NCBI GenBank assembly: GCA_001915545.1
Contig: MNQS01000134.1
Coordinates: 7,663-71,662 of the forward strand
Direction: 5' to 3'
Length of the DNA: 64,000 bases
Origin: Bacteroides sp. 43_108
Lineage (GTDB): Bacteria; Bacteroidota; Bacteroidia; Bacteroidales; Bacteroidaceae
In this document: in pieces, positions 1 through 64,000 of the stretch
How positions within the stretch are numbered: the first letter of the stretch is position 1
Layout: each line of letters begins with the position of its first letter
Notes under the pieces: model-generated
The model's database searches: none
Told to the model about the DNA's origin: nothing
Seen by the model: only the letters and a program-made list of their open reading frames with translations
Made by a program: the position numbers and the translations under genes

Positions 1-1
1 A

Positions 2-601
2 AAGAGATTGCCGGTACGCTTTGTTTATGACAATAATTATTTCAACGCCAAGTATCAGGGAATACCTGTTGGTGGATATAATGTTCTTATCGACAGACTC
101 TTAGAAGGCATTGAAGTACGTACTTCTACAGATTATCTTGCTGACCGTGAATACTGGAACAGCATTGCCGATAAGGTTCTTTTCACCGGACCTATAGATG
201 CATATTTCGATTATTGCTACGGCAAACTCGATTATCGCACGGTACGTTTTGAAATGGAAGTTATGGACACAAGCAATTATCAAGGAAATGCGGTAGTCAA
301 TTTCACTGATTCTGAAACTCCATATACACGAGTAATTGAGCACAAGCATTTTGAGTCTTTCGGCGATGATGTCTATGCAAATCCGAAGACTGTAGTGAGT
401 CGCGAGTTTTCAGTAGAGTGGAGTGAGGGACTTGAACCTTACTATCCGGTAAATGATTCGCACAATAATCTTCTTTATTCAAAGTATCGCAGTTTGGCCG
501 ACAATGAGCGCCATACTATTTTCGGAGGACGCCTTGCTGAGTACAAGTATTACGATATGGACAAGATTGTTGAGCTTGCCTTTGATATGCCTTTGGAGTG
601 A
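2..601 (+). CDS. glf: UDP-galactopyranose mutase, C-terminal part (cut by window start)
   Basis: Converts UDP-galactopyranose to UDP-galactofuranose with a reduced FAD cofactor, supplying galactofuranose for surface glycans. The reading frame is open from base 2, so the gene begins outside the window; the visible ~199 residues are the C-terminal half of a family usually about 370 residues long. Recognisable stretches are RLPVRFVYDNNYFNAKYQGIP, the GGYN segment just after it, and FTGPIDAYFDYCYGKLDYR, which belong to the substrate-binding and FAD-contacting part of the family. It ends in TGA and is followed by a strong terminator hairpin, so it is the last gene of its transcript. Identification is from remembered family motifs and is fairly secure; the N-terminal FAD-binding motif cannot be checked here. 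Confidence 0.9.
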   Translation, partial: KRLPVRFVYDNNYFNAKYQGIPVGGYNVLIDRLLEGIEVRTSTDYLADREYWNSIADKVLFTGPIDAYFDYCYGKLDYRTVRFEMEVMDTSNYQGNAVVNFTDSETPYTRVIEHKHFESFGDDVYANPKTVVSREFSVEWSEGLEPYYPVNDSHNNLLYSKYRSLADNERHTIFGGRLAEYKYYDMDKIVELAFDMPLE

Positions 602-657
602 TGGGGCATTTTGCACTGAAATTCCATCATTGCAACTAAGCTTCAATTTGAAATACA

Positions 658-712
658 AAAAATCAGCCCTCGAAATAACTGAACACGCAGTTTTCTTCGA
701 GGGCTGATTTTT
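658..712. terminator. Bidirectional intrinsic terminator after glf
   Basis: A 17-bp perfect inverted repeat (arms 658-674 and 696-712) with A-rich and T-rich flanks lies between glf on the plus strand and the phosphatase gene on the minus strand. The T-runs on both sides suit termination from both directions. Confidence 0.85.
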
Positions 713-736
713 ATTATTGGGTTATGGTGATGCCGT

Positions 737-1216
737 TCATTCTTCAATATCTTTCATGACACCTTCAAGTAAACCTCCGCATGCATCTTCCAGGATTTCT
801 ATTACATTTTCAAATCCCTGTGCACCTCCGTAGTATGGATCAGGAACATGATCGATGACCTTTGTACGGCAAAAGTCTGTCATTCTGACAATTTTCTTTT
901 CCTCATCAATTCCCGGAGCCATCTGCATCAGTTTGTCGATGTTGCTGTCATCCATGCCGACAATCAGGTCGAACGTATAGAAGTCATCAGTTTTTACAGG
1001 TCTCGAAAGGTGATTGATCGAATATCCGTGCCTTCTTGCATGGCTTCTCATTCTTTCATCAGCGTTTTCGCCCTCATGATAGCTTATGAGTCCTGCCGAA
1101 TCAACCTTTATCTTGTTCTGCATCCCCGCCTTGTACACCATATCTCTCATGATGGTTTCAGCCATTGGCGACCGGCATATATTTCCAAGGCAGATGAACA
1201 ATATCTTTTTTTCCAT
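737..1216 (-). CDS. Low-molecular-weight protein-tyrosine phosphatase
   Basis: A cytoplasmic phosphatase that removes phosphate from tyrosine residues of proteins. At 159 residues it has normal family length. The N-terminal P-loop is complete: C9-L-G-N-I-C-R15-S16 is the CX5R(S) catalytic motif, with C9 the nucleophile, and the DPYYGG motif with D126 supplies the general acid. It sits alone between two minus-strand genes and shares the terminator at 658-712 with glf. In other bacteria such enzymes (Wzb, Etp, PtpA) often act on tyrosine kinases that control capsule export; the neighbouring glf would fit a surface-sugar setting, but no kinase is visible, so that link is inference. Confidence 0.92.
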   Translation of the reverse strand: MEKKILFICLGNICRSPMAETIMRDMVYKAGMQNKIKVDSAGLISYHEGENADERMRSHARRHGYSINHLSRPVKTDDFYTFDLIVGMDDSNIDKLMQMAPGIDEEKKIVRMTDFCRTKVIDHVPDPYYGGAQGFENVIEILEDACGGLLEGVMKDIEE

Positions 1217-1293
1217 AAAGCAGTTTTCTGTTTTATTATTCTCGTTTAAGTGTCGTGGATAATTGATGCCGTTGCATCAGTGCCTCAACCTAA

Positions 1294-2985
1294 TCATTTA
1301 AGACTGATTTTCAAAACCTTGCCACCCAAAGCTGGGAGATTGGTTTTGACGAGTCCGTCAGGTTCGAGCACAATGTTTTCGGTTTCTCCTGTGAGGAGGT
1401 CTGTAGCCTTGAACTTCTTGCATCTCGACTTGATTTTCAGGCACTCAAAGGCATGTGCAGGAATCTTGACACTGCAATCTGAACCGTTTTCATCGAAGTT
1501 TGCAATTACGATAATCAGTTCGTTGTCTTTCTTCCTTAGGAAAGCATACTGTCTGTTAGGATTGAACTGCTGATTGTCGTAGTTCACGTACATCACGTCG
1601 AAGAACTCACCTTCTTTAACAGCCTTTTCGCTGTTGCAGATATTGAGCACCTTCGCGTAGAAGCTTCTAAGTTCCTTTTCCTCGTCGTTCAGTTTCGCAC
1701 CGTCAAACTTGCCGCCATTTCTCCATCTCTTGATGGTGTCTATTGTCCAGTAGTCGAATATTGTTGTGCGACCGTCGCGACCGCTGAAGCCTTCTTCATC
1801 CATGCCTCTCTCTCCGAGTTCCTGTCCGAAGTAAACCATCATCGGATTCGTGTTCATCAGTGCAGAAACCAACATCGCCGCCTTGCCCTTTTTAGCGTTT
1901 CCCGAGAAGAAGTCCGACGCAATTCTCTGTTCGTCGTGGTTCTCCAGGAAGTTGAGCATGTGTCCGGATATGTCGTTCACACTCTGCCAGCATCCGGTGA
2001 TGCACGAAGCTGGTGCTCCGTTCATTACTGATTTCAGCGTGTCATATAAACCGACCTTGTCATACAGATAATCAAACTTACCGTTGAACAAGTAGTTTCT
2101 GTATTCATTCGGATTATAAACCTCGGCAATGAATATCACCTTCGGATATTTCTCCTTAACCTGCGGAATTGCCCATCCCCAGAATTCGCATGGCACCATT
2201 TCTGCCATGTCGCATCTGAATCCGTCAATGTCCTTTCCTGCCCAAAACATCAGTATGTCGAGCATCTTGTGCCATGTGTTCGGGACTGGAGAGAAGTGTC
2301 TCTGTCCTCCGCCCATATAGTCGATGCCGTAGTTGAGCTTTACTGTTTCGTACCAGTCGTTTATGCATGGACTTTCGTTGAAACAGTCGTTGCCGGTAGC
2401 CTTTGCCGGACGTTCAATGTATGGAGTACCGCTGTTGTCTCTTACGTCAAACTGTGGAGCGAAGTCTCTTCCCGGTATGTAGTAAAAATTGTTTTCTGTG
2501 CTGAATGCCATACCCTTGTTGTCCGTCTCACCGAGATCCTTGACTCCCTCTGGCTTGGCATCCGAACAGTATTGTCTGGCAACGTGGTTGGGAACGAAGT
2601 CTATTATGACCTTGAGGCCGGTTCTGTGCGTCCTTGCCACAAGATTCTGAAATTCCTTCATCCTGTCTTCCACCTTGACAGCCAGATCCGGATCTATGTC
2701 GTAATAGTCCTTGATGGCATACGGACTTCCGGCCTTGCCCTTCACCACAGCCTGATGGTCGCGCTTTATGCCGTATGTGCTGTAGTCTGTTTGTGTGGCA
2801 TGTTCAATTATGCCGGTGTACCATATATGAGTACAACCAAGACCCTTGATATTTTCAAGAGCCTTGGTTGTAAAGTCAGCCATCTTACCACACCCGTTTT
2901 CTTCCAGTGTTCCGTTCTTTACGTTTTTCGTACCGTTGGCACCGAACAGACGGGTGAAAACCTGATAGATAACTATTTTGTCCAT
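1294..2985 (-). CDS. GH13 alpha-amylase family protein, cytoplasmic
   Basis: A glycoside hydrolase of the alpha-amylase superfamily (GH13), acting on alpha-glucans. All four conserved regions of the TIM barrel are present: region I DFVPNH (129-134), region II DGFRCDMAE with nucleophile D259, region III IAEVY with acid/base E288, and region IV ENHDEQ with N349-H350-D351. A C-terminal all-beta domain follows. There is no signal peptide, so it probably acts on glycogen or imported maltodextrins inside the cell. The start lies 9 bases after the stop of fabD on the same strand, so the two genes are probably co-transcribed. Exact specificity (amylase, maltogenic, branching) cannot be told from sequence alone. 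Confidence 0.92.
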   Translation of the reverse strand: MDKIVIYQVFTRLFGANGTKNVKNGTLEENGCGKMADFTTKALENIKGLGCTHIWYTGIIEHATQTDYSTYGIKRDHQAVVKGKAGSPYAIKDYYDIDPDLAVKVEDRMKEFQNLVARTHRTGLKVIIDFVPNHVARQYCSDAKPEGVKDLGETDNKGMAFSTENNFYYIPGRDFAPQFDVRDNSGTPYIERPAKATGNDCFNESPCINDWYETVKLNYGIDYMGGGQRHFSPVPNTWHKMLDILMFWAGKDIDGFRCDMAEMVPCEFWGWAIPQVKEKYPKVIFIAEVYNPNEYRNYLFNGKFDYLYDKVGLYDTLKSVMNGAPASCITGCWQSVNDISGHMLNFLENHDEQRIASDFFSGNAKKGKAAMLVSALMNTNPMMVYFGQELGERGMDEEGFSGRDGRTTIFDYWTIDTIKRWRNGGKFDGAKLNDEEKELRSFYAKVLNICNSEKAVKEGEFFDVMYVNYDNQQFNPNRQYAFLRKKDNELIIVIANFDENGSDCSVKIPAHAFECLKIKSRCKKFKATDLLTGETENIVLEPDGLVKTNLPALGGKVLKISLK

Positions 2986-2994
2986 TATTGTTTT

Positions 2995-3891
2995 TTATTC
3001 AAGTCCGTGAGCTGTAACAGCATCATTTCCTTTAGCAATTTTTACAATCATTCCCTGAAGAACCTTGCCTGGACCGCACTCTGTGAAATCTGTAGCACCG
3101 TCGGCAATCATGTTCTGAACCTCGTTTGTCCATCTTACAGGAGCTGTGAGCTGAGCGATGAGGTTCTTCTTGATTTCCTCTGGGTCAGTGTGAGGCTTAG
3201 CGTCTACATTCTGGTAAACTGGGCACTTAGGAGTGTGGAACTCTGTTGCTTCGATTGCAGATTCGAGTTCTTCCTTAGCCGGCTGCATGAGAGGAGAGTG
3301 GAATGCACCGCCTACCTTGAGTGGGAGAGCACGCTTTGCACCTGCTGCCTTAAGTTTCTCGCAAGCCTCGTTTACAGCTTCTATGTTTCCAGAGATTACA
3401 ACCTGACCTGGGCAGTTGTAGTTGGCTGCAACAACGATGTTGCCTGGTTTGCTTACCTCAGCGCATACCTCTTCGATAGTTGCATCTGGGAGAGCGATGA
3501 TAGCGGCCATTGTTGAAGGAGCAGCTTCGCAAGCCTTCTGCATTGCAAGTGCACGCTTGTAAACAAGCTTGAGTCCGTCCTCGAAAGAGAGAGCGCCGGC
3601 TGCAACGAGAGCCGAGAATTCGCCGAGAGAGTGACCTGCAGTCATTTCAGGCTTGAAGTCGTCGCCCATGCAGAGAGCAGAGATTACTGAGTGGAGGAAT
3701 ACAGCAGGCTGAGTAACCTTTGTCTGCTTCAGTTCCTCGTCAGAACCTTCAAACATGATGTCTGTTATGTTGAAACCAAGTATTTCGTTTGCTTTGTCAA
3801 ACAAATCCTTTGCTACCTGATTGTTTTCGTACAGGTCTTTTCCCATACCGGTAAACTGAGCTCCCTGTCCAGGGAAAACAAATGCTTTCAT
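2995..3891 (-). CDS. fabD: Malonyl-CoA:ACP transacylase
   Basis: Transfers malonyl from CoA to acyl carrier protein, the priming step for chain extension in fatty-acid synthesis. At 298 residues it is typical of the family. The active-site GHSLGEF motif holds nucleophile S88, the YKRALAMQ segment supplies R113 that binds the malonyl carboxylate, and H198 in GGAFHSPLM is the catalytic histidine; the N-terminal FPGQGAQ motif is intact. It is the first gene of a probable two-gene transcript with the downstream amylase, an unusual partner for fabD since no other fab genes are adjacent. A promoter-like element lies 38-70 bases upstream. Confidence 0.96.
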   Translation of the reverse strand: MKAFVFPGQGAQFTGMGKDLYENNQVAKDLFDKANEILGFNITDIMFEGSDEELKQTKVTQPAVFLHSVISALCMGDDFKPEMTAGHSLGEFSALVAAGALSFEDGLKLVYKRALAMQKACEAAPSTMAAIIALPDATIEEVCAEVSKPGNIVVAANYNCPGQVVISGNIEAVNEACEKLKAAGAKRALPLKVGGAFHSPLMQPAKEELESAIEATEFHTPKCPVYQNVDAKPHTDPEEIKKNLIAQLTAPVRWTNEVQNMIADGATDFTECGPGKVLQGMIVKIAKGNDAVTAHGLE

Positions 3892-3928
3892 ATTATATAG
3901 TTTTTTTATTGGTTATTTTAAATTGATG

Positions 3929-3961
3929 CAAATATAGCTATTTTGTTTTGATTTAGAGCAA
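3929..3961 (-). promoter_or_regulatory. Probable Bacteroidetes promoter for fabD
   Basis: On the minus strand TATATTTG (3929-3936) matches the TAnnTTTG -7 consensus, with TTG (3959-3961) 22 bp upstream. The spacing is slightly long, so this is a moderate call. Confidence 0.45.
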
Positions 3962-3982
3962 ATATACTCAAATGTATGATTT

Positions 3983-6900
3983 TCATCTTACAAGTATCTT
4001 ACGTGCAGAGCCGTCTGAATACCGTACGATTATGAATCCTTTTTCCGGCTTTTCAAGTTTCATGCCCTGCAGGTTGTAATAACCAGTAATCTGTTTTTCA
4101 CTGTCATCTTCAGCAGTGATGTCATCTAAGCCTGTGTCTTCCTTCTTGTCAGTTCTGAACGACATTTCCTCTCCGTAAGTCGTTTCCTTGGAAGTTTTCA
4201 CGTACGTGCGGAATCGGTATTCAGTATCTTCCTTCAGATTTTCTACAGTCGCTTTCATGAGAGTTCCTTCTGACGTTATTGTTGATGCGCCGTTTCTGCT
4301 TTCTGTTCTTTCACGGGTATCGGCATTTTCAGCTGGCCAATATTCGAATCCTTGTTCTGTCACGTCGTCAGATCCTGGAAGTACAGCACCTTTAAGTGTT
4401 GCTGAATTGAATGTTATTTCTGTAGGGGCATAGGTGTATACGATTGGTTCAAAGTATACGTAAGCATCGGACGTGCAGAAGGCTATCCAATCTCCGTAAT
4501 ACGTTATTCCCGAATCCGACTTATAGTAAGGACGATACTTGTAGTAAGTGTTTGAACTCAGATTGTTAAGTGAGCCGGCAATGATGCCGTTGTGTATCGG
4601 ACAAGGTGATTGTGTGGAAGGCATTATGTCCGGTGCATCGTAGCGTCGCCATTCGAAGCCGAATCTGAGTGAATCATCATCTCCGTTGACAGATGCACTT
4701 ATGATTGCCTTCTTGTCGCTCACAGCTTGCGCCGCCTGCGTTTCGAACTTGATGGCTTCGGTTGTGAATGAAATGTTTTTCAATTCTAATCCTCCTTCTT
4801 CAGTATTTACAAAATAAGTTTTTGTAAAACTTGTATTCGGATCTAATCCGTAGAGACGCAGCACGTCTTCTTCATTTTCGGCAAAACCTGAATTCACGTA
4901 AGTTGCATCGATGATGTCGTACGAACCATTGAGTATGCAATATGTACTTCCCAACTTCTTGTCGATGTTGATGCCGATATCTTTGGTGTTGAAAGTCTTG
5001 GATATAGAAGATACACTTCCGTCACTAGTCGTCACGTTGAATGTTACGTAGCACGAACCGCCTGGTATGAGTCCGGTTATTGTCGTTTCGTCTCCGTCGC
5101 CATACTCGCCGAAATCTGTTTTCACAACTTCCGCATCTCCTCCGTATGTTCCCTTAAGCTTAACAGTGAGGTTTGTAGCTTCTTCCAGAATTATGTCGAG
5201 CACCATAGCTTCGGTGCTTACGGAAATATCGCCGCTGACGTCGCGTCCGAAAGCCTTTCCGCTTACATTTATCTTGTGTGTCGCGTTGGGTGCTGCTCCT
5301 GTGAATGTCACACTGCCGTTTTCTGCATTCTTGCTGATGCCGTTGAATGACGCTCCCTCAAGGCTGAAGAAGTCGTGCGAAGACAGGTTTATTGTTGATT
5401 GGGTAGTTTTCGTAAGTACAATTGCACGCACATCCTCATACTGATAGTACCTTTCAACTGCCGCCGGCGAAGTCAATATATGTGCATCTTTCGGCAAATA
5501 AAAAGCTTCGTCAGGGAATGAAATGATATTCTTCAGATTCGTACATTCGCCGAATGTTGTATATCCTATCTCTTTTATGTTGTTGGGGATATTTGCAAAA
5601 ACAATGCTTTCGCATCCGTAGAATGCAAAATCGTTTATTTTCTCGATTGTTTCCGGCACATAAAGGTCGCTGACAACGTTGCCGTTCAGTTTGAGCACAT
5701 GAGCATACATGAGCGGGTTGGAGCTTCCGTCAAACTGGATTGTACACCACAACGCCATATCTCTCATGTCGACATATTTCATGTTGGTGCAGTTGAGGAA
5801 CGCATATCTATCCATGATTCTTACAGATTCAGGAATAGTCACCGAGGTGAAACCTTCGCCTCCTGCAAATGTATACCTCTTTAGCTTTTCAATATCGCCA
5901 GGTATCACCAGATCTTTAACCTCGCTGTTGTCGACATAGAGCCTGTGGGCGTTGTACAGCGGATTTGCATATTCGTTTTCCCAGTTTATCGTACACCACT
6001 GAGACAAATCTGTAATCCATACACCTTCAAGTCTTGTACATCCTTTGAAAGCATTATTTCCTACGATGGCAAGAGTAGGAGCCGCATGAACAGATTTGAG
6101 TCCGTTGCATCCTTCGAACGCATTCTTTTCTATTGTGTAAACCGTATTTCCAAGAACCAGTTCTTCAATAAATCCCATATTCTTGAACCATGGCTTAACG
6201 GTATTTGTGTTGAGAGTTACTTTTTTCAGATTTGTACAGCTGGCGAAAGTGCTGTCGCCAATGTTGGTGATTAAGTTGGGTATCACTACCGATTCTATGC
6301 TTCCGCATCCGTAGAAAGCATAATCATTCAGTGCCGTGGTTGTCGATGGAAGTTCAAGCGATTTGAGCAATTCACCGTTTACGTACATATTCCTTGCATA
6401 GTACAAAGGATTTGCAAAGTAGCGTGTATATACGTCCGTGAAATTGTCGCTGAAGTCAATCTTGTACCACGAACTCAAATCCTTCACATTTATTCCCGTA
6501 AGTGATGCGCATTCAGCAAAAGCGCCACCACCGATTTTTTCAACGTTTTCAGGAATTGTGACAATTGCCAAGGCATCACATCTATTGAATGCCAGGCGAC
6601 CTATGAAAGTTACGGAGGTCGGAATGTCTATAGATGCAAGAACTTTGCATCCGCTGAAGGCCGATTCGCCAATTGTAGTCAGTGATTCGGACAACTTTAT
6701 AGAAGCGAGGCTTACACATGATGCAAAAGCACTCTTATTGATTGATGTTACAGAATTAGGTATTGATATCTCTTTGAGATTCTTGCAAGTAGAAAATGCA
6801 GATTCATCAATCACTTCAATAGATGACGGCAAGGTTATAGATGAAAATATGCCGTTCAAGAAAGCTTTTTTTCCTATTCTCTTGATTGTGTTGGGCAATG

Positions 6901-7501
6901 TGAACGACTGCACATTGCTGTATGAGAAATAATCGTCAGGAATCTCATTATAACCATTCCCAAGTGTAATTTTTGATATGGTACATTTCTTGAAAGGGTT
7001 CGTATCGTATGTAAACACCCTTCCCAGTTGTAGACTTTCCAACGGGCAATACTCGAACAGAGGACCGCTCCTGTATATTTCATGCCGGTTGCTGTCGTAT
7101 ATAATAAAGTCGCTGAGACTGATGTTGCTTTCCCCGTCTTCGAACACCACCTCCTTCAATGCCGTGCATTCCTTGAAGGCATCGCCTCCAATCTTTATTA
7201 TAGAGTTCGGAATTGTCAAGGAAATAAGATTTTCGCATCCGGTGAAAGCTTCCGCTGAAATTTCTTCAACGCTGTATGTTGTTCCGTCGTTGCTTATACT
7301 CGAAGGAATTACCATATTCCCCCTATAGTATTTGTCGTTCTGATACAGATGTCTGTATGTCACCCTCGCTTTGTTCCCGCTCAACAGGTCATAGGCAATG
7401 TCATCTATTATCACATCGTATGCATTGACGCATTCCCCAATAGCCACGAATGCAATCATTGCTGAAAGCATTCTTGCTTTAATTACTGAAAGTATCTTCA
7501 T
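3983..7501 (-). CDS. BspA-like leucine-rich-repeat surface protein
   Basis: A large secreted protein (1172 residues) with an N-terminal signal peptide ending near ECVNAYD. From about residue 70 to 690 it carries many LRR_5/BspA-type repeats, seen as recurring units such as AFxGCxxLxSVxIPxSVxxIG. The middle and C-terminal parts (roughly 700-1120) look like Ig/fibronectin-type beta domains. The last ~30 residues (YNLQGMKLEKP ... SARKILVR) resemble the C-terminal sorting tail found on many Prevotella secreted proteins. Such proteins bind host matrix proteins or other bacteria in known cases (BspA of Tannerella); the ligand here is unknown. It is transcribed alone, with tandem repeats bearing promoter motifs upstream. 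Confidence 0.88.
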   Translation of the reverse strand: MKILSVIKARMLSAMIAFVAIGECVNAYDVIIDDIAYDLLSGNKARVTYRHLYQNDKYYRGNMVIPSSISNDGTTYSVEEISAEAFTGCENLISLTIPNSIIKIGGDAFKECTALKEVVFEDGESNISLSDFIIYDSNRHEIYRSGPLFEYCPLESLQLGRVFTYDTNPFKKCTISKITLGNGYNEIPDDYFSYSNVQSFTLPNTIKRIGKKAFLNGIFSSITLPSSIEVIDESAFSTCKNLKEISIPNSVTSINKSAFASCVSLASIKLSESLTTIGESAFSGCKVLASIDIPTSVTFIGRLAFNRCDALAIVTIPENVEKIGGGAFAECASLTGINVKDLSSWYKIDFSDNFTDVYTRYFANPLYYARNMYVNGELLKSLELPSTTTALNDYAFYGCGSIESVVIPNLITNIGDSTFASCTNLKKVTLNTNTVKPWFKNMGFIEELVLGNTVYTIEKNAFEGCNGLKSVHAAPTLAIVGNNAFKGCTRLEGVWITDLSQWCTINWENEYANPLYNAHRLYVDNSEVKDLVIPGDIEKLKRYTFAGGEGFTSVTIPESVRIMDRYAFLNCTNMKYVDMRDMALWCTIQFDGSSNPLMYAHVLKLNGNVVSDLYVPETIEKINDFAFYGCESIVFANIPNNIKEIGYTTFGECTNLKNIISFPDEAFYLPKDAHILTSPAAVERYYQYEDVRAIVLTKTTQSTINLSSHDFFSLEGASFNGISKNAENGSVTFTGAAPNATHKINVSGKAFGRDVSGDISVSTEAMVLDIILEEATNLTVKLKGTYGGDAEVVKTDFGEYGDGDETTITGLIPGGSCYVTFNVTTSDGSVSSISKTFNTKDIGINIDKKLGSTYCILNGSYDIIDATYVNSGFAENEEDVLRLYGLDPNTSFTKTYFVNTEEGGLELKNISFTTEAIKFETQAAQAVSDKKAIISASVNGDDDSLRFGFEWRRYDAPDIMPSTQSPCPIHNGIIAGSLNNLSSNTYYKYRPYYKSDSGITYYGDWIAFCTSDAYVYFEPIVYTYAPTEITFNSATLKGAVLPGSDDVTEQGFEYWPAENADTRERTESRNGASTITSEGTLMKATVENLKEDTEYRFRTYVKTSKETTYGEEMSFRTDKKEDTGLDDITAEDDSEKQITGYYNLQGMKLEKPEKGFIIVRYSDGSARKILVR

Positions 7502-7585
7502 ACAATTAGATTTTGGTTAAATAGTAATGAAATATTTGTTGTATAATCGCTTTTGTTGATTTGTTCACCCGTATGTGATTCGTTT

Positions 7586-7801
7586 GCAAATATAGTGAAA
7601 GGTGAGCGCAGAGGCAAGCGAAAACATTTTTGTTTTGGATTGCATATGCCGAACCGCATCCTATATTATGAAAATATAGTGAAAGATGAGCGCAGAGGCA
7701 AGTGAAAACATTCTTGTTTTATATTGCGTATGCCGAACCGCATCCTATATTATGCAAATATAATGAAAGGAGAGTGCAGGGCAAGCGAAAACATTTTTGT
7801 T
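7586..7801. repeat. 84-bp tandem repeat, 2.5 copies
   Basis: Units start at 7586, 7670 and 7754 with an exact 84-bp period; the third is truncated after about 48 bp. Copies share the segment AATATAGTGAAAGRTGAGCG and a distal GCCGAACCGCATCC block, with a few substitutions. The array fills most of the gap between the LRR gene start and rplT, and no gene lies in this stretch. Confidence 0.9.
7587..7784 (-). promoter_or_regulatory. Promoters embedded in the 84-bp repeats, facing the LRR gene
   Basis: On the minus strand repeat 1 has TTG (7615-7617), 20 bp, TATATTTG (7587-7594). Repeat 3 has TTG (7782-7784), 19 bp, TATATTTG (7755-7762). Repeat 2 has the same layout but TATATTTT, a weakened -7 box. 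The nearest would start transcription about 80 bases before the LRR start codon. Confidence 0.6.
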
Positions 7802-7840
7802 TGCTGTATGCTTTTTGCTGAAGTGTATAAAAACAAAAAA

Positions 7841-7868
7841 AAGGAATGAGTCTTTCGACCCATTCCTT
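7841..7868 (-). terminator. Terminator of the infC-rpmI-rplT transcript
   Basis: A 12-bp stem with one mismatch (7841-7852 with 7857-7868) and a four-base loop, followed on the minus strand by a run of T residues, just downstream of the rplT stop. Confidence 0.85.
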
Positions 7869-7889
7869 AAAACCATATTTCAGAATGAT

Positions 7890-8234
7890 TTATTTCACTT
7901 TCTCAACGATAGCCTTGAATGCTTCGTAGTGGTTCATTGCAAGGTTGGCGAGAGTCTTGCGGTTGATCTCGATTCCAGCCTTGTGGAGAGCACCCATGAG
8001 CTGTGAATAAGACATGCCTTCCATTCTTGCAGCTGCGTTGATACGCTGAATCCACAGTGCGCGGAAGTCACGCTTCTTGCGCTTGCGTCCTACGTATGCA
8101 TATGTCAAACCCTTCTCATACGCATTTTTTGCAACTGTCCAAACGTTCTTGCGAGCGCCGAACTGGCCTTTGACACGCTTTAAAATCTTCTTTCTTCTTG
8201 CTCTTGAAGCAACGTGGTTTACTGATCTTGGCAT
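7890..8234 (-). CDS. rplT: 50S ribosomal protein L20
   Basis: An rRNA-binding protein needed early in assembly of the large ribosomal subunit. At 114 residues it is full length and begins [19 protein letters not shown], with the strongly basic N-terminal extension that threads into 23S rRNA and the conserved [14 protein letters not shown] core. It is the last gene of the infC-rpmI-rplT cluster on the minus strand and is followed by an intrinsic terminator. In other phyla L20 represses this operon through a leader or internal mRNA structure; I did not find a clear equivalent here. Confidence 0.98.
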
Positions 8235-8352
8235 AATTTTGAATCTTTTTGAATGCTAGCGCCACCTTAATCTTCCCAGATGGTGAACTTTAGGCTAAAC
8301 ACTCTGTTAAACATTTTTTTGTTAGTTAAAATCTTTTGCTCGTCACAGTTTT

Positions 8353-8550
8353 TTAACGAAGTGTAAGACAATCGCGAACCTGCTTGCGGTTAGCCTTTAC
8401 AACATTTGTTGAATGATCGAGGTTTCTCTTCTGCTTCTTAGTCTTCTTTGTCAGAATGTGACTGTGGTAAGCGTGCTGTCTTTTGATTTTTCCTGTGCCT
8501 GTGAGCTTGAAGCGCTTCTTTGCGGCAGATTTAGTTTTAACTTTTGGCAT
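8353..8550 (-). CDS. rpmI: 50S ribosomal protein L35
   Basis: A small basic protein of the large ribosomal subunit. The 65-residue product starts at [14 protein letters not shown], which is the family N-terminus; the frame stays open further upstream (to 8613) but those 21 residues have no family match, so the start at 8550 is chosen. The sequence is rich in lysine and arginine with the typical [17 protein letters not shown] block. It lies between infC and rplT in the order seen across bacteria. Confidence 0.97.
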
Positions 8551-8632
8551 TTTTTTTTGATATTTAATTATTACTGTAATTGGTGGCAACGTATATACCA
8601 GGACGTTACGCACACATAATTTTCTTTAGTTC

Positions 8633-9259
8633 TTATTCTTCAGCCTCGCCGTCTGTTTCAGCTTCAGCCTTGGCGCTTGCTTCCTTGGCTTTCTCCTCTG
8701 TCTTTGCCGGTTTCGGCTGTGCCTTCTTAGGTGTACCAGGCTTCTTCGGTGCAAGCATGATGCTCATACGCTTTCCTTCGAGTATCGGCATGCTCTCCAC
8801 CTTGGCAATTTCCTCAAGGTCGTTTGCGAATCTCAGAAGGAGCACTTCGCCCTGTTCCTTGAATAGGATGGAGCGTCCTTTGAAGAATACGTAGGCCTTT
8901 ACCTTGTTGCCGTCGTTGATGAATTCCTGAGCATGTTTCAGCTTGAAGTTGTAGTCGGCATCAGCTGTCTGAGGTCCGAAACGTATTTCCTTAACTTCCA
9001 CTTTGACCTGCTTGGCCTTCATGTCCTTTGCCTTCTTCTTCAGCTGGTAAAGGAACTTTGAGTAGTCAATAAGTCTACAAACTGGAGGAACGGCATTAGG
9101 TGAAATTTCTACAAGATCAACGCCTTTCTCTTCTGCCAATTGTATCGCCTTGCTAGTCGGTATTACTGTCGACTCTATATCGTCACCTACGATTCGAACT
9201 TCGCGTACTCGTATCTGTTCATTTACGCGATACTGTTGCTTTTTATTGTCAAATTTCAT
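8633..9259 (-). CDS. infC: Translation initiation factor IF-3
   Basis: Binds the 30S subunit, prevents premature 50S joining and monitors start-codon and initiator-tRNA fit. The 208-residue product has the N-terminal domain ([18 protein letters not shown]), the lysine-rich linker ([12 protein letters not shown]) and the C-terminal domain ([20 protein letters not shown]). A tail of about 35 residues rich in K, P, A and E follows the normal C-terminus, a common Bacteroidetes feature. The start is ATG, not the rare ATT that many species use to autoregulate infC. It follows thrS by 69 bases, in the conserved order thrS-infC-rpmI-rplT. Confidence 0.98.
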
Positions 9260-9328
9260 TAAGTTTGAGATTTTTCCTCTGTTTGTTTTAAATGTTGTTA
9301 ATAATACGTTTATTTCCGAGGCGCAAAG

Positions 9329-11272
9329 TTAGAAATTTTCTGTTATATTGCGCACTTCTTCGTTGATTTTATTTGCAAAATCCTCAAATTTCATGCTTCC
9401 CTGGTCGCCTTCGCCCTGTTTTCTTACTGAAACAGTGCCTTCAGCCATTTCCTTTTCACCTACGACGAGCATGTAAGGTATTCTCTTGAGCTCGTTGTCG
9501 CGGATCTTTCTTCCGATCTTCTCGTTGCGTGTGTCAACTGTAGATCTTACGTCAACCGAGTTGAGATACTTGTTGACCTTCTCTGCATATTCGTTGAATT
9601 TTTCAGAGATAGGAAGGATGACAACCTGATCTGGTGTGAGCCAGAGAGGGAAGTGTCCGGCAGTGTGTTCGATGAGCACGGCTGTAAATCTTTCGAGCGA
9701 ACCGAACGGAGCTCTGTGAATCATTACAGGGCGATGCTTCTCGTTGTCGGCACCTGTGTATTCGAGCTTGAAGCGCTCAGGCAAGTTGTAGTCAACCTGA
9801 ATTGTACCCAACTGCCAGCGGCGTCCGATGGCATCCTTCACCATGAAGTCGAGCTTAGGACCGTAGAAGGCTGCTTCGCCGTATTCAACCTTTGCGTTAA
9901 GGCCTTTTTCCTTGCAGGCTTCAACGATTGCTGTTTCTGCCTTGTCCCAAACCTCGTCGCTTCCGATGTACTTCTCCTTGTCGTTAGGGTCGCGCAGAGA
10001 AATCTGTGCTTCGAAGTCCTTGAAGTTGAGTGCCTTGAAGATGATGTTGATGATGTCCATTACGCGCAGGAACTCATCCTTCACCTGGTCAGGACGGCAG
10101 AAGATGTGTGCATCGTCCTGTGTGAACGAACGAACACGTGTCAATCCGTGGAGCTCTCCGCTCTGCTCGTATCTGTATACGGTACCGAACTCGGCGATGC
10201 GCAGAGGCAGATCCTTGTATGAGCGAGGCTGCCAAGCGTAGATTTCGCAGTGGTGAGGGCAGTTCATCGGTTTGAGCATATATTCCTCGCCATCTTCAGG
10301 AGTGTGTATAGGCTGGAATGAATCTTTGCCGTAGTGATCGTAGTGTCCTGAAGTGACATACAGGTTCTTGCCACCGATGTGCGGAGTGATAACTTCCTGA
10401 TATCCGTATCTCTTCTGTATCTTTCTCAAGAAGTTCTGGAGGCTGATTCTCAGTGCTGTTCCTTTCGGCAACCAGATTGGCAGACCTTTACCTACCTTCT
10501 CTGAGAACATGAAGAGTTCCATTTCCTTACCGATCTTTCTGTGGTCGCGCTTCTTAGCCTCTTCAACCTTTGCGATATATTCGTCGAGCATCTTCTTCTT
10601 AGGGAATGATACTCCGTATATACGTGTCATCATCGGACGTTTCTCGTCGCCTCTCCAGTAAGCGGCTGCAACCGACATCACCTTCACTGCCTTGATCTTC
10701 TCAGTGCTTGTGAGGTGCGGACCCTTGCAGAGGTCAGTATAGTTGCCCTGAGTGTAGGTTGTGATGTGTCCGTCTTCGAGCTCCTCAATGAGTTCGTTCT
10801 TGTATGTCTGTCCTCTTTCGCCGAAGAATTTGAGAGCGTCCTCCTTTGAAATTTCGTTTCTCACGAGGCTTTCCTTTCTCTGTACGAGTTCCTGCATCTT
10901 CTTCTCGATTTTCTCGAAGTCGGCGTCGCTTATCTTAACGCCTTCAGCAGGCATCACGTCGTAGTAGAATCCGTTTTCTATTGCCGGACCTATACCGAAC
11001 TGTATTCCAGGGTAGAGTTCCTGCAGTGCCTCAGCCATGAGGTGAGCCGATGTGTGCCAGAATGCATGCTTGCCTTCTTCGTCGTCCCACTTGTAGAGAA
11101 CGAATGCCGCATCCTCGTTGATAGGGCGGTTCAGTTCTGTTGTTTCGCCGTTGACGCCGCATGCCAGCACGTCCTGTGCCAGACGCGGGCTTATGCTTTC
11201 TGCAATCTGCAGTCCTGTTACTCCTGCCTCGTATTCACGTACGGAGTTGTCTGGAAAAGTAATCTTTATCAT
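9329..11272 (-). CDS. thrS: Threonyl-tRNA synthetase
   Basis: Charges tRNA-Thr with threonine in the cytoplasm. The 647-residue protein has an N-terminal TGS domain (about 1-65), an editing/second additional domain with the zinc-binding HxxxH region ([11 protein letters not shown]), the class II catalytic core with motif 2 around [22 protein letters not shown] and motif 3 in [11 protein letters not shown], and a C-terminal anticodon-binding domain ([17 protein letters not shown]). The active-site zinc ligands are visible as the Cys in MNCPHH and the His in DDAHIFC and MIHRAPF. It lies in the conserved run with infC, rpmI and rplT. No T-box leader is evident upstream. Confidence 0.98.
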
Positions 11273-11321
11273 AATGTGTGATTATATTTTATATTCGTTT
11301 TTGTCTGAACACAATCGCCTG

Positions 11322-11329
11322 CAAAAATA
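11322..11329 (-). promoter_or_regulatory. Possible -7 box of a thrS promoter
   Basis: TATTTTTG on the minus strand matches TAnnTTTG and lies 50 bases before the thrS start. No good TTG is present at the expected distance, so the call is weak. Confidence 0.35.
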
Positions 11330-11441
11330 GTGTTTCTTTGCTAAAAGTGTGTCCATGTACGCTTAAAAATGTTCAAACACCGGTTTTTTTGTATCGCTTC
11401 GCCCCGTTGCCGGCGGTGCGGCAAGGTCCGTTCGTGTGCAA

Positions 11442-13421
11442 TCAGTTGTCCTTGGCATATTTCTTTATGAGGCCGTATGCCTGGTAAAGTCCGAGCTCGC
11501 CGGCCTTGCTGAGGTCGTTCAGGCCCTCTTTGGTGTTCTTTCCGAGAATCCTTATTATACCTCTATTATAATATGCTTCGGCAAACTTGTCGTAAAGCTG
11601 TATGCACTTCGTGAGGTCGGCTTCGGCGCTTTCGTAGTCGGCCGTCTTGGCTTCTATGCATGCGCGGTTGTAGTAGGCGTACGGCAGGTCGGGCGAGAGT
11701 TCGACAACCTTGTTCATGTCGGCCTTGGCCATCATGAGGTGAATGTCGGCCTTTTCTGGCAGTGCGGCCGTTATGCCTTTCTCGTTCCTTGCGCCTTGCT
11801 CTGCCATGTCGGCCATCTTTGCGTGTACGACAGCTCTTGCGAAGTATGCGAGCATGAACGTCTTGTCGGCGTTCACCGCGCTGTCGAGTTCAGCCGAAGC
11901 CTTTTCGGCATCCTGAAGCAGATAGTACTCTACGGCTTTGGCAAAGTGGGCGAGGGCAGAGGTGTCCCTCCTTCCGTTCATCTTCTCCAGCGAGTTCATG
12001 CGCGCCGCGAAGTCGTTCTCTTCGAGAGGCTTCTCCCTGTTCGTGAGGATGAGCTTCTCCGGCAGTATTTTCCTTCCGTTCACCTTCTCCACGTCGCGGC
12101 AGTAGTTGATGGCCTGTTTCAGCTTGTTTTCCTCTTCGTAGTAGGTGAGCACGTACATCGGCTGCAGCGTAGTTTCCGTGTTTCGGTTCTGCACCTTGCC
12201 TCTGTATTCGCTCTTATACTGTTTCTCCTGTTCTTCGTCCTCCACGACAAGCTTGTTGTAGTCTTCCATGTTCTTTTCCGACTTCTTTCTGGTAGTCACT
12301 TTCTTGCTTGCCGCCGACGCATATCCGTATCTGTGCGCCACCTGTTCCTTTATCACGTGCTCCTCGTCTCTCTCGGCACCTCTCACGTCGCCTATCATGC
12401 GCTTCGCTTCGGCTCTCTTCTGGTATCCCAGCAGAAAGTTCGGGTAAGCCTTGATGACGGTCGTGTAGTCCTTGATGGCCCCGCGGTAGTCGCCCGTCTC
12501 GTGCAGGAGCAGGGCCCTGTTGAACGTCACCATCATGTCCGACGGGTCTTTCTCCAGAATGAAGTTGAAGTCCTCGATGGCTCTGTTGCCGTCGCCCACG
12601 TTGGCCCTGAGCAGACCTCGGTTGTAGTGTCCCACAAAGTTGTCGGGGTCGATTGTCAGCGCCAAGTCGTAGTCGCTCATAGCCCCTCTCAGGTTCTTCT
12701 GGTTGTATCGGCACAGCGCTCTGTTTATGATGTTGCCCAGGTGCTTAGGCTGTAGCCTTATGGCCTCGGTGAGCCTCTTTTCGGCACCGGCGTAGTCTTC
12801 TTTCCTCATGAGGAACGATGCCTTCATCGAGAGCGCCGACACGTCGTTCGGGTCGATTTCGATGGCCTTGTCGATGTATTCCTCGGCTCTCGCCGTGTCC
12901 TTCTCCTCGAGCGTTATCTGCGCCTTCATGCAGTAGCCCTTGGCATATTTCGGCCATTTCTTTATGAATATGCTGGCCACGGAGTCGGCCCTCTCCATGT
13001 TGTCGAGTTCCATCAGGCAGAGCGTCAGGTTGTTCCACAGAGGCTGGCTGTTGGGCTCCATCTCGACGGCCTTGAAGTAGTCGTCGGCCGCATCCTTGTA
13101 GTTGCCCATGTTGATGCGCGAGAGCCCTCTCACCTCGTAGCTGTCCGGAAAGTAGGGGTTGCGCTTTATGGCTTCCGAGCAGTCGCTCTCCGCACCCGCA
13201 TAGTCCTCCAGATAGAATTTCGCCACACCTCTATAGAAATACGGTTCATAGAGGTATGGCTTTGCGTTTATCACCATGTTGAAATACTGTATCGAAAGGA
13301 CGTAGTCATCGTAGTACAATGCATTGCGTCCGACAATCATCACTCTGTCCGTGTTGATCTGCGCCTTGGCGGACATGATGAAGGCCGACAGCAAAAATAT
13401 CAGGTATGCCAATCGTTTCAT
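11442..13421 (-). CDS. Secreted or periplasmic tetratricopeptide-repeat protein
   Basis: A 659-residue protein with a signal peptide (ends near AFIMSAKAQ) and tetratricopeptide repeats almost throughout. Units such as ALYYDDYVLSIQYFNMVINA, AKFYLEDYAGAESDCSEAI and AYYNRGIIRILGKNTKEGL show the TPR pattern of paired helices. About residues 370-470 the repeats are broken by a charged, lysine/glutamate-rich stretch. TPR proteins are protein-interaction scaffolds; the partner is unknown. It lies between def and thrS in the same orientation, in a gene order (ruvX, def, TPR, thrS, infC) that I recall from other Bacteroidales, suggesting a link with central cell functions rather than an accessory role. 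Confidence 0.88.
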   Translation of the reverse strand: MKRLAYLIFLLSAFIMSAKAQINTDRVMIVGRNALYYDDYVLSIQYFNMVINAKPYLYEPYFYRGVAKFYLEDYAGAESDCSEAIKRNPYFPDSYEVRGLSRINMGNYKDAADDYFKAVEMEPNSQPLWNNLTLCLMELDNMERADSVASIFIKKWPKYAKGYCMKAQITLEEKDTARAEEYIDKAIEIDPNDVSALSMKASFLMRKEDYAGAEKRLTEAIRLQPKHLGNIINRALCRYNQKNLRGAMSDYDLALTIDPDNFVGHYNRGLLRANVGDGNRAIEDFNFILEKDPSDMMVTFNRALLLHETGDYRGAIKDYTTVIKAYPNFLLGYQKRAEAKRMIGDVRGAERDEEHVIKEQVAHRYGYASAASKKVTTRKKSEKNMEDYNKLVVEDEEQEKQYKSEYRGKVQNRNTETTLQPMYVLTYYEEENKLKQAINYCRDVEKVNGRKILPEKLILTNREKPLEENDFAARMNSLEKMNGRRDTSALAHFAKAVEYYLLQDAEKASAELDSAVNADKTFMLAYFARAVVHAKMADMAEQGARNEKGITAALPEKADIHLMMAKADMNKVVELSPDLPYAYYNRACIEAKTADYESAEADLTKCIQLYDKFAEAYYNRGIIRILGKNTKEGLNDLSKAGELGLYQAYGLIKKYAKDN

Positions 13422-13533
13422 AAATACAAATATTCCTGTCTCGCGCTCATTCGTGCGCGTGTGGGTGTCGTGTGTTGTGGTGTCTCGTTTCTCTCTGCCG
13501 GTGCGTTCGCCCTTTGCCTGATGCTCGCGCCCG

Positions 13534-14091
13534 TTATCTTCTGTTCGGCTTGGTCTTGTAGGAGCAGTTCTCCTTGCCCTTCATCATCGCCGCCAGCTTC
13601 GACTTTATCATCTGCTTTCTCAGCGGCGAGAGGTGGTCGACGAAGAGTTTTCCCTCCAGATGGTCGAACTCATGCTGCATTACTCTTGCCAGGAAGCCTT
13701 CTGCCCATTCGTCGTGCTCGTTCATGTCCTCGTCGAGATATTTCACGTGCACCTTGCACGGTCTCTTCACGCTTTCGTGTACTCCCGGAACGCTCAGGCA
13801 TCCTTCCTCCATCGAGCATGTCTCCTCGCCGTATTCGATGATGTGCGGATTGATGTAGGCACGCAGAAAACCCTTGTACTCGGGCATGTCGTCGCTGATG
13901 ACGTCGAGGTCAATCACGACCACCCTTATCGGCAGTCCCACCTGCGGAGCCGCGAGGCCCACGCCCTCGGCCTTCTTCATCGTTTCGAACATGTTCTTTA
14001 TGAGTTCCTTCAGCTCCGGATAGTCGGGAGTGATGTCTTCTGCCTGCTTGCGGAGTACAGGCTGTCCGAATATGTACATCGGTAGTATCAT
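13534..14091 (-). CDS. def: Peptide deformylase
   Basis: Removes the formyl group from the N-terminal methionine of new proteins, using a metal ion (Fe2+ or Zn2+). The three signature motifs are intact in the 185-residue protein: GVGLAAPQ (43-50), EGCLS (96-100) with metal ligand C98, and QHEFDHLEG with H140, E141 and H144. Length and motifs fit type I deformylases. It is 100 bases downstream of ruvX and 112 bases upstream of the TPR gene, in a probable shared transcript. Confidence 0.97.
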   Translation of the reverse strand: MILPMYIFGQPVLRKQAEDITPDYPELKELIKNMFETMKKAEGVGLAAPQVGLPIRVVVIDLDVISDDMPEYKGFLRAYINPHIIEYGEETCSMEEGCLSVPGVHESVKRPCKVHVKYLDEDMNEHDEWAEGFLARVMQHEFDHLEGKLFVDHLSPLRKQMIKSKLAAMMKGKENCSYKTKPNRR

Positions 14092-14191
14092 CTTTCTGTT
14101 ACCTTCCTTTCTTGTATGGTTATATATATTTGATTAGTTGCGGTTTATGCGCTCTTGCTGGAGCATGTCTCCAGCTCCTTTTCCCTCTCGC

Positions 14192-14614
14192 TCACCTTCT
14201 GAACCTCTGCGCCTCGAGATAGTCCTCGAGTATGATTGTTGCGCTTATCTTGTCCACGAGAGCCTTGTCCTGACGCGCCTTCCTGCCGATGCCGCTGTCC
14301 AGCATGGCCCTGTGCGCCAGCACCGAGGTGAATCGTTCGTCGTAGAATTCAATGTTTACCTGCGGCAGGTTTTTCCTGACTCTGTTCACGAAGGGAGTGA
14401 TGTTCTTCATGTTGTCCGAAAACTCGCCGCTGTTCTGCCGTGGAAGCCCCACGATGATTTTCTCCACATCTTCCGTTTCGATGTAATTCTTTATGAAGTC
14501 GAAAAGTGTATGTGTCGGCACTGTCGTAAGTCCGTTTGCAATCATCTGCAGCGTGTCCGTGACGGCAATGCCGCTGCGTTTCTTCCCGTAGTCGATGGCT
14601 AATATTCTGCTCAT
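14192..14614 (-). CDS. ruvX: Putative pre-16S rRNA nuclease / Holliday-junction resolvase-like (YqgF)
   Basis: RNase H-fold protein that in E. coli processes the 5' end of 16S rRNA; it was first proposed as a Holliday-junction resolvase. The 140-residue form starts at MSRILAIDYGKKRSG, matching the family length of about 138. The reading frame continues 18 codons upstream (to 14668), but that part has no family similarity, so 14614 is chosen. Visible motifs are DYGKKRSGIAVTD, IIVGLPRQ and YDERFTS, which carry the conserved acidic residues. It is the first gene of the ruvX-def-TPR run on the minus strand. Confidence 0.93.
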   Translation of the reverse strand: MSRILAIDYGKKRSGIAVTDTLQMIANGLTTVPTHTLFDFIKNYIETEDVEKIIVGLPRQNSGEFSDNMKNITPFVNRVRKNLPQVNIEFYDERFTSVLAHRAMLDSGIGRKARQDKALVDKISATIILEDYLEAQRFRR

Positions 14615-14689
14615 AATAATTGCAAAATTAGTGTTTTTATGTCCAAGATGCAAAATAGTTTGCCCCATTTGTTCCCGAGCCTGCGGTGT

Positions 14690-15814
14690 TTAACAGTTTG
14701 CTGCGTCCTGCCGCTCCGCGCCGCCGGCGTTCTCCATGCGCATTCTCTTCACGGCCAGATGGTGTCCCTCGCCGGCCGCCCTTGAATACCATTCCATGGC
14801 TTTCGCCATGTCCCTGACGCCCGACCATCCTTCCTCGTAGGCCTGCCCCATGCGGTAGTGCGCATAGGGGTCGTCGCCCATGCTGTACGCCTCCATGGCC
14901 TTCACGGCCGATGGCGCCAGCGAACCGCATCCCTTGCGGTAGAGGTCGCCCAGATTCGACGGTGCATACGTCCTGTCGCCCATCCTGCATGCTTCGCCGA
15001 ACCAGTATTCGGCCTTCCTTCCGTCTCTTTCCACGCCGATGCCTTCCTGATAGATTGTGCCGAGGTCGTTGAGCACCACGCCTTCGGCCCCGTTTCCTCT
15101 CCTGTACGCCTCGCCGACCTCCAGAAGCGCCTCCACGTCGTCGTGCGAAAAGCTCTCCCACGTTTCGCATCCGTCCGTCTGCCACGACTTCACCCGCCCG
15201 ATGGATTCGTGCTGCGGCACGTCCACCTCGCCACAGCACTTCATGTTCCTGAAGTCCTCTTCGATTTCCTCGTCCGTGGCCACCGGTGCAAGTCCGTTTG
15301 CCAGTATGTACTGCACGTAGCCGTATATGCGAGGCGTGCTCGAGTGGAGCGTCACGCCGTAGCGTCTGAGGAACTCCAGCGAGACATACGTGCCTCCCGT
15401 CAGCGCTGGCATCACGTAGAATCTCGGCAGCTGCATGAGCCCTACCTTCAGCTGTGCCACAGCCTCGCCGATGCTCTCTTCCGCCCACTGTTCGCCGTAG
15501 ACCTCGTATACCGACCTTCCGTCCACCCTGAGCCCCTCGCCGTTGAGGTGCACGTTCAGGCAGTCGGCCAGATACGGCAGGAGGCGGTAGTCGTGCATCG
15601 ACGCCAGCCCCGAGATGCCAACGGCATATTCGCCGTGCCCGTCGCTCGCCAGCATGAACATGGTTGTCGATTCGCCGGGACAGGCGAACAGGATGGAACT
15701 GCCTCCGTCCTCCCCGCCGATTTCCATCAGCACCTCCAGCGCTATGTCCAGCTCGCCGATGAATGCGTCCGTGTCTAGGGCGTTGTCGGAATGTATGTAG
15801 ATGTTGAATGTCAT
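14690..15814 (-). CDS. Sel1-like repeat protein, function unknown
   Basis: A protein of about 374 residues starting at MTFNIYIHSDN; the frame stays open upstream to 15955 but those residues look non-coding, so 15814 is chosen. The N-terminal ~180 residues have no family I can name. The C-terminal part has Sel1/TPR-like repeats, for instance LNDLGTIYQEGIG, PSNLGDLYRKGCG and HYRMGQAYEEGWSG, each a helix pair of the SEL1 type that mediates protein contacts. There is no signal peptide. The gene and its neighbours def and the TPR gene are much richer in G+C than the rest of the window, with strong third-position GC, which also creates long false open frames on other strands. A 22-bp-period repeat lies upstream. 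Confidence 0.75.
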   Translation of the reverse strand: MTFNIYIHSDNALDTDAFIGELDIALEVLMEIGGEDGGSSILFACPGESTTMFMLASDGHGEYAVGISGLASMHDYRLLPYLADCLNVHLNGEGLRVDGRSVYEVYGEQWAEESIGEAVAQLKVGLMQLPRFYVMPALTGGTYVSLEFLRRYGVTLHSSTPRIYGYVQYILANGLAPVATDEEIEEDFRNMKCCGEVDVPQHESIGRVKSWQTDGCETWESFSHDDVEALLEVGEAYRRGNGAEGVVLNDLGTIYQEGIGVERDGRKAEYWFGEACRMGDRTYAPSNLGDLYRKGCGSLAPSAVKAMEAYSMGDDPYAHYRMGQAYEEGWSGVRDMAKAMEWYSRAAGEGHHLAVKRMRMENAGGAERQDAANC

Positions 15815-15940
15815 TGAGAAATTTTTTTCAAAAATAGTGCAATAAAACGGATGACTCCACTTTATTCCCATTTTATTTTTCAAGTTCGTGTCTGTAATGT
15901 ATAAAGCGTATGTGAAAAATTGTGGCGCACGATGTGTATT

Positions 15941-16024
15941 TGTGAGCCCTCGCAATTTTTATTCCGAGCGCCCGGAAATATTTTTCTGAGCCCTCGCAGA
16001 ATTATTTCTGAGCGCTCGCATACG
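15941..16024. repeat. 22-bp-period tandem repeat, four units
   Basis: Units begin GAGCCCTCGCA or variants at 15944, 15966, 15988 and 16010, an exact 22-bp spacing, separated by A/T-rich TTTTTATTTCT-like spacers. Unit 2 is diverged (GAGCGCCCGGA) and unit 4 contains the palindrome GAGCGCTC. The array lies about 130-210 bases upstream of the Sel1-like gene start. A related array is at 59168-59225. Confidence 0.8.
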
Positions 16025-16028
16025 AAAA

Positions 16029-16099
16029 GATGTGCATGCTATACAATATTGAACAGTGACAAGTTCTGCTGTAATATAAGTGTGTATAGCATGCACATC
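16029..16099. repeat. 17-bp perfect inverted repeat with 37-base loop
   Basis: Arms 16029-16045 (GATGTGCATGCTATACA) and 16083-16099 are exact reverse complements. It lies between the outer-membrane gene's 3' end and the 22-bp repeats, where it could end the minus-strand transcript, although the loop is long and no clear T-run follows. The rest of 15815-16189 holds no gene. Confidence 0.8.
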
Positions 16100-16189
16100 A
16101 TTGTTTGGATTGAAGAAGCTTTTAAAGTGAGTTTGAAATAAATATATTTCATGTACCGGCATCCGTTCAAATGATGGGAATGTATGAGC

Positions 16190-18775
16190 CTATAGATATA
16201 TGTGTGCTGTCAAGGTCACTGATAATGGACGTAGGTGATACTCTTCGTAATGCTCCTCCAGGTCGCCAATATTGTGGACGATGAAGGTTCGTATGTTTGT
16301 AAGATTATCGCCATCGAGGTTGAATTCCAACTTTTTAGATGCTTTCCACTGAAGTCCCGCTCCCAAGAATATAAAGTTTTTGCGCGAGGATGGCAGACTG
16401 GAGTTGTAGGAGTGGCTAGCATTGACGTTGAAAAAGAGACGGGAAGGCACAAGGCTCATTGTGAGACGAGCGCGCTGCGAAAAATCGCGTATGGTCGTAT
16501 CATAGTCATCCGAAGTGGAGCGGCTCAGCTGCCATCTGGCAGAGTAGTCGAGACGATAGCCCGTAACAATGTCGAAGGCCAATGTGCCGCTGAGCGCATA
16601 GCTTTGCCTATTGTATCCCATCAGCTCCGACTGGCGCAATATTTGGCTCCGGTCAGTAGTGGCTGAAGCCGTGAGTTCGAGCTGCATGGTATGCCAGTCG
16701 ATGTCCTTACGTCCATAGAGGGTTATGCCGTAGCCCGTGCTGTGGTTGGGCGCATAGGTTGCTTCAAGGATAGTGTGGGCCTGTTCATCGATGGTTGTGC
16801 CATAGGTGATGTCGCTCCACGAACGACGCCAATTGCCTTCAGCATAGGCGAAGAGTCCGTTGAAGATGTCTTTGAACGAGACCTTGAGACGGGCCGAAAC
16901 TGCATGGTTGTCTGAGAGCAAGGCGCGATAACGCGAAAGGCTTCGATAGTTCTTCATGAGATTTGCGGTGTAGAGCTGCTGCCAGGAAGTTTCGGAGGAC
17001 GAGTAGTTGACATCACCGTTGAAAGTGAAGTTGTCGGTCGCCTTCCAAAGCAACGAGAATGAAGGCTGAAAACGCAGGCGGGTTCGTTCGGCATCGGTGG
17101 TCTCGTCGGGTATGTCGGTGTTGTCAAGACGCGTGTAGCTCAGAGCCAAAGGAAGCCGCAGCGTAGTTCGAAACGAGCCTTTGACATAACGGATCAGTGG
17201 ACCTACGCCAATGAGACCATTGAAATGGTACATACGACCGTCAGCCAGCATGTCGGGATGAGCAAGTTCCGTAGAAAGCGAGGTGTAGGCGGCGTTGGCC
17301 TGCGCCGAGAGAGACAGTGTCCAGGAATGGGCGCTGAGGTCACGGAGCGTCTTGAAGTCATTGGCTGTAGAGATGGTGGTGATGCCGACATCCTGACGGG
17401 CAGTCATGTCACCGCCGACTATGAGCGCCTGCGGCGAAGAGACTATGCTGTTGTTCGATGTCCACTCAAAGCCGCCACCCTGTGCTGTACGGTGCACCCA
17501 GCGTGTACTGTTGTTGAGTGCAAGCGATCTGTAGTGCAATGTTTGCGTTGTCGCACTGGCTGTACCATACCCCTCATTCCATTTTCCGGACAGAGAGAGG
17601 GTGTTGTTCAGGAATTCCTTGCTGGAATTCTTCTCGTATGTGAGTTTCAAGTCTGCTGCATTGGTGTGGGTGCGGTCAGAAATGTCTTCCGTTAGCAGTC
17701 TGCTGGTACCGTCGGGCAGGATATAGGTGGTTCTGGCATACGATGAACCGCGCGAGAGGTTATGGCTGTAGTTGAGGTTGTAGTTGAATGTGACATCCTC
17801 CGACAGCTTTGCCAGGTTGTTGAGGTTTATGCCGTGGCGGTAGCCGAACAGGCTGTTGCCGACTGGCGATGATCCGTGGCCCAGAATGCCCACCATGCTT
17901 GGGGCATCTTTTGTGTCAATGCCGTAATGCGCAGTTGCCGCTTCGCCACCTCGGCCCATGTTGTCGCCGCTGTACCTCAGCTGATGCTGTTCACCACTGC
18001 TGAAGTACATGGCCTGCAGCGTGGCATCCCACAGCGGACCATCAGCGTAGCCTCCTGCGCCCAAGTCCATGCTCTTTGTCCAAACGCCTTTTGCCTTGTC
18101 CTTGAGCTTCAGGTTGATTGCCGCGCTTTCCGGCGGCACCTGGTCTTGAAGCGCCTTGACGTGCTCGTGGTTCTCCATCACCTGCACTGTGGCCACATCT
18201 TCGGCCTTGATACCCTCTGTGGCGAGATTGTAGCGCCCCTGCAGCATGTCTAGGTTCTCTATATAGAAACGGTTGATGGGTGTGCCCATATAATTGATTG
18301 TACCGTCATCTTCGATAGTGATTCCCGGTAACTGGCGCAGCACGTCGGCTATGGTGCGGTCGTGCCCGCGTGTGTAGGCAGATACAAGATAGTTCAGCGT
18401 GTCGCGGTTTCCCCACAGCTTCTGCGCCTTTATCACGACCTCGCGCAATTTCATGTTTTCCTCTTCCACCGTAATGTTGCACGTCTGCGAACGGCTTTCT
18501 ATGCGCATCATTTTGGGCTTTATGTTGAACCCGGTTACCCTTATCAGCATTTCATCGGACGCGGCTGCGGCATCCAGCGAATAGCGTCCCTGCTCGTCGG
18601 TTACGGAATAAGCTACGATGCTGGAGTCGGAAGGCTGGACCATGGTGACGATTACTTCATTTGCTGGTTCGGTGCCGCAACGCACTTGCCCGCTCACGTT
18701 TATCGTGCCGGTTTGGGCGTAGGAGTCAATATACCCCCACGTCAAACAAACTATCATCAATATTATTCTTCCCAT
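16190..18775 (-). CDS. Outer-membrane beta-barrel protein, TonB-dependent-receptor-like
   Basis: An 861-residue outer-membrane protein with a signal peptide (ends near YIDSYAQTG), a carboxypeptidase-regulatory-like beta sandwich (about 22-100; NVSGQVRCGTEPANEVIV), a plug-like region (about 125-230; DVLRQLPGITIEDDGTINYMG) and a long C-terminal beta-barrel rich in alternating aromatic strands. It belongs to the TonB-dependent receptor superfamily as found in Bacteroidetes (OMP_b-brl type). The start is 11 bases after the stop of the GLPGLI gene, so the two are co-transcribed, a pairing that is recurrent in Bacteroidetes. Substrate is unknown; no SusD partner is adjacent. A second, related barrel is at 43339-46143. 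Confidence 0.88.
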   Translation of the reverse strand: MGRIILMIVCLTWGYIDSYAQTGTINVSGQVRCGTEPANEVIVTMVQPSDSSIVAYSVTDEQGRYSLDAAAASDEMLIRVTGFNIKPKMMRIESRSQTCNITVEEENMKLREVVIKAQKLWGNRDTLNYLVSAYTRGHDRTIADVLRQLPGITIEDDGTINYMGTPINRFYIENLDMLQGRYNLATEGIKAEDVATVQVMENHEHVKALQDQVPPESAAINLKLKDKAKGVWTKSMDLGAGGYADGPLWDATLQAMYFSSGEQHQLRYSGDNMGRGGEAATAHYGIDTKDAPSMVGILGHGSSPVGNSLFGYRHGINLNNLAKLSEDVTFNYNLNYSHNLSRGSSYARTTYILPDGTSRLLTEDISDRTHTNAADLKLTYEKNSSKEFLNNTLSLSGKWNEGYGTASATTQTLHYRSLALNNSTRWVHRTAQGGGFEWTSNNSIVSSPQALIVGGDMTARQDVGITTISTANDFKTLRDLSAHSWTLSLSAQANAAYTSLSTELAHPDMLADGRMYHFNGLIGVGPLIRYVKGSFRTTLRLPLALSYTRLDNTDIPDETTDAERTRLRFQPSFSLLWKATDNFTFNGDVNYSSSETSWQQLYTANLMKNYRSLSRYRALLSDNHAVSARLKVSFKDIFNGLFAYAEGNWRRSWSDITYGTTIDEQAHTILEATYAPNHSTGYGITLYGRKDIDWHTMQLELTASATTDRSQILRQSELMGYNRQSYALSGTLAFDIVTGYRLDYSARWQLSRSTSDDYDTTIRDFSQRARLTMSLVPSRLFFNVNASHSYNSSLPSSRKNFIFLGAGLQWKASKKLEFNLDGDNLTNIRTFIVHNIGDLEEHYEEYHLRPLSVTLTAHIYL

Positions 18776-18786
18776 GCCGCAACATA

Positions 18787-19578
18787 TCAGTAATCAAGCG
18801 GTTGGAACTTTGCCGGTTTCGTATCAATCGGAACTCGACCCAATATCAGCGTACCTCCAAGTACTGTAACATTACTCAATTCTGCCGGCTTGATATAATA
18901 TGCGGGATTAGTAACATAATTAGGATTGCCGAATAACCGATTGCGCAGTTTTACGAATTTGGAGCGTGAACATTTCATGGCTTCTTCAGGTACACTGTAG
19001 GTTACTGCTTCCTTAACAGCCTCAACGTTACGGCATTCAAAGCAGTGGATGCCGTCATCAGATACTGCCCGCATGATAAGACCCGGCAGACCATTCAACC
19101 GCCACGGCCCCCAGCGTGTAGGCAAGCTCTCTGCGAACCATACATTCCATAACCTGCCGCCGTATTCTCCTGTAGCTTTCTGACACGGGTGGCCGCATAT
19201 CGTATCGTATTCGGCCTGCAATGTCCAATTTATCTTTTCTAATTTTTCAGATGTAAGGTATCGGTAGGGCGGTACGGTTTCCACAGATGTGATATTTCCT
19301 TGCGGATAGTTCAGCCATGTAGTCGGCACGTACAGCAGTTGTTCTGACCTGTCATTCTCACCATTATGTCGCTTTCGTCCCATTGTACATGCCATGTCTT
19401 TTGCCACCTGTAACGTAAGACCGTAATTCACATCCGTGTCTTCGCCTTGTGCATTTGAGGTATGGCACGTATAATCATAGTCAGCCACTAAAAAAGTATG
19501 AGCGATACTGTCTTTCGTCTGCCCATAAGCAACAAAAGAGAAAATACATAACATTGCAAAAACAATTTTCTTCTTCAT
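18787..19578 (-). CDS. GLPGLI family protein
   Basis: A 263-residue exported protein with a signal peptide (MKKKIVFAMLCIFSFVAYGQ). The defining motif is seen in full as RLNGLPGLIMRA around residue 160, preceded by the typical WNVWFAESLPTRWGPW stretch. The family is confined to Bacteroidetes, its biochemical role is not established, and its genes commonly sit beside an outer-membrane receptor, as here with the barrel gene 11 bases downstream. Cysteines in the central part (CGHPCQK, HCFECRN) may form disulfides in the periplasm; that is inference. Confidence 0.9.
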   Translation of the reverse strand: MKKKIVFAMLCIFSFVAYGQTKDSIAHTFLVADYDYTCHTSNAQGEDTDVNYGLTLQVAKDMACTMGRKRHNGENDRSEQLLYVPTTWLNYPQGNITSVETVPPYRYLTSEKLEKINWTLQAEYDTICGHPCQKATGEYGGRLWNVWFAESLPTRWGPWRLNGLPGLIMRAVSDDGIHCFECRNVEAVKEAVTYSVPEEAMKCSRSKFVKLRNRLFGNPNYVTNPAYYIKPAELSNVTVLGGTLILGRVPIDTKPAKFQPLDY

Positions 19579-20184
19579 AGTATATAATTTTAATTTAAAT
19601 ACAAATATTCAGCGATTATTGTCTGTGGTTTTTCTTGGTATAATCTTTTTTACTAAAACGAATATACTTCTAAAAATATAAAATGCAAATTATGCAATTA
19701 TTTTGGTTAGTGTATTTTAAGACAGTTTAAAACAGATTTAAAATAATAATAAAATATGTTTCACTGAAATCTGAAATATGGCGATAAAATCGTAGAATTT
19801 ATAGTGCCCAATTATAGTATTTAAACGATTACGACTATTTTCCCCTGAGTTTAAGGTTGCAGAGATTTTTCTGATTGTACCTTTCTTATTTTTATCATTA
19901 TTTCAATATCTTTGCATATGAGTTAAAAATAGAAAATAAAGGTAGAACAATCGGGTTAAAGTATCTATTAATTAATAAATGCATGTAAATGGTTGACTGT
20001 ACAATAGAGAAAATTTATTAGGATCGTTAGCACATGATGCAGTAATGTCCATTCAGCCTTAAGATATATATAATTGCTACGCTATTTAATGTGGATATAC
20101 ACGACTTGATTTTGCCTTCAAAATAGTATTCCCCCTAATGTGTAAGTGAAGGATTTGCAGTGGGGGTATAGTGGATTGAATAAG
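19579..20184. other. AT-rich gene-free stretch before the defence island
   Basis: No convincing gene. The sequence is clearly more AT-rich than the flanking GLPGLI gene and marks the left edge of the island. TATCTTTG (19907-19914) matches the -7 consensus on the plus strand without a good TTG partner, so it is only a possible promoter for the island genes. A C5/G5 inverted pair (around 20128-20176) could form a hairpin just upstream of the radical SAM start. Confidence 0.5.
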
Positions 20185-21524
20185 ATGAAAAAAATAATAG
20201 CTTCAAATTGTATAGGATTGGTAGATGCAGACCTTTTGGACAATGGAACGCGTCATCCTAATCTTGTATTGTTGAAACTGGCGGGTTATTTTCGTGAGCA
20301 TGGTATACCTTATGAACTAATTATTGATACTGAGGCAAATCTTGAATGCTACCAGCGAGTTTACCTTTCTTGTGTTTTTGTATTTACAAAACTCCCCAAG
20401 TTTGTTACTGATTTTCAAATGAAACATCCGAAAACATGGAGGAATAAACTACATATGGGGGGGACGGGATTTTATGCTACAGAGGAAGACCGAGAGAAGT
20501 TTGACGAGATGCGTCGTAAAGATATGGCCCAACTTGCTATGGATCCATTTTTACCAGGATTCTCAATGGCTCATCAAATGCCGGATTATAATATTTATAT
20601 TCCTTATATTGAGCGTGAGATTGAAAAAAAGTAAATGAGGAGAGCAAAAAGTTACAGAAGAAAAACGGTACTGCTCCAACTCCACAAGAAATAGATGCAA
20701 TAGCTGTAAAGTGTCGTAAGAAATACAAGGATTATCTGGATTATAGTATTGGATTTCTTACTCGTGGTTGTATCCGCCAATGTCCATTTTGTGTAAATAA
20801 GGGCGAACGTAGTATCTTGCCATATTCCAATCTTAATGATTTCGTTGACGATAGTCGCCCGTTTATTTATCTCTGGGACGATAATTTTTTATGCTATAAA
20901 AATTGGAAAGCTTTGCTTCAGGAACTTATTGATAGAGGTAAACCTTTTCAATTTCGGCAAGGATTAGATGAACGCGTCTTAGATGACGAACGAGCTGAAA
21001 TGCTCTGTAAAGCACCTTATCATGGTGACTTCATTTTTGCCTTTGATCAATGGAAGGATTGTGAACTAATTAAACGTAAGTTGAAAATATGGAAGCGGCA
21101 CTGTCCTACAAAAACAACCAAGTTTTATTTGTTCTGTGGTTATGAGCTAACAGCGGATGATGACGAAAAGTTATTTACTGATGTTTATTTTTTGTTCTGC
21201 AGAATTCAAATACTTATGAGTTTCGGCTGTCTTGGTTATGTTATGCGTCACGCTGATTATATAAACCATCGTCTTGGTAATATTTATACACAAGTAGCGC
21301 GATGGTGTAATCAACCTCAGTTTTATAAGAAAATGTCTTTTGAGGAGTTTGTATTTAGAAATCAATCTTATCAAGAAGAGCATTCTTCGTCTAAAAAGAT
21401 TTGTAAGTCACTTGCCACATACAAAGAATTTAAGGATACATTTGCAGATAAGTGGGGGCAGATTGAACCCTTATTTAAAATGAAATATGAATCTACAATA
21501 AATCCAGTTAACTGGGAAGGGTAA
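20185..21524 (+). pseudogene. Radical SAM protein, split by a one-base frameshift
   Basis: Two adjacent frames read as one protein of about 446 residues. The N-terminal part (MKKIIASNCIGLVDADLLDN) resembles the Rossmann-like, cobalamin-binding-type domain often placed before radical SAM cores. The second part carries CIRQCPFC (20769-20792), the CX3CX2C motif that holds the 4Fe-4S cluster and generates a 5'-deoxyadenosyl radical. The first frame stops at TAA 20632-20634 directly after A7-G; reading one base back continues smoothly (VNEESKKLQKK). The cysteine motif lies in the gap between the two ATG-started frames, so it is made only if the frames are joined. ATG 20185 is preferred over GTG 20146. 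dptF begins 5 bases after the stop, so it belongs to the dpt transcript. Substrate unknown; a role in DNA modification or signalling is speculation. Confidence 0.78.
20624..20634 (+). other. A7-G frameshift site in the radical SAM gene
   Basis: Zero-frame codons are GAA AAA AAG TAA. Bases 20625-20631 form A AAA AAG, the heptamer used for -1 programmed frameshifting in dnaX; a -1 slip restores the downstream frame. A lost A in a run of eight, by mutation or sequencing error, explains it equally well. I see no convincing downstream stimulator stem. Confidence 0.7.
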
Positions 21525-21529
21525 GAAAT

Positions 21530-23200
21530 ATGGATGAAACAGCACTTGTAAAAATATTTAGAAGGTTATGTCAAGGGTCTAAAGAGTCTGTTCAAAGTGG
21601 TTTGGAACTTGATAAGTTTGACAATTATATGCACGTTGAACGACCTATTGATAAGGCCGTTAGAGATACAATGGATGAGATCCGCATTGAAGGAGGTGGT
21701 ATTTTGTTTTTAGTAGGTAGTGCCGGTGATGGCAAATCGCATATGATTTCAACTTTGAAAAATGATTATGCTGATTTTGAGTTTAGGAACGATGCTTCTG
21801 AAAGTCCTTGGCCAAACGTTGCATCTATTGATGCATTGAAAATCTTTCTTAATAACTACAAGGATGCAACTCTCCATACAACAACTACAAAAATGCTTGT
21901 AGCTATTAACATGGGAAAGTTGAGCGCTTTTATTGATGATGACGAAGTACAAACAGAGTTCTCAGAAATAGCTAATTGTGCAAGGACGCTCTTCGATGAG
22001 GACGATCTTCGTCATAAAGAGACAAATCGTGTGAGGATTGTGTCTTTTGCCAATCATCAGATTTTTGAGTTATTCCCGGAGTATAAAGATTCCATATATC
22101 CGATAGATTCATTTTTTATTAAAAAAGTACTTAGTAAGATTACGGACAATTCATGCGACAATTTTTTTCGAACAGCGTTTAACAATTCAAAACCTGTTGG
22201 AACAGATTTTGATCCTTGTTATGTTAATTACCAACTACTCTGCATTCCTGCTTTACAGGATACTATTGTAAAAATTATCATTGAGGCAATTATTCGCTTC
22301 AAATTGATGTTGACTCCTCGTGAGTTATTCGATTTTATCTACAGAATTGTTATACCTGATAGCTATGAAACATTCAATTCTAGCAAGGACTTTTTCAAAT
22401 CGTTGTTACCAAGTCTATTGTTCGAAGGTGGAGAAAACAAGATAATGAAATGTCTATCAATGCTTGATCCGCTTAAGCATGGAAGTATTGAACATAATGA
22501 CTACTTAGCAGAGTTGTTTACATCAGTAGCAATTCCTGAAGCAGAGTGTTTTAGCATTCTCAAAAGTAGGTTACATCCTCGATTTTTTGAGATCATTGAT
22601 GAATATTACAAGAATAACAGATATAACATTGGGGATATTTCGAAACTTTTGTTTCGTATGAAGCATTTGATGAAGTATCACTCTGAATCCGTTGAGTATA
22701 GATCATTTCTTAGCATACTATGCGGTTACTATGATAATGATGAGGATCGTTTGTTCCCCCTTTATGAAACTATACAACGTAGTATTCCTCATTTATATGG
22801 CTCATACACAGACAAACAAAATTTAGTTCCTCTTGATATACAAGGCAAGGAATACAAATTATTTGTCAGTTGTGATAACTTGAAGCCAAATCCTCAGGAA
22901 ACAGTACCTTTTGATGTAAACAATCGTAATAAGTTTGTTGTCGAAATAGTTTCTTATTGGAAGATAAATGCTCCTGTACCGCCACTTAAAGTAGAGTATC
23001 AGTTGTATGAATACTTATGTAAGATCCAAAAGGGAAAACTGGCACAAACTGATGACCGCAATCACAATCTTTTATTTTACGGCTTTATTAGTAATTTAGT
23101 ACAACAGACGGATTTTAAAGAAAAGGTTATTATCCTTACTTCAGATAATCAGCAGTTAACATTATCACGGACATTCGGTAAAAAAATCACATTGAAATGA
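21530..23200 (+). CDS. dptF: DNA phosphorothioation-dependent restriction protein DptF-like ATPase
   Basis: A 556-residue P-loop ATPase. Residues 63-71, GSAGDGKSH, form the Walker A motif within the DptF-like context MHVERPIDKAVRDTMDEI ... GGILFLVGSAGDGKS, and the following FRNDASESPWPN stretch also fits the family. In known systems DptF, DptG and DptH (DndFGH) form the restriction module that attacks DNA lacking phosphorothioate marks made by DndABCDE. Its stop overlaps the start of dptG by four bases (ATGA), implying translational coupling. Codon usage is AT-rich, unlike flanking housekeeping genes, consistent with horizontal acquisition. The assignment is from remembered family features and length; I am fairly sure. 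Confidence 0.82.
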   Translation: MDETALVKIFRRLCQGSKESVQSGLELDKFDNYMHVERPIDKAVRDTMDEIRIEGGGILFLVGSAGDGKSHMISTLKNDYADFEFRNDASESPWPNVASIDALKIFLNNYKDATLHTTTTKMLVAINMGKLSAFIDDDEVQTEFSEIANCARTLFDEDDLRHKETNRVRIVSFANHQIFELFPEYKDSIYPIDSFFIKKVLSKITDNSCDNFFRTAFNNSKPVGTDFDPCYVNYQLLCIPALQDTIVKIIIEAIIRFKLMLTPRELFDFIYRIVIPDSYETFNSSKDFFKSLLPSLLFEGGENKIMKCLSMLDPLKHGSIEHNDYLAELFTSVAIPEAECFSILKSRLHPRFFEIIDEYYKNNRYNIGDISKLLFRMKHLMKYHSESVEYRSFLSILCGYYDNDEDRLFPLYETIQRSIPHLYGSYTDKQNLVPLDIQGKEYKLFVSCDNLKPNPQETVPFDVNNRNKFVVEIVSYWKINAPVPPLKVEYQLYEYLCKIQKGKLAQTDDRNHNLLFYGFISNLVQQTDFKEKVIILTSDNQQLTLSRTFGKKITLK

Positions 23201-24672
23201 TTGGGTTCTCAGAAACAAACTTTCTCAGGGAGTATATTAAACCTAAGAAGGATAAAAAGACAGGTATGATTAAGGATAAGTTAGAGGATAACTTCCAAAC
23301 AGGCAAACAGAAGTTACTTCCTTTTACTCTTAATCCTATAAGCGGTAGTGTATATGATGGTAACTGTGGTTTAAATGGTGTAACAGGTGAGTTTTATCGT
23401 ATAAAGGTGAACTCAACAGTTGAGCCTATCTACTCTCCACAAGACACCGAAAAAACTTTGCGTAAAGAACTGAAAAACAAGTTTAAGATGCCAGCTGATG
23501 ATATTGAGCGCTTCGTCAAAGTGTTCAATGATGTGATGTTTGAAAATGAAACTATCAACGTAATTGACCTCTCGTTTTTTTCTTTCGTACCTATGAAATA
23601 TTTTGGTAAAGCCCATGATAAAAATAAGAGAGTGAATAAATACAAGAGTGGTCAATCTAAGATTGCTGACTATTATGTGTCTATTGCTGAAAATATTGGT
23701 GTGGAGTTTGATATGAAAGAAAAAGACTTATTCTCAGAGGTGGTGAATGAATGCTTGCAAAAGGATTCTTTCGTTACCCGTGCAGAGCGTGACAAATACT
23801 TCATTTTACCTTTTGTAAAATCTCAATTTTCAGAGGACATCAAATGGTTGATGAAGCAAAACAATAACATCATTGTAAAATATTTGCCATTAATGCTTTA
23901 TTTCTACGCATCATACTCACTTATGCAGACACTGATGTTCATGAATAAGGCTAATTGGCAATACTCAACAGATAAGCCACGTCCGATAACTTTCATGTTG
24001 TCATCTGAACGTGCATCAGAAGGACAGGCTGCAGTAAAGAAAGGTTGGTCAGCTCAAGATCATTTTCCTGAAACTTTCCTAAATAAGTTATCTGCTTATG
24101 CGCAGACACTTGATATTCTTAACTCCATGTTTGAGGATGAGGAGGAACTAATGACATTCCATTCCATTTTGGAACGTTTCAGGAAAATGGAATTTACCGA
24201 GGAAGCGAAATCCATCTGCGAAAAGGTCCTTAATACGTATCAGGATTACAAATATGAACTGCTAGAAGGCCGTGAAACAGAACCACATCCAATAGCAGAT
24301 AAGAAAGAGGTAAATATCAATAGCTTTGAAGAGTTTGTGGACCTTCTTTTGGATCGTTGTTTGACTTATCAGTCAATTGACTACCCACGTATGAAAGTGG
24401 CACTTTATTCTCTTGTCAGTATCAAGATGTTTGAAAAGAGACGAGACTACAGTGTGCTTGTTCTTGACGAGGAAATGCTTTTATTTCTAGTTGCCATGAT
24501 GGTAAAGGAAGACAGAATACGTATGGAGGAACTCTATAAAAGATTCCATGAGTATGGCATTGATTTTTCTTTCCAGACAAAGAATGCCATTAGTGATTAT
24601 TTACTTAAGTTAAACCTATTAGAACGCAAGAGCGATTCGGGAGAAGCACAATATGTACGAGTTGTTTTTTAA
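23197..24672 (+). CDS. dptG: DNA phosphorothioation-dependent restriction protein DptG-like
   Basis: A 491-residue protein without recognisable catalytic motifs. The segment LPLMLYFYASYSLMQTLMFMN followed by RPITFMLSSERASEG and a tryptophan-containing KKGWSAQDHFPE is what I recall of the DptG family, and the position between dptF and dptH supports it. In characterised systems DptG is required together with DptF and DptH for phosphorothioation-dependent restriction, though its biochemical role is less clear than that of DptH. The C-terminal part (about 380-490) looks all-helical and may be a winged-helix-like domain (KAISDYLLKLNLLERK-like pattern). The gene overlaps dptF by 4 bases and dptH by about 20. 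Confidence 0.78.
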   Translation: MIGFSETNFLREYIKPKKDKKTGMIKDKLEDNFQTGKQKLLPFTLNPISGSVYDGNCGLNGVTGEFYRIKVNSTVEPIYSPQDTEKTLRKELKNKFKMPADDIERFVKVFNDVMFENETINVIDLSFFSFVPMKYFGKAHDKNKRVNKYKSGQSKIADYYVSIAENIGVEFDMKEKDLFSEVVNECLQKDSFVTRAERDKYFILPFVKSQFSEDIKWLMKQNNNIIVKYLPLMLYFYASYSLMQTLMFMNKANWQYSTDKPRPITFMLSSERASEGQAAVKKGWSAQDHFPETFLNKLSAYAQTLDILNSMFEDEEELMTFHSILERFRKMEFTEEAKSICEKVLNTYQDYKYELLEGRETEPHPIADKKEVNINSFEEFVDLLLDRCLTYQSIDYPRMKVALYSLVSIKMFEKRRDYSVLVLDEEMLLFLVAMMVKEDRIRMEELYKRFHEYGIDFSFQTKNAISDYLLKLNLLERKSDSGEAQYVRVVF

Positions 24673-27600
24673 TTTCCTTATCGAAGAACTATTGGTTCGT
24701 TATTTTAAGAAGATTAACGTAGAGCCTGGTGATAAGTTCTACATAGTAATAGAAGATGTCGTATTTCGTCAGAACTTTTATAAGTCGTTACATAATTCTG
24801 CATTTACTTATAAGCAGAAAATCTGTTTTCCCGGTTATGAGAAATATGGTATAGGGGCATCCGAATATGATACCGTTGCATTTAAATGTACAAATAATGG
24901 AACACAGATTATCGTAAGTGGTTGTGATGATGCTGGTGATGGCTTCCAAACGATGATACGAAACAATATTGGAGTCGCTGACAATCCTATTAGCGAAATG
25001 GCAGCTCTTTTCATTCTTCCTGGCAATAATGCCATTGAGACTTTGTTGAGTGCAGGTAGAAACTTACAAGAAAAGCCATATCCTTTGTGCCTGGATTCTA
25101 TTACTCAAGCTATCTATAATAAAATAGAGGGCAAGATCAATATTATAGAAAAGGAGTATCTCCGCAATCATGTTAAGCGTCTTTGTTTAGAGGACGATTA
25201 TACCTCATTGTTTGACTTTGCACCTGTATTCTCCATCCTTCAGAAATCAAGCTTGAAAGGTAACTTTGCCATGCTTGACACATTCGAAGACTCTGAGATC
25301 TATGATAACATGTTTGCTGCAACAGACATCAACATCAAGGAACGTGTGAAAGACAATGCAAGTGCATTTGCCACTATTAGTGAAATGATGAGTGAAGCGT
25401 ATGAGCAAGATCAGTACAAACGCTTATGTACATATCTGGACGCAAAACTAGCAAGTAAGATTTCATGTGGCAAGGTTAATTGGAAGATGCTTGACTATAA
25501 GGAAATTCGTAAGAGTCATGAATTTGTAGTGGGCAATCCGACCATAACACGACCTCGATTCAAAGTTGATGGGAGTGCAGAACTTTTGGTTAACATTACA
25601 GGGCCGAAGAATGAGAAGACCTCAAAGAGTTTTGTTATAGTATGCGATCCTATTCTTTCTTCCAGAAGTCTTAAAGCTTGTTTTAACAAGGAGCTAAAGG
25701 ATTATCTACATGGTAAGGTTGCAAAAGTTTCTGGATGCAACCTTTTGTTCAATTTAACGAAGAAGGTTCAGAAAGACAAAATTGGTGACGAAAAAAACTA
25801 TCATGAGGTGTCTGTTATTCAATTGCAGACCAAGAATGTATTCCAAAGTATTTCTCATTATTTTACCATTGATGCGAATGGAAATATAGTGGTTAATGTA
25901 CCTGACTCAGAAGATGGTTTTACTATTGGCTTAGGTACTAATTTTATAACATATGACGGAATTTCACCAGTTGAATTAGATGACAATACGGCCATTCGCG
26001 TTAACATTGACCATAATGCAACAGACGAACCTATCATTCCATTTAAATTTGGTGATAAAATTCTCAATATACGATTCAAATACAAAGGTGATAAGACCCC
26101 AACCTTAACTCCTGGTTCTGTTATTGATTCTATTTGGGGAGAAGAAGAGGGTGGTTATACACATGATGGTGAAGATGGTGATATTACTGGCACTGTTAAT
26201 GGGCCTCAAGGTCCTGTTTACATTCACGATCGTTTTCGTAAGTTGGTAAGTTTGGAGAAACGCATGGTCGATCAGGAATCTCCATATTTATATATAGAGA
26301 AGAATGAATTTAGCGGTGAAGATAATACAAAGACACAAAACTTTTCAATTGCTTACGATATTGATTTAGCACTCTCTAGAATCTTCAGGTATTTCAAGAA
26401 CATGAATACTGTTCCTTCATTTATACGACCAGATGAAGAATTATGCAAACTTTATAAGCATTATATTGATGCTGTACACAAGAATATGCAAAACATATCA
26501 ACAGTAGAAAGCTTTAATAATACTGATTCGTTTAATATAGCTAAACTGGGTGTTGTCGAGAAGGAAGATGGTACAATAATGTTGTCCCCTTTTCATCCTC
26601 TAATGGTGTCATATGCTTTACAAATGGTTGAATCCGTTGATTCGGTAGAGTACAACAAAAAGGTAATAGATGAGCTTTCACCTCTCTACTTGATGCCATA
26701 CATTTATTATGGGAATAGCGTGTTGAAGGCTATCAGTAGCACTGAAACAGAAGACATTCTCACATGGGTGAAATACGATAAAGCTGATAATGCACAGCAT
26801 ATTTACGGTTCTAAATCAACATCAAAATTGATAACGGATAAGATTAAAAATTTCATTGACAACTTCAAATATTATTTCCCTGATGTTGATTGTCCTATTC
26901 GCATTAGTGCCATTGGATTATCACAATCTGTTGACCTCGTCCGTGGAATTGTTGGTTTTATTGATGCTAGTAGAAAGAAAGGAAATGTACAGCGAATAGA
27001 AGTTCACGAGTATGTTGAAGACATGCTGTCAGATACTTTTTTTGAAAAACTCAATCGTCAGTCAACACGTGACAATATCTCTCAGTTGTTTGAAAAATAT
27101 AACTTTAACGTAGCAGACAAGGAGTTGAATGAGATTATCCGTTTGCTTTTTAGCAGAGTGAGTTATTACAAACACACTTTCAGGGATACCCGCAAGATGG
27201 ATGAGTACAGCCATGTAACATTTTATAAGATTAATTCAGGAACTAATTATACTCCATTACCAGCCAATCAACTTAGAACTGAGGCCTCTCTTGATGGTCT
27301 TGTTTCAATTCCTTCCACAAATCTTAACGGTAGTAACTACTTGATGGGATTCGGTACACGTGGCATGAAGCAGAACGATAGTCCGATATACCAAATGGCA
27401 AAAGATATGAATAGTCTTTATGCCAATTTGCAGAATGAAGGTTTGGCTTCATACAGTCCTGGTCAATGTACCGCCAAAAGGTATAGTTTTAAGGATGCTG
27501 ATTTCTTGCAATCGGTTTATGACAATTCTACTTGGGTGACTTTTGTTTATCCAGAAGTTGATATTGATTTTTTTCTATAAGCAGAAGAATATCTATGTTG

Positions 27601-29879
27601 TGCACTATGTCGAGCAACATTCTATCTCTGCGCGTTTGGAGAGTATAACAGTAACACAACATGTTATCCAGTACAATAAAATGCTCTTTAACTCTCTTCA
27701 AGCCTTCAAGTCGATTATCGGTACAAGTGAGGATTTCAGCCGTAAGATGATTAGCTATTTTAATTGCTTAAACGGAAAATGGCTATTGGAAATTTCCGGA
27801 AAACCTGAACTTATCATGCGCGAGAAGATGAGCCTTGTAGCAACCTGCTTTGTCATGAAACATTTTCTTAATCGTACTGATAATATCGTATGGGTACCTA
27901 TTGCACTTGATGAGATTATGCGTGCTACTGGTTCCATCGGTACAACACAGGACGGATTGTTTTCGAAGAAAGATCTTGGCCTTGATGGACCTATTTCCGA
28001 TGACATACTGATGATGGGTATTCGTCGTAATGATAATGATGAGGTGGATGTGTTCTTCTATCCGGTTGAGGTTAAAGTACTTTCTAATGATTCTGTCAGC
28101 AAAGGTGAGATACAGGTAGCAAATCTCTATAATAATGGGTTTAGGAAAGTCCTTTTTAAAGGAGACACGTTTACCCGAAAAGTTTACAGAGCTTTGTTCG
28201 CATCGCGGTTTTTATCCAATGCAGAAAAGATGCATGCTAACGATCTTATTGCGGATGTTGACTATGAGAAAGTTAATGCATCTCGTTATGAGTTACTTAA
28301 TGTAAAGTTTAAAATCATTGAAAAACTTCCAGAAGAAATTGGTAAGGCAGCACTTGTGGTTTATTCAGATGCTACACCAAAGTCGTTAAGTACAGAATGG
28401 ATAGATGACGTACCTGTATGTCACATTCGTATGATGGAGTCTGATTGTTATCGCATTGTGGCTAACCCAGATAGCGCTCTCCTACAATTTGTTGAGGAAT
28501 CGCCTATTGTAGTAACAGCAAAGCCTGAAACTGATTTATCATTGATACCTTTATGTTGTTCTTCAGATTATACCACTTCACTTCATAAACTCGATGTTGT
28601 TGAATCAGAAAAAGATTGTACTGAAGATAAGAATATAGGAGAAGAACCATTAGTAATGCCTTTGAAGTCTTGTTCTGATGATGATAATTATCTAGAACAG
28701 ATTGACGGATTTTCTCAAGGTGTTAAGGTCAGAATTGGCAAAGATAGAAAGGGGACACCGATAATCTTTGAAGCCAATAATACAAAAAAAGTTTCTCATC
28801 CTAACATGGGTATTGTTGGAGGAATGGGCTTTGGTAAGACGCAATTTGCCCTCTCTCTTATTGCTCAATTTGCCAAAGAAAGTGAACACAATGTTAATGG
28901 ACGTCCTATTGGCATGTTGATATTCGACTATAAGGGCGATGACTATTCTACAGAGGCATTTCTTAACAATGTTAATGGCCAATGCTATAGTTTCAACTTT
29001 CCATTCAATCCTCTTAAACTTGTCGTAACGGATAAAACTAAGTTTATGAATCTGCCAGCTGTAACTGCAGATAGAATAAGTGACTCGTTTGCAAAGGCAT
29101 ACGGGTTAGGACAGGTACAACAGAGCACTATCAAGCAGGTGATTCTTGAAACATACAATGATTTCGGAATTACTAGTAATCCTTCTACATGGAACAAACT
29201 ACAACCAACGATGAGTAATGTCGTGGATAAGTATTTCGAAAAATACGATGCTAAGGATAAAACTTACGCTTTGTTTGATAAACTCAGAGATTATATGATT
29301 TTCACTCCCAATAATAGCGAGTGTGTATCTCTGTTTGAATGGCTTGATGGCGTAAAGGTAATTGATTTGACTCCATATCCTGGAGACACGAAGAAAGTTA
29401 TCGTATCTTTAATTCTTGATCTGTTTTATGAAGAGATGAGGCAGTTGGGTGCAAGTAAACTGGATGATCCATATAGAGAGTTACGTGCCATGATTCTTGT
29501 AGACGAAGCACATCAATTTTTAAACAAGGATTTCAACTCTTTCCGTAATATCATTAGTGAGGGGCGTATGTTTGGTGTTGGTATGGTACTTTCTACACAA
29601 AATCTATCAGATTTTAAATCTGCAAAGCAGGAATATTCACAGTTTATTCTTAGTTGGGTAATACTCCATATGAACAATATAACAAAGTCTGAAGTCGCAA
29701 ATATCTTTGGTTCGAACGATCCAAATTGTCAGGTTTACGTGGATGTTGTGAGTAAAGCAGAGAAGTTCTACGGCATCTGTAAGATTGGTAACGAAGTAAA
29801 AGCTATTCGCATTTTACCATATTATGAGCTTATAAAAAGCGACGAACGTTTCTTGAAAAATATAGAAACTGAAGGATAA
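24653..29879 (+). pseudogene. dptH: DptH-like HerA/FtsK-type ATPase, split by a one-base frameshift
   Basis: Two frames, 24653-27580 and the frame ending 29879, read as one protein of about 1740 residues once a single T is skipped at 27568-27574; this matches the normal DptH size of about 1700. The N-terminal ~970 residues have no motif I can name. After the junction comes a candidate PD-(D/E)xK nuclease core: DDIL (near 27997) and PVEVK (near 28063-28077) with the E-x-K signature. The C-terminal part is a HerA/FtsK-type motor with Walker A GGMGFGKTQ (28819-28845) and Walker B MILVDEAHQ (29490-29516). In known systems DptH provides ATPase and DNA attack. As sequenced, the nuclease-like and motor parts are detached from the N-terminal part. 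The transcript ends at the hairpin 29962-29999. Confidence 0.8.
27568..27580 (+). other. T7 frameshift site in dptH
   Basis: Codons GAT TTT TTT CTA TAA end the first frame. Removing one T gives GAT TTT TTC TAT AAG and continues into the downstream frame (YKQKNIYVVHYVEQ). The change is an extra T in a run of six, or a +1 slip of tRNA-Phe from TTT to TTC. Confidence 0.8.
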
Positions 29880-29961
29880 ATAATATATGACTCTAGTAAA
29901 TATATCGAATTTGGATGAAATTTTAACTATTATCCATTAAAAGATGTTTATAGTAATGAAC

Positions 29962-29999
29962 ATGAAATAGAGTCCCACGTTTGTGGGACTCTATTTCAT
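29962..29999. terminator. 17-bp perfect hairpin after dptH
   Basis: Arms 29962-29978 and 29983-29999 pair perfectly around the loop GTTT. It can end the dpt transcript on the plus strand and, read on the minus strand, could be the 3' hairpin of the candidate tracrRNA. No long T-run follows on either side. Confidence 0.75.
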
Positions 30000-30080
30000 T
30001 ATGCACAGCAAACTTTATTTTCTAAATCTAGTTGTAATTTATTGTATATCAATAATTAATACAGATTCTGTTGTTTGCTG
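29962..30080 (-). ncRNA. Candidate tracrRNA next to the CRISPR array
   Basis: On the minus strand the bases at 30042-30031 (ATAAATTACAAC) pair with the first 11 bases of the CRISPR repeat read in the GTTGTGATTTGC orientation, nine Watson-Crick and two G-U pairs, as an anti-repeat should. Downstream come AAAATAAAGTTTGC, which resembles the region after the anti-repeat in known type II-C tracrRNAs (for example Campylobacter), and then the strong hairpin 29962-29999. A promoter inside the adjacent repeat would start a transcript near 30080, giving about 118 bases. The upper part of the duplex is weak. This is inference; no cas9 is present to test it against. Confidence 0.45.
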
Positions 30081-30339
30081 TAGTGCAAAAATACTAAATT
30101 GAAAGCAAATCACAACTATATTGCATAGTACAAAATATAGTATACTGTTGTTTGCTGTAGTGCAAAAATACTAAATTGAAAGCAAATCACAACTAAGGAG
30201 TTCGGAAACCTTATCAGCATGAGTTGTTTGCTGTAGTGCAAAAATACTAAATTGAAAGCAAATCACAACCTCAATACGGACAGGGATACGCCTAAAGCAG
30301 TTGTTTGCTGTAGTGCAAAAATACTAAATTGAAAGCAAA
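30070..30339 (-). CRISPR. Orphan type II-C-like CRISPR array, 4 repeats and 3 spacers
   Basis: Repeats of 47 bp lie at 30070-30116, 30147-30193 and 30223-30269 and are identical; a fourth at 30300-30339 is truncated after 40 bp. Spacers are 30, 29 and 30 bp (30117-30146, 30194-30222, 30270-30299) and unrelated to each other. On the minus strand the repeat begins GTTGTGATTTGCTTTCAATT and ends CAGCAAACAAC, closely like the 47-bp type II-C repeats of Bacteroides fragilis. Minus orientation is preferred because of that match, the internal promoter and the anti-repeat. No cas gene lies within the window, so the array depends on Cas9 encoded elsewhere or is a relic. Confidence 0.93.
30086..30115 (-). 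promoter_or_regulatory. Promoter inside each CRISPR repeat (first copy given)
   Basis: Within the repeat on the minus strand TTG (repeat positions 2-4), a 19-bp gap and TATTTTTG (positions 24-31) match the Bacteroidetes promoter consensus. Every full repeat carries it, so each spacer could be transcribed from its own upstream repeat. Confidence 0.6.
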
Positions 30340-30468
30340 GTTGTACATATACTTTCTATATAATCTAAATTGCATGTTGGTAATTGTGCTGTATTTATTA
30401 AATTCCTTATCTCGGATAGTTGTGCCTTTCCCCCTTTCCGCCAGTCGGAGTGTTTCCAAAAAAAGATA

Positions 30469-30476
30469 TATCTTTG
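30469..30476 (+). promoter_or_regulatory. Likely -7 box of the uvrD promoter
   Basis: TATCTTTG matches TAnnTTTG, 46 bases before the helicase ATG. The TTG element at the usual distance is not clear. The remaining 29880-30522 gap holds only the hairpin, the candidate tracrRNA and the CRISPR array. Confidence 0.45.
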
Positions 30477-30522
30477 CATCCGGTAAAAAAACTTTATTCT
30501 CTGAATATCTTCAAAAACTGAG

Positions 30523-32931
30523 ATGGACAATCGTTATCTGGAAGAACTGAATGATGAACAGCGCGCGGCAATCGAATATTGCGGCGGGCCTTCGCTGGTG
30601 ATTGCCGGTGCGGGTTCGGGCAAGACGCGCGTACTGACATATAAGATTGCCTACCTGCTCGAACACGGCTACGAACCGTGGTCGATACTGGCGCTGACCT
30701 TCACCAACAAGGCCGCCAGCGAGATGAAGGCGCGTATAGCAAGGCAGGTGGGAGAGGAACAGTCGAAGTATCTTTGGATGGGCACCTTCCACTCCATATT
30801 CCTGCGCATACTGCGCATGGAGCACGAGCTGACGGGATTTTCGCCCAACTTCACCATCTACGACTCGGCCGACAGCAAGAGCCTGCTCAAGAGCGTCGTG
30901 AAGGACCTTCAGCTGGATGAAAAGACGTATGCCCCCGGCAACATGCTCGGACGCATATCGAATGCAAAGAACCGCCTCATATCGCCCGAAGCCTATGCCG
31001 CCACGGCCGACTATCTGAGGGCCGATACGAGGGCGCGCATACCGGCATTCCGCTACGTCTACAGTCGCTATGCCGAGCGGTGCCGTCTGGCCGATGCAAT
31101 GGACTTCGATGACATCCTGGTGTACACCTACCGCCTCTTCGACGAGCACCCCGAGGTGCTGGCCAAGTATGTCGAGAGATTCAGGTATGTGCTCGTCGAC
31201 GAGTATCAGGACACCAACTTTGCACAGCACAAGATTGTGTGGCAGCTGACGAGGCAGAACCGCCGAATATGCGTTGTCGGCGACGACGCGCAGAGCATCT
31301 ATTCCTTTCGTGGAGCAAACATCGACAACATTCTTTCGTTCAGCGACTTGTACGGAGGTGCAAGGCTGTTCAAGCTGGAGCGCAACTACAGGTCGACGCA
31401 GGTCATCGTGGAGGCGGCCAACAGCCTCATTGCCAAGAACGAGGCGCAGATACGCAAGGATGTGTATTCGGACAACGAGAGGGGCGACCTGATAGGTGTG
31501 TTCGAGGCCTACTCCGACGTGGAGGAGGGCGGAATGGTGGTGAGGAAAATCGAGAGCATCAGGAAGGCCGAGGGATGCGGCTACTCCGACTTCGCCATTC
31601 TCTACCGCACGAATGCGCAGAGCCGTATATTCGAAGAGGCGCTGCGGAAGAACGGAATGCCGTACAGGATATACGGCGGATTGTCGTTCTATCAGCGCAA
31701 GGAAATAAAGGACATCATTGCATACTTCCGCCTTTCGGTCAATCCGAACGACGAGGAGGCGTTCAAGCGCGTCATAAACTATCCGGCGCGAGGCATCGGA
31801 AACACCACGATGGCAAAGATTGCCGATGCCGCGAACAGGGCCGGTGTGAGCCTGTGGACAGCCATCGGCGACCCGCTTGCCTACGGAATAGACGTGGCGA
31901 AGGGCACGGCTGCGAAGATTGCCGGGTTCCGCATGCTGATTGAGGACTTCATCGAACTGGCGCGCACGAAGGATGCCAAGGAGGCGGGCGAGGAGATGGT
32001 GAAGCGGAGCGGCATCATCAACGACATCTATCAGGACCGCACGCCCGACAACCTGAGCAGGCAGGAGAACGTGGAGGAGCTGATGAACGGCATGGCCGAC
32101 TTCTGCGAGGGGCGCAGGGAGGAAGGCAACGGAAATGTGTCGATAAGCGACTACCTCTCGGAGGTGTCGCTGCTCTCGGACGTCGACACCGATAAGGGCG
32201 ACGACGAGCACAAGGTGACGCTGATGACGATACACTCGGCAAAGGGACTGGAATTCGGCACGGTGTTCGTCGTGGGGCTCGAGGAAAATCTCTTCCCGAG
32301 CCAGATGGCAAGCGGTTCGATGCGCGAGATGGAAGAGGAGAGGCGTCTGTTCTACGTTGCCATAACGCGTGCCGAGAAGCATTGCTTCCTCTCGTACGCA
32401 CGGAGCCGTTACAGGTACGGCAAGATGGAGTTCGGCACGCCTAGCCGTTTCATCGGCGACATTGACCCCTGTTACCTCGACCGCCAGGCGAAGGCGAGGA
32501 CGCTGGGCAGGGATGCCGACGTGGAGCTGCCGTGGGCTTCGCGCGAAAGGACATCGACGCCGCGGAGCTCATTCGGAGCTGGCAGTGAACCGGTGGAGTG
32601 GCGCGGGGAGCGTTCGGAGAGATTCTTCGAGCGTTCGCAGAAGATGCACGAGGAGGTCGATGTGAACAGGCGTCAGGAGAAGCTGGTGCCCCCGTCGCCA
32701 GCCATCAGAAAACTGAGGCCTGTGCCGGCCGGAAAGGCTGCGCAGGCGGGCTCTGCCGGCGTGGACGACGGGCTCAGCGCCGGTCAGCACATCGAGCACG
32801 AGAGGTTCGGCCGAGGTACGGTGGAAAAGGTGGAAGGACGAGGCGACAACTGCAAGGCTACGGTGAGATTCGAGAACGCCGGAGTGAAACAGCTGCTGCT
32901 GAAGTTCGCACGCTTCAAGGTGGTCGACTGA
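30523..32931 (+). CDS. UvrD/PcrA-type ATP-dependent DNA helicase
   Basis: A superfamily 1A 3'-5' DNA helicase of 802 residues that unwinds DNA in excision and mismatch repair and removes proteins such as recombinase filaments. Motif I is AGAGSGKT (28-35), motif Ia ALTFTNKAA, motif II DEYQDTN (near 227), motif III GDDAQSIYSFRGA, motif IV ERNYRST, motif V TIHSAKGLE and motif VI YVAITRAE. A C-terminal region of about 130 residues ends in a small domain (EHERFGRGTVEKVEG) like the PcrA RNA-polymerase-interaction Tudor-type module. It begins a GC-richer segment directly after the CRISPR array and is the right border of the AT-rich island. nspC follows in the same direction. Confidence 0.95.
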   Translation: MDNRYLEELNDEQRAAIEYCGGPSLVIAGAGSGKTRVLTYKIAYLLEHGYEPWSILALTFTNKAASEMKARIARQVGEEQSKYLWMGTFHSIFLRILRMEHELTGFSPNFTIYDSADSKSLLKSVVKDLQLDEKTYAPGNMLGRISNAKNRLISPEAYAATADYLRADTRARIPAFRYVYSRYAERCRLADAMDFDDILVYTYRLFDEHPEVLAKYVERFRYVLVDEYQDTNFAQHKIVWQLTRQNRRICVVGDDAQSIYSFRGANIDNILSFSDLYGGARLFKLERNYRSTQVIVEAANSLIAKNEAQIRKDVYSDNERGDLIGVFEAYSDVEEGGMVVRKIESIRKAEGCGYSDFAILYRTNAQSRIFEEALRKNGMPYRIYGGLSFYQRKEIKDIIAYFRLSVNPNDEEAFKRVINYPARGIGNTTMAKIADAANRAGVSLWTAIGDPLAYGIDVAKGTAAKIAGFRMLIEDFIELARTKDAKEAGEEMVKRSGIINDIYQDRTPDNLSRQENVEELMNGMADFCEGRREEGNGNVSISDYLSEVSLLSDVDTDKGDDEHKVTLMTIHSAKGLEFGTVFVVGLEENLFPSQMASGSMREMEEERRLFYVAITRAEKHCFLSYARSRYRYGKMEFGTPSRFIGDIDPCYLDRQAKARTLGRDADVELPWASRERTSTPRSSFGAGSEPVEWRGERSERFFERSQKMHEEVDVNRRQEKLVPPSPAIRKLRPVPAGKAAQAGSAGVDDGLSAGQHIEHERFGRGTVEKVEGRGDNCKATVRFENAGVKQLLLKFARFKVVD

Positions 32932-33024
32932 TACCGCGTCAAGATATATATAAGGGAATATGATGTGTGTTTTGAATAGCACCATACACTATAAAAGAAG
33001 AAGATAATAATAACATTTTTTGAT

Positions 33025-34215
33025 ATGGCAGAAAAAACAACTTTGCTTGAAGAGAATTTGGACAAGATACCGAATCCGTGCTACGTGATGGAGGAACAGC
33101 TCCTGAGACGCAACCTGGAATTGATTAAGAGTGTGGCCGAACGTGCAGACATCGAGGTGATACTTGCGTTCAAGGCTTTTGCGCTGTGGAAATCGTTCGG
33201 CATCTTCCGCGAGTACATATCGCACACGACTGCCAGTTCGCTCTACGAGGCACGTCTTGCGCTGGAGGAGTTCGGAAGCAGGGCTCACACTTATTCACCG
33301 GCTTATACGGAGGAAGAGTTTCCCGACATTATGAGATGCAGCAGCCACATCACGTTCAATTCGCTCAGCCAGTATGAGAGATTCTATCCGTACGTGCGCG
33401 AGAACGGCAACGGCGAGGTGTCGTGCGGATTGAGAGTGAATCCAGAGTATTCGGAGATTGAGACACTGCTGTACAATCCTTGTGCTCCGGGATCGAGGTT
33501 CGGCATACTGGCGTCGGCACTGCCGGAAAGACTGCCTGAGGGCATTGAGGGATTCCACATACACTGCCACTGCGAGAGCGGTGCCGATGAGTTCGAGCGT
33601 ACGCTCAAGCATATTGAGGAGAAGTTTGCAGGATGGTTCGGACAGCTGAAGTGGATAAACTTCGGCGGAGGTCACCTGATGACACGCAAGGACTACGATG
33701 TGGAGAGGCTAGTGGGGATGATGCAGGAGTTCCGCGCACGCTACCCTTGGCTGAAGGTGATACTGGAACCAGGATCGGCATTTGCATGGCAGACAGGTCC
33801 GCTCGTGGCAAAGGTGGTGGATGTGGTTGAGAACAGCGGTGTGAAGACGGCCATACTGAACGTGAGCTTCACTTGCCACATGCCCGATTGCCTCGAAATG
33901 CCGTATCGCCCTAAGGTGAGATATGCGGAAACAATCGACGACGATAGTCTCGAAATGGCGCGCTCGGAAAAAAATATTTATCGTCTCGGCGGAAACAGCT
34001 GTCTGAGCGGCGATTTCATGGGACTTTGGCGATTCGACCACGAACTGAAGGTGGGAGAGACGCTGATTTTCGAGGACATGATTCACTATACTACGGTGAA
34101 AACCAACATGTTTAACGGAATATCGCACCCGTCGATAGGCATGCTGAAGATGGATGGAGAGTTTGAACTTTTCCGCCGTTTCGGCTATGAAGATTATCGT
34201 GACCGCATGTGCTGA
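33025..34215 (+). CDS. nspC: Carboxynorspermidine decarboxylase
   Basis: A PLP-dependent decarboxylase of the alanine-racemase fold that makes norspermidine or spermidine from the carboxylated precursor, the last step of the alternative polyamine pathway used by many gut Bacteroidetes. The 396-residue protein has the N-terminal barrel with the PLP lysine in VILAFKAFALW, the HIHCHCESG stretch, the INFGGGH phosphate-binding glycines and EPGSAFAWQTG, and the C-terminal GNSCLSGDFMG motif with the active-site cysteine. It lies 93 bases after uvrD. Carboxyspermidine dehydrogenase, its pathway partner, is not in the window. Confidence 0.94.
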   Translation: MAEKTTLLEENLDKIPNPCYVMEEQLLRRNLELIKSVAERADIEVILAFKAFALWKSFGIFREYISHTTASSLYEARLALEEFGSRAHTYSPAYTEEEFPDIMRCSSHITFNSLSQYERFYPYVRENGNGEVSCGLRVNPEYSEIETLLYNPCAPGSRFGILASALPERLPEGIEGFHIHCHCESGADEFERTLKHIEEKFAGWFGQLKWINFGGGHLMTRKDYDVERLVGMMQEFRARYPWLKVILEPGSAFAWQTGPLVAKVVDVVENSGVKTAILNVSFTCHMPDCLEMPYRPKVRYAETIDDDSLEMARSEKNIYRLGGNSCLSGDFMGLWRFDHELKVGETLIFEDMIHYTTVKTNMFNGISHPSIGMLKMDGEFELFRRFGYEDYRDRMC

Positions 34216-34257
34216 AAGCGGTCATGACAAATTTTTTTTGAAAAAATGCCGGAAAAG

Positions 34258-34288
34258 TTTGGTAGTTAAAAGGAAATGCCTACCTTTG
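34258..34288 (+). promoter_or_regulatory. Promoter of the tRNA cluster
   Basis: TTTG (34258-34261), a 19-bp gap and TACCTTTG (34281-34288) match the Bacteroidetes consensus fully. It begins about 65 bases before the first tRNA. Confidence 0.75.
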
Positions 34289-34354
34289 CACTCGCGTTTC
34301 GGAGGAAACGACATGACAACGAGAAACAAAGCTCGGTAAGCTGGTTGAAATGAT

Positions 34355-34427
34355 GCGGAAATAGCTCAGTTGGTAGAGCACAACCTTGCCAAGGTTGGGG
34401 TCGCGAGTTCGAGTCTCGTTTTCCGCT
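34355..34427 (+). tRNA. tRNA-Gly(GCC), copy 1
   Basis: Full cloverleaf: acceptor GCGGAAA pairs with TTTCCGC, the anticodon loop TTGCCAA gives GCC (34388-34390), and the T-arm has GTTCGAGTC. No CCA is encoded. First gene of a five-tRNA cluster. Confidence 0.97.
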
Positions 34428-34457
34428 CAAAGAGGCCTTCGGACGGGCAAATGAGTT

Positions 34458-34538
34458 GCCCAAGTGGCGGAATGGTAGACGCGCTCGTTTCAGGTGCGAG
34501 TGTTTCACGACGTGCAAGTTCGAGTCTTGTCTTGGGCA
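34458..34538 (+). tRNA. tRNA-Leu(CAG)
   Basis: Class II tRNA: acceptor GCCCAAG with CTTGGGC, anticodon stem CTCGT/GCGAG around loop TTCAGGT gives CAG, a long variable arm, then AAGTTCGAGTCTT. Confidence 0.96.
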
Positions 34539-34574
34539 CATTCTCAATGTTAGATGGAAAGCTTTTTTTATGAT

Positions 34575-34656
34575 GGAGAGGTGGCGGAATGGTAGACGCG
34601 CTACTTTGAGGGGGTAGTGTGCACGGCACGTGGGAGTTCGAGTCTCCTCCTCTTCA
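34575..34656 (+). tRNA. tRNA-Leu(GAG)
   Basis: Class II tRNA: acceptor GGAGAGG with CCTCTTC (one G-U pair), anticodon stem CTACT/GGTAG around loop TTGAGGG gives GAG, long variable arm, T-arm GGGAGTTCGAGTCTCCT. Confidence 0.95.
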
Positions 34657-34671
34657 CATAAACAAATGAAT

Positions 34672-34744
34672 GCGGAAATAGCTCAGTTGGTAGAGCACAA
34701 CCTTGCCAAGGTTGGGGTCGCGAGTTCGAGTCTCGTTTTCCGCT
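34672..34744 (+). tRNA. tRNA-Gly(GCC), copy 2
   Basis: Identical in sequence to the tRNA-Gly at 34355-34427, with the same 73-base length and anticodon GCC. Confidence 0.97.
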
Positions 34745-34793
34745 CCAGTTTTAGTTCTACGGATTCTGACTTTCTAAGGAAAGATTCAGTGTT

Positions 34794-34866
34794 GCGGAAA
34801 TAGCTCAGTTGGTAGAGCACAACCTTGCCAAGGTTGGGGTCGCGAGTTCGAGTCTCGTTTTCCGCT
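34794..34866 (+). tRNA. tRNA-Gly(GCC), copy 3
   Basis: Identical to the two upstream tRNA-Gly copies; last gene of the cluster. No integrase gene or duplicated tRNA end is visible beside it. Confidence 0.97.
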
Positions 34867-35082
34867 CAAAGTCAAAATTTGATTTTTCAGTTTTAAGAAG
34901 AAGATATCGCCCAATAAGCGGTATCTTTTTTCGTTTTCAGAAGGTGGAGCAGGAGAGCGGTTTCTCTATTTTTTTACTCTCTATGCTCTCTGGCTTTCAA
35001 ATCTTTTTTTCTGCTTTTGGCGGAATGTTTGGCGAATTGCCGGCAAACGCCCCGTGAATTAAGTTTTGTAGAACTGCCATCG

Positions 35083-35222
35083 AATGTCATTCCTGGCAAA
35101 GACCAGGAAACTCATGTACATGTTATTGCCAATGTCCGCAAGGATTCAATAGCAGGAAAGTAAAACCTTTATAAATTGTGTCGACAATTAAATAGATTCC
35201 GCATCAAGTGCGGGATGACATT
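35083..35222. mobile_element. MITE-like element, copy 1 (about 140 bp)
   Basis: Bounded by the inverted ends AATGTCAT (35083-35090) and ATGACATT (35215-35222). Inside are two short hairpins, TTCCTGG/CCAGGAA near the left end and a near-perfect CCGCA/TGCGG next to the right end. No reading frame. It lies in the 1.3-kb gene-free stretch after the tRNA cluster. Confidence 0.65.
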
Positions 35223-35347
35223 TTATAAGAATTTTCAGTGTAATATATAATAATGTTATAATAGATAGAGAATTACAAGCAAGCAGTCTTTTTGCTGTAA
35301 TGCCCGTGAATGAATATGTGTTTAGCCGTTTTGCAGAATTGCCGGCG

Positions 35348-35488
35348 AATGTCATTCCTGGCAAGGACCAGGAACCTTATGTGTATGTTATTGCCAATGT
35401 CCGCAAGGATTCAGTAGCAGGAAAGTAAAACCTTTATTTAATTGTGTCGACATTTACGTAGATCCCGCATCAAGTGCGGGATGACATT
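35348..35488. mobile_element. MITE-like element, copy 2 (about 141 bp)
   Basis: Same direction and same structure as copy 1, with ends AATGTCAT (35348-35355) and ATGACATT (35481-35488), and highly similar throughout. The right-hand hairpin is perfect here, ATCCCGCA-TCAAG-TGCGGGAT. Confidence 0.65.
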
Positions 35489-35529
35489 TTATTTGATCAT
35501 GGTGCGTGAAAGCAATTAAAGTGTCTACG

Positions 35530-35616
35530 AACGTCATTCCTGGCAAGGATCAGGAATCTCATCTACATGTTATTGCTAATGTCTGCATGGTTTCAACAAC
35601 TAGTAGAGTTTTTATC
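35530..35616. mobile_element. MITE-like element, left half only
   Basis: Matches the first ~85 bases of the two full copies (CGTCATTCCTGGCAAGGATC and onward), then similarity fades; the right end is missing. Confidence 0.55.
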
Positions 35617-35630
35617 ACAGCTTTTTCAAT

Positions 35631-35673
35631 TGTAACATGTAACACGTAACATTAAGAAAACATCGCTTTTCAT
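35631..35673. repeat. Dispersed ~43-bp direct repeat, copy 1
   Basis: Begins TGTAACATGTAACACGTAAC and ends in a CTTTTCAT-like block. A similar copy is at 35976-36019. The rest of 34867-36138 is AT-rich and holds no gene that I can support. Confidence 0.55.
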
Positions 35674-35975
35674 GCATCTCCGCAAATGCATCGTCATAAG
35701 TATTTTCCTGCAAATTCTCCAATTTGTGTCATTTTCTAATATGTACATCAATTTATCTATATATATACCTTATTATATTGTTATCTTATAAAAATATAAT
35801 GAGGATTATGTTTAATAACAAAGCGGAAAAATTATAAAGATCCCCCTTTTTAGGAATTATCCTAACTTTGTCCTCACTTTATTTCTGCCTTTATACTCTG
35901 ACGTGTTTCCATACTTTTTTCAGAAATAATTATCCTTTAATCTTTCTGAATAACTTGTTTATCGTTTCAGCATAA

Positions 35976-36019
35976 TGTAACATGCAACATGTAACAATAA
36001 GAAAAACACTTGTTTTCAT
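35976..36019. repeat. Dispersed ~43-bp direct repeat, copy 2
   Basis: Begins TGTAACATGCAACATGTAAC; same layout as the copy at 35631, with a few substitutions. Lies about 160 bases upstream of the metal ATPase start. Confidence 0.55.
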
Positions 36020-36138
36020 CTTTAATATATAAGTATTCACAAAGCATAAATTCCCATCAATTCAATAAATATTAATCAGAAAAATTATACGCTCACCTTT
36101 TAGCCTGAAAATGCAACTCGGTTGCACCGGCTGAATTA

Positions 36139-36146
36139 TACATTTG
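36139..36146 (+). promoter_or_regulatory. Possible -7 box for the metal ATPase gene
   Basis: TACATTTG matches TAnnTTTG and lies 36 bases before the ATG at 36182. It would exclude the upstream start at 36122. The TTG element is only 14 bp away (36122-36124), so the call is weak. Confidence 0.35.
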
Positions 36147-36181
36147 CAATACGGGAAAGAAAATATTATAAGAATTGCTAT

Positions 36182-38077
36182 ATGTTGTACGGTATTAATG
36201 TGAAATCGGTTGTGAGCTTGGTATTGCTCGTGGCGGGAATGGTTGCCGATTATTTCTTCGGCGATGACGGATTTTGGAATTATGCAAGGATTGTTTTTTA
36301 TGTGCTTGCATATTTGCCTGTGGGTATTCCAGTTCTCAAGGAAGCTTGGGAAAATATCGTTGAGAAAAAAGACTGGTGCAATGAATTCATGCTGATGACG
36401 ATTGCTTCTATCGGAGCATTTGCAATCGGTGAGTTTCCTGAGGCTGTAGCGGTGATGGTGTTTTATTCCATCGGTGAATCGCTTCAGGATCGTGCTGTCG
36501 ATAATGCCCGGCGTACGATAAGCAGTATGGCGGATATGCGCGCTGAGACGGCTGTGGTTGTGCGTGGCGGTGAGCATGTGAGCATAAAGGCTGAGGACAT
36601 TGATGCAGGTGACGTGGTGTTCGTGAAAGTCGGCGAAAGAATTCCTGCTGACGGTATGCTTATGGACACTTCGGCATCGTTCAATGCTTCTGCTCTTACC
36701 GGTGAAAGTGTGCCTCAGGACAAATGTGCCGGCGACGAGGTGTTTTCGGGCATGATTCCTGTTTCGTCGCCTGTGTGCATAAAGGCCTTGCGCAAGGCTG
36801 ACGACAGTGCGGCTGCCAGAATAATGAGGATGGTTGAAGATGCTTCGGAAAGAAAATCGTCGGCGGAGCTGTTTATAAGGAAGTTTGCACATTACTATAC
36901 GCCTTCGGTTGTCGTGGCGGCACTTCTGCTGATTGTCTGCCCTTTCGTATATTCTCTCTTTGCTGATGATTATGTTTACTATGCCGGTCAATGGGTGTAC
37001 AGGGCAATGATTTTTCTTGTTGTGTCCTGCCCTTGCGCACTTGTCATCAGTATTCCGCTGAGTTATTTCTCCGGTATAGGCGCGGCTTCGCACAACGGCA
37101 TTCTCTTCAAAGGTGGCAATTTTCTTGATGCTGCGGCAAAGCTGAATACAGTCGTGTTCGACAAGACGGGTACACTGACGACGGGGCGTTTTACGGTTGA
37201 CAGTATTGATGTCAGTGGTACTGTAGGTGAAGATGCTCTTGTAGGCATTGTGGCAGGACTTGAGTCTTCATCCATGCATCCGATAGCAAAAGCTGTAGTT
37301 GAATATGCTGAGAAATCCGGTGTGAAAGTTTCGTATGCAGAGAATGTTGAGGAAATGGCCGGATATGGTGTGAAAGGCACTGTTGATGGGCGCGTGGTTA
37401 TGGTTGGAAATGAGAAGATGATGAGGGAGTACGGTGTGGAAGGTATACCGGAAGGCGGTATAAAGACTAACGGCCCTACTCTATTTTGCGCTGTCGACGG
37501 TGTGTATGCCGGTCGTATCGTGGTGAAAGATGTGGTGAAGGACGATGCCGTGAATGCTGTTTCTGAACTTAAACGATTGGGCATCAGAAAAATAGAGATT
37601 CTTTCGGGTGACCGTCAGGACATAACTGAGGAAATTGCAGGTAAGATCGGCATAGACGAGGCATACGGCAATCTGCTTCCCGGCGACAAGCTTGCGCATG
37701 TAGAGAAACTTATTGGTGACAGAAGAAACTGTGTGGCTTTCGTCGGCGACGGCATAAACGATGCTCCGGTGCTGGCATTGAGCGATGTCGGTGTGGCCAT
37801 GGGAGGCATCGGTTCGGACATGGCTATAGAGGCTGCGGATGTGGTGATTCGCGACGACAAGCCTTCGAAACTTGCTGTTGCAATAAAGATCGGGCGCGGT
37901 ACGAGGCGTGTTGTCATGGAAAATATTATATTTGCCGTAGGTGCTAAACTGGCGGTCATAGTGCTGGGTGCTTTGGGTGTTGCGACGATGTGGGAAGCAA
38001 TATTTGCCGATGTCGGTGTGGGACTCATTGCCATTATGAATGCTGCAAGGATTCAGATTGCTTGGAGAAAGAAGTAA
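36182..38077 (+). CDS. Heavy-metal-translocating P1B-type ATPase
   Basis: A membrane pump of about 631 residues that exports metal ions at the cost of ATP. The start at 36182 (MLYGINVKSVV) is chosen because the 20 upstream codons overlap a promoter-like box. Visible features are transmembrane helices at the N-terminus, the TGES actuator motif (ALTGESVPQDK), the metal-site CPC in SCPCALVIS (about 283-288), the phosphorylated aspartate in DKTGTLTTG (about 327), the SMHPIAKA nucleotide-site HP motif and the hinge GDGINDAP. The CPC motif and overall look suit Zn2+/Cd2+/Pb2+ pumps. It has no N-terminal HMA or cysteine/histidine-rich metal-binding domain. A Fur-family regulator gene follows 57 bases downstream. 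Confidence 0.92.
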   Translation: MLYGINVKSVVSLVLLVAGMVADYFFGDDGFWNYARIVFYVLAYLPVGIPVLKEAWENIVEKKDWCNEFMLMTIASIGAFAIGEFPEAVAVMVFYSIGESLQDRAVDNARRTISSMADMRAETAVVVRGGEHVSIKAEDIDAGDVVFVKVGERIPADGMLMDTSASFNASALTGESVPQDKCAGDEVFSGMIPVSSPVCIKALRKADDSAAARIMRMVEDASERKSSAELFIRKFAHYYTPSVVVAALLLIVCPFVYSLFADDYVYYAGQWVYRAMIFLVVSCPCALVISIPLSYFSGIGAASHNGILFKGGNFLDAAAKLNTVVFDKTGTLTTGRFTVDSIDVSGTVGEDALVGIVAGLESSSMHPIAKAVVEYAEKSGVKVSYAENVEEMAGYGVKGTVDGRVVMVGNEKMMREYGVEGIPEGGIKTNGPTLFCAVDGVYAGRIVVKDVVKDDAVNAVSELKRLGIRKIEILSGDRQDITEEIAGKIGIDEAYGNLLPGDKLAHVEKLIGDRRNCVAFVGDGINDAPVLALSDVGVAMGGIGSDMAIEAADVVIRDDKPSKLAVAIKIGRGTRRVVMENIIFAVGAKLAVIVLGALGVATMWEAIFADVGVGLIAIMNAARIQIAWRKK

Positions 38078-38134
38078 TGATATCTGAAGCACGGTGGTTG
38101 TTTTTTACGCATACGTATAAATGTATATAATAAA

Positions 38135-38566
38135 ATGGGATTTGTGATGAATGCTGATCTTATCAAGGAGCTTGAGGACAGAGGCATCAAGCCTACGGCA
38201 AACAGGATTCTGGTGCTGAAGGCTATGTCGGGATGCGGAGGTGCGTTTTCACTGAAGGACATCGAGGACAACCTCGACACTGTGGACAAATCGTCGGTGT
38301 TCAGGACACTGCGCGTGTTCAAGGAATATCATCTGATACATGAGGTGTATGACGGTACGGGTGCGGTGAAGTATGAGTTGTGCAGGTGCAAGAGAAACGA
38401 ACGGCATGACGACCAGCATGTGCACTTCTACTGCACGTCGTGCCACAGGACGATATGCATGGGTAATATTCCGGTGCCTGCGGTGGAGTTGCCTGCGGGA
38501 TTTGAGGCGGAAAGCATAAACTATGTGATAAGCGGTGTGTGCGATGTGTGCAGTGCCAAGAAATGA
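38135..38566 (+). CDS. Fur-family metal-responsive transcriptional regulator
   Basis: A 143-residue DNA-binding repressor of the Fur/Zur family. The N-terminal winged helix reads GIKPTANRILVLKAM with the recognition segment SSVFRTLRVFKEYHLIHEV. The C-terminal dimer domain has HVHFYCTSCHRTIC and CDVC, giving two CxxC pairs that in the family hold a structural zinc, and the histidines of a regulatory site (HDDQHVH). It directly follows the P1B ATPase on the same strand, so the pair probably forms a metal-sensing export unit, with zinc the likeliest ion; that is inference. An alternative start is the Met at 38147. Confidence 0.9.
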   Translation: MGFVMNADLIKELEDRGIKPTANRILVLKAMSGCGGAFSLKDIEDNLDTVDKSSVFRTLRVFKEYHLIHEVYDGTGAVKYELCRCKRNERHDDQHVHFYCTSCHRTICMGNIPVPAVELPAGFEAESINYVISGVCDVCSAKK

Positions 38567-38641
38567 CACAAAATCTGATTTTAGCCTGAGAATCTGATTT
38601 TTTTTGTTTATGTTTGCATAAATAATGTATTCAAATCTGAG

Positions 38642-39013
38642 ATGTTGAAAGAAGGACTTACTTTTACGAGCAAGACTACTGTTACTGATGCCTTGACAGC
38701 TAAGGCTTTAGGCTCAGGCGATATGGATGTGCTGGCTACGCCGGCAATGGTGGCACTGATGGAGAACGCGGCTATGATGGCTGTGGCACCGGAACTGCCG
38801 GAGGGTATGACTACTGTGGGAGGTCACATTGAGACTTCGCACCTGCGCCCTTCGAAGGTGGGTGCCAAGATTGAGGCCAAGGCTGTGCTTGAGAAGATTG
38901 ACGGCAAGAAACTGTTTTTCGCCGTGGAGGCGATGCAGGATGGAAACGTCATCGGTCAGGGCAAACATTTGAGATTTATCGTTGACAGAGATAAATTTCT
39001 TTCAAGACTGTAG
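38642..39013 (+). CDS. Hotdog-fold thioesterase (FlK-like)
   Basis: A 123-residue single-domain hotdog protein. The stretch LATPAMVALMENAAMMAV is the FlK-type helix in which the catalytic Thr and Glu sit, and TTVGGHIETSHLRPSKVG is the following strand region with the conserved histidine. The family includes fluoroacetyl-CoA thioesterase and many enzymes of unknown substrate; hydrolysis of a short acyl-CoA is the safe guess. It lies alone between the Fur-family gene and the GH43 gene, with a possible -7 box TATGTTTG at 38609-38616. It ends in TAG. Confidence 0.85.
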   Translation: MLKEGLTFTSKTTVTDALTAKALGSGDMDVLATPAMVALMENAAMMAVAPELPEGMTTVGGHIETSHLRPSKVGAKIEAKAVLEKIDGKKLFFAVEAMQDGNVIGQGKHLRFIVDRDKFLSRL

Positions 39014-39069
39014 TCTTCTGAATTTCATAGAAAAACAATCAAATCAATCATTAACCCAAAAAGTCAGAT

Positions 39070-41046
39070 ATGAAAATCAACAGTTACGCTAAGGCGTTGT
39101 TTGCATCTTTGGCTTTGACAGCATGTCCAGCCGTTGAGATTTCGGCCGCTGTCAATGATGCAAATCCAGCAGATGAAGAAAAGGTGGCATACCTTTTCAC
39201 GTATTTCACCGGCAACGCACCGGAAGAAGAGCAGGTATGCTACGCTCTGAGTGATGACGGATACAACTTTACACCGCTGAACAACGGAGATCCTGTGATA
39301 ATGTCGGATTCTATCGCTTTGACAGGATGTGTGCGCGACCCGCATATATTGAGAGGTGAAGACGGCAAGACTTTCTACATGGTTCTTACGGACATGAAGT
39401 CAAGTTTGGGATGGAGCAGCAACAGAGGTATCGTGCTGCTGAAGTCTACAGACCTCATCAACTGGGAACATCACACAGTGCATTTCCCTACCAAGTACTA
39501 CAAGAAATGGGGAAATGTCATAAGAGTATGGGCTCCGGAAACTATCTATGACAAAGAGGCAGGCAAATATATGGTGTTCTACTCTTTGAGAACAAGTGAC
39601 GACAGTTCGTTCGACAGAATTTATTATTCTTATGTAAACGATGATTTCACTGATCTTGAAGGCGAACCGGTTTATATGTTCGACAACGGCAAGGCTACAA
39701 TAGACGGTGACATCGTGTTCAATGAGAAGGACGGACTTTACCACCTCTTCTACAAGAGCGAAGCAGGAAGAGGAATCTTCCAGGCAACAGCTAAGACTCT
39801 TACTGCTGAAAAGGGAAAACCTCTCGGATCGCAGTGGACAAAGATTGAAGGAAATGTTGAACAGACACAAGAGGCTGTTGAAGGTGTAGGCGTATGCAAG
39901 ACTCTCGACGGCAAGGAATGGATAATCATGTACGACTGCTATATGAACGGTCACTACCAGTTCTGCAAGAGTACTGACTTGAAGACTTTCCAGTTTGTTC
40001 AGAATACCAAGGTTGAAGGCAAGTTCACTCCGCGCCATGGAACAATCATTCCTATCACAAAGGCCGAGAAGGAGCGTCTGCTTGCTGAATATGGCAACCA
40101 CGTGAACCCGATCATACCAGGTTTCCACGCAGATCCTGAAATAATGTATTCGGAGAAGACAAACAAGTTCTATATCTATGCAACAACTGATGGTGTTCCT
40201 GGTTGGGGTGGATATAAGTTCAACTGCTTCTCTTCTGACGACCTCGTAAACTGGAAAGATGAGGGTACTATTCTTGATGCCAAGTCTGATCAGGTGAAAT
40301 GGGCCAACGGCAATGCATGGGCACCTTGCATCGAGGAGAAGAAAATGAAGGACGGTTCGTACAAGTATTACTTCTACTACAGTGCAAATGCTGGAAAGAG
40401 AAAGGAAATCGGTGTTGCAGTTGCCGACTCGCCAACAGGACCTTTTGTTGATTTCGGCAAGCCTATCATCAGCGATTCACCTGTAGGACACGGACAGCAG
40501 ATCGACGTTGATGTGTTCACAGATCCTAAGTCAGGCAAGAGCTACATATATTGGGGCAACGGTTATATGGCAGGTGCAGAGCTCAACGATGATATGACAA
40601 GTGTCAAGGAAGGAACAATCAAGGTGATGACTCCTCAGGGAGGTACATTGAAGGATTACAACTACCGCGAAGCACCGTATGTGTTCTACCGCAAGGGTAA
40701 GTATTACTTCATGTGGTCGGTTGACGATACAGGTTCACCAAACTACCATGTAGCATACGGTACAAGTTCAAGTCCGCTCGGAGACATCAAGGTTGCAGAA
40801 GAGCCTGTAGTTCTCATTCAGGATCCGGAGAACAAAATCTACGGTACTGCTCACAACTCTGTACTCAAACTCCCAGGAAAGGATCAGTGGTATATCGTTT
40901 ACCATAGAATCAATAAGAATTATCTGAGCCGTGATCTCGGCCCTGGATTCCACAGAGAGGTTTGCATCGACAAGATGACGTTTGACAAGAAGGGACGTAT
41001 CGTTCCTGTAAAGCCTACTCACGATGGTGTTGAACGGTTGTACTGA
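39070..41046 (+). CDS. Secreted GH43-type protein with two five-bladed propeller domains
   Basis: A 658-residue exported protein (signal peptide ends near VEISAAV) made of two GH43-like beta-propellers. The first (about 30-340) has VRDPHIL, VWAPETIYD and IDGDIVFNEKDGLYHLFYKSE. The second (about 345-650) has HADPEIMY (catalytic base Asp), QIDVDVFTD (pKa-modulating Asp) and YREAPYVFYRKGKYYF (acid Glu). Both domains therefore keep much of the catalytic layout. GH43 enzymes cleave arabinose, xylose or galactose side chains of plant polysaccharides; the specificity here is unknown. It stands alone without SusCD genes and ends at the hairpin 41081-41133. Confidence 0.85.
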   Translation: MKINSYAKALFASLALTACPAVEISAAVNDANPADEEKVAYLFTYFTGNAPEEEQVCYALSDDGYNFTPLNNGDPVIMSDSIALTGCVRDPHILRGEDGKTFYMVLTDMKSSLGWSSNRGIVLLKSTDLINWEHHTVHFPTKYYKKWGNVIRVWAPETIYDKEAGKYMVFYSLRTSDDSSFDRIYYSYVNDDFTDLEGEPVYMFDNGKATIDGDIVFNEKDGLYHLFYKSEAGRGIFQATAKTLTAEKGKPLGSQWTKIEGNVEQTQEAVEGVGVCKTLDGKEWIIMYDCYMNGHYQFCKSTDLKTFQFVQNTKVEGKFTPRHGTIIPITKAEKERLLAEYGNHVNPIIPGFHADPEIMYSEKTNKFYIYATTDGVPGWGGYKFNCFSSDDLVNWKDEGTILDAKSDQVKWANGNAWAPCIEEKKMKDGSYKYYFYYSANAGKRKEIGVAVADSPTGPFVDFGKPIISDSPVGHGQQIDVDVFTDPKSGKSYIYWGNGYMAGAELNDDMTSVKEGTIKVMTPQGGTLKDYNYREAPYVFYRKGKYYFMWSVDDTGSPNYHVAYGTSSSPLGDIKVAEEPVVLIQDPENKIYGTAHNSVLKLPGKDQWYIVYHRINKNYLSRDLGPGFHREVCIDKMTFDKKGRIVPVKPTHDGVERLY

Positions 41047-41080
41047 AGAAAAAGAAATAATATAATTTGATTTACATATT

Positions 41081-41133
41081 GGAGGAGTTTCAGCGCACAG
41101 TGCCTTTGGCATCATTGTTTCTGAAGCTCCTCC
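41081..41133 (+). terminator. Terminator after the GH43 gene
   Basis: Arms 41081-41093 (GGAGGAGTTTCAG) and 41121-41133 pair with one mismatch, followed by a T-rich tail. Confidence 0.75.
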
Positions 41134-41201
41134 ATTTATTTGTTTTGCTTTTTAAGGGATATCAAATGATTGAAAACTTATAAATAATAAAGGTAAGAAT
41201 T

Positions 41202-42389
41202 ATGCATTACGATTTCAATGAACATATTGAGAGGCGTGGCACTCACAGCCTCAAGCATGATATGGTTGGCCAGATATGGGGACGCGAAGACTTGATACCA
41301 ATGTGGGTGGCAGATATGGATTTTGCCACACCGCCATTTGTCATCGAGGCGGTGAAGCATAGGCTCGACAATCGCGTGCTTGGATATACGGTTCCTTATG
41401 ACGAGTATTTTGAAAGGGTTGTTGCATGGAACAAGCATAGATATGGCTTCGACGTCAAGAAGGAAGAGATATGCCAGGTGCCAGGTGTGGTTGCAGGAAT
41501 AAACAATACCTTGCAGGCTTTCACAAAAGCCGGCGAGAACGTTATGATTATGCAGCCTGTGTATCGCCCTTTCCGTTTGGTTACTGAGGCTCTCGGACGT
41601 AAGGTCGTTGACTGCCCTCTCCTTTTCGTTGACGGCAGATATGAGGTCGATTTCAATCTTATGGAGAAGCTGGCGCCTTCGTGCAAAGCTCTTATTCTAT
41701 GCAACCCTCACAACCCTGGAGGCTTTACTTGGAAGCCGGAGACTTTGAAGCGTATAGCAGACATTTGTTTCAGATGTGGAGTTGTGGTTATTGATGACGA
41801 GATTCATGCCGATCTTGTTTTCAATGGATATAAGCACACACCTTTCCTTTCTGTGAGCGCTGAAGCCGAAGCCGTGGGAGTAACGCTTCAGTCACCTACG
41901 AAAGCTTTTAATATGCCAGGTGTCATTGCGGCTCATACCATTGTGAAAGACAGCAAGCTGCGTACACGCTTTTTCGATTATCTTCGCGGAAGCGATGCCG
42001 ACATGCTAAGTGCTTTTTCTTATGATTGTGTAAGTGCATGCTATACACCTGAGGGTGAAGAATGGCTCAATCAGATGCTTGAATATGTACGCGAAAACAT
42101 TGAATATGTGTGCCGTTACTGCTCTGAGAATATTCCATCGGTGCATCCGATATGCCCGGAGGCTTCGTTCCTTGTTTTCCTCGATTGCCGTCAGTTGGGC
42201 TTCAGCAGTCAGAAGAGACTCAACAGTTTCTTTGTAGACAAGGCTCGACTTGCACTCAACAGTGGAGATATGTTCGGACATGAAGGTACCGGATATATGA
42301 GAATGAATGTTGGATGTCCGCGTGCAGTCGTTGAAGAAGCAATGGAAAGATTGGCTTCGGCTTGCAGGAGCATTGCCGATGCTGAATAA
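41202..42389 (+). CDS. PLP-dependent C-S lyase, PatB/MalY type
   Basis: A fold-type I PLP enzyme of 395 residues related to MalY and PatB, which cleave cystathionine or other cysteine S-conjugates to thiol, pyruvate and ammonia. The N-terminal IPMWVADMDFATPPFV is the MalY/PatB signature, CNPHNPGG is the aminotransferase class I Asn motif, VVVIDDEIHADLV holds the Asp that contacts the PLP pyridine nitrogen, and SPTKAFNMPG (Lys near 235) is the Schiff-base lysine. The C-terminal MRMNVGCPR supplies the carboxylate-binding Arg. It may serve methionine synthesis or release sulfur. A HAD phosphatase gene follows 66 bases downstream on the same strand. Confidence 0.93.
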   Translation: MHYDFNEHIERRGTHSLKHDMVGQIWGREDLIPMWVADMDFATPPFVIEAVKHRLDNRVLGYTVPYDEYFERVVAWNKHRYGFDVKKEEICQVPGVVAGINNTLQAFTKAGENVMIMQPVYRPFRLVTEALGRKVVDCPLLFVDGRYEVDFNLMEKLAPSCKALILCNPHNPGGFTWKPETLKRIADICFRCGVVVIDDEIHADLVFNGYKHTPFLSVSAEAEAVGVTLQSPTKAFNMPGVIAAHTIVKDSKLRTRFFDYLRGSDADMLSAFSYDCVSACYTPEGEEWLNQMLEYVRENIEYVCRYCSENIPSVHPICPEASFLVFLDCRQLGFSSQKRLNSFFVDKARLALNSGDMFGHEGTGYMRMNVGCPRAVVEEAMERLASACRSIADAE

Positions 42390-42455
42390 AAGATGGTTGT
42401 GCTAAAGAAATGCACAATGAAATGTATAAATGAATCATAAAAAGATGTTTTAGAG

Positions 42456-43106
42456 ATGGTTAAGGCTGTAATTTTTGATCTCGACGGTACTTTACTCAAC
42501 ACATTGGCCGATCTTGCTTCAAGTACCAATTATGCGCTCGGCCATTACGGGTATCCGCAGAGGACTATAGATGAGGTTCGTCGTTTTGTAGGAAACGGAG
42601 TAGCAAAACTTATTGAGCGTGCTGTGCCTGAAGGTACTTCAGAGGCAGACGTGCAGCGCGTGCTTTCGTGCTTCAAGAGTCATTACCTAGAGCATAGCTT
42701 AGATACGACAGTTCCTTATGACGGAATTATGGATATGCTCTCAGTGCTCAAGAAAAAAGGAATTGCTACGGCAATTGTAAGCAACAAGCTTGATCCGGCT
42801 GTACGCGAGCTACACGAATATTTCTTCAAAGAACTGGTTGATACAGCTGTTGGTGAATCGTCCGAGCGCCAAGCCAAGCCTTCGCCAGATATGGTGAATG
42901 AGGCTCTCCGTCGTTTGGGTATTGATGCCGAATCAGCTGTGTATGTCGGCGACAGCGAAGTTGACATTATGACTGCCCGTAATGCCGGCATGAGATGCAT
43001 ATCTGTTTCGTGGGGATTCAAGACACGCGAATTTCTTGTGCAGAACGGTGCATTGTCGATTGCTGGTACAGTAGAAGAATTAATGGAACAGATCGATAGA
43101 GCATAG
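42456..43106 (+). CDS. HAD-superfamily phosphatase, phosphoglycolate-phosphatase-like
   Basis: A 216-residue HAD hydrolase. Motif I is FDLDGTLLNT (nucleophile Asp near 8), motif II the serine in AIVSNK, motif III the lysine in QAKPSPDMV and motif IV VGDSEVDIMTARNAGM. The helical cap after motif I places it in the Gph/PGMB-like subfamily. Substrate is uncertain: phosphoglycolate, a sugar phosphate or a nucleotide are all possible. Probably co-transcribed with the upstream C-S lyase. It ends in TAG, which shows the codon is a normal stop in this genome. Confidence 0.9.
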   Translation: MVKAVIFDLDGTLLNTLADLASSTNYALGHYGYPQRTIDEVRRFVGNGVAKLIERAVPEGTSEADVQRVLSCFKSHYLEHSLDTTVPYDGIMDMLSVLKKKGIATAIVSNKLDPAVRELHEYFFKELVDTAVGESSERQAKPSPDMVNEALRRLGIDAESAVYVGDSEVDIMTARNAGMRCISVSWGFKTREFLVQNGALSIAGTVEELMEQIDRA

Positions 43107-43338
43107 CACGAATGGCTTTCGTGTATGAATGGTAATGCCGGACATGTATGTTCAAGGAGTTTGATAATTTTATAATATTTGCCCCTCTTTGTGTTACATG
43201 TTCGACATTTTACCTCATAAAAACTACAAAATACAGCTATTATACCTTTTTTAACTATAAATCTTCATTTCTGCAATAAACCTTCCGGCTGTATGCGTGT
43301 CTTTAAAAGCATATATGCTATGAAGAAAGTCCAGCGTT

Positions 43339-46143
43339 ATGAAAAACATATTAAGCGTTATAATGATATGCATGTGCTGTACCTGTACTTATGCACAGAC
43401 GTCGGTGAATGTCAAGTCGTCGCCGTCGAAGATATCAGGTTCGGTCAGAGATGCTTCTTCGGGAGAAGCTCTCATACAATGCAGCGTGCAGCTTCTCGAT
43501 TCCGACAGTACTTTCATCAGCGGTGCTGCTACTGATATGAATGGAGGTTTTGCCATTAATGTTTCGAAGAATGGTAAGTATATTTTGAAATGCTCTTATG
43601 TGGGATACACTGATACTTACAAGAATGTAGAAGTCAGTGGTCGTCAGAAGATTATGCCGTTGGGTACAATTTCCATGAGTGAAGATGCTGTCATGCTGGA
43701 AGGTGCTGTGGTAAAAGGTACCATACCGCAGGTGGAAGTTGTTGAAGACACGGTTCAATATAATGCTGCAGCATTTCGTGTTACTGAAGGTTCTGCTGTA
43801 GAGGAACTCATAAAGAAACTTCCAGGAGCCGAGGTCGATGAATCCGGCAAGATTACTATAAACGGTCGTGAGATAAGCAAGATTCTCGTTGACGGAAAGG
43901 AATTCTTCTCTTCGCAGACGGATATGGCAATGAAGAATCTACCTGCTGAAATCATTGACAAGGTCAAGACATACGACAAGAAATCCGATTTGGCGCGCAT
44001 CACTGGTATTGATGACGGCGAGGAAGAAACTGTTATCGATCTTACAGTCAAGAAGGATAAGAAAAACGGATGGATAGGAAATGTACGTGCCTCTGGTGGT
44101 ACACATTCGCTCCACTCGGAACGCTTCAACCTAAATCATTTTACTGACGACGTGAAACTGTCGCTTGTCGGATCTTACGGCAATACTGGCAACGGAGGTA
44201 CTTCGAAAAGAGGAAATACGGGCTTCAATTTTTCTACTGACAGCGAACATCTTGAAACCGGAGGTAATGTGCGTTACAGCGGTGCATCTAATCACTCGTT
44301 CAGCGAAAGTTCCAGCGAACGTTTTACTGGTGTAAAATCTTCATTCTCTAACAGCAGACGTAACAATTCAAGTTCAAATTGGAATGCCGGAGGTGATTTC
44401 CGATTGGAATGGAAGCCCGATACAATGAATCGTATACTTTTCCGACCAAGATTCTCTTTCGGAAAGAACGACAGCTACAATTCAGGCGTTACGGCAACGT
44501 TCAGCGGAGATCCTTATGCAAGCGGTACGATTGACGATCCGATCGATCAGATTGAATCCGTTGTAGATTCAATACGTACCAACCTCAATCGTTCTTCTGC
44601 AAAGTCGGAAGGCGACAATTTCAGTTTAGGTGCTTCGTTGATGTATAACAGACGCTTCGGAAACAAGGGACGCAACCTTACAATAAATGTCGACGGAGGA
44701 TACAGCAGTAGAGGCAATGAGCGTTTCAACGTATCTGACGTAACATACTATCAGCGTGACGATTCGACAGCATTGACCTATAGATATCGTACAACACCAA
44801 GCAGCAATTCCAACTTTTCTGCACAGGTTACATACAGCGAACCTATTGCACGTGCCGTTTTCCTTCAATTCAGCTATAAGTTCAGCTATAATAAACAGCA
44901 CAGCGACGGTAAGGCATACGATTTGGGAAACATCATAGGAATACGCGACAGTCTTGCTTCTATGGGTATAGGTTTTCTGCCGTACGATTATGAAGATTGG
45001 CTTGATGAAGATTTGAGCAGATTCACAGATACAGAGAATTCTGTTCATACAGCAGATGTTACACTTCGTATTATACGTGAAAAGTTCAATCTCAGTGCCG
45101 GTTTTACAGCAACTCCACAGACGCAACGTGTCGATTATGACTATCAGGGTCTCGATACCGTTGCTGTCAGACATTTCTTCAACATGTCTCCTACCCTGAA
45201 CTTCCGTTATCGTTTTTCTCGTCAGCATCAGTTGAGAGTAACCTATCGTGGACGAACTTCGCAACCTCAGATTACTGATATGTTCAGCATGACTGACGAC
45301 AGTGACCCGCTTAACATCCGAAAAGGTAATCCTGGATTGAAACCGTCATTTACGCATACAATGAATGTGAAGTACAACAACTATATGCAGGAGACAAAAA
45401 GGAATATCAATGCCAATGTCTCTTTGAACCTGACAACAAACAGCATTGCAAATCGAACTGAATACAACGAGGAAACAGGTGGAAGAATCTCACAGCCGGA
45501 AAATATCAACGGCAATTGGAGAATAAATGCCGATTTCGGATTTGATACTCCTGTAATTTGGGAGAATCTGCTTGTAAATACATCTACTTCTGTATCGCAC
45601 AACAACAATGTAAGTTTTGTGTATCAGGACCATAATACTTTGAAGAATACGGTCAGGAATACCAGATTGCGTGAACGTCTTGATATAACTTACCGACATG
45701 AAATTTTCGATGTTTCACTAAACGGAAGTGTATCTTACACACATGCGCGAAGCACGCTTGTTTCCAACAGCAACATGGATACATACGATTTCTCATACGG
45801 TTTGTCAGCAAATGCGCAGTTTCCTTTCCATCTTTATCTTTCGACAGATATAAGGTGCCGTTCGCGTCGAGGCTACAGCAACAGTCAGATGAATACTGAT
45901 GAACTTATATGGAATGCTCAGATGTCATATCGTTTCCTGCGCAGCAGGAATGCATCTGTAGCGCTTGAATTTCATGATATTTTAGGCAACAGAAGCAACA
46001 TAAGCCGTACTATTACGGCAACAAGGCGAAGCGACTCGCGTACAGATGCCATTTACAGTTATGTCATGCTTTCTTTCAGTTACCGTCTCAATGTTTTCGG
46101 TGGCAGGTTTATGTCGAGCGACGGTGGACGTAGAAGGCGATGA
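43339..46143 (+). CDS. Outer-membrane beta-barrel protein, TonB-dependent-receptor-like
   Basis: A 934-residue outer-membrane protein. After a signal peptide (MKNILSVIMICMCCTCTYAQ) come a carboxypeptidase-regulatory-like domain (about 30-110; KISGSVRDASSGEALIQCSV), a plug-like domain with VEELIKKLPGAEVDESGKI and INGREISKILVDGKEFF, and a long beta-barrel rich in R, S and N ending in a short arginine tail. It is the same architecture as the barrel at 16190-18775 and belongs to the Bacteroidetes OMP_b-brl group. No SusD or GLPGLI partner is adjacent, so its substrate cannot be inferred. It ends at the shared terminator 46164-46217. Confidence 0.9.
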   Translation: MKNILSVIMICMCCTCTYAQTSVNVKSSPSKISGSVRDASSGEALIQCSVQLLDSDSTFISGAATDMNGGFAINVSKNGKYILKCSYVGYTDTYKNVEVSGRQKIMPLGTISMSEDAVMLEGAVVKGTIPQVEVVEDTVQYNAAAFRVTEGSAVEELIKKLPGAEVDESGKITINGREISKILVDGKEFFSSQTDMAMKNLPAEIIDKVKTYDKKSDLARITGIDDGEEETVIDLTVKKDKKNGWIGNVRASGGTHSLHSERFNLNHFTDDVKLSLVGSYGNTGNGGTSKRGNTGFNFSTDSEHLETGGNVRYSGASNHSFSESSSERFTGVKSSFSNSRRNNSSSNWNAGGDFRLEWKPDTMNRILFRPRFSFGKNDSYNSGVTATFSGDPYASGTIDDPIDQIESVVDSIRTNLNRSSAKSEGDNFSLGASLMYNRRFGNKGRNLTINVDGGYSSRGNERFNVSDVTYYQRDDSTALTYRYRTTPSSNSNFSAQVTYSEPIARAVFLQFSYKFSYNKQHSDGKAYDLGNIIGIRDSLASMGIGFLPYDYEDWLDEDLSRFTDTENSVHTADVTLRIIREKFNLSAGFTATPQTQRVDYDYQGLDTVAVRHFFNMSPTLNFRYRFSRQHQLRVTYRGRTSQPQITDMFSMTDDSDPLNIRKGNPGLKPSFTHTMNVKYNNYMQETKRNINANVSLNLTTNSIANRTEYNEETGGRISQPENINGNWRINADFGFDTPVIWENLLVNTSTSVSHNNNVSFVYQDHNTLKNTVRNTRLRERLDITYRHEIFDVSLNGSVSYTHARSTLVSNSNMDTYDFSYGLSANAQFPFHLYLSTDIRCRSRRGYSNSQMNTDELIWNAQMSYRFLRSRNASVALEFHDILGNRSNISRTITATRRSDSRTDAIYSYVMLSFSYRLNVFGGRFMSSDGGRRRR

Positions 46144-46163
46144 ATATACATCATATATAATAA

Positions 46164-46217
46164 AAGAACCGTTTCCTGTGCAGACGTTTTTCGTCGTCAT
46201 TGCCGGAAACGGTTCTT
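46164..46217. terminator. Bidirectional terminator between convergent genes
   Basis: Perfect 13-bp stem (46164-46176 with 46205-46217) around a 28-base loop, between the barrel gene on the plus strand and the monooxygenase-like gene on the minus strand. Confidence 0.75.
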
Positions 46218-46262
46218 ATTATATGTTGTCCTTTGTAAGTCATAAGGACTATTTTTACATTA

Positions 46263-46538
46263 TCAGAAATTGAAAGATTCCAATTTCATTTCTGCCAGAT
46301 TCTGTATTTTAGGAACCAGTGTTGTGAAGTGAGCACTTGCAGAGTGAGCCTTGAGGGCGTCCTCATCACTCCATGTTTCGCAAATCATATATACATCTTC
46401 TCTGGTTGCACTCTTGAAAAAGTCATATGCTATGCATCCGTTGTCTTTCAGTGATGCCTCTACGAGTTCCTTAGCAATCTTTTCTACCTCTGCCTTATTA
46501 GCATCAGATACTTTGATAAAAACATTCAATCTTATCAT
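46263..46538 (-). CDS. Antibiotic-biosynthesis-monooxygenase (ABM) domain protein, quinol monooxygenase-like
   Basis: A 91-residue single ABM-domain protein of the dimeric alpha/beta-barrel fold. The start at 46538 (MIRLNVFIKV) is chosen over 46586 because the family begins at this beta strand. VSDANKAEVEKIAKELVEAS, CIAYDFFKSATRED and VYMICETWSDEDALKAHSAS are the usual strand and helix pattern, including the E-x-W in ICETW and the histidine in KAHSAS. E. coli YgiN of this family oxidises menadiol; activity here is inferred only. It stands alone in convergent orientation to the barrel gene. Confidence 0.88.
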   Translation of the reverse strand: MIRLNVFIKVSDANKAEVEKIAKELVEASLKDNGCIAYDFFKSATREDVYMICETWSDEDALKAHSASAHFTTLVPKIQNLAEMKLESFNF

Positions 46539-46679
46539 ATAAACTTGTATTATTTGATGTTTGACAATAATATTATTGCCCAGCAAATTTAAATCTATTT
46601 TAATTGATAGCCATCAATTCACTTATTAATATTCTATAACCGGTGTAATAAAATATATAGATCTTGTGATTAAATAAAA

Positions 46680-46714
46680 AACTTCCAGACCCAAGTTCGC
46701 AGGATCTGGAAGTT
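46680..46714 (-). terminator. Terminator of the ilv operon
   Basis: Arms AACTTCCAGA (46680-46689) and TCTGGAAGTT (46705-46714) pair perfectly, 36 bases downstream of the ilvC stop, with A-rich plus-strand flanks giving a T-run on the minus strand. Confidence 0.8.
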
Positions 46715-46750
46715 CAAAAACATTTTCAATATAAATTCTGGCTATTATGA

Positions 46751-47794
46751 TCAATTGTTTTCTGGACGAAGCTGACGTACAACTTCTGCAGTGCGCCACA
46801 TTTCACTGTTGTGAAGTGCTTCAAGTTCCTTGTTGAGCTTGTCGCGGTAGTCAGGCTGTGAGTTGCTGTCGATAGAAATCTGAGCTTCATTTCCAGTTTT
46901 TACGCTGTTGTAGAGCTTTTCAACTACAGGCTTGATGGCATCGTGGAAAGGACCCATCCAGTCGAGTGCACCTCTCTGTGCTGTTGTTGAGCAGTTTGCA
47001 TACATCCAGTCCATACCCTTCTTTGCAAACAGAGGCATAAGCGACTGAGTGAGTTCTTCAACTGTTTCGTTGAAAGCTTCAGAAGGTGTGTGTCCGTTTT
47101 CGCGGAGAACTTCATACTGAGCGAGGAGAAGTCCCTGGATTGCACCCATGAGTGAACCACGTTCACCAGTGAGGTCAGAAGTTGCTTCGCGCTGGAATGT
47201 TGTTTCAAACAGATATCCAGAACCAATACCGATACCGAATGCAAGAACCTTGTCGCGAGCCTTACCTGAAACGTCCTGATATACAGCGTAAGAAGAGTTG
47301 AGTCCTCTTCCCTCAAGGAACATCGTACGCAGTGAAGTACCTGAACCCTTTGGTGCAACCATGATTACGTCTATATCTGCAGGAGGAACTACACCTGTAC
47401 GGTCGTTCCATGTGATTGCAAATCCGTGTGAGAAGTAAAGAGTCTTACCTGCTGTAAGATGAGGCTTGATTGACGGCCACAACTGCATCTGAGCAGCGTC
47501 TGACAAGAGCATGCAGACGATAGTTCCCTTTTCAGCTGCTTCCTCAAGTGAGAAAAGAGTCTCACCTGGCTTCCATCCGTCAGCAACAGCCTTGTCGTAT
47601 GTTTTGCCTGGACGCTGACCAACGATTACATTGAAACCGTTGTCTCTGAGGTTACAAGCCTGACCAGGTCCCTGAACACCGTATCCAAGAACTGCGATAG
47701 TTTCATTTTTCAATACTTCGCGTGCTTTCTCCAATGGAAATTCTTCACGTGTCATTACCTCTTCGATAACTCCACCAAAATTCATTTTTGCCAT
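46751..47794 (-). CDS. ilvC: Ketol-acid reductoisomerase
   Basis: Second step of isoleucine and valine synthesis: isomerises and reduces acetolactate or acetohydroxybutyrate with NAD(P)H and Mg2+. At 347 residues it is a class I (short) enzyme. The Rossmann motif is VLGYGVQGPGQACNLRDNG, the cofactor-specificity loop reads VGQRPGKTYDKA, and the metal-binding part is around DLTGERGSLMGAIQG and the later NETVEEL. It is the last gene of the ilvD-ilvB-ilvN-thioesterase-ilvC operon, separated by 144 bases from the thioesterase gene. Confidence 0.97.
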   Translation of the reverse strand: MAKMNFGGVIEEVMTREEFPLEKAREVLKNETIAVLGYGVQGPGQACNLRDNGFNVIVGQRPGKTYDKAVADGWKPGETLFSLEEAAEKGTIVCMLLSDAAQMQLWPSIKPHLTAGKTLYFSHGFAITWNDRTGVVPPADIDVIMVAPKGSGTSLRTMFLEGRGLNSSYAVYQDVSGKARDKVLAFGIGIGSGYLFETTFQREATSDLTGERGSLMGAIQGLLLAQYEVLRENGHTPSEAFNETVEELTQSLMPLFAKKGMDWMYANCSTTAQRGALDWMGPFHDAIKPVVEKLYNSVKTGNEAQISIDSNSQPDYRDKLNKELEALHNSEMWRTAEVVRQLRPENN

Positions 47795-47938
47795 TTTTTC
47801 TTTCTGTTATGCAACCGGTTATAGTTTTCCGATTGCCAGGTTAAATATTTCGTTTTAATTGATTCGCTGTAAACAATTGTCATTGTTGTGATGCAAATTT
47901 AATCAATTTATTAGAAAATACAGCGTAAAAATAACAAT

Positions 47939-48697
47939 TTATTCAAATTTCATACTGCATCTAACCAAAACTGTGTTTTTTGCATCGTCATGACTGTCTT
48001 TTTGTGCTTCAGCATCGAATGTATCGTTTGCATTGTCACGCAGATACAGCTTGAGAACATCGCCGTAGTAGCTTTCGGCCATATAAGCAATCTCAAAGCG
48101 TTTTACGCTCATTTGCTTATAATGTTCCAAATTGAATAGGTTCAAAATGTGCTCAATATATTTTATGCTGTTTACGTGTCCGTTGAGATCAATATCACTG
48201 TATTCAGTATCAATTGATTTTGTGTATGTATCTTCTGCGAGCGGTTTAACTCTTGAAGCCTTTGCAATCGGGCATTCTGTTTCTTCGTCAATATATTGGT
48301 CAATTGTTGTTCCGTGCAGTTCATGAAGATCTTTCGGCTTTCTGTCTGCCTGGTCAATCATTGCCCATACAGCCTTTGCGTAGCCTATAGCCTTGCCTTC
48401 CGAATCTGTAATTCTGTAATTTCTGTCAGTGAAATACAGGTATACATTAGAAATCCATGTGTCGATGAAGAACTTGTCGCCGTTCTTCGGCATCTCAAAC
48501 ATTTCAATCACGAGTCTCGACAGTACCCATCTGTATACAGTTCCGTTTTTAGCCATCTCACCGAAACCACGGTTTACAGCATGGTTTTCAGAACAGTTCA
48601 GCAGATGATTTCCAAGAACAGACATTGACAGCTTTCCCTGAAAGTCTGTATGGAATGGGTAGACCTTGAATTCCGTGCGTTCAATTTTGCTGCACAT
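47939..48697 (-). CDS. Acyl-ACP thioesterase inside the ilv operon
   Basis: A 252-residue double-hotdog acyl-ACP thioesterase (FatA/FatB type, PF01643 as I recall it), which releases free fatty acids from acyl carrier protein. Visible motifs are FHTDFQGKLSMSVLGNHLL in the first hotdog, VYRWVLSRLVIEMFEMPKNGD, and in the second hotdog SDIDLNGHVNSIKYIEHIL, the N-x-H-V-N-S-x-x-Y catalytic signature. It lies between ilvN and ilvC on the same strand. A link to branched-chain fatty-acid control, since keto acids of this pathway prime iso fatty acids, is plausible but inferred. Confidence 0.9.
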   Translation of the reverse strand: MCSKIERTEFKVYPFHTDFQGKLSMSVLGNHLLNCSENHAVNRGFGEMAKNGTVYRWVLSRLVIEMFEMPKNGDKFFIDTWISNVYLYFTDRNYRITDSEGKAIGYAKAVWAMIDQADRKPKDLHELHGTTIDQYIDEETECPIAKASRVKPLAEDTYTKSIDTEYSDIDLNGHVNSIKYIEHILNLFNLEHYKQMSVKRFEIAYMAESYYGDVLKLYLRDNANDTFDAEAQKDSHDDAKNTVLVRCSMKFE

Positions 48698-48751
48698 ACG
48701 ATTTTATAGTCTTTTTCCTGTTGGGTTGATATTTTAGTTGCTTTTTTCGAA

Positions 48752-49366
48752 TTATCTGCAATGATTCCTTTCTCTTTCAGCCAGATATTCGTCCAGTTTT
48801 TCCACGCAGCTCTTGGTTATAGCTATACGTCCTGAACGTACGAACTGCAATACAACGCCGAGATCTTTCAATCCGTTGTACAATGACAATATGTCTTCAG
48901 TTATGCCGGTCTTCTCTATTATAGAGTACGTAGGGTTAACTTCGACAATCTGTGAATCATGCAAGCGTACTATTTTGCTTACCTTGCTGTTTTCCAGCAT
49001 TACAGGTGTTGAAATCTTGAACAGTGCTGTTTCAAGGATGAATATCTCGTTGTCGAGGAAATAATTTGCCTGAAGAACATCGATTTTTTTCTCTATCTGC
49101 GTTGTAATCATTTTGGCCATCTCCTCTGTGCAGAAACAAGTTATTGTATACTTGTGTACGCCTGGAGTTGACGAAGCGCAAACATTGAGGCTTTCGATGT
49201 TTACCTGTCTGCGTGTAAATACGGCTGTAATCTGGCTCAGAAGACCTGCAATGTTTTCTGAGTATATCAGCATTGTGTACAGTGGCAATTTATCCTTTGT
49301 CTGCATGTTGGAATCTGCGGATGCGCATTTTCCGCATGTGTTGCATTCTGTATCTTGTAATGACAT
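48752..49366 (-). CDS. ilvN: Acetolactate synthase, small (regulatory) subunit
   Basis: The 204-residue regulatory subunit binds valine through its N-terminal ACT domain (LYTMLIYSENIAGLLSQITAVF) and controls the catalytic subunit. A second domain follows from about residue 105. Before the ACT domain is an unusual 20-residue tail with CNTCGKC, three cysteines in C-x2-C-x2-C spacing. A start at the Met in NMQTKDK would remove it, but the 17-base gap to ilvB favours the longer form. It lies directly downstream of ilvB, as expected for a subunit pair. Confidence 0.94.
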   Translation of the reverse strand: MSLQDTECNTCGKCASADSNMQTKDKLPLYTMLIYSENIAGLLSQITAVFTRRQVNIESLNVCASSTPGVHKYTITCFCTEEMAKMITTQIEKKIDVLQANYFLDNEIFILETALFKISTPVMLENSKVSKIVRLHDSQIVEVNPTYSIIEKTGITEDILSLYNGLKDLGVVLQFVRSGRIAITKSCVEKLDEYLAERERNHCR

Positions 49367-49383
49367 AATTTACTTACTTTTAT

Positions 49384-51084
49384 TTATTCTTCAATTTCTA
49401 AAAGCATCTCGTCAACGTTGGCTCCTGGAGGTGTCATCGGAAGCACGTTGTCTTCTTCCTTGACGGCGCACTGGAGAAGGTACGGACCGTCCGTATCCAG
49501 CATTTCTCGTACTGCACCTTCGAGGTCTTTGCGGTCAATTACCGTTCTTGCAGGGATACCGTAAGCTCTTGCAATCATTTCATAATCAGGATTTGTCATC
49601 GGAGTGAAAGAATAGCGATGATTGAAGAACATGGCCTGCCACTGGCGCACATTGCCCAGATAGTTGTTGTTTAGAAGGATAATTTTCACTGGTGCTCCCT
49701 GTTCCATTATCGTTCCCAGTTCCTGGATCGTCATCTGGAGTCCTCCGTCGCCGCAGAACATGCATACTGTCCTATCCGGCGCTCCGAATGTTGCACCTAT
49801 AGCAGCCGGCAGACCAAATCCCATTGTTCCGCATCCACCTGAAGTTACGACGCTGCGGGCTTCTGTGAATTTGAAATATCTGCATCCGAACATCTGGTTC
49901 TGACCGACATCCGTGACAAGAATAGCTTTGTTTTCACTTGCTTCGCTGACTTTTCTTACCACCTCGCCCATAAGCAAAGGTCCTTCAGTCGGATTAAGTG
50001 TTTTGTTTATGACTTTGTTGAATTCCTTTTCTTCATACGGTTTGAAACTGTTGATCCAGTTGTCGTGGCTGGTTTTTTCAACCTGTTCTGCCACTTTTGC
50101 CAAAGTTTCTTTGCAATCACCGAGTATGGCAAGGTCAACTTTTACATTCTTATTTATTTCTGACGGATCAATGTCGAAGTGTATGATTTTTGCCTGTTTT
50201 GCGTATGTAGCAAGATTTCCGGTAACGCGGTCGTCAAAACGCATGCCGATGGCAATCAGCAGATCGCATTGGTTTGTCATGACGTTAGGACCCAAGTTGC
50301 CGTGCATTCCTAGCATACCCATGTTCAGCGGGTGGTCTGTAGGGAGTGCTGAGAGACCCAGCAGAGTGCATCCAGCCGGAATCTGAGCTTTTTCCAATAG
50401 AGCCATAAGCTCTTCGCGTGCATTACCCAACTCTACGCCTTGTCCAACAAGAGCAAAAGGTTTTACAGCATCATTGATCATTTTTGCAGCTTGTGCTATT
50501 GCAGATTCGTCTGGTTTTGGCACTGGGTTGTAGCTGCGAATGAAATCAACCTTTACCGGTTCGTAGTCCACCATTGAAGTTTGGGCATTTTTTGCAAAGT
50601 CCAAAACTACAGGACCTGGACGACCGCTTCTTGCGATGAAGAATGCTCTGCTTACAGCCCATGCTATGTCTTCAGCCTTTCTTATCTGGTAGCTCCATTT
50701 TGAAATAGGCTGAGTAATACCTACGACGTCAACTTCCTGAAATGCATCAGTTCCCAGAAGTGAAGTTCCCACCTGTCCGCAAATTACAACCATTGGTGTT
50801 GAATCAATCATTGCATCTGCAATACCAGTTACTGTGTTTGTGGCTCCAGGACCGCTGGTCACAATGCAGCATCCTGGTTTTCCGGAAACTCTGGCGTAAC
50901 CCTGAGCCGCATGAGTGGCACCTTGTTCATGTCTGACCAAAATATGGTTCAACTCGTCTTTATGATCGTAGAGAGCATCGTATACAGGCATGATGGCTCC
51001 GCCAGGATAACCGAAAATGGTGCTGACTCCTTCATTGATAAGCGAACGCATCAATGCCTCTGCTCCTGTTATTCTTTCCTTCAT
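49384..51084 (-). CDS. ilvB: Acetolactate synthase, large (catalytic) subunit
   Basis: First common enzyme of valine, leucine and isoleucine synthesis; joins pyruvate to pyruvate or 2-ketobutyrate using thiamine diphosphate, Mg2+ and FAD. The 566-residue protein has the N-terminal pyrimidine domain with the catalytic Glu (GYPGGAIMPVYDAL, RHEQGATHAAQGYARVSG), the FAD domain (LGMLGMHGNLGPN) and the C-terminal diphosphate domain with GDGGLQMTIQELGTIMEQ ... NNNYLG, the GDG-NN cofactor motif. It follows ilvD in the operon and precedes ilvN. Confidence 0.97.
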   Translation of the reverse strand: MKERITGAEALMRSLINEGVSTIFGYPGGAIMPVYDALYDHKDELNHILVRHEQGATHAAQGYARVSGKPGCCIVTSGPGATNTVTGIADAMIDSTPMVVICGQVGTSLLGTDAFQEVDVVGITQPISKWSYQIRKAEDIAWAVSRAFFIARSGRPGPVVLDFAKNAQTSMVDYEPVKVDFIRSYNPVPKPDESAIAQAAKMINDAVKPFALVGQGVELGNAREELMALLEKAQIPAGCTLLGLSALPTDHPLNMGMLGMHGNLGPNVMTNQCDLLIAIGMRFDDRVTGNLATYAKQAKIIHFDIDPSEINKNVKVDLAILGDCKETLAKVAEQVEKTSHDNWINSFKPYEEKEFNKVINKTLNPTEGPLLMGEVVRKVSEASENKAILVTDVGQNQMFGCRYFKFTEARSVVTSGGCGTMGFGLPAAIGATFGAPDRTVCMFCGDGGLQMTIQELGTIMEQGAPVKIILLNNNYLGNVRQWQAMFFNHRYSFTPMTNPDYEMIARAYGIPARTVIDRKDLEGAVREMLDTDGPYLLQCAVKEEDNVLPMTPPGANVDEMLLEIEE

Positions 51085-51145
51085 GATTTAGCTTACTTGA
51101 TAGTTTATGTAAACATTTAATATTTGGTGTCATCTGCTATGACAT

Positions 51146-52951
51146 TCAGTCATTTATTATTCTGACACCGCCCTTGTCTGCTGAACTTACGCTTTGAGCG
51201 TATGCCTTTAGAGCCTTGCTGACAACTCTCTTGCGTTTCAAAGGAACCTGCTGACGTGCATTGAGTTCCTTATCGCTCAGCTTTACATTTATGCTTCTGT
51301 TAGGAATATCTATTTCAATGATGTCTCCGTCAATGATTTTTCCGATATTTCCTCCTGATGCTGCTTCAGGACTTATATGTCCGATGCTCAATCCTGATGT
51401 ACCGCCGGAGAAGCGTCCGTCTGTTATCAGGGCACATTCCTTACCCATGTGCATACTCTTGATGTATGATGTCGGGTACAGCATTTCCTGCATTCCCGGT
51501 CCACCTTTTGGACCCTCGTGTGTGATTACAACCACATCACCTTTCTTTACTTTTCCTCCGAGTATTCCTTCGCAAGCATCTTCCTGTGAATCGAATACTT
51601 TTGCAGGACCGCTGAAGTGCCAGATTGATTCGTCGACACCGGCAGTCTTTACTACACATCCGTCCTGTGCAATGTTGCCGAAAAGAACAGCCAGGCCTCC
51701 GTCTTTTGTATAAGCATGTTCGATGTCTCTGATACATCCGTTGGTTCTGTCCTTGTCCAACGATTCCCATTTTGAATTCTGGGCCCCAAGCTTGTTGCAG
51801 AATTCACCGCAAGGTCCAGTTTCATATATTCTTTGAGCCTCAGGATCTATATTGTCCTTGAGTATTGAGTATTTTTCGATGTCTTCTCCCAGCGTTGCAC
51901 CGTCAACTCTTTTTACAGAAGTATCCAGCAGACCGCCTTTTGCCAATTCGCCGAGAATTCCGAGTATACCTCCTGCCCTTCCGCATTCCTGTACACTGTA
52001 TTTCTGTGTGTTCGGTGCAAGTTTGCACAAGCAAGGAACTTTACGGCTTAGAGCATCGATATCGGCTATCTTGAAATCAGCTTCAGCTTCTTGTGCAACA
52101 GCCAGCAGGTGAAGAATTGTGTTTGTACTTCCTCCCATGGCAATGTCGAGAGTCATGGCGTTGAGGAAGGCGCTTCTTGTTGCAATGCTTCTTGGCAATA
52201 CGCTGTCGTCTCCGTCTTCATAATAAGCAAGAGCATTTTTGACAATTGTTCTTGCCGCCTGTTTCATCAGTTCTACTCTGTTTACATGATTTGCCAATAT
52301 TGTGCCGTTGCCTGGAAGTGAAAGACCTATAGCTTCTGTGAGCGAATTCATAGAGTTTGCAGTAAACATTCCCGAACAGCAACCGCATCCAGGGCATGCT
52401 CTGTTTTCTATTTCAACCATTTCTTCATCAGATACGGTTTTGTCAGCACCTTTGACCATTGCTGATATGAGGTCTATGTTTTCACCTTTCCATTTTCCTG
52501 CTTCCATCGGACCTCCAGATACGAATACTGTGGGAATATTCAATCTCATTGAAGCCATGAGCATTCCTGGAGTGATTTTATCGCAATTGCTTATACAAAT
52601 CATTGCATCTGCCTTGTGGGCGTTGCACATGTACTCTACAGAGTCGGCAATGATATCTCTTGATGGCAGTGAATACAACATACCGTCGTGGCCCATGGCA
52701 ATACCGTCGTCTATTGCTATGGTATTGAATTCAGCTGCATAGCATCCCAAACGTTCGATTTCGGCCTTGACAATCTGTCCGGCTTCGTGCAGATGTGTAT
52801 GACCTGGTACAAATTGTGTGAAAGAGTTTACTATTGCAATAATAGGTTTGCCGAATTGTTCTCTTTTCATTCCGTTGGCAACCCAAAGAGCTCTCGCTCC
52901 TGCCATTTTTCTTCCTTCTGTGCATACTGCACTTCGCAACTGATGTTTCAT
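51146..52951 (-). CDS. ilvD: Dihydroxy-acid dehydratase
   Basis: Third enzyme of the isoleucine and valine pathway: dehydrates dihydroxy acids to keto acids with an iron-sulfur cluster. The 601-residue protein has the [14 protein letters not shown] and [17 protein letters not shown] motifs, which carry the cluster cysteines, then LPGNGTILA, and the C-terminal [21 protein letters not shown] block. It is the first structural gene of the operon, with the leader peptide, attenuator and promoter just upstream. The order ilvD-ilvB-ilvN-thioesterase-ilvC puts the whole pathway up to the keto acids under one control. Confidence 0.97.
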
Positions 52952-53007
52952 ATTGTATGTTGTTTTTATTTACATTTTCCAAATAGTTTTGTCTGTGTGT
53001 CCATTTA

Positions 53008-53046
53008 ATTAAAAAGCCTCTCTCACATGATTGTGAGAAAGGCTTT
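53008..53046 (-). terminator. Attenuator terminator of the ilv leader
   Basis: A 14-bp stem with one mismatch (53033-53046 with 53013-53026), loop of six, then a T5 run on the minus strand, 57 bases before ilvD. The 5' arm (TTCTCAC, minus strand) can instead pair with GTGAGAA at 53090-53084 inside the leader peptide, giving an antiterminator. Confidence 0.85.
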
Positions 53047-53064
53047 GCTATGTTCATTTATACG

Positions 53065-53157
53065 TTATTTGCACGCAATATCATTCTCACTGCAAGTTTT
53101 CTTCAAGATCACTCGTAGTTCAATGATGGTAATTATGTTATTTGCGTTGCAATTCAT
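53065..53157 (-). CDS. ilv operon leader peptide (30 residues)
   Basis: A short frame from ATG 53157-53155 to TAA 53067-53065 encodes 30 residues; residues 8-18 read IITIIELRVIL, with five Ile, two Leu and one Val, plus a Thr, in eleven codons. It begins 17 bases after the predicted transcription start and ends 19 bases before the attenuator stem. This is the layout of ribosome-mediated attenuation: stalling at the Ile/Leu/Val codons leaves GTGAGAA (codons 23-25) free to pair with the 5' arm of the terminator stem, so that ilvD-ilvC are transcribed. It shares no sequence with E. coli IlvL that I can see beyond the codon bias. Confidence 0.8.
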   Translation of the reverse strand: MNCNANNIITIIELRVILKKTCSENDIACK

Positions 53158-53180
53158 AGTGCTTTAACTTTTTTCAATTG

Positions 53181-53210
53181 CAAATCTAGTATTTTATTGT
53201 TAAATGACAA
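53181..53210 (-). promoter_or_regulatory. Promoter of the ilv operon
   Basis: On the minus strand TTG (53208-53210), a 19-bp gap and TAGATTTG (53181-53188) match the Bacteroidetes consensus in both boxes and spacing. Transcription would start near 53174. The rest of 53211-53462 is AT-rich and holds nothing I can support. Confidence 0.8.
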
Positions 53211-53462
53211 ATTTAAAGCAATGTTTTTTTAAATAATCTGTGACAAGTTATAAGGAATATCCCGAATTTTCTTTCATTTTATGAATTTTTGTGCTCGAAA
53301 ACGAGCATATTGTGCAATTGCCGTACTGTTTCTGGTTTGTTTATGCCTTTCATGTTCACTGTTAGGTTGGAATTTTATGTTGTTTTATAGTTTGCGCTTG
53401 ATTTTTGTATGTTTGTATTTATGGAATTCAGGCGTTTATAATATGCATCGGTTTGAAACAAT

Positions 53463-53496
53463 AAGAGGATTTACCTTCTGCTGGGTAAATCCTCTT
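53463..53496 (-). terminator. Terminator after tRNA-Ser
   Basis: A perfect 13-bp stem (53463-53475 with 53484-53496) and 8-base loop, 12 bases downstream of the tRNA on the minus strand, followed by a T-rich stretch. Confidence 0.75.
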
Positions 53497-53507
53497 CATC
53501 GTATAAG

Positions 53508-53594
53508 CGGAAAGTGAGGGATTCGAACCCCCGATACAGCAAGCCGTATAGCGGATTTCGAGTCCGCCCCGTTCGACCACTCCGGCAACTTTCC
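53508..53594 (-). tRNA. tRNA-Ser(CGA)
   Basis: Class II tRNA on the minus strand: acceptor GGAAAGT with ACTTTCC, anticodon stem GCGGA/TCCGC around loop CTCGAAA gives CGA, a long variable arm with TACGG and its partner, then GGGGGTTCGAATCCC. Discriminator G as usual for serine tRNAs. Confidence 0.96.
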
Positions 53595-53600
53595 TTATTT

Positions 53601-53640
53601 AAGGGGTCTAATACACATTGCTATGTGTAATAAACCCCTT
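53601..53640. terminator. Hairpin between tRNA-Ser and the small RNA
   Basis: AAGGGGT (53601-53607) pairs with ACCCCTT (53634-53640) and TACACAT with ATGTGTA inside. It could end the small RNA transcript or separate it from tRNA-Ser. Confidence 0.55.
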
Positions 53641-53641
53641 A

Positions 53642-53828
53642 TATAAAAAAGCCGGGAGGAGATGTGATGAAACTCCGAGTATAAAGGTTTTGAGCGCCCG
53701 CTCCTCTTTGTAATCCACCGACACAAAGGTTACCCCGAAGGGCGTGGCCCGCCATTGAAGAGCGAAGCTTTCTCGGTTTTCAGAAAAAAATTGATGAGTA
53801 TCCCAATCGATCCTGTATCCCGGCTTGT
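53642..53828 (-). ncRNA. Structured small RNA, 6S-like
   Basis: A stretch of about 185 bases without a coding frame folds end to end on the minus strand. AAGCCGGGA (53826-53818) pairs perfectly with TCCCGGCTT (53657-53649), which is followed by a T6 run as a terminator. Further in, CCGAG pairs with CTCGG, GCTCTTC with GAGGAGC, and CTTTGT with ACAAAG near the tip. Length, one long interrupted helix and an asymmetric central bubble fit 6S RNA, the regulator that sequesters RNA polymerase. It lacks the signatures of SRP RNA, RNase P RNA and tmRNA as I know them. Bacteroidales 6S RNAs are diverged, so the name is tentative; that it is a structured RNA is more certain. Confidence 0.55.
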
Positions 53829-54012
53829 ATGTCCTTTATTTATGTAACGCAAATATACCAATAAAAGGTAAATCCAACAAGTAATAACACATTTTTTTAG
53901 TAAAAAGGCATACATATTTTTGTAATATGTCTTGTTCTAACATGCTTTTTATATTTTGCCTTTGTCAGAATGTATACTTCTATTGTATGTGTTGCGCTAT
54001 TAAGACTGCATT

Positions 54013-54624
54013 TTATTTGCTTTTTGTGAATTTGAATCCGACTTTAACATCGTCGTATTCCTTCAATGCTGAGGTAATCAATGAAAGTGATTGACTGTTT
54101 ACGACAGAACTGATTTTTTCAATTACGGTAACCAGTTTGTCTGCGTTGAAAAGTATTTGCAGGTCATTTCCTGACAAGCTTACTTCACTGTTTATCTTTT
54201 CAGCAATTGTATTTGTAAGTCCTGACGAGAATGACATTTCAAGATTGCTTCCATCCTGAGTGTATGTTCCTGTTGCAACCTGTTTGCTCTTCAGGTAAAT
54301 AATGAAGCTTTTGTCGCTTTTGAATTCAAATGACAGTGAGCCTGGTTTTATACCTATTTTCTGCAATGGTTCATCAAGCTTCTTTTCAAGTGCAGAAGTT
54401 GCAGCTGAGCCTGCAATGTTGTTCAGAAGATTTGAAGACTTTATCTCTACGGCTGGTCCTGAATATGGCCATGTTCCTTCAATTGAAGCGTTCTTGATGC
54501 CGAGGTTTATGGCTGTGGAGTCTACTTTATCCTTTATCTGATTCAAGAAGTCGAGAATCTGTGCGTCAGCACTCTGTGAGATTGCCATCAAGGCTACCAA
54601 TGCAATAAAAAAGTTTCTTTTCAT
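54013..54624 (-). CDS. DUF4923-like exported protein
   Basis: A 203-residue protein with a signal peptide (ends near ISQSADAQ). The segment IEGTWPYSGPAVEIKSSNLLNNIAG and the later SLSFEFKSDKSFIIYLKSKQVATGTYTQDG give the lipocalin-like pattern of DUF4923, a Bacteroidetes family without known function that I recall by this GTW-Y-GPA start. No lipobox cysteine is visible at the cleavage site, so it is probably periplasmic or secreted rather than lipid-anchored. It is 41 bases downstream of the M6-type protease gene on the same strand and may be co-transcribed with it. Confidence 0.8.
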   Translation of the reverse strand: MKRNFFIALVALMAISQSADAQILDFLNQIKDKVDSTAINLGIKNASIEGTWPYSGPAVEIKSSNLLNNIAGSAATSALEKKLDEPLQKIGIKPGSLSFEFKSDKSFIIYLKSKQVATGTYTQDGSNLEMSFSSGLTNTIAEKINSEVSLSGNDLQILFNADKLVTVIEKISSVVNSQSLSLITSALKEYDDVKVGFKFTKSK

Positions 54625-54665
54625 TTTACTCTTCTTTTAGGTTGTTATGTGTTGTATACTTTGTT

Positions 54666-56792
54666 TTATCTGATCAGTATTTTTCTGCTGTTCCCGTCGC
54701 ATGTTACTATATAAATGCCAGGCTTTAGGTATACGGATACTTCTCCGTTTCTTGACTCCGCATATTTCAAGCCCTCAATGCCATTTACGGATATATTTTT
54801 AGATGTCGGTGATTTGACAGTAAGCAAGCCTTCGTTCTGCAGAATTTCTGCTTCAGCTTTTGCTCGTACTATTCCACTGCTAGGTGATAATACAAACGAT
54901 ATAACCGATGACTCATCTGAGTTCAGTTTCATTTCTGCTGTAGCCTTTACCTTTACATATAAAGTTTCTCCTGCTTCCAATGCTCCGCTTTTAATGATTG
55001 AATCTGTGCTTGCAGATGTAACATCGCCTGAGCACGACACTTTAAGAATAATGTTTTTGAAATCTACATCTTTGGAACATGTGAGCACGTAGCCATCTGC
55101 ACCATCTATTGCGTTCCAATAGATGTATCCGTCCGTACCAGACAATTCTGATATTACAGGTGCATCGAGTTTTTCTGTTATGCAGTATTTGAATGTGATG
55201 GTACCGTTTTCGTCTTCTTCAATATCCCTAATCGGCTGATTCATTTTTCCCGACTGTGTATAAACCACAGCCTTGTCGTCTGCAAGTTCATGTACATTGT
55301 TGGTTCCTGGGTATGGATCTCCTCCGGCAGATAAAAGATATTCTTCAAGGTCGTCTGCACTTGCCACATGCATATATGAATCAAGTGTGCCGTCGGCAGG
55401 AATAAGTGTCAGTCTTTGGTGCGAAGCATCAGTGTTGACCCTGTTGGCCATCCATTTGTTTGCATCATAATCTATGTGGGTAATCAGCAGTCCGTGGTGA
55501 CCGTCATTTCTGGTGCTGTAGCCTATATATTTGTCCCAGCCATCGTTTTGTCTGTTCTCCAGGGTGTAAAATTCATTAGGATTTTCAGTATTGGTAATTT
55601 TATACCCGTTTCCACCTTTACTCAAAGGCTCAGCTGTAATTTTCTGCGGTGTGTCCGGACTTAAGGCTATCAGTTTTTTCCAACCCATGAAATCTTTCTG
55701 ATAGGAAGAGTAACCGCAAGGTGTACGCCCGTTCTCGCAGTAGTTGCCGGAGTCCATAAGATCCCAATAGTCCATTCCGTACATCTTGTAGTTCGTGTCG
55801 TAGAAATCTGGAAGACCCAAGGCGTGGCTCAGTTCATGGCACATTGTTCCGATGCCGTCTGTTGCACCGTCGAACACTTCGTTGCAGCAAGCGTATGCTC
55901 CGTAAGCAGTACCATTGATAGTGCCTCCTGATGCCATCTCTTTTGGCCAGATTGTATTTGGATCGTCACAGCCGTTTTCACCTTCTCCTGCATATATGAA
56001 AAAGGCCATGTCGACAACACCGTCGCCGTCATTGTCAAAATCTTCCCATAAAGTCTGTATGGCTTGCGCTTTAGTCAATGCTTCAGAGAAGAATTCATTT
56101 ATGTTTTTATCTGTGTAGAACGACGCATTTTCTCCATAATGAGCATACCCTTTATCGAGTGTTACAGGGCCTATTACATGGAATTTCGGCTTGAACAAAC
56201 CGTCGCTTTGTGCTGTGAAATAATCTTTTATGCTTCCGTAACTGCCTCCGCCTGTATAGTTGTTTCCGCTTCCGTTGCCGTTGCAATAGAGATTGTAGAA
56301 TCTGTTGACATCAGCATCGTCAGTCCCAGCCGTAAATTTTTTGTCTGCGAATTGCACCAATATAACCGGCACTGATGGTGTGCCATTTGATGTCAGCGGT
56401 GCAGTTTCTTGTGAGCCGATGGCACGCGTGTTCTTCTCGCCAAACATTATTTCGTTGAGCGCGCTGACGTTTTCTGCATTTCTTATAGTTTTCAGCATTG
56501 CTGTTTCTTCAGCAGTGCGTTGTCCTGGGTTATGTGCTACCGATGCTGAAAGTTTGTAGTTGTTTGCTCCAGCATCTGTCACATAGCAGAAATCTCCATC
56601 GGAATTCTTCATCACAAGATATCCGTCGGCAGTAGTGAAATACGATATTTTTCCGTTTCCGATGTGCTTTACGACCAATTGTGTTCCGTCGCTCTGCTTG
56701 GCATTTATTTTCTGTATCCTTGGTTTTACCGATGCGTTGGCGCATAAGGCCGAACACAGGAATGCTGTCAGGAAAAATTTCGTATGCTTCAT
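54666..56792 (-). CDS. Secreted M6-family metalloprotease
   Basis: A 708-residue exported zinc metalloprotease related to immune inhibitor A. After a signal peptide (AFLCSALCANA) and a propeptide-like region comes the catalytic domain starting near VPVILVQFADKKF. The zinc site is MCHELSHALGLPDFYD (about residue 318), HExxHxxGxxD, followed by the methionine turn (YWDLMDSGNY). The C-terminal part has a fibronectin-like domain (about 540-630) and a last domain ending GIYIVTCDGNSRKILIR, which resembles type IX secretion sorting tails and the C-terminus of the LRR protein at 3983-7501. The substrate is unknown; host or bacterial proteins outside the cell are likely. Confidence 0.9.
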   Translation of the reverse strand: MKHTKFFLTAFLCSALCANASVKPRIQKINAKQSDGTQLVVKHIGNGKISYFTTADGYLVMKNSDGDFCYVTDAGANNYKLSASVAHNPGQRTAEETAMLKTIRNAENVSALNEIMFGEKNTRAIGSQETAPLTSNGTPSVPVILVQFADKKFTAGTDDADVNRFYNLYCNGNGSGNNYTGGGSYGSIKDYFTAQSDGLFKPKFHVIGPVTLDKGYAHYGENASFYTDKNINEFFSEALTKAQAIQTLWEDFDNDGDGVVDMAFFIYAGEGENGCDDPNTIWPKEMASGGTINGTAYGAYACCNEVFDGATDGIGTMCHELSHALGLPDFYDTNYKMYGMDYWDLMDSGNYCENGRTPCGYSSYQKDFMGWKKLIALSPDTPQKITAEPLSKGGNGYKITNTENPNEFYTLENRQNDGWDKYIGYSTRNDGHHGLLITHIDYDANKWMANRVNTDASHQRLTLIPADGTLDSYMHVASADDLEEYLLSAGGDPYPGTNNVHELADDKAVVYTQSGKMNQPIRDIEEDENGTITFKYCITEKLDAPVISELSGTDGYIYWNAIDGADGYVLTCSKDVDFKNIILKVSCSGDVTSASTDSIIKSGALEAGETLYVKVKATAEMKLNSDESSVISFVLSPSSGIVRAKAEAEILQNEGLLTVKSPTSKNISVNGIEGLKYAESRNGEVSVYLKPGIYIVTCDGNSRKILIR

Positions 56793-56926
56793 AATCTACT
56801 TCTGCAATTTTTATTATTGCAAAATTACTTTATGCAGCACATATATCAAAATCACTATACACTATTTAGCAAACCTTTTGCATGTTTATGCATTAGTTTT
56901 TGGCAGTTGTGATGGTCATCTGCACA

Positions 56927-59002
56927 TCAAATGCCTTTATTTACAAGCATATAATATACAAGTGCCCAGTCTTGGTCGTTGGCATAAAAGTCGTAGAATT
57001 GGCCTTTTGCACCATTTACAGTTTTAGGATATATATAGGCGCACGATGCTTTACCTTCTTCGAACGGCGTAAACAAGCATAGATTGTTGCGGACAATATT
57101 TTCAGCTCGCTTTTGGTATTCCTTGTTTCCTGTGTTGAGATAGTGATAATGGAACACAGCTGCTGTCAGCGTACTCCAGTAATGCGGGAATGTGTCACCG
57201 AACATTTCCTTTTTGCCGAACCAGTATCCGTCCCAATGTCTAATAGCGATGTCGTTCAAATGATAAGTTGGCTGAAATCCGTTGAAAGCTTCCAGCACAG
57301 GCAGTTGTCGTACGGCCTCATCAAAATATTTCTTTATCCCTGTTTCCTTGTATAACTGTTCGAGGAACAGAATGGCAGGTGCAACAATGCTTTGTTCGTA
57401 GTTCACTTCATGCTTCGGATATTTCAATCCATTGGCTATGAATACGTCTCCGGTCTTTATGAAATCCTTTTTGAGGTCTTCCATTTCTGCATTCATTCCT
57501 GCCTTTTTGAGTGTTTCGAGACCTATGGATACAGGTATGCCTATGGCATAGAAACCGTAACCGAATTGCCGGTACATGGATTTCAATGTGTTGTATCCAT
57601 ACTCAGCGTATTTTTTGTCATTTGTGATATTGTACATGTGGAAATAGAATTCAGCTACCCACATATAATTATATCCTCTATTTCTACCTTTCTTGTCAAC
57701 ACTAGAGAATGTCTTGAAGTCATCTGTCTGAAGCTTATTTCTGATGAAGTCTGCATACCTGATGACTGATTCTTTCAGCACCGGATCATGTGTCAACATA
57801 TATTGCTTGGCCAGCAGAACACCCATTCCTACCCTTTCTGCACCTTCGTCTCGGTCAGGCGGGTTGCAGTTTGGAGTATTGTTTAGATATATATTGTTTG
57901 TCTCATTGTCATATACCATGAATGCCCCATATCTAGGGTCGTTTTTGTCGTTCATCTGCTGTCTGGTTCTGATGAAATCGATTCGTTTTGCAATAAGTGA
58001 ATCAATCTTTTCTACAACCATGCAGTTTACCTGCGTACTTTCTTTCCCGTATTTGAATTCGAATGTACACTCTCCTGTTTTGTCCATGACAGTTTCGGCT
58101 GTCCACTTTCCGTTTTTGAATGCGGACTTTATGATTTGCCCATTTTTTGTTACAGTGCATTTTTCTGTCTCAGGACATCCTTGGAGTTCAACAACGGCTT
58201 TCTCGCCTACTTCGTATACATATCTGTTGCTCGATGCAATGCATTCACCGTATTTTATGAGTTTCTTCTTGAAATCGCTGTTTCCTTTGTGGGAGAACAG
58301 GCGCCAGCTGAATTTATAATTGTTGCCGGGACCTAAAATAAGGTCTGTGATATTGAGTGATATGATGCCTCTGTATTGCGAATTTCCTTTTTCCTGTCCG
58401 CGTTCCCATATTTCATAACTGCCGATTTCTCCACTAGTGAGTGCAAGGCCAAGATGAGGACCTTTTCCTCCCATTCTAAGTGCATTCACGTACGCATCGC
58501 TCTTTCCGTTCCAAATATGTGCGTGTGCTCTTGCATTCAAACACGTCTCGGCGTCTGGATAATTGTCATTGAAAGGAGTGTATATGCCTATGTCGTACAA
58601 TATGGCATTCCCTCCTCCCCTGTTTGTCAATGTATATTCTTCTATCAGGTCACCGTTGTCATATTTACGCGCGACATGAATTTCTATACCGTTTTCTTCG
58701 TAGGTCACATCCATGCCGTCGGCGCTGATATGCTTTGGCTTTTTCCATTCGTGCTTTGACCTTGTGAATTCGCGCGACATGGAGAAATAGCCCAGACCCC
58801 AACCATATTCAGGACCAATCCATTTATATTGCTGTCCGTCGGTACGAACCAGCCAATTCATGTTGGTCTGATCGTTTTCAATCTTTATGGCCTCTATAGC
58901 TCCGGTTGATTTATTGATTTCAGCATTTATTCCCTGTGACATACCGCACATGGAGTTCAGCCACATAATAGTTCCGATGACAAATATATTTGTGCTTTTC
59001 AT
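56927..59002 (-). CDS. Exported carbohydrate-active protein, alpha/alpha-barrel type, specificity unknown
   Basis: A 691-residue protein with a signal peptide (ends near LNSMCGMSQG). The first ~330 residues look like a beta-sandwich domain (AEINKSTGAIEAIKIENDQT) and the rest like an (alpha/alpha)6 barrel, with helices such as GVLLAKQYMLTHDPVLKE, YFHMYNITNDKKYAEYGY and FPHYWSTLTAAVFHYHYLN. This layout is shared by six-hairpin glycosidases and several polysaccharide lyases; I cannot assign a family. Aromatic and acidic residues (HWDGYWFGKKEMFGDTFPHYW) could form a sugar site. It lies near a PL8-type lyase, a hybrid sensor remnant and an AraC gene, which suggests an old polysaccharide-utilisation locus. 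Confidence 0.65.
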   Translation of the reverse strand: MKSTNIFVIGTIMWLNSMCGMSQGINAEINKSTGAIEAIKIENDQTNMNWLVRTDGQQYKWIGPEYGWGLGYFSMSREFTRSKHEWKKPKHISADGMDVTYEENGIEIHVARKYDNGDLIEEYTLTNRGGGNAILYDIGIYTPFNDNYPDAETCLNARAHAHIWNGKSDAYVNALRMGGKGPHLGLALTSGEIGSYEIWERGQEKGNSQYRGIISLNITDLILGPGNNYKFSWRLFSHKGNSDFKKKLIKYGECIASSNRYVYEVGEKAVVELQGCPETEKCTVTKNGQIIKSAFKNGKWTAETVMDKTGECTFEFKYGKESTQVNCMVVEKIDSLIAKRIDFIRTRQQMNDKNDPRYGAFMVYDNETNNIYLNNTPNCNPPDRDEGAERVGMGVLLAKQYMLTHDPVLKESVIRYADFIRNKLQTDDFKTFSSVDKKGRNRGYNYMWVAEFYFHMYNITNDKKYAEYGYNTLKSMYRQFGYGFYAIGIPVSIGLETLKKAGMNAEMEDLKKDFIKTGDVFIANGLKYPKHEVNYEQSIVAPAILFLEQLYKETGIKKYFDEAVRQLPVLEAFNGFQPTYHLNDIAIRHWDGYWFGKKEMFGDTFPHYWSTLTAAVFHYHYLNTGNKEYQKRAENIVRNNLCLFTPFEEGKASCAYIYPKTVNGAKGQFYDFYANDQDWALVYYMLVNKGI

Positions 59003-59167
59003 GTTCTTTATAATTTATGAGCGTATTTGCATAAAATACATACAGGTTTGACTTACACTTTCTGCCTTTATTTGTTAGAGACAAATATATGTGTTGTTGA
59101 CCTCTTAATCAAATAAATATACCTTTTTAGCATATAATTATAGATTATGGAACTATTTTATCTGATT

Positions 59168-59225
59168 TACGAGGGCTCGCATTTTTATTTCTGAGCCCTC
59201 GCATTTTATGTTACAGGCGCTTGGA
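59168..59225. repeat. 22-bp-period repeat, three units
   Basis: Units start at 59171 (GAGGGCTCGCA), 59193 (GAGCCCTCGCA) and 59215 (AGGCGCTTGGA), again 22 bp apart with TTTTTATTTCT-like spacers, in the same direction as the array at 15941-16024. It lies about 165-225 bases upstream of the gene at 56927-59002. Confidence 0.75.
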
Positions 59226-59313
59226 ATTATTCACTTAGCGCAGTGCATTTTGATTTGAAGTGTTCTGTGTTTGTCATTAATCATTGGAATACACAGTTGT
59301 TGAATATAAAAAT

Positions 59314-59362
59314 GTCCTTCCGAAAGCAGAAGTATGATTGGACTCCATGCTTTAGGAAGGAC
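59314..59362 (-). terminator. Terminator after the alpha/beta hydrolase gene
   Basis: A 15-bp stem with one mismatch (59314-59328 with 59348-59362) followed on the minus strand by ATTTTTATA, 26 bases after the stop codon. The rest of 59003-59387 holds only the 22-bp repeats. Confidence 0.8.
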
Positions 59363-59387
59363 AACTTGTAAAGAATTGCGTCAAAAT

Positions 59388-60470
59388 TTAGATCAGGTGT
59401 GATTTAAAGAATTCTTCAATTTTGTCGAACGGTATATATTTCGGATTGTCGTACAGGTCGACATGATTGGCATTCGGTATGATCATCAGCTCCTTGTTGT
59501 CACCTTTCAGCTTTTTGAATGCATCTTCGCTGAAGTAGCGCGAGTGTGCCTTTTCGCCGTGAATAACAAGCACGGCACTTCTGATTTCATCGCTGTAGGA
59601 AAGTATAGGCATGTTTATGAACGACAGGGCTGAAGTCTTGTTCCAACCTCCGTTTGAATTGAGCGAACGTTTGTGGTAACCGCGTTTGGTCTTATAGTAG
59701 CCGTAGTAGTCTTTAAGAAATTGAGGTGCATCGTCAGGAAGTGTGTCTGGGACGCCTCCGGCTAAGGCATATTCGCCGTTTCTTGCATCTTCCGTACGCT
59801 GTTTGTTGAGCTGTTTCTTCAATTCGTATCTGCCGTCAGCATCCATTGAATCGAAATATCCCTTTGCGTTTACACGGCTCATGTCGTACATCGTACATGT
59901 TACGGTCGCTTTGATTCTTGTATCTATGGATGCTGCATTGAGGGCCATGCCTCCCCAACCGCAGATGCCGAGAATGCCTATACGTTCGGTATCTACATCA
60001 TCGCGTAAGGAAAGATAGTCTACAGCTGCGCAGAAATCTTCTGTGTTTATATCCGGTGAAGCCACAAAACGAGGTTGGCCACCGCTTTCGCCTGTATATG
60101 ACGGATCAAATGCTATAGTCAGAAATCCGCGTTCGGCCAAAGCCTGTGCATACAATCCTGACGATTGCTCCTTGACAGCGCCGAACGGTCCGCATACGGC
60201 TACAGCAGTCATTTTGCCACTGGCGTTTTTAGGTATGTATATGTCAGCAACAAGCAGAATCCCGTATCTGTTTCTGAACGTAACCTTGTCATGATTGACC
60301 TTGTCGCTTTGCGGGAATACCTTATCCCATTCTTTTACTAGATTAAGATGCTCATCCATATTCATATTGATGTTTTGATTGTTGTCTCTGACTTGTGCCG
60401 TGCATTCGCTGTATGCAGCCAATGAAATGAGTGCAATACATCCGGCTTTGAACAATTTAATCATAAGCAA
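59388..60470 (-). CDS. Exported alpha/beta hydrolase, dienelactone-hydrolase-like
   Basis: A 360-residue protein with a signal peptide (AGCIALISLAAYSECTAQ; an alternative start is Met-3). The alpha/beta fold is shown by VTFRNRYGILLVADIYIPKN, the oxyanion region AVAVCGPFGAVKEQ, and the nucleophile elbow GICGWGG, in which cysteine stands where most hydrolases have serine, as in dienelactone hydrolases. The acid is probably in VLVIHGEKAHS-like context and the histidine in NANHVDLYDN near the C-terminus. The substrate is unknown; ester groups on polysaccharides are a reasonable guess given the neighbours. An AraC regulator lies upstream on the same strand, 93 bases away. Confidence 0.82.
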   Translation of the reverse strand: MLMIKLFKAGCIALISLAAYSECTAQVRDNNQNINMNMDEHLNLVKEWDKVFPQSDKVNHDKVTFRNRYGILLVADIYIPKNASGKMTAVAVCGPFGAVKEQSSGLYAQALAERGFLTIAFDPSYTGESGGQPRFVASPDINTEDFCAAVDYLSLRDDVDTERIGILGICGWGGMALNAASIDTRIKATVTCTMYDMSRVNAKGYFDSMDADGRYELKKQLNKQRTEDARNGEYALAGGVPDTLPDDAPQFLKDYYGYYKTKRGYHKRSLNSNGGWNKTSALSFINMPILSYSDEIRSAVLVIHGEKAHSRYFSEDAFKKLKGDNKELMIIPNANHVDLYDNPKYIPFDKIEEFFKSHLI

Positions 60471-60563
60471 TATATATTCTGTTGTCTATGTGCAAATATA
60501 GAGGTTGTATATTGTTATGACTTTACTGAACGGCTCAAATGAAATGTCTGAACGGTCCACTTC

Positions 60564-61394
60564 TTATTCTGTTAAAGATGTGGGCGGAACTCCGTATTGT
60601 TTCTTGAATGCTGATGAAAAATGTGATGGATTCTTGAAACCAACTTCACTGTATATGTCTACAATTCTCTTTTTTCCTTCGAGAAGCATCTTGTATGCTT
60701 CGTCAAGGCGTTTGCGCATAAGCCATTTTTCAGGCGACAGCGTACTGACCTTTTTGAAATCGCGTTTGAATGTTGCTAGACTGCGTCCGGTGTATCTGGC
60801 AAGCTCTTCCATGGAGAATTCGTACATATAGTTCTTGTTGAGAAAATCAATAATGTCTATTTTCCACGGTTCGCTGAAGTCGAACAGCATTGTTGCAAAT
60901 TGCGGATTGATGTGCAGCAGTGCCACCAAACCTTCTTGCAGTTTAAGATTCATGAAATCGTCCTGCGGTTTCACTTCCTGATTGAAATATGGTGTCATTG
61001 ATGCAAAAATGCTTGATATTTCTGCTGTTTGCGGCAGTTTTATTACTTTTGGTTCGCTTCTTTTCAGATTCTGCAGTTCTCTGTATCTGCAGTTTTTCAT
61101 GTAAACGTCTCTAAGAAATCTGCGGGTGAAATTCATGTATATACCGCAGTACTGTTCACCGTTTGACGATTTCTTATACATTCTCAAGTGATGGTCGCGA
61201 GGTATGAAAACGCACTCTCCCTTCATCACTTTTATTATTTCTTCGCCGTTCTCTATGACCATTTCTCCTGAGTATACGTAGTTGAGTGCATAGTCTTTTG
61301 CCCTGTGTACGCATAGTCCTTCGTCATCATAAATGAAACTGAAGAAAATATCATCATAATTGAATATTACTTTCATTGACTGGTTGTTTTCCAT
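60564..61394 (-). CDS. AraC-family transcriptional regulator
   Basis: A 276-residue regulator with an N-terminal cupin-like sensing domain (about 20-150; YSGEMVIENGEEIIKVMKGE, CVFIPRDHHLRMYKK) and a C-terminal pair of helix-turn-helix motifs (about 175-272): FSMEELARYTGRSLATFKRDFKK and IVDIYSEVGFKNPSHFSSAFKKQYG. The family usually activates nearby genes on binding a small ligand, so the hydrolase downstream and perhaps the carbohydrate genes are candidate targets. It lies 32 bases after the sensor remnant on the same strand, and may have been part of its transcript. Confidence 0.9.
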   Translation of the reverse strand: MENNQSMKVIFNYDDIFFSFIYDDEGLCVHRAKDYALNYVYSGEMVIENGEEIIKVMKGECVFIPRDHHLRMYKKSSNGEQYCGIYMNFTRRFLRDVYMKNCRYRELQNLKRSEPKVIKLPQTAEISSIFASMTPYFNQEVKPQDDFMNLKLQEGLVALLHINPQFATMLFDFSEPWKIDIIDFLNKNYMYEFSMEELARYTGRSLATFKRDFKKVSTLSPEKWLMRKRLDEAYKMLLEGKKRIVDIYSEVGFKNPSHFSSAFKKQYGVPPTSLTE

Positions 61395-61426
61395 TTCGCA
61401 AGCAATATGTTTATTTTTTCAGAAAC

Positions 61427-62083
61427 TTATTTGTTCTTGTTTTCTGTGCTGGCATAGCTCTTTGGAGGCACATTGTACATCTCCTTGAATTTTCTGGAGA
61501 TATAATCTTTTGTCTTGAATAGTCCTTCATCAGATGTAAACCATTTGTCGCCCTTATGGTCGATAAGCATGCCGTATATTCTCTTTGCAGGCAATGAACA
61601 TATATATTTTAATTTGGATTGCTTGCTGTCCCATTTGTACAGTTTATCAGCGGTTGTAGCCCATATAACTCCCTGGTGTGAATATACAGAGTTGATTTTC
61701 ATCCTTGAAATCATGTGAAACTTTTCAAGATCCAGATCGTATCTTACGAGTCCGTTTTCAGTCCTGAAAAAAATATCGCCGTTAATGTCTGAAGTTATGT
61801 CGGATGCACTGTTGCCTAAAAATAAAGGTGCGGAGTTTTTACGGTATGGTTTGTAGGTTGTAATGTGCATTCCATCATAAATGCTGACTCCTTCTTCTGT
61901 ACCGAACCATATTCGTCCTATGCGGTCCTGATGGATGGATATGACAGCTGGATGTGCAAGTCCGTCCTTGGGGGATAATGTATGGAATATTGTGGCAAAA
62001 CCCAATGTCGGAAACATCATTGCTCCGACGATAAAAAATAGTAATCTGTACATTCTTGTTGAGTTTTTCATATATGGGTTCAA
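61427..62083 (-). pseudogene. Hybrid two-component sensor reduced to its two ends by an internal deletion
   Basis: The 218-residue product starts like a Bacteroidetes hybrid two-component system (HTCS): a signal peptide or anchor (LLFFIVGAMMFPTLGFA) and sensor-propeller blades (VISIHQDRIGRIWFGTEEGVSIYDG, ITSDINGDIFFRTENGLVRYD). Near residue 192 it jumps to DYISRKFKEMYNVPPKSYAS, which is the last segment of an AraC-type helix-turn-helix, the usual C-terminus of an HTCS. The rest of the propeller, the Y_Y_Y domain, membrane segment, kinase, receiver and most of the DNA-binding domain are absent. HTCS proteins are about 1300-1400 residues, so over 1000 are lost, in frame. The product cannot signal or bind DNA. 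The junction is near 61505-61515. Confidence 0.75.
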
Positions 62084-62605
62084 TGTAAGTTCAAACTGTT
62101 TAGTAGTGTTTGCACGATATTTTAATATTCAAATATAATTGTATAAAATGAATTTTAAAAGTTTTTTAATACTATATTGCTGTTGTGACTTTGATGAAAA
62201 CATCTTACCAGCGTGAATTTGTAATATAGTGTTGAATTTTTGTACTATTGTCTTTTGTAAGAGTTTTAACAAGTTGGTTTTCTGTGTATAATGTTAAATA
62301 TATGTGTTGGCACAATAGTGCGAGAAATACAAATAATTTGTAAAATCGGTTTGTTTTTCTTGTGCTAATATTGTAGCGTAGTTAAAACTGTTATGAAAAA
62401 CAAGTATGCATGAATCTCTAATATGTATTGATGATGCTGTAGTTCCCATATTCATCTGTTTGTGTGATATTGGAAACTTGGCTGTTGCTTGAATCTGCAT
62501 AGTTTAATGATTGCCTGGTTGACAGATGTGGTTGAATGCAGTATTTCAGATTCATTTTACTCACACTTAAACAGAACATTTACTAACTGCTAAAATCTAT
62601 ATTTT
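62084..62605. other. AT-rich divergent intergenic region
   Basis: Separates the sensor remnant (minus) from the lyase gene (plus) and should hold promoters for both. TATATTTG on the minus strand (62130-62137) fits a -7 box for the sensor gene without a clear TTG partner. I see no gene, RNA or repeat. Confidence 0.45.
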
Positions 62606-64000
62606 ATGAAGAAAAGTAAACAAAATTGTTTAAACACAAATGTATTTCATTGCATCATAAAAAACAGAAAAATGGGAAAATTTAAAACGGGAATCAGAAA
62701 CTTTTGTGTTCTGGTTTTTGCAGTTGTGTCTTTATGTCATGCATCAGCAACTGAAACACAAACTGTTTTTGATAAAATTATACAGAATGTTGTTAACCAG
62801 CAACTATCTACTGCAGACATCGATTATGAGGACGGTCAGACAAGTCAATATCTTAGTACACTTAGACCTGACGGCTCTTTTCCCGACATTGATTATAAAA
62901 GTACCAGCCAAGTAAGCTGGGCGCCTTATAAGCATCTCAGCAGATTGAGATCAATGGCTATATCTTATATCTCACCTAAAAGTGAGTATTACGGTGATGA
63001 AGCTCTCCACAAAACAATAATAAATATGCTTAATTATTGGTATGATTCAAATCCAAAGAGTACAAATTGGTTTTGGCAGGAAGTATCATGGCCACAGATA
63101 ATGGGTGTTGACCTATGTCTGCTTCGTGTAGGAAAGGACCCCGTGCCTCAAGATTTGGAGAGCAAAATCTTGAAGCGCATGAGAGATATCAGCAAAGGCC
63201 CTGACCAGCCAGGATCTCAAGGTTCGGCAGCAAACAAGATGGACATTGCATTGCAATGGATATATCGTTCTACATTACAGGCTGATAAGGAAACTTTGGA
63301 TTTTTCGGTTGACCAGCTTTACTACCCTCTCAGGTTCAATACCGGAGAAGGCTTGCAAAGCGATTATTCGTATTTGCAGCACGGTCGACAGCTGTATATA
63401 GGTGTTTACGGAGAAGCTGTGCTTGAAGCTGTATTGAATGCTGCATTCTCTCTGACAGGAACAGAGTACGAAAGAGGTGAAGAAATGGGACTGGTATCTG
63501 ATTTTCTGCGTAATGCCTATATCCCTGCTGTTCGTGGACGCCTGATGATGTATAATGCCGTTGGACGAAGCATGGCATGCATAGGAGGTACAAATCGCAC
63601 CAGTTTCCCTTCAATATTGGAAGATATGAAGAAGTTGGATCCGGAGTATTCGGATATATATGATGCCGCAATAAAGCGAGTAAGCGGAAAAGAATCTGCT
63701 TCGTATGGATTGGAACCATATCATAGGCTTTTCTGGAGAGCTGATTATACTTTGCATCAGAGACCTGAATATACAATTGATGTGCGTATGGCCACGATAC
63801 GTACAAAAAGATGTGAAAACGGTAACCAGGAAAACCTTAAAGGCTACTTCTTGACTGAAGGTGGAACATAGATTGTCATGAACGGTGATGAATATCATGA
63901 CATTTATCCTGTTTGGGATTGGAGTCGTATACCAGGAACCACAACACCGGCATTGACAAATGTTCCGCAACCAGCCGCATGGGGACAAAACGGACAGAGC
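62606..64000 (+). pseudogene. Polysaccharide lyase family 8-like lyase with in-frame stop, runs off the window
   Basis: An exported lyase of the chondroitin AC/hyaluronate/xanthan lyase family (PL8), which cleaves uronic-acid polysaccharides by beta-elimination. The signal peptide is best read from the Met at 62672 (MGKFKTGIRNFCVLVFAVVS). The (alpha/alpha) domain has the catalytic Asn in SAANKMDIALQ, His and Tyr nine residues apart in QHGRQLYIGVYGE, and the Arg region YNAVGRSM ... NRTS. The frame is cut by TAG at 63869-63871 after FLTEGGT and continues at once, in frame, with IVMNGDEYHDIYPVWDWSRI, a typical PL8 segment, to the window end. TAG is used as an ordinary stop elsewhere here, so this looks like a nonsense mutation; a sequencing error is the alternative. 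PL8 substrate cannot be decided. Confidence 0.82.

Follow-up and report, generated by a model that had tools for sequence, protein, structure and literature searches.

A radical-SAM protein family at the head of dptFGH and other restriction-type operons: a candidate DNA-marking enzyme

DndFGH modules that occur without modification genes are a standing puzzle, for which two kinds of answer have been given. A study of human-associated bacteria reports, in its accessible text, that >60% of its Bacillus strains have the restriction genes but not the modifying ones, and takes such strains to "harbor undiscovered modifying systems" (PMC7464106). In contrast, the accessible part of another report describes DndFGH separated from DndABCDE and argues that it works without any modification module (PMC10853773). 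The locus described here raises the same question in a particular form, since its dptFGH genes lie directly behind a gene for a radical-SAM (rSAM) protein: is the rSAM the missing modifier, something else, or a bystander? The initial annotation started from the premise that DptFGH needs marks, which the accessible text of PMC10853773 disputes. It left three options, namely modification genes elsewhere, an rSAM that does the marking or sensing, or a decaying cassette.

In the window (the whole stretch of 64,000 nucleotides that was analysed), the locus consists of the following features:

20185..20634, + strand: rSAM protein, piece a; N-terminal Rossmann-like domain, with a stop at 20634; matches the N-terminal part of the full-length relative P0001 by eye
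20631..21524 (open frame from ~20631), + strand: rSAM protein, piece b, in another frame; CxxxCxxC core and C-terminal part
21530..23200, + strand: dptF/dndF, P-loop protein of the restriction module (PADLOC DndF, 8e-85; TIGR03238)
23197..24672, + strand: dptG/dndG (PADLOC DndG, 2e-40; TIGR03236)
24653..27580, + strand: dptH/dndH, N-terminal piece (PADLOC DndH, 9e-116, profile positions 1-966 of 1715)
27543..29879, + strand: dptH/dndH, C-terminal piece, HerA/FtsK-type ATPase (DndH, 3e-175, profile positions 963-1708 of 1715; DUF87/TrwB matches)

DptF (135 bits against the NCBIfam TIGR03238 cut-off of 50) and DptG (85 bits against 20 for TIGR03236) score above their thresholds, while both DptH pieces fall below the 620-bit cut-off of TIGR03237, and no intact single DptH is found in the window. 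The order dptF-dptG-dptH behind the rSAM and its tight packing were confirmed as first described: the rSAM stop lies 5 bases before dptF, dptF and dptG overlap by 4 bases and dptG and dptH by 20, in an AT-rich block (GC 0.34-0.38, against 0.50-0.59 in the right flank and 0.44-0.53 in the left). Named by reading their translations, the flanking genes are secreted- or outer-membrane-like on the left and encode a UvrD/PcrA-like helicase on the right. The description of four genes was right about the identities of the rSAM, DptF, DptG and DptH, but two of these genes are each split into two frames. The rSAM breaks at ~20,620-20,640, beside a run of A, and dptH at 27,543-27,580, beside a run of T. 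Each is a single ORF in all 12 relatives with the rSAM-dptFGH operon (type A, below), with sizes of ~450-490 aa for the rSAM and ~1750 aa for DptH. The 235-aa rSAM remnant belongs to a cluster with 13 members from 6 contigs, so this break is not unique to one contig, although the 6 contigs may be copies of one genome. For dptH, no cluster matched either window piece at full length and identity, full-length DptH falling outside the length filter of that comparison; a strain mutation and an assembly error are both candidate sources of the break. Because the rSAM and dptH are both broken, the window copy is probably inactive, judging from its reading frames, and interest lies in the family. The suggestion of decay thus probably applies to this one copy.

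A search with the C-terminal piece of the window rSAM returned 2007 relatives at E ≤ 0.001, and a profile of 21 sequences, applied to GTDB genomes together with two exact peptide patterns that limit the reach, supplied the best 80 of 86 confirmed loci. Neighbourhoods were typed by ORF prediction and clustering of the products, with domain names taken from Pfam and PADLOC for one representative of each cluster. The order rSAM-dptF-dptG-dptH (type A) is found in 12 of the 80 loci, among which L013 and L015 are near-copies; the recurrence of the same four genes in 12 loci besides the window is more than chance. In type B (27 loci), the rSAM is followed by a NERD-helicase protein, a ~790-aa protein, DrmA and DrmB. 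This type was called on at least one of the four clusters (present in 24, 23, 21 and 19 loci, respectively), and several of its loci are cut by contig ends; DrmA and DrmB were both recognised in its representative, L009. Type C (18 loci) has PbeA-like and PbeC/DndD-like proteins behind the rSAM, with a ~150-aa third protein in 11. Type D (8 loci) has a ParB-like protein, a ~138-aa protein, an SNF2 helicase and a second ParB-like protein, the ParB resemblance being weak (17 bits against a cut-off of 26; PHROG 620 at 3e-5). The remaining 15 loci were classed as other, including L038, whose contig stops after the rSAM. A C5-methylase-like gene is present in 7 of these 15, compared with 2 of the 65 typed loci (L060 and L023). 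Two phage-derived methylase models matched nothing in the 27 type-B loci, where the DNA covered runs ~1.1 kb past DrmB in five loci and not beyond it in a sixth. Among the neighbouring clusters, c2 and c13 had no match in Pfam, PADLOC or PHROGs, and c8, a small gene upstream of the rSAM, had none in Pfam or PHROGs.

Defence genes cluster and hitch-hike, and the rSAM might simply be a frequent passenger or regulator in defence islands, biochemically unlinked to the effectors; an HTH gene (c20) upstream of it in 6 loci fits this view. However, the association is tighter than loose co-localisation. In all 65 loci of types A-D, the rSAM is followed by a gene on its own strand, and in 62 of them the gap or overlap between the two is at most 60 bases; in 13 of 18 type-C loci, the rSAM is fused to a partner domain, c12. 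The family also occurs in viral contigs, where it often adjoins DNA methyltransferase genes. We consider a passenger or regulator very improbable.

If the rSAM takes the place of a modification enzyme, DndC should be missing where it is present. Searched for in 62 of the 80 rSAM genomes (the 18 left out being mostly short or untyped loci), DndC (TIGR03183) scored above the cut-off in none of the 12 type-A genomes, with one 19-bit partial match, and in one of 50 other rSAM genomes (L057, one of the 18 type-C loci). The combination of an rSAM before dptF and no dndC, proposed initially as something to look for in other genomes, therefore recurs throughout the type-A set. Few sampled genomes had DptF above the cut-off. 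The order sample of 393 contained one (the centre genome), and the family sample of 399 contained four, all of known type A and one of them the centre. Among 395 genomes from the phylum of the L029 genome there were three (the centre and two others), and sampling of the phyla to which the L062 and L054 genomes belong gave one in 339 and two in 338. Five of these DptF genomes lie outside type A, and four of the five have a full-length DptF. All four carry DndC, on the same contig and 3-14 kb away; three have no rSAM match and one a 22-bit partial match. One of the empty rSAM searches was run without a positive control; in another run, its query did match two known genomes. The fifth, G1746, has a 162-aa DptF fragment and neither DndC nor rSAM. 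Leaving out G1746, the distribution of 12:0 against 0:4 gives a Fisher p of 5.5e-4, or 7.3e-4 with the near-copies L013 and L015 counted once, for a type-A set that was picked for rSAM and contains two near-copies and 10 MAGs among its 12 records, and for four DndC-bearing genomes that differ in taxonomy from most rSAM genomes. Likewise, few genomes inform the estimate of how often the rSAM precedes dptF in Bacteroidales. In the genomes searched, rSAM and DndC are complementary.

These distributions bear on two further explanations. A classical Dnd system with dndBCDE elsewhere in the genome and an incidental rSAM is already disfavoured, and we regard it as barely credible: the relatives lend no support to modification genes elsewhere, since none of the 12 genomes that have the operon intact contains DndC above the cut-off, among them two from records not titled as MAGs (L019, Prevotella sp. 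tc2-28, and L035, Paraprevotella clara YIT 11840), and a blastp search with four DndC loci as queries found no DndC-like frame in the window, in agreement with the early remark that it lacks modification genes. Alternatively, the rSAM could be an accessory enzyme that modifies an effector protein, a tRNA or the ribosome beside a DptFGH that stands alone. Among the enzymes of closest fold, MiaB and RimO modify tRNA and a ribosomal protein, which would suit such a role. Moreover, the accessible text of one report makes the case that DndFGH functions by itself and is often uncoupled from modification (PMC10853773). Against an accessory role, the coupling to DndC is complementary (12 of 12 genomes with rSAM are without DndC, and 4 of 4 with full-length DptF and no rSAM carry it), and a single protein substrate common to four unrelated effector sets is, in our judgement, hard to picture. 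We consider an accessory role unlikely. Of the options considered at the outset, an rSAM that does the marking or sensing fits this pattern best.

The history of the family also points to an rSAM that works with several effectors. In a maximum-likelihood tree of 79 rSAM sequences, the operon types are interleaved. The type-A label needs 10 changes on this tree (shuffled mean 12.3), 9 of them forced by well-supported branches; for the five labels combined, the count is 27, compared with 44.7 after shuffling. Given these counts, with at least 9 changes for type A alone, the operon labels are clustered on the tree, yet have been swapped many times behind the rSAM. The window rSAM piece is placed beside L001 (type A), and L002 and L003 (type B) join them next, with support of 100/100. 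Individual loci give a similar picture. L008 (type A) matches L009 and L080 (type B) at ~83% in DNA through the greater part of the small upstream gene and almost the entire rSAM gene, their rSAM proteins being 91% identical; the match stops 13-30 bases before the rSAM 3′ end, and nothing beyond it matches. Conversely, L008 and L013, both of type A, have DptFGH proteins that are 87-92% identical but rSAM proteins that are only 76% identical, and their small upstream genes are quite different. In a tree of DptF, the rSAM-linked sequences form one group apart from the four DndC-linked ones (100/99), a grouping that may partly reflect taxonomy.

What kind of enzyme the family represents is indicated by its motif and predicted fold. 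Piece b of the window rSAM contains CxxxCxxC and is 97% identical to P0001, and the three cysteines (C212, C216 and C219) are invariant in 72 aligned relatives. The predicted fold of P0001 is a radical-SAM barrel that resembles B12-type rSAMs and MiaB/RimO about equally, at 8-15% identity; viperin was not among the fold matches listed for P0001. The initial label of a B12-type enzyme is thus borne out in part by the predicted fold, but DxHxxG, the B12 motif of B12-dependent rSAMs, was not visible on inspection of an alignment of 21 rSAM sequences; some B12 enzymes do without it. Methylthiotransferases such as MiaB, RimO and MtaB have conserved N-terminal cysteines for a second cluster, and no invariant or nearly invariant cysteine precedes position 212 in the 72 sequences. 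The two window halves had no match in Pfam, PADLOC or NCBIfam; P0001 had none in Pfam, where it did not reach the Radical_SAM (PF04055) cut-off, and the relative in L048 scored 23.4 bits against that cut-off of 29.5. P0001 does match PHROG 9298, 'radical SAM domain protein', while the rSAM profile found no match among the sequences of solved structures. As for substrates, MiaB acts on RNA, RimO and MgmA on proteins, and AprD4 and TsrM on small molecules; to our knowledge, none of these closest-fold enzymes acts on DNA.

The fused domain c12 offers a possible link to DNA. Its structure weakly resembles the DNA-recognition domains of restriction enzymes, a match within the range of chance resemblance; Foldseek alone gave no match at E ≤ 0.001, and none was found in Pfam, PADLOC or PHROGs, or in solved structures by profile sequence search. 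c12 is absent from all 12 type-A loci and from 25 of the 27 type-B loci, and therefore a DNA-recognition partner is not universal; neither c12 nor c8 was found in the window. A different substrate is suggested by work on other systems. Prokaryotic viperins are radical-SAM antiviral enzymes according to the accessible text of one report (PMC12926258), and the P-loop domain of DndF is predicted to be a nucleotide sensor in that of another (PMC10853773). By analogy, the rSAM product could be an antiviral or signalling small molecule, to which the effectors respond or alongside which they act. However, phage copies of the rSAM often adjoin DNA methyltransferase genes, and c12, fused in 13 of 18 type-C loci, is weakly like domains that recognise DNA. 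Additionally, no nucleotide sensor shared by DptFGH, DrmAB and PbeA/C is known to us. We judge a small-molecule product quite unlikely.

We favour, with a probability of about 0.6, an rSAM that makes a novel self-mark on DNA, which would be read by different restriction modules. Marking DNA is the simplest common denominator because the rSAM holds the position of a modification enzyme and occurs where DndC is missing, and because the effectors that share it act on DNA and its phage copies are often near DNA methylases. Within a defence system of the restriction-modification kind, the rSAM would then supply the mark, placing it on host DNA with the help of SAM and a [4Fe-4S] cluster. That the enzyme acts on DNA and that DptFGH reads its mark are inferences, as is the kind of mark. 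Most likely, a base would receive a small group such as methyl or methylthio; both the base as target and the methyl or methylthio type are suggested only by the predicted fold. DptFGH would attack DNA that lacks the rSAM mark, as it does DNA without phosphorothioate in classical Dnd hosts. In many of the systems without DptFGH, c12, often fused to the rSAM, would probably pick the DNA site, while in the DptFGH type site choice may rest with DptFGH itself. On a broader scale, the rSAM may be a portable marker, with DISARM-like, PbeA/PbeC-like and SNF2/ParB-like sets exchanged behind the same family. That one rSAM-made mark is read by at least four unrelated machineries (DptFGH, DrmAB, PbeA/C and SNF2-ParB), with phages carrying copies as a disguise for their DNA, we propose tentatively, at slightly less than even odds. 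If the rSAM does mark DNA, it would represent a novel type of DNA-modifying enzyme, and its product a self-mark common to several defence systems. In Bacteroidales and their relatives, the rSAM is a concrete candidate for the missing modifier of modification-less DndFGH.

The literature searched, which consisted mostly of papers available without subscription and in part of their text, contained no link of this rSAM to DndFGH, DISARM or Pbe (including PMC10853773, PMC7464106, PMC12458937, PMC8569181, PMC3226654, PMC12926258, PMC4158269, PMC5379612 and PMC9716671). In the accessible text of the report on stand-alone DndFGH, 'radical SAM' is used only about DndC, in 2 occurrences (PMC10853773), and that of a reclassification of YprA/DrmA systems lacks 'rSAM' and has 'radical' only as part of 'radically' (PMC12458937).

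Compared with known systems, the type-A operon shares DptF, DptG and DptH with Dnd/Dpt (DndABCDE and DndFGH), in the usual order and recognised by profiles, but it is headed by an rSAM and DndC is absent, both from the window and from the 12 relatives' genomes. Type B, the largest sister group, resembles DISARM (DrmA, DrmB and a DNA methylase) in its DrmA- and DrmB-like genes; unlike DISARM, it starts with the rSAM and includes the NERD-helicase and ~790-aa proteins. Type C shares PbeA-like and PbeC/DndD-like proteins with the PbeABCD and CxC ABC-ATPase systems in its 18 loci, but has the rSAM, mostly fused to c12, instead of phosphorothioation genes, with DndC only in L057. Finally, the rSAM itself differs from MiaB, RimO, MtaB, MgmA, AprD4, TsrM and OxsB in having no conserved N-terminal cysteines, no visible B12 motif and, in P0001, no Pfam match.

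Copies of the radical-SAM gene (rSAM) that heads the rSAM-dptF-dptG-dptH operon were also found on viral sequences. In phage PV036431 (locus L081), the gene lies in a set spanning 3988-8899 and comprising a SAM-synthetase-like gene, a gene for ParB plus N6/N4 methylase, rSAM and a C5 methylase gene, which looks like a DNA-modification cassette with its own SAM supply. On two contigs classed as viral, rSAM is accompanied by a PbeA-like gene (L100) or by ParB-like, SNF2-like and c16 genes (L102; c16 is a cluster of predicted proteins from rSAM neighborhoods). Because rSAM and module genes occur together on these contigs, the defense modules may be mobile on viruses or prophages.

The surroundings of the operon in the window contain the following features:
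7588-7802, tandem repeat with an 84-bp unit, 2.6 copies and 89% match
30070-30339, small CRISPR-like array immediately 3' of dptH
34355-34867, five tRNA genes in the order Gly-Leu-Leu-Gly-Gly, downstream of a uvrD-like gene

The tRNA cluster, near the defense block, is a possible insertion hotspot. The CRISPR-like array has three full 47-bp repeats plus one incomplete copy, with spacers of approximately 30 bp. In three rSAM-dptFGH loci of relatives (L013, L015, and L019), the gene directly 3' of dptH encodes a RecQ-type helicase (cluster c23), the domain being called in L013.

Among the 62 of 80 rSAM genomes searched for the phosphorothioation marker DndC (TIGR03183), only G440, whose rSAM locus (L057) is of the PbeA/PbeC type, had both rSAM and DndC above the cut-off.

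Two gene families lie upstream of rSAM. The first, c8 (84-118 aa), is found just upstream in 14 of 80 loci (L008, L009, L011, L013, L015, L018, L030, L032, L043, L050, L052, L053, L063, and L080) and had no match in Pfam or PHROG. It travels with rSAM in L008 and L009, given that the rSAM DNA match there extends over most of c8. In L001, a c8-like stretch was seen in or beside a 702-aa TPR protein. The second, c20, present in L001, L032, L038, L039, L041, and L051, encodes a Cro/C1-type HTH protein (domain called in L041), recalling the controller proteins of restriction-modification systems.
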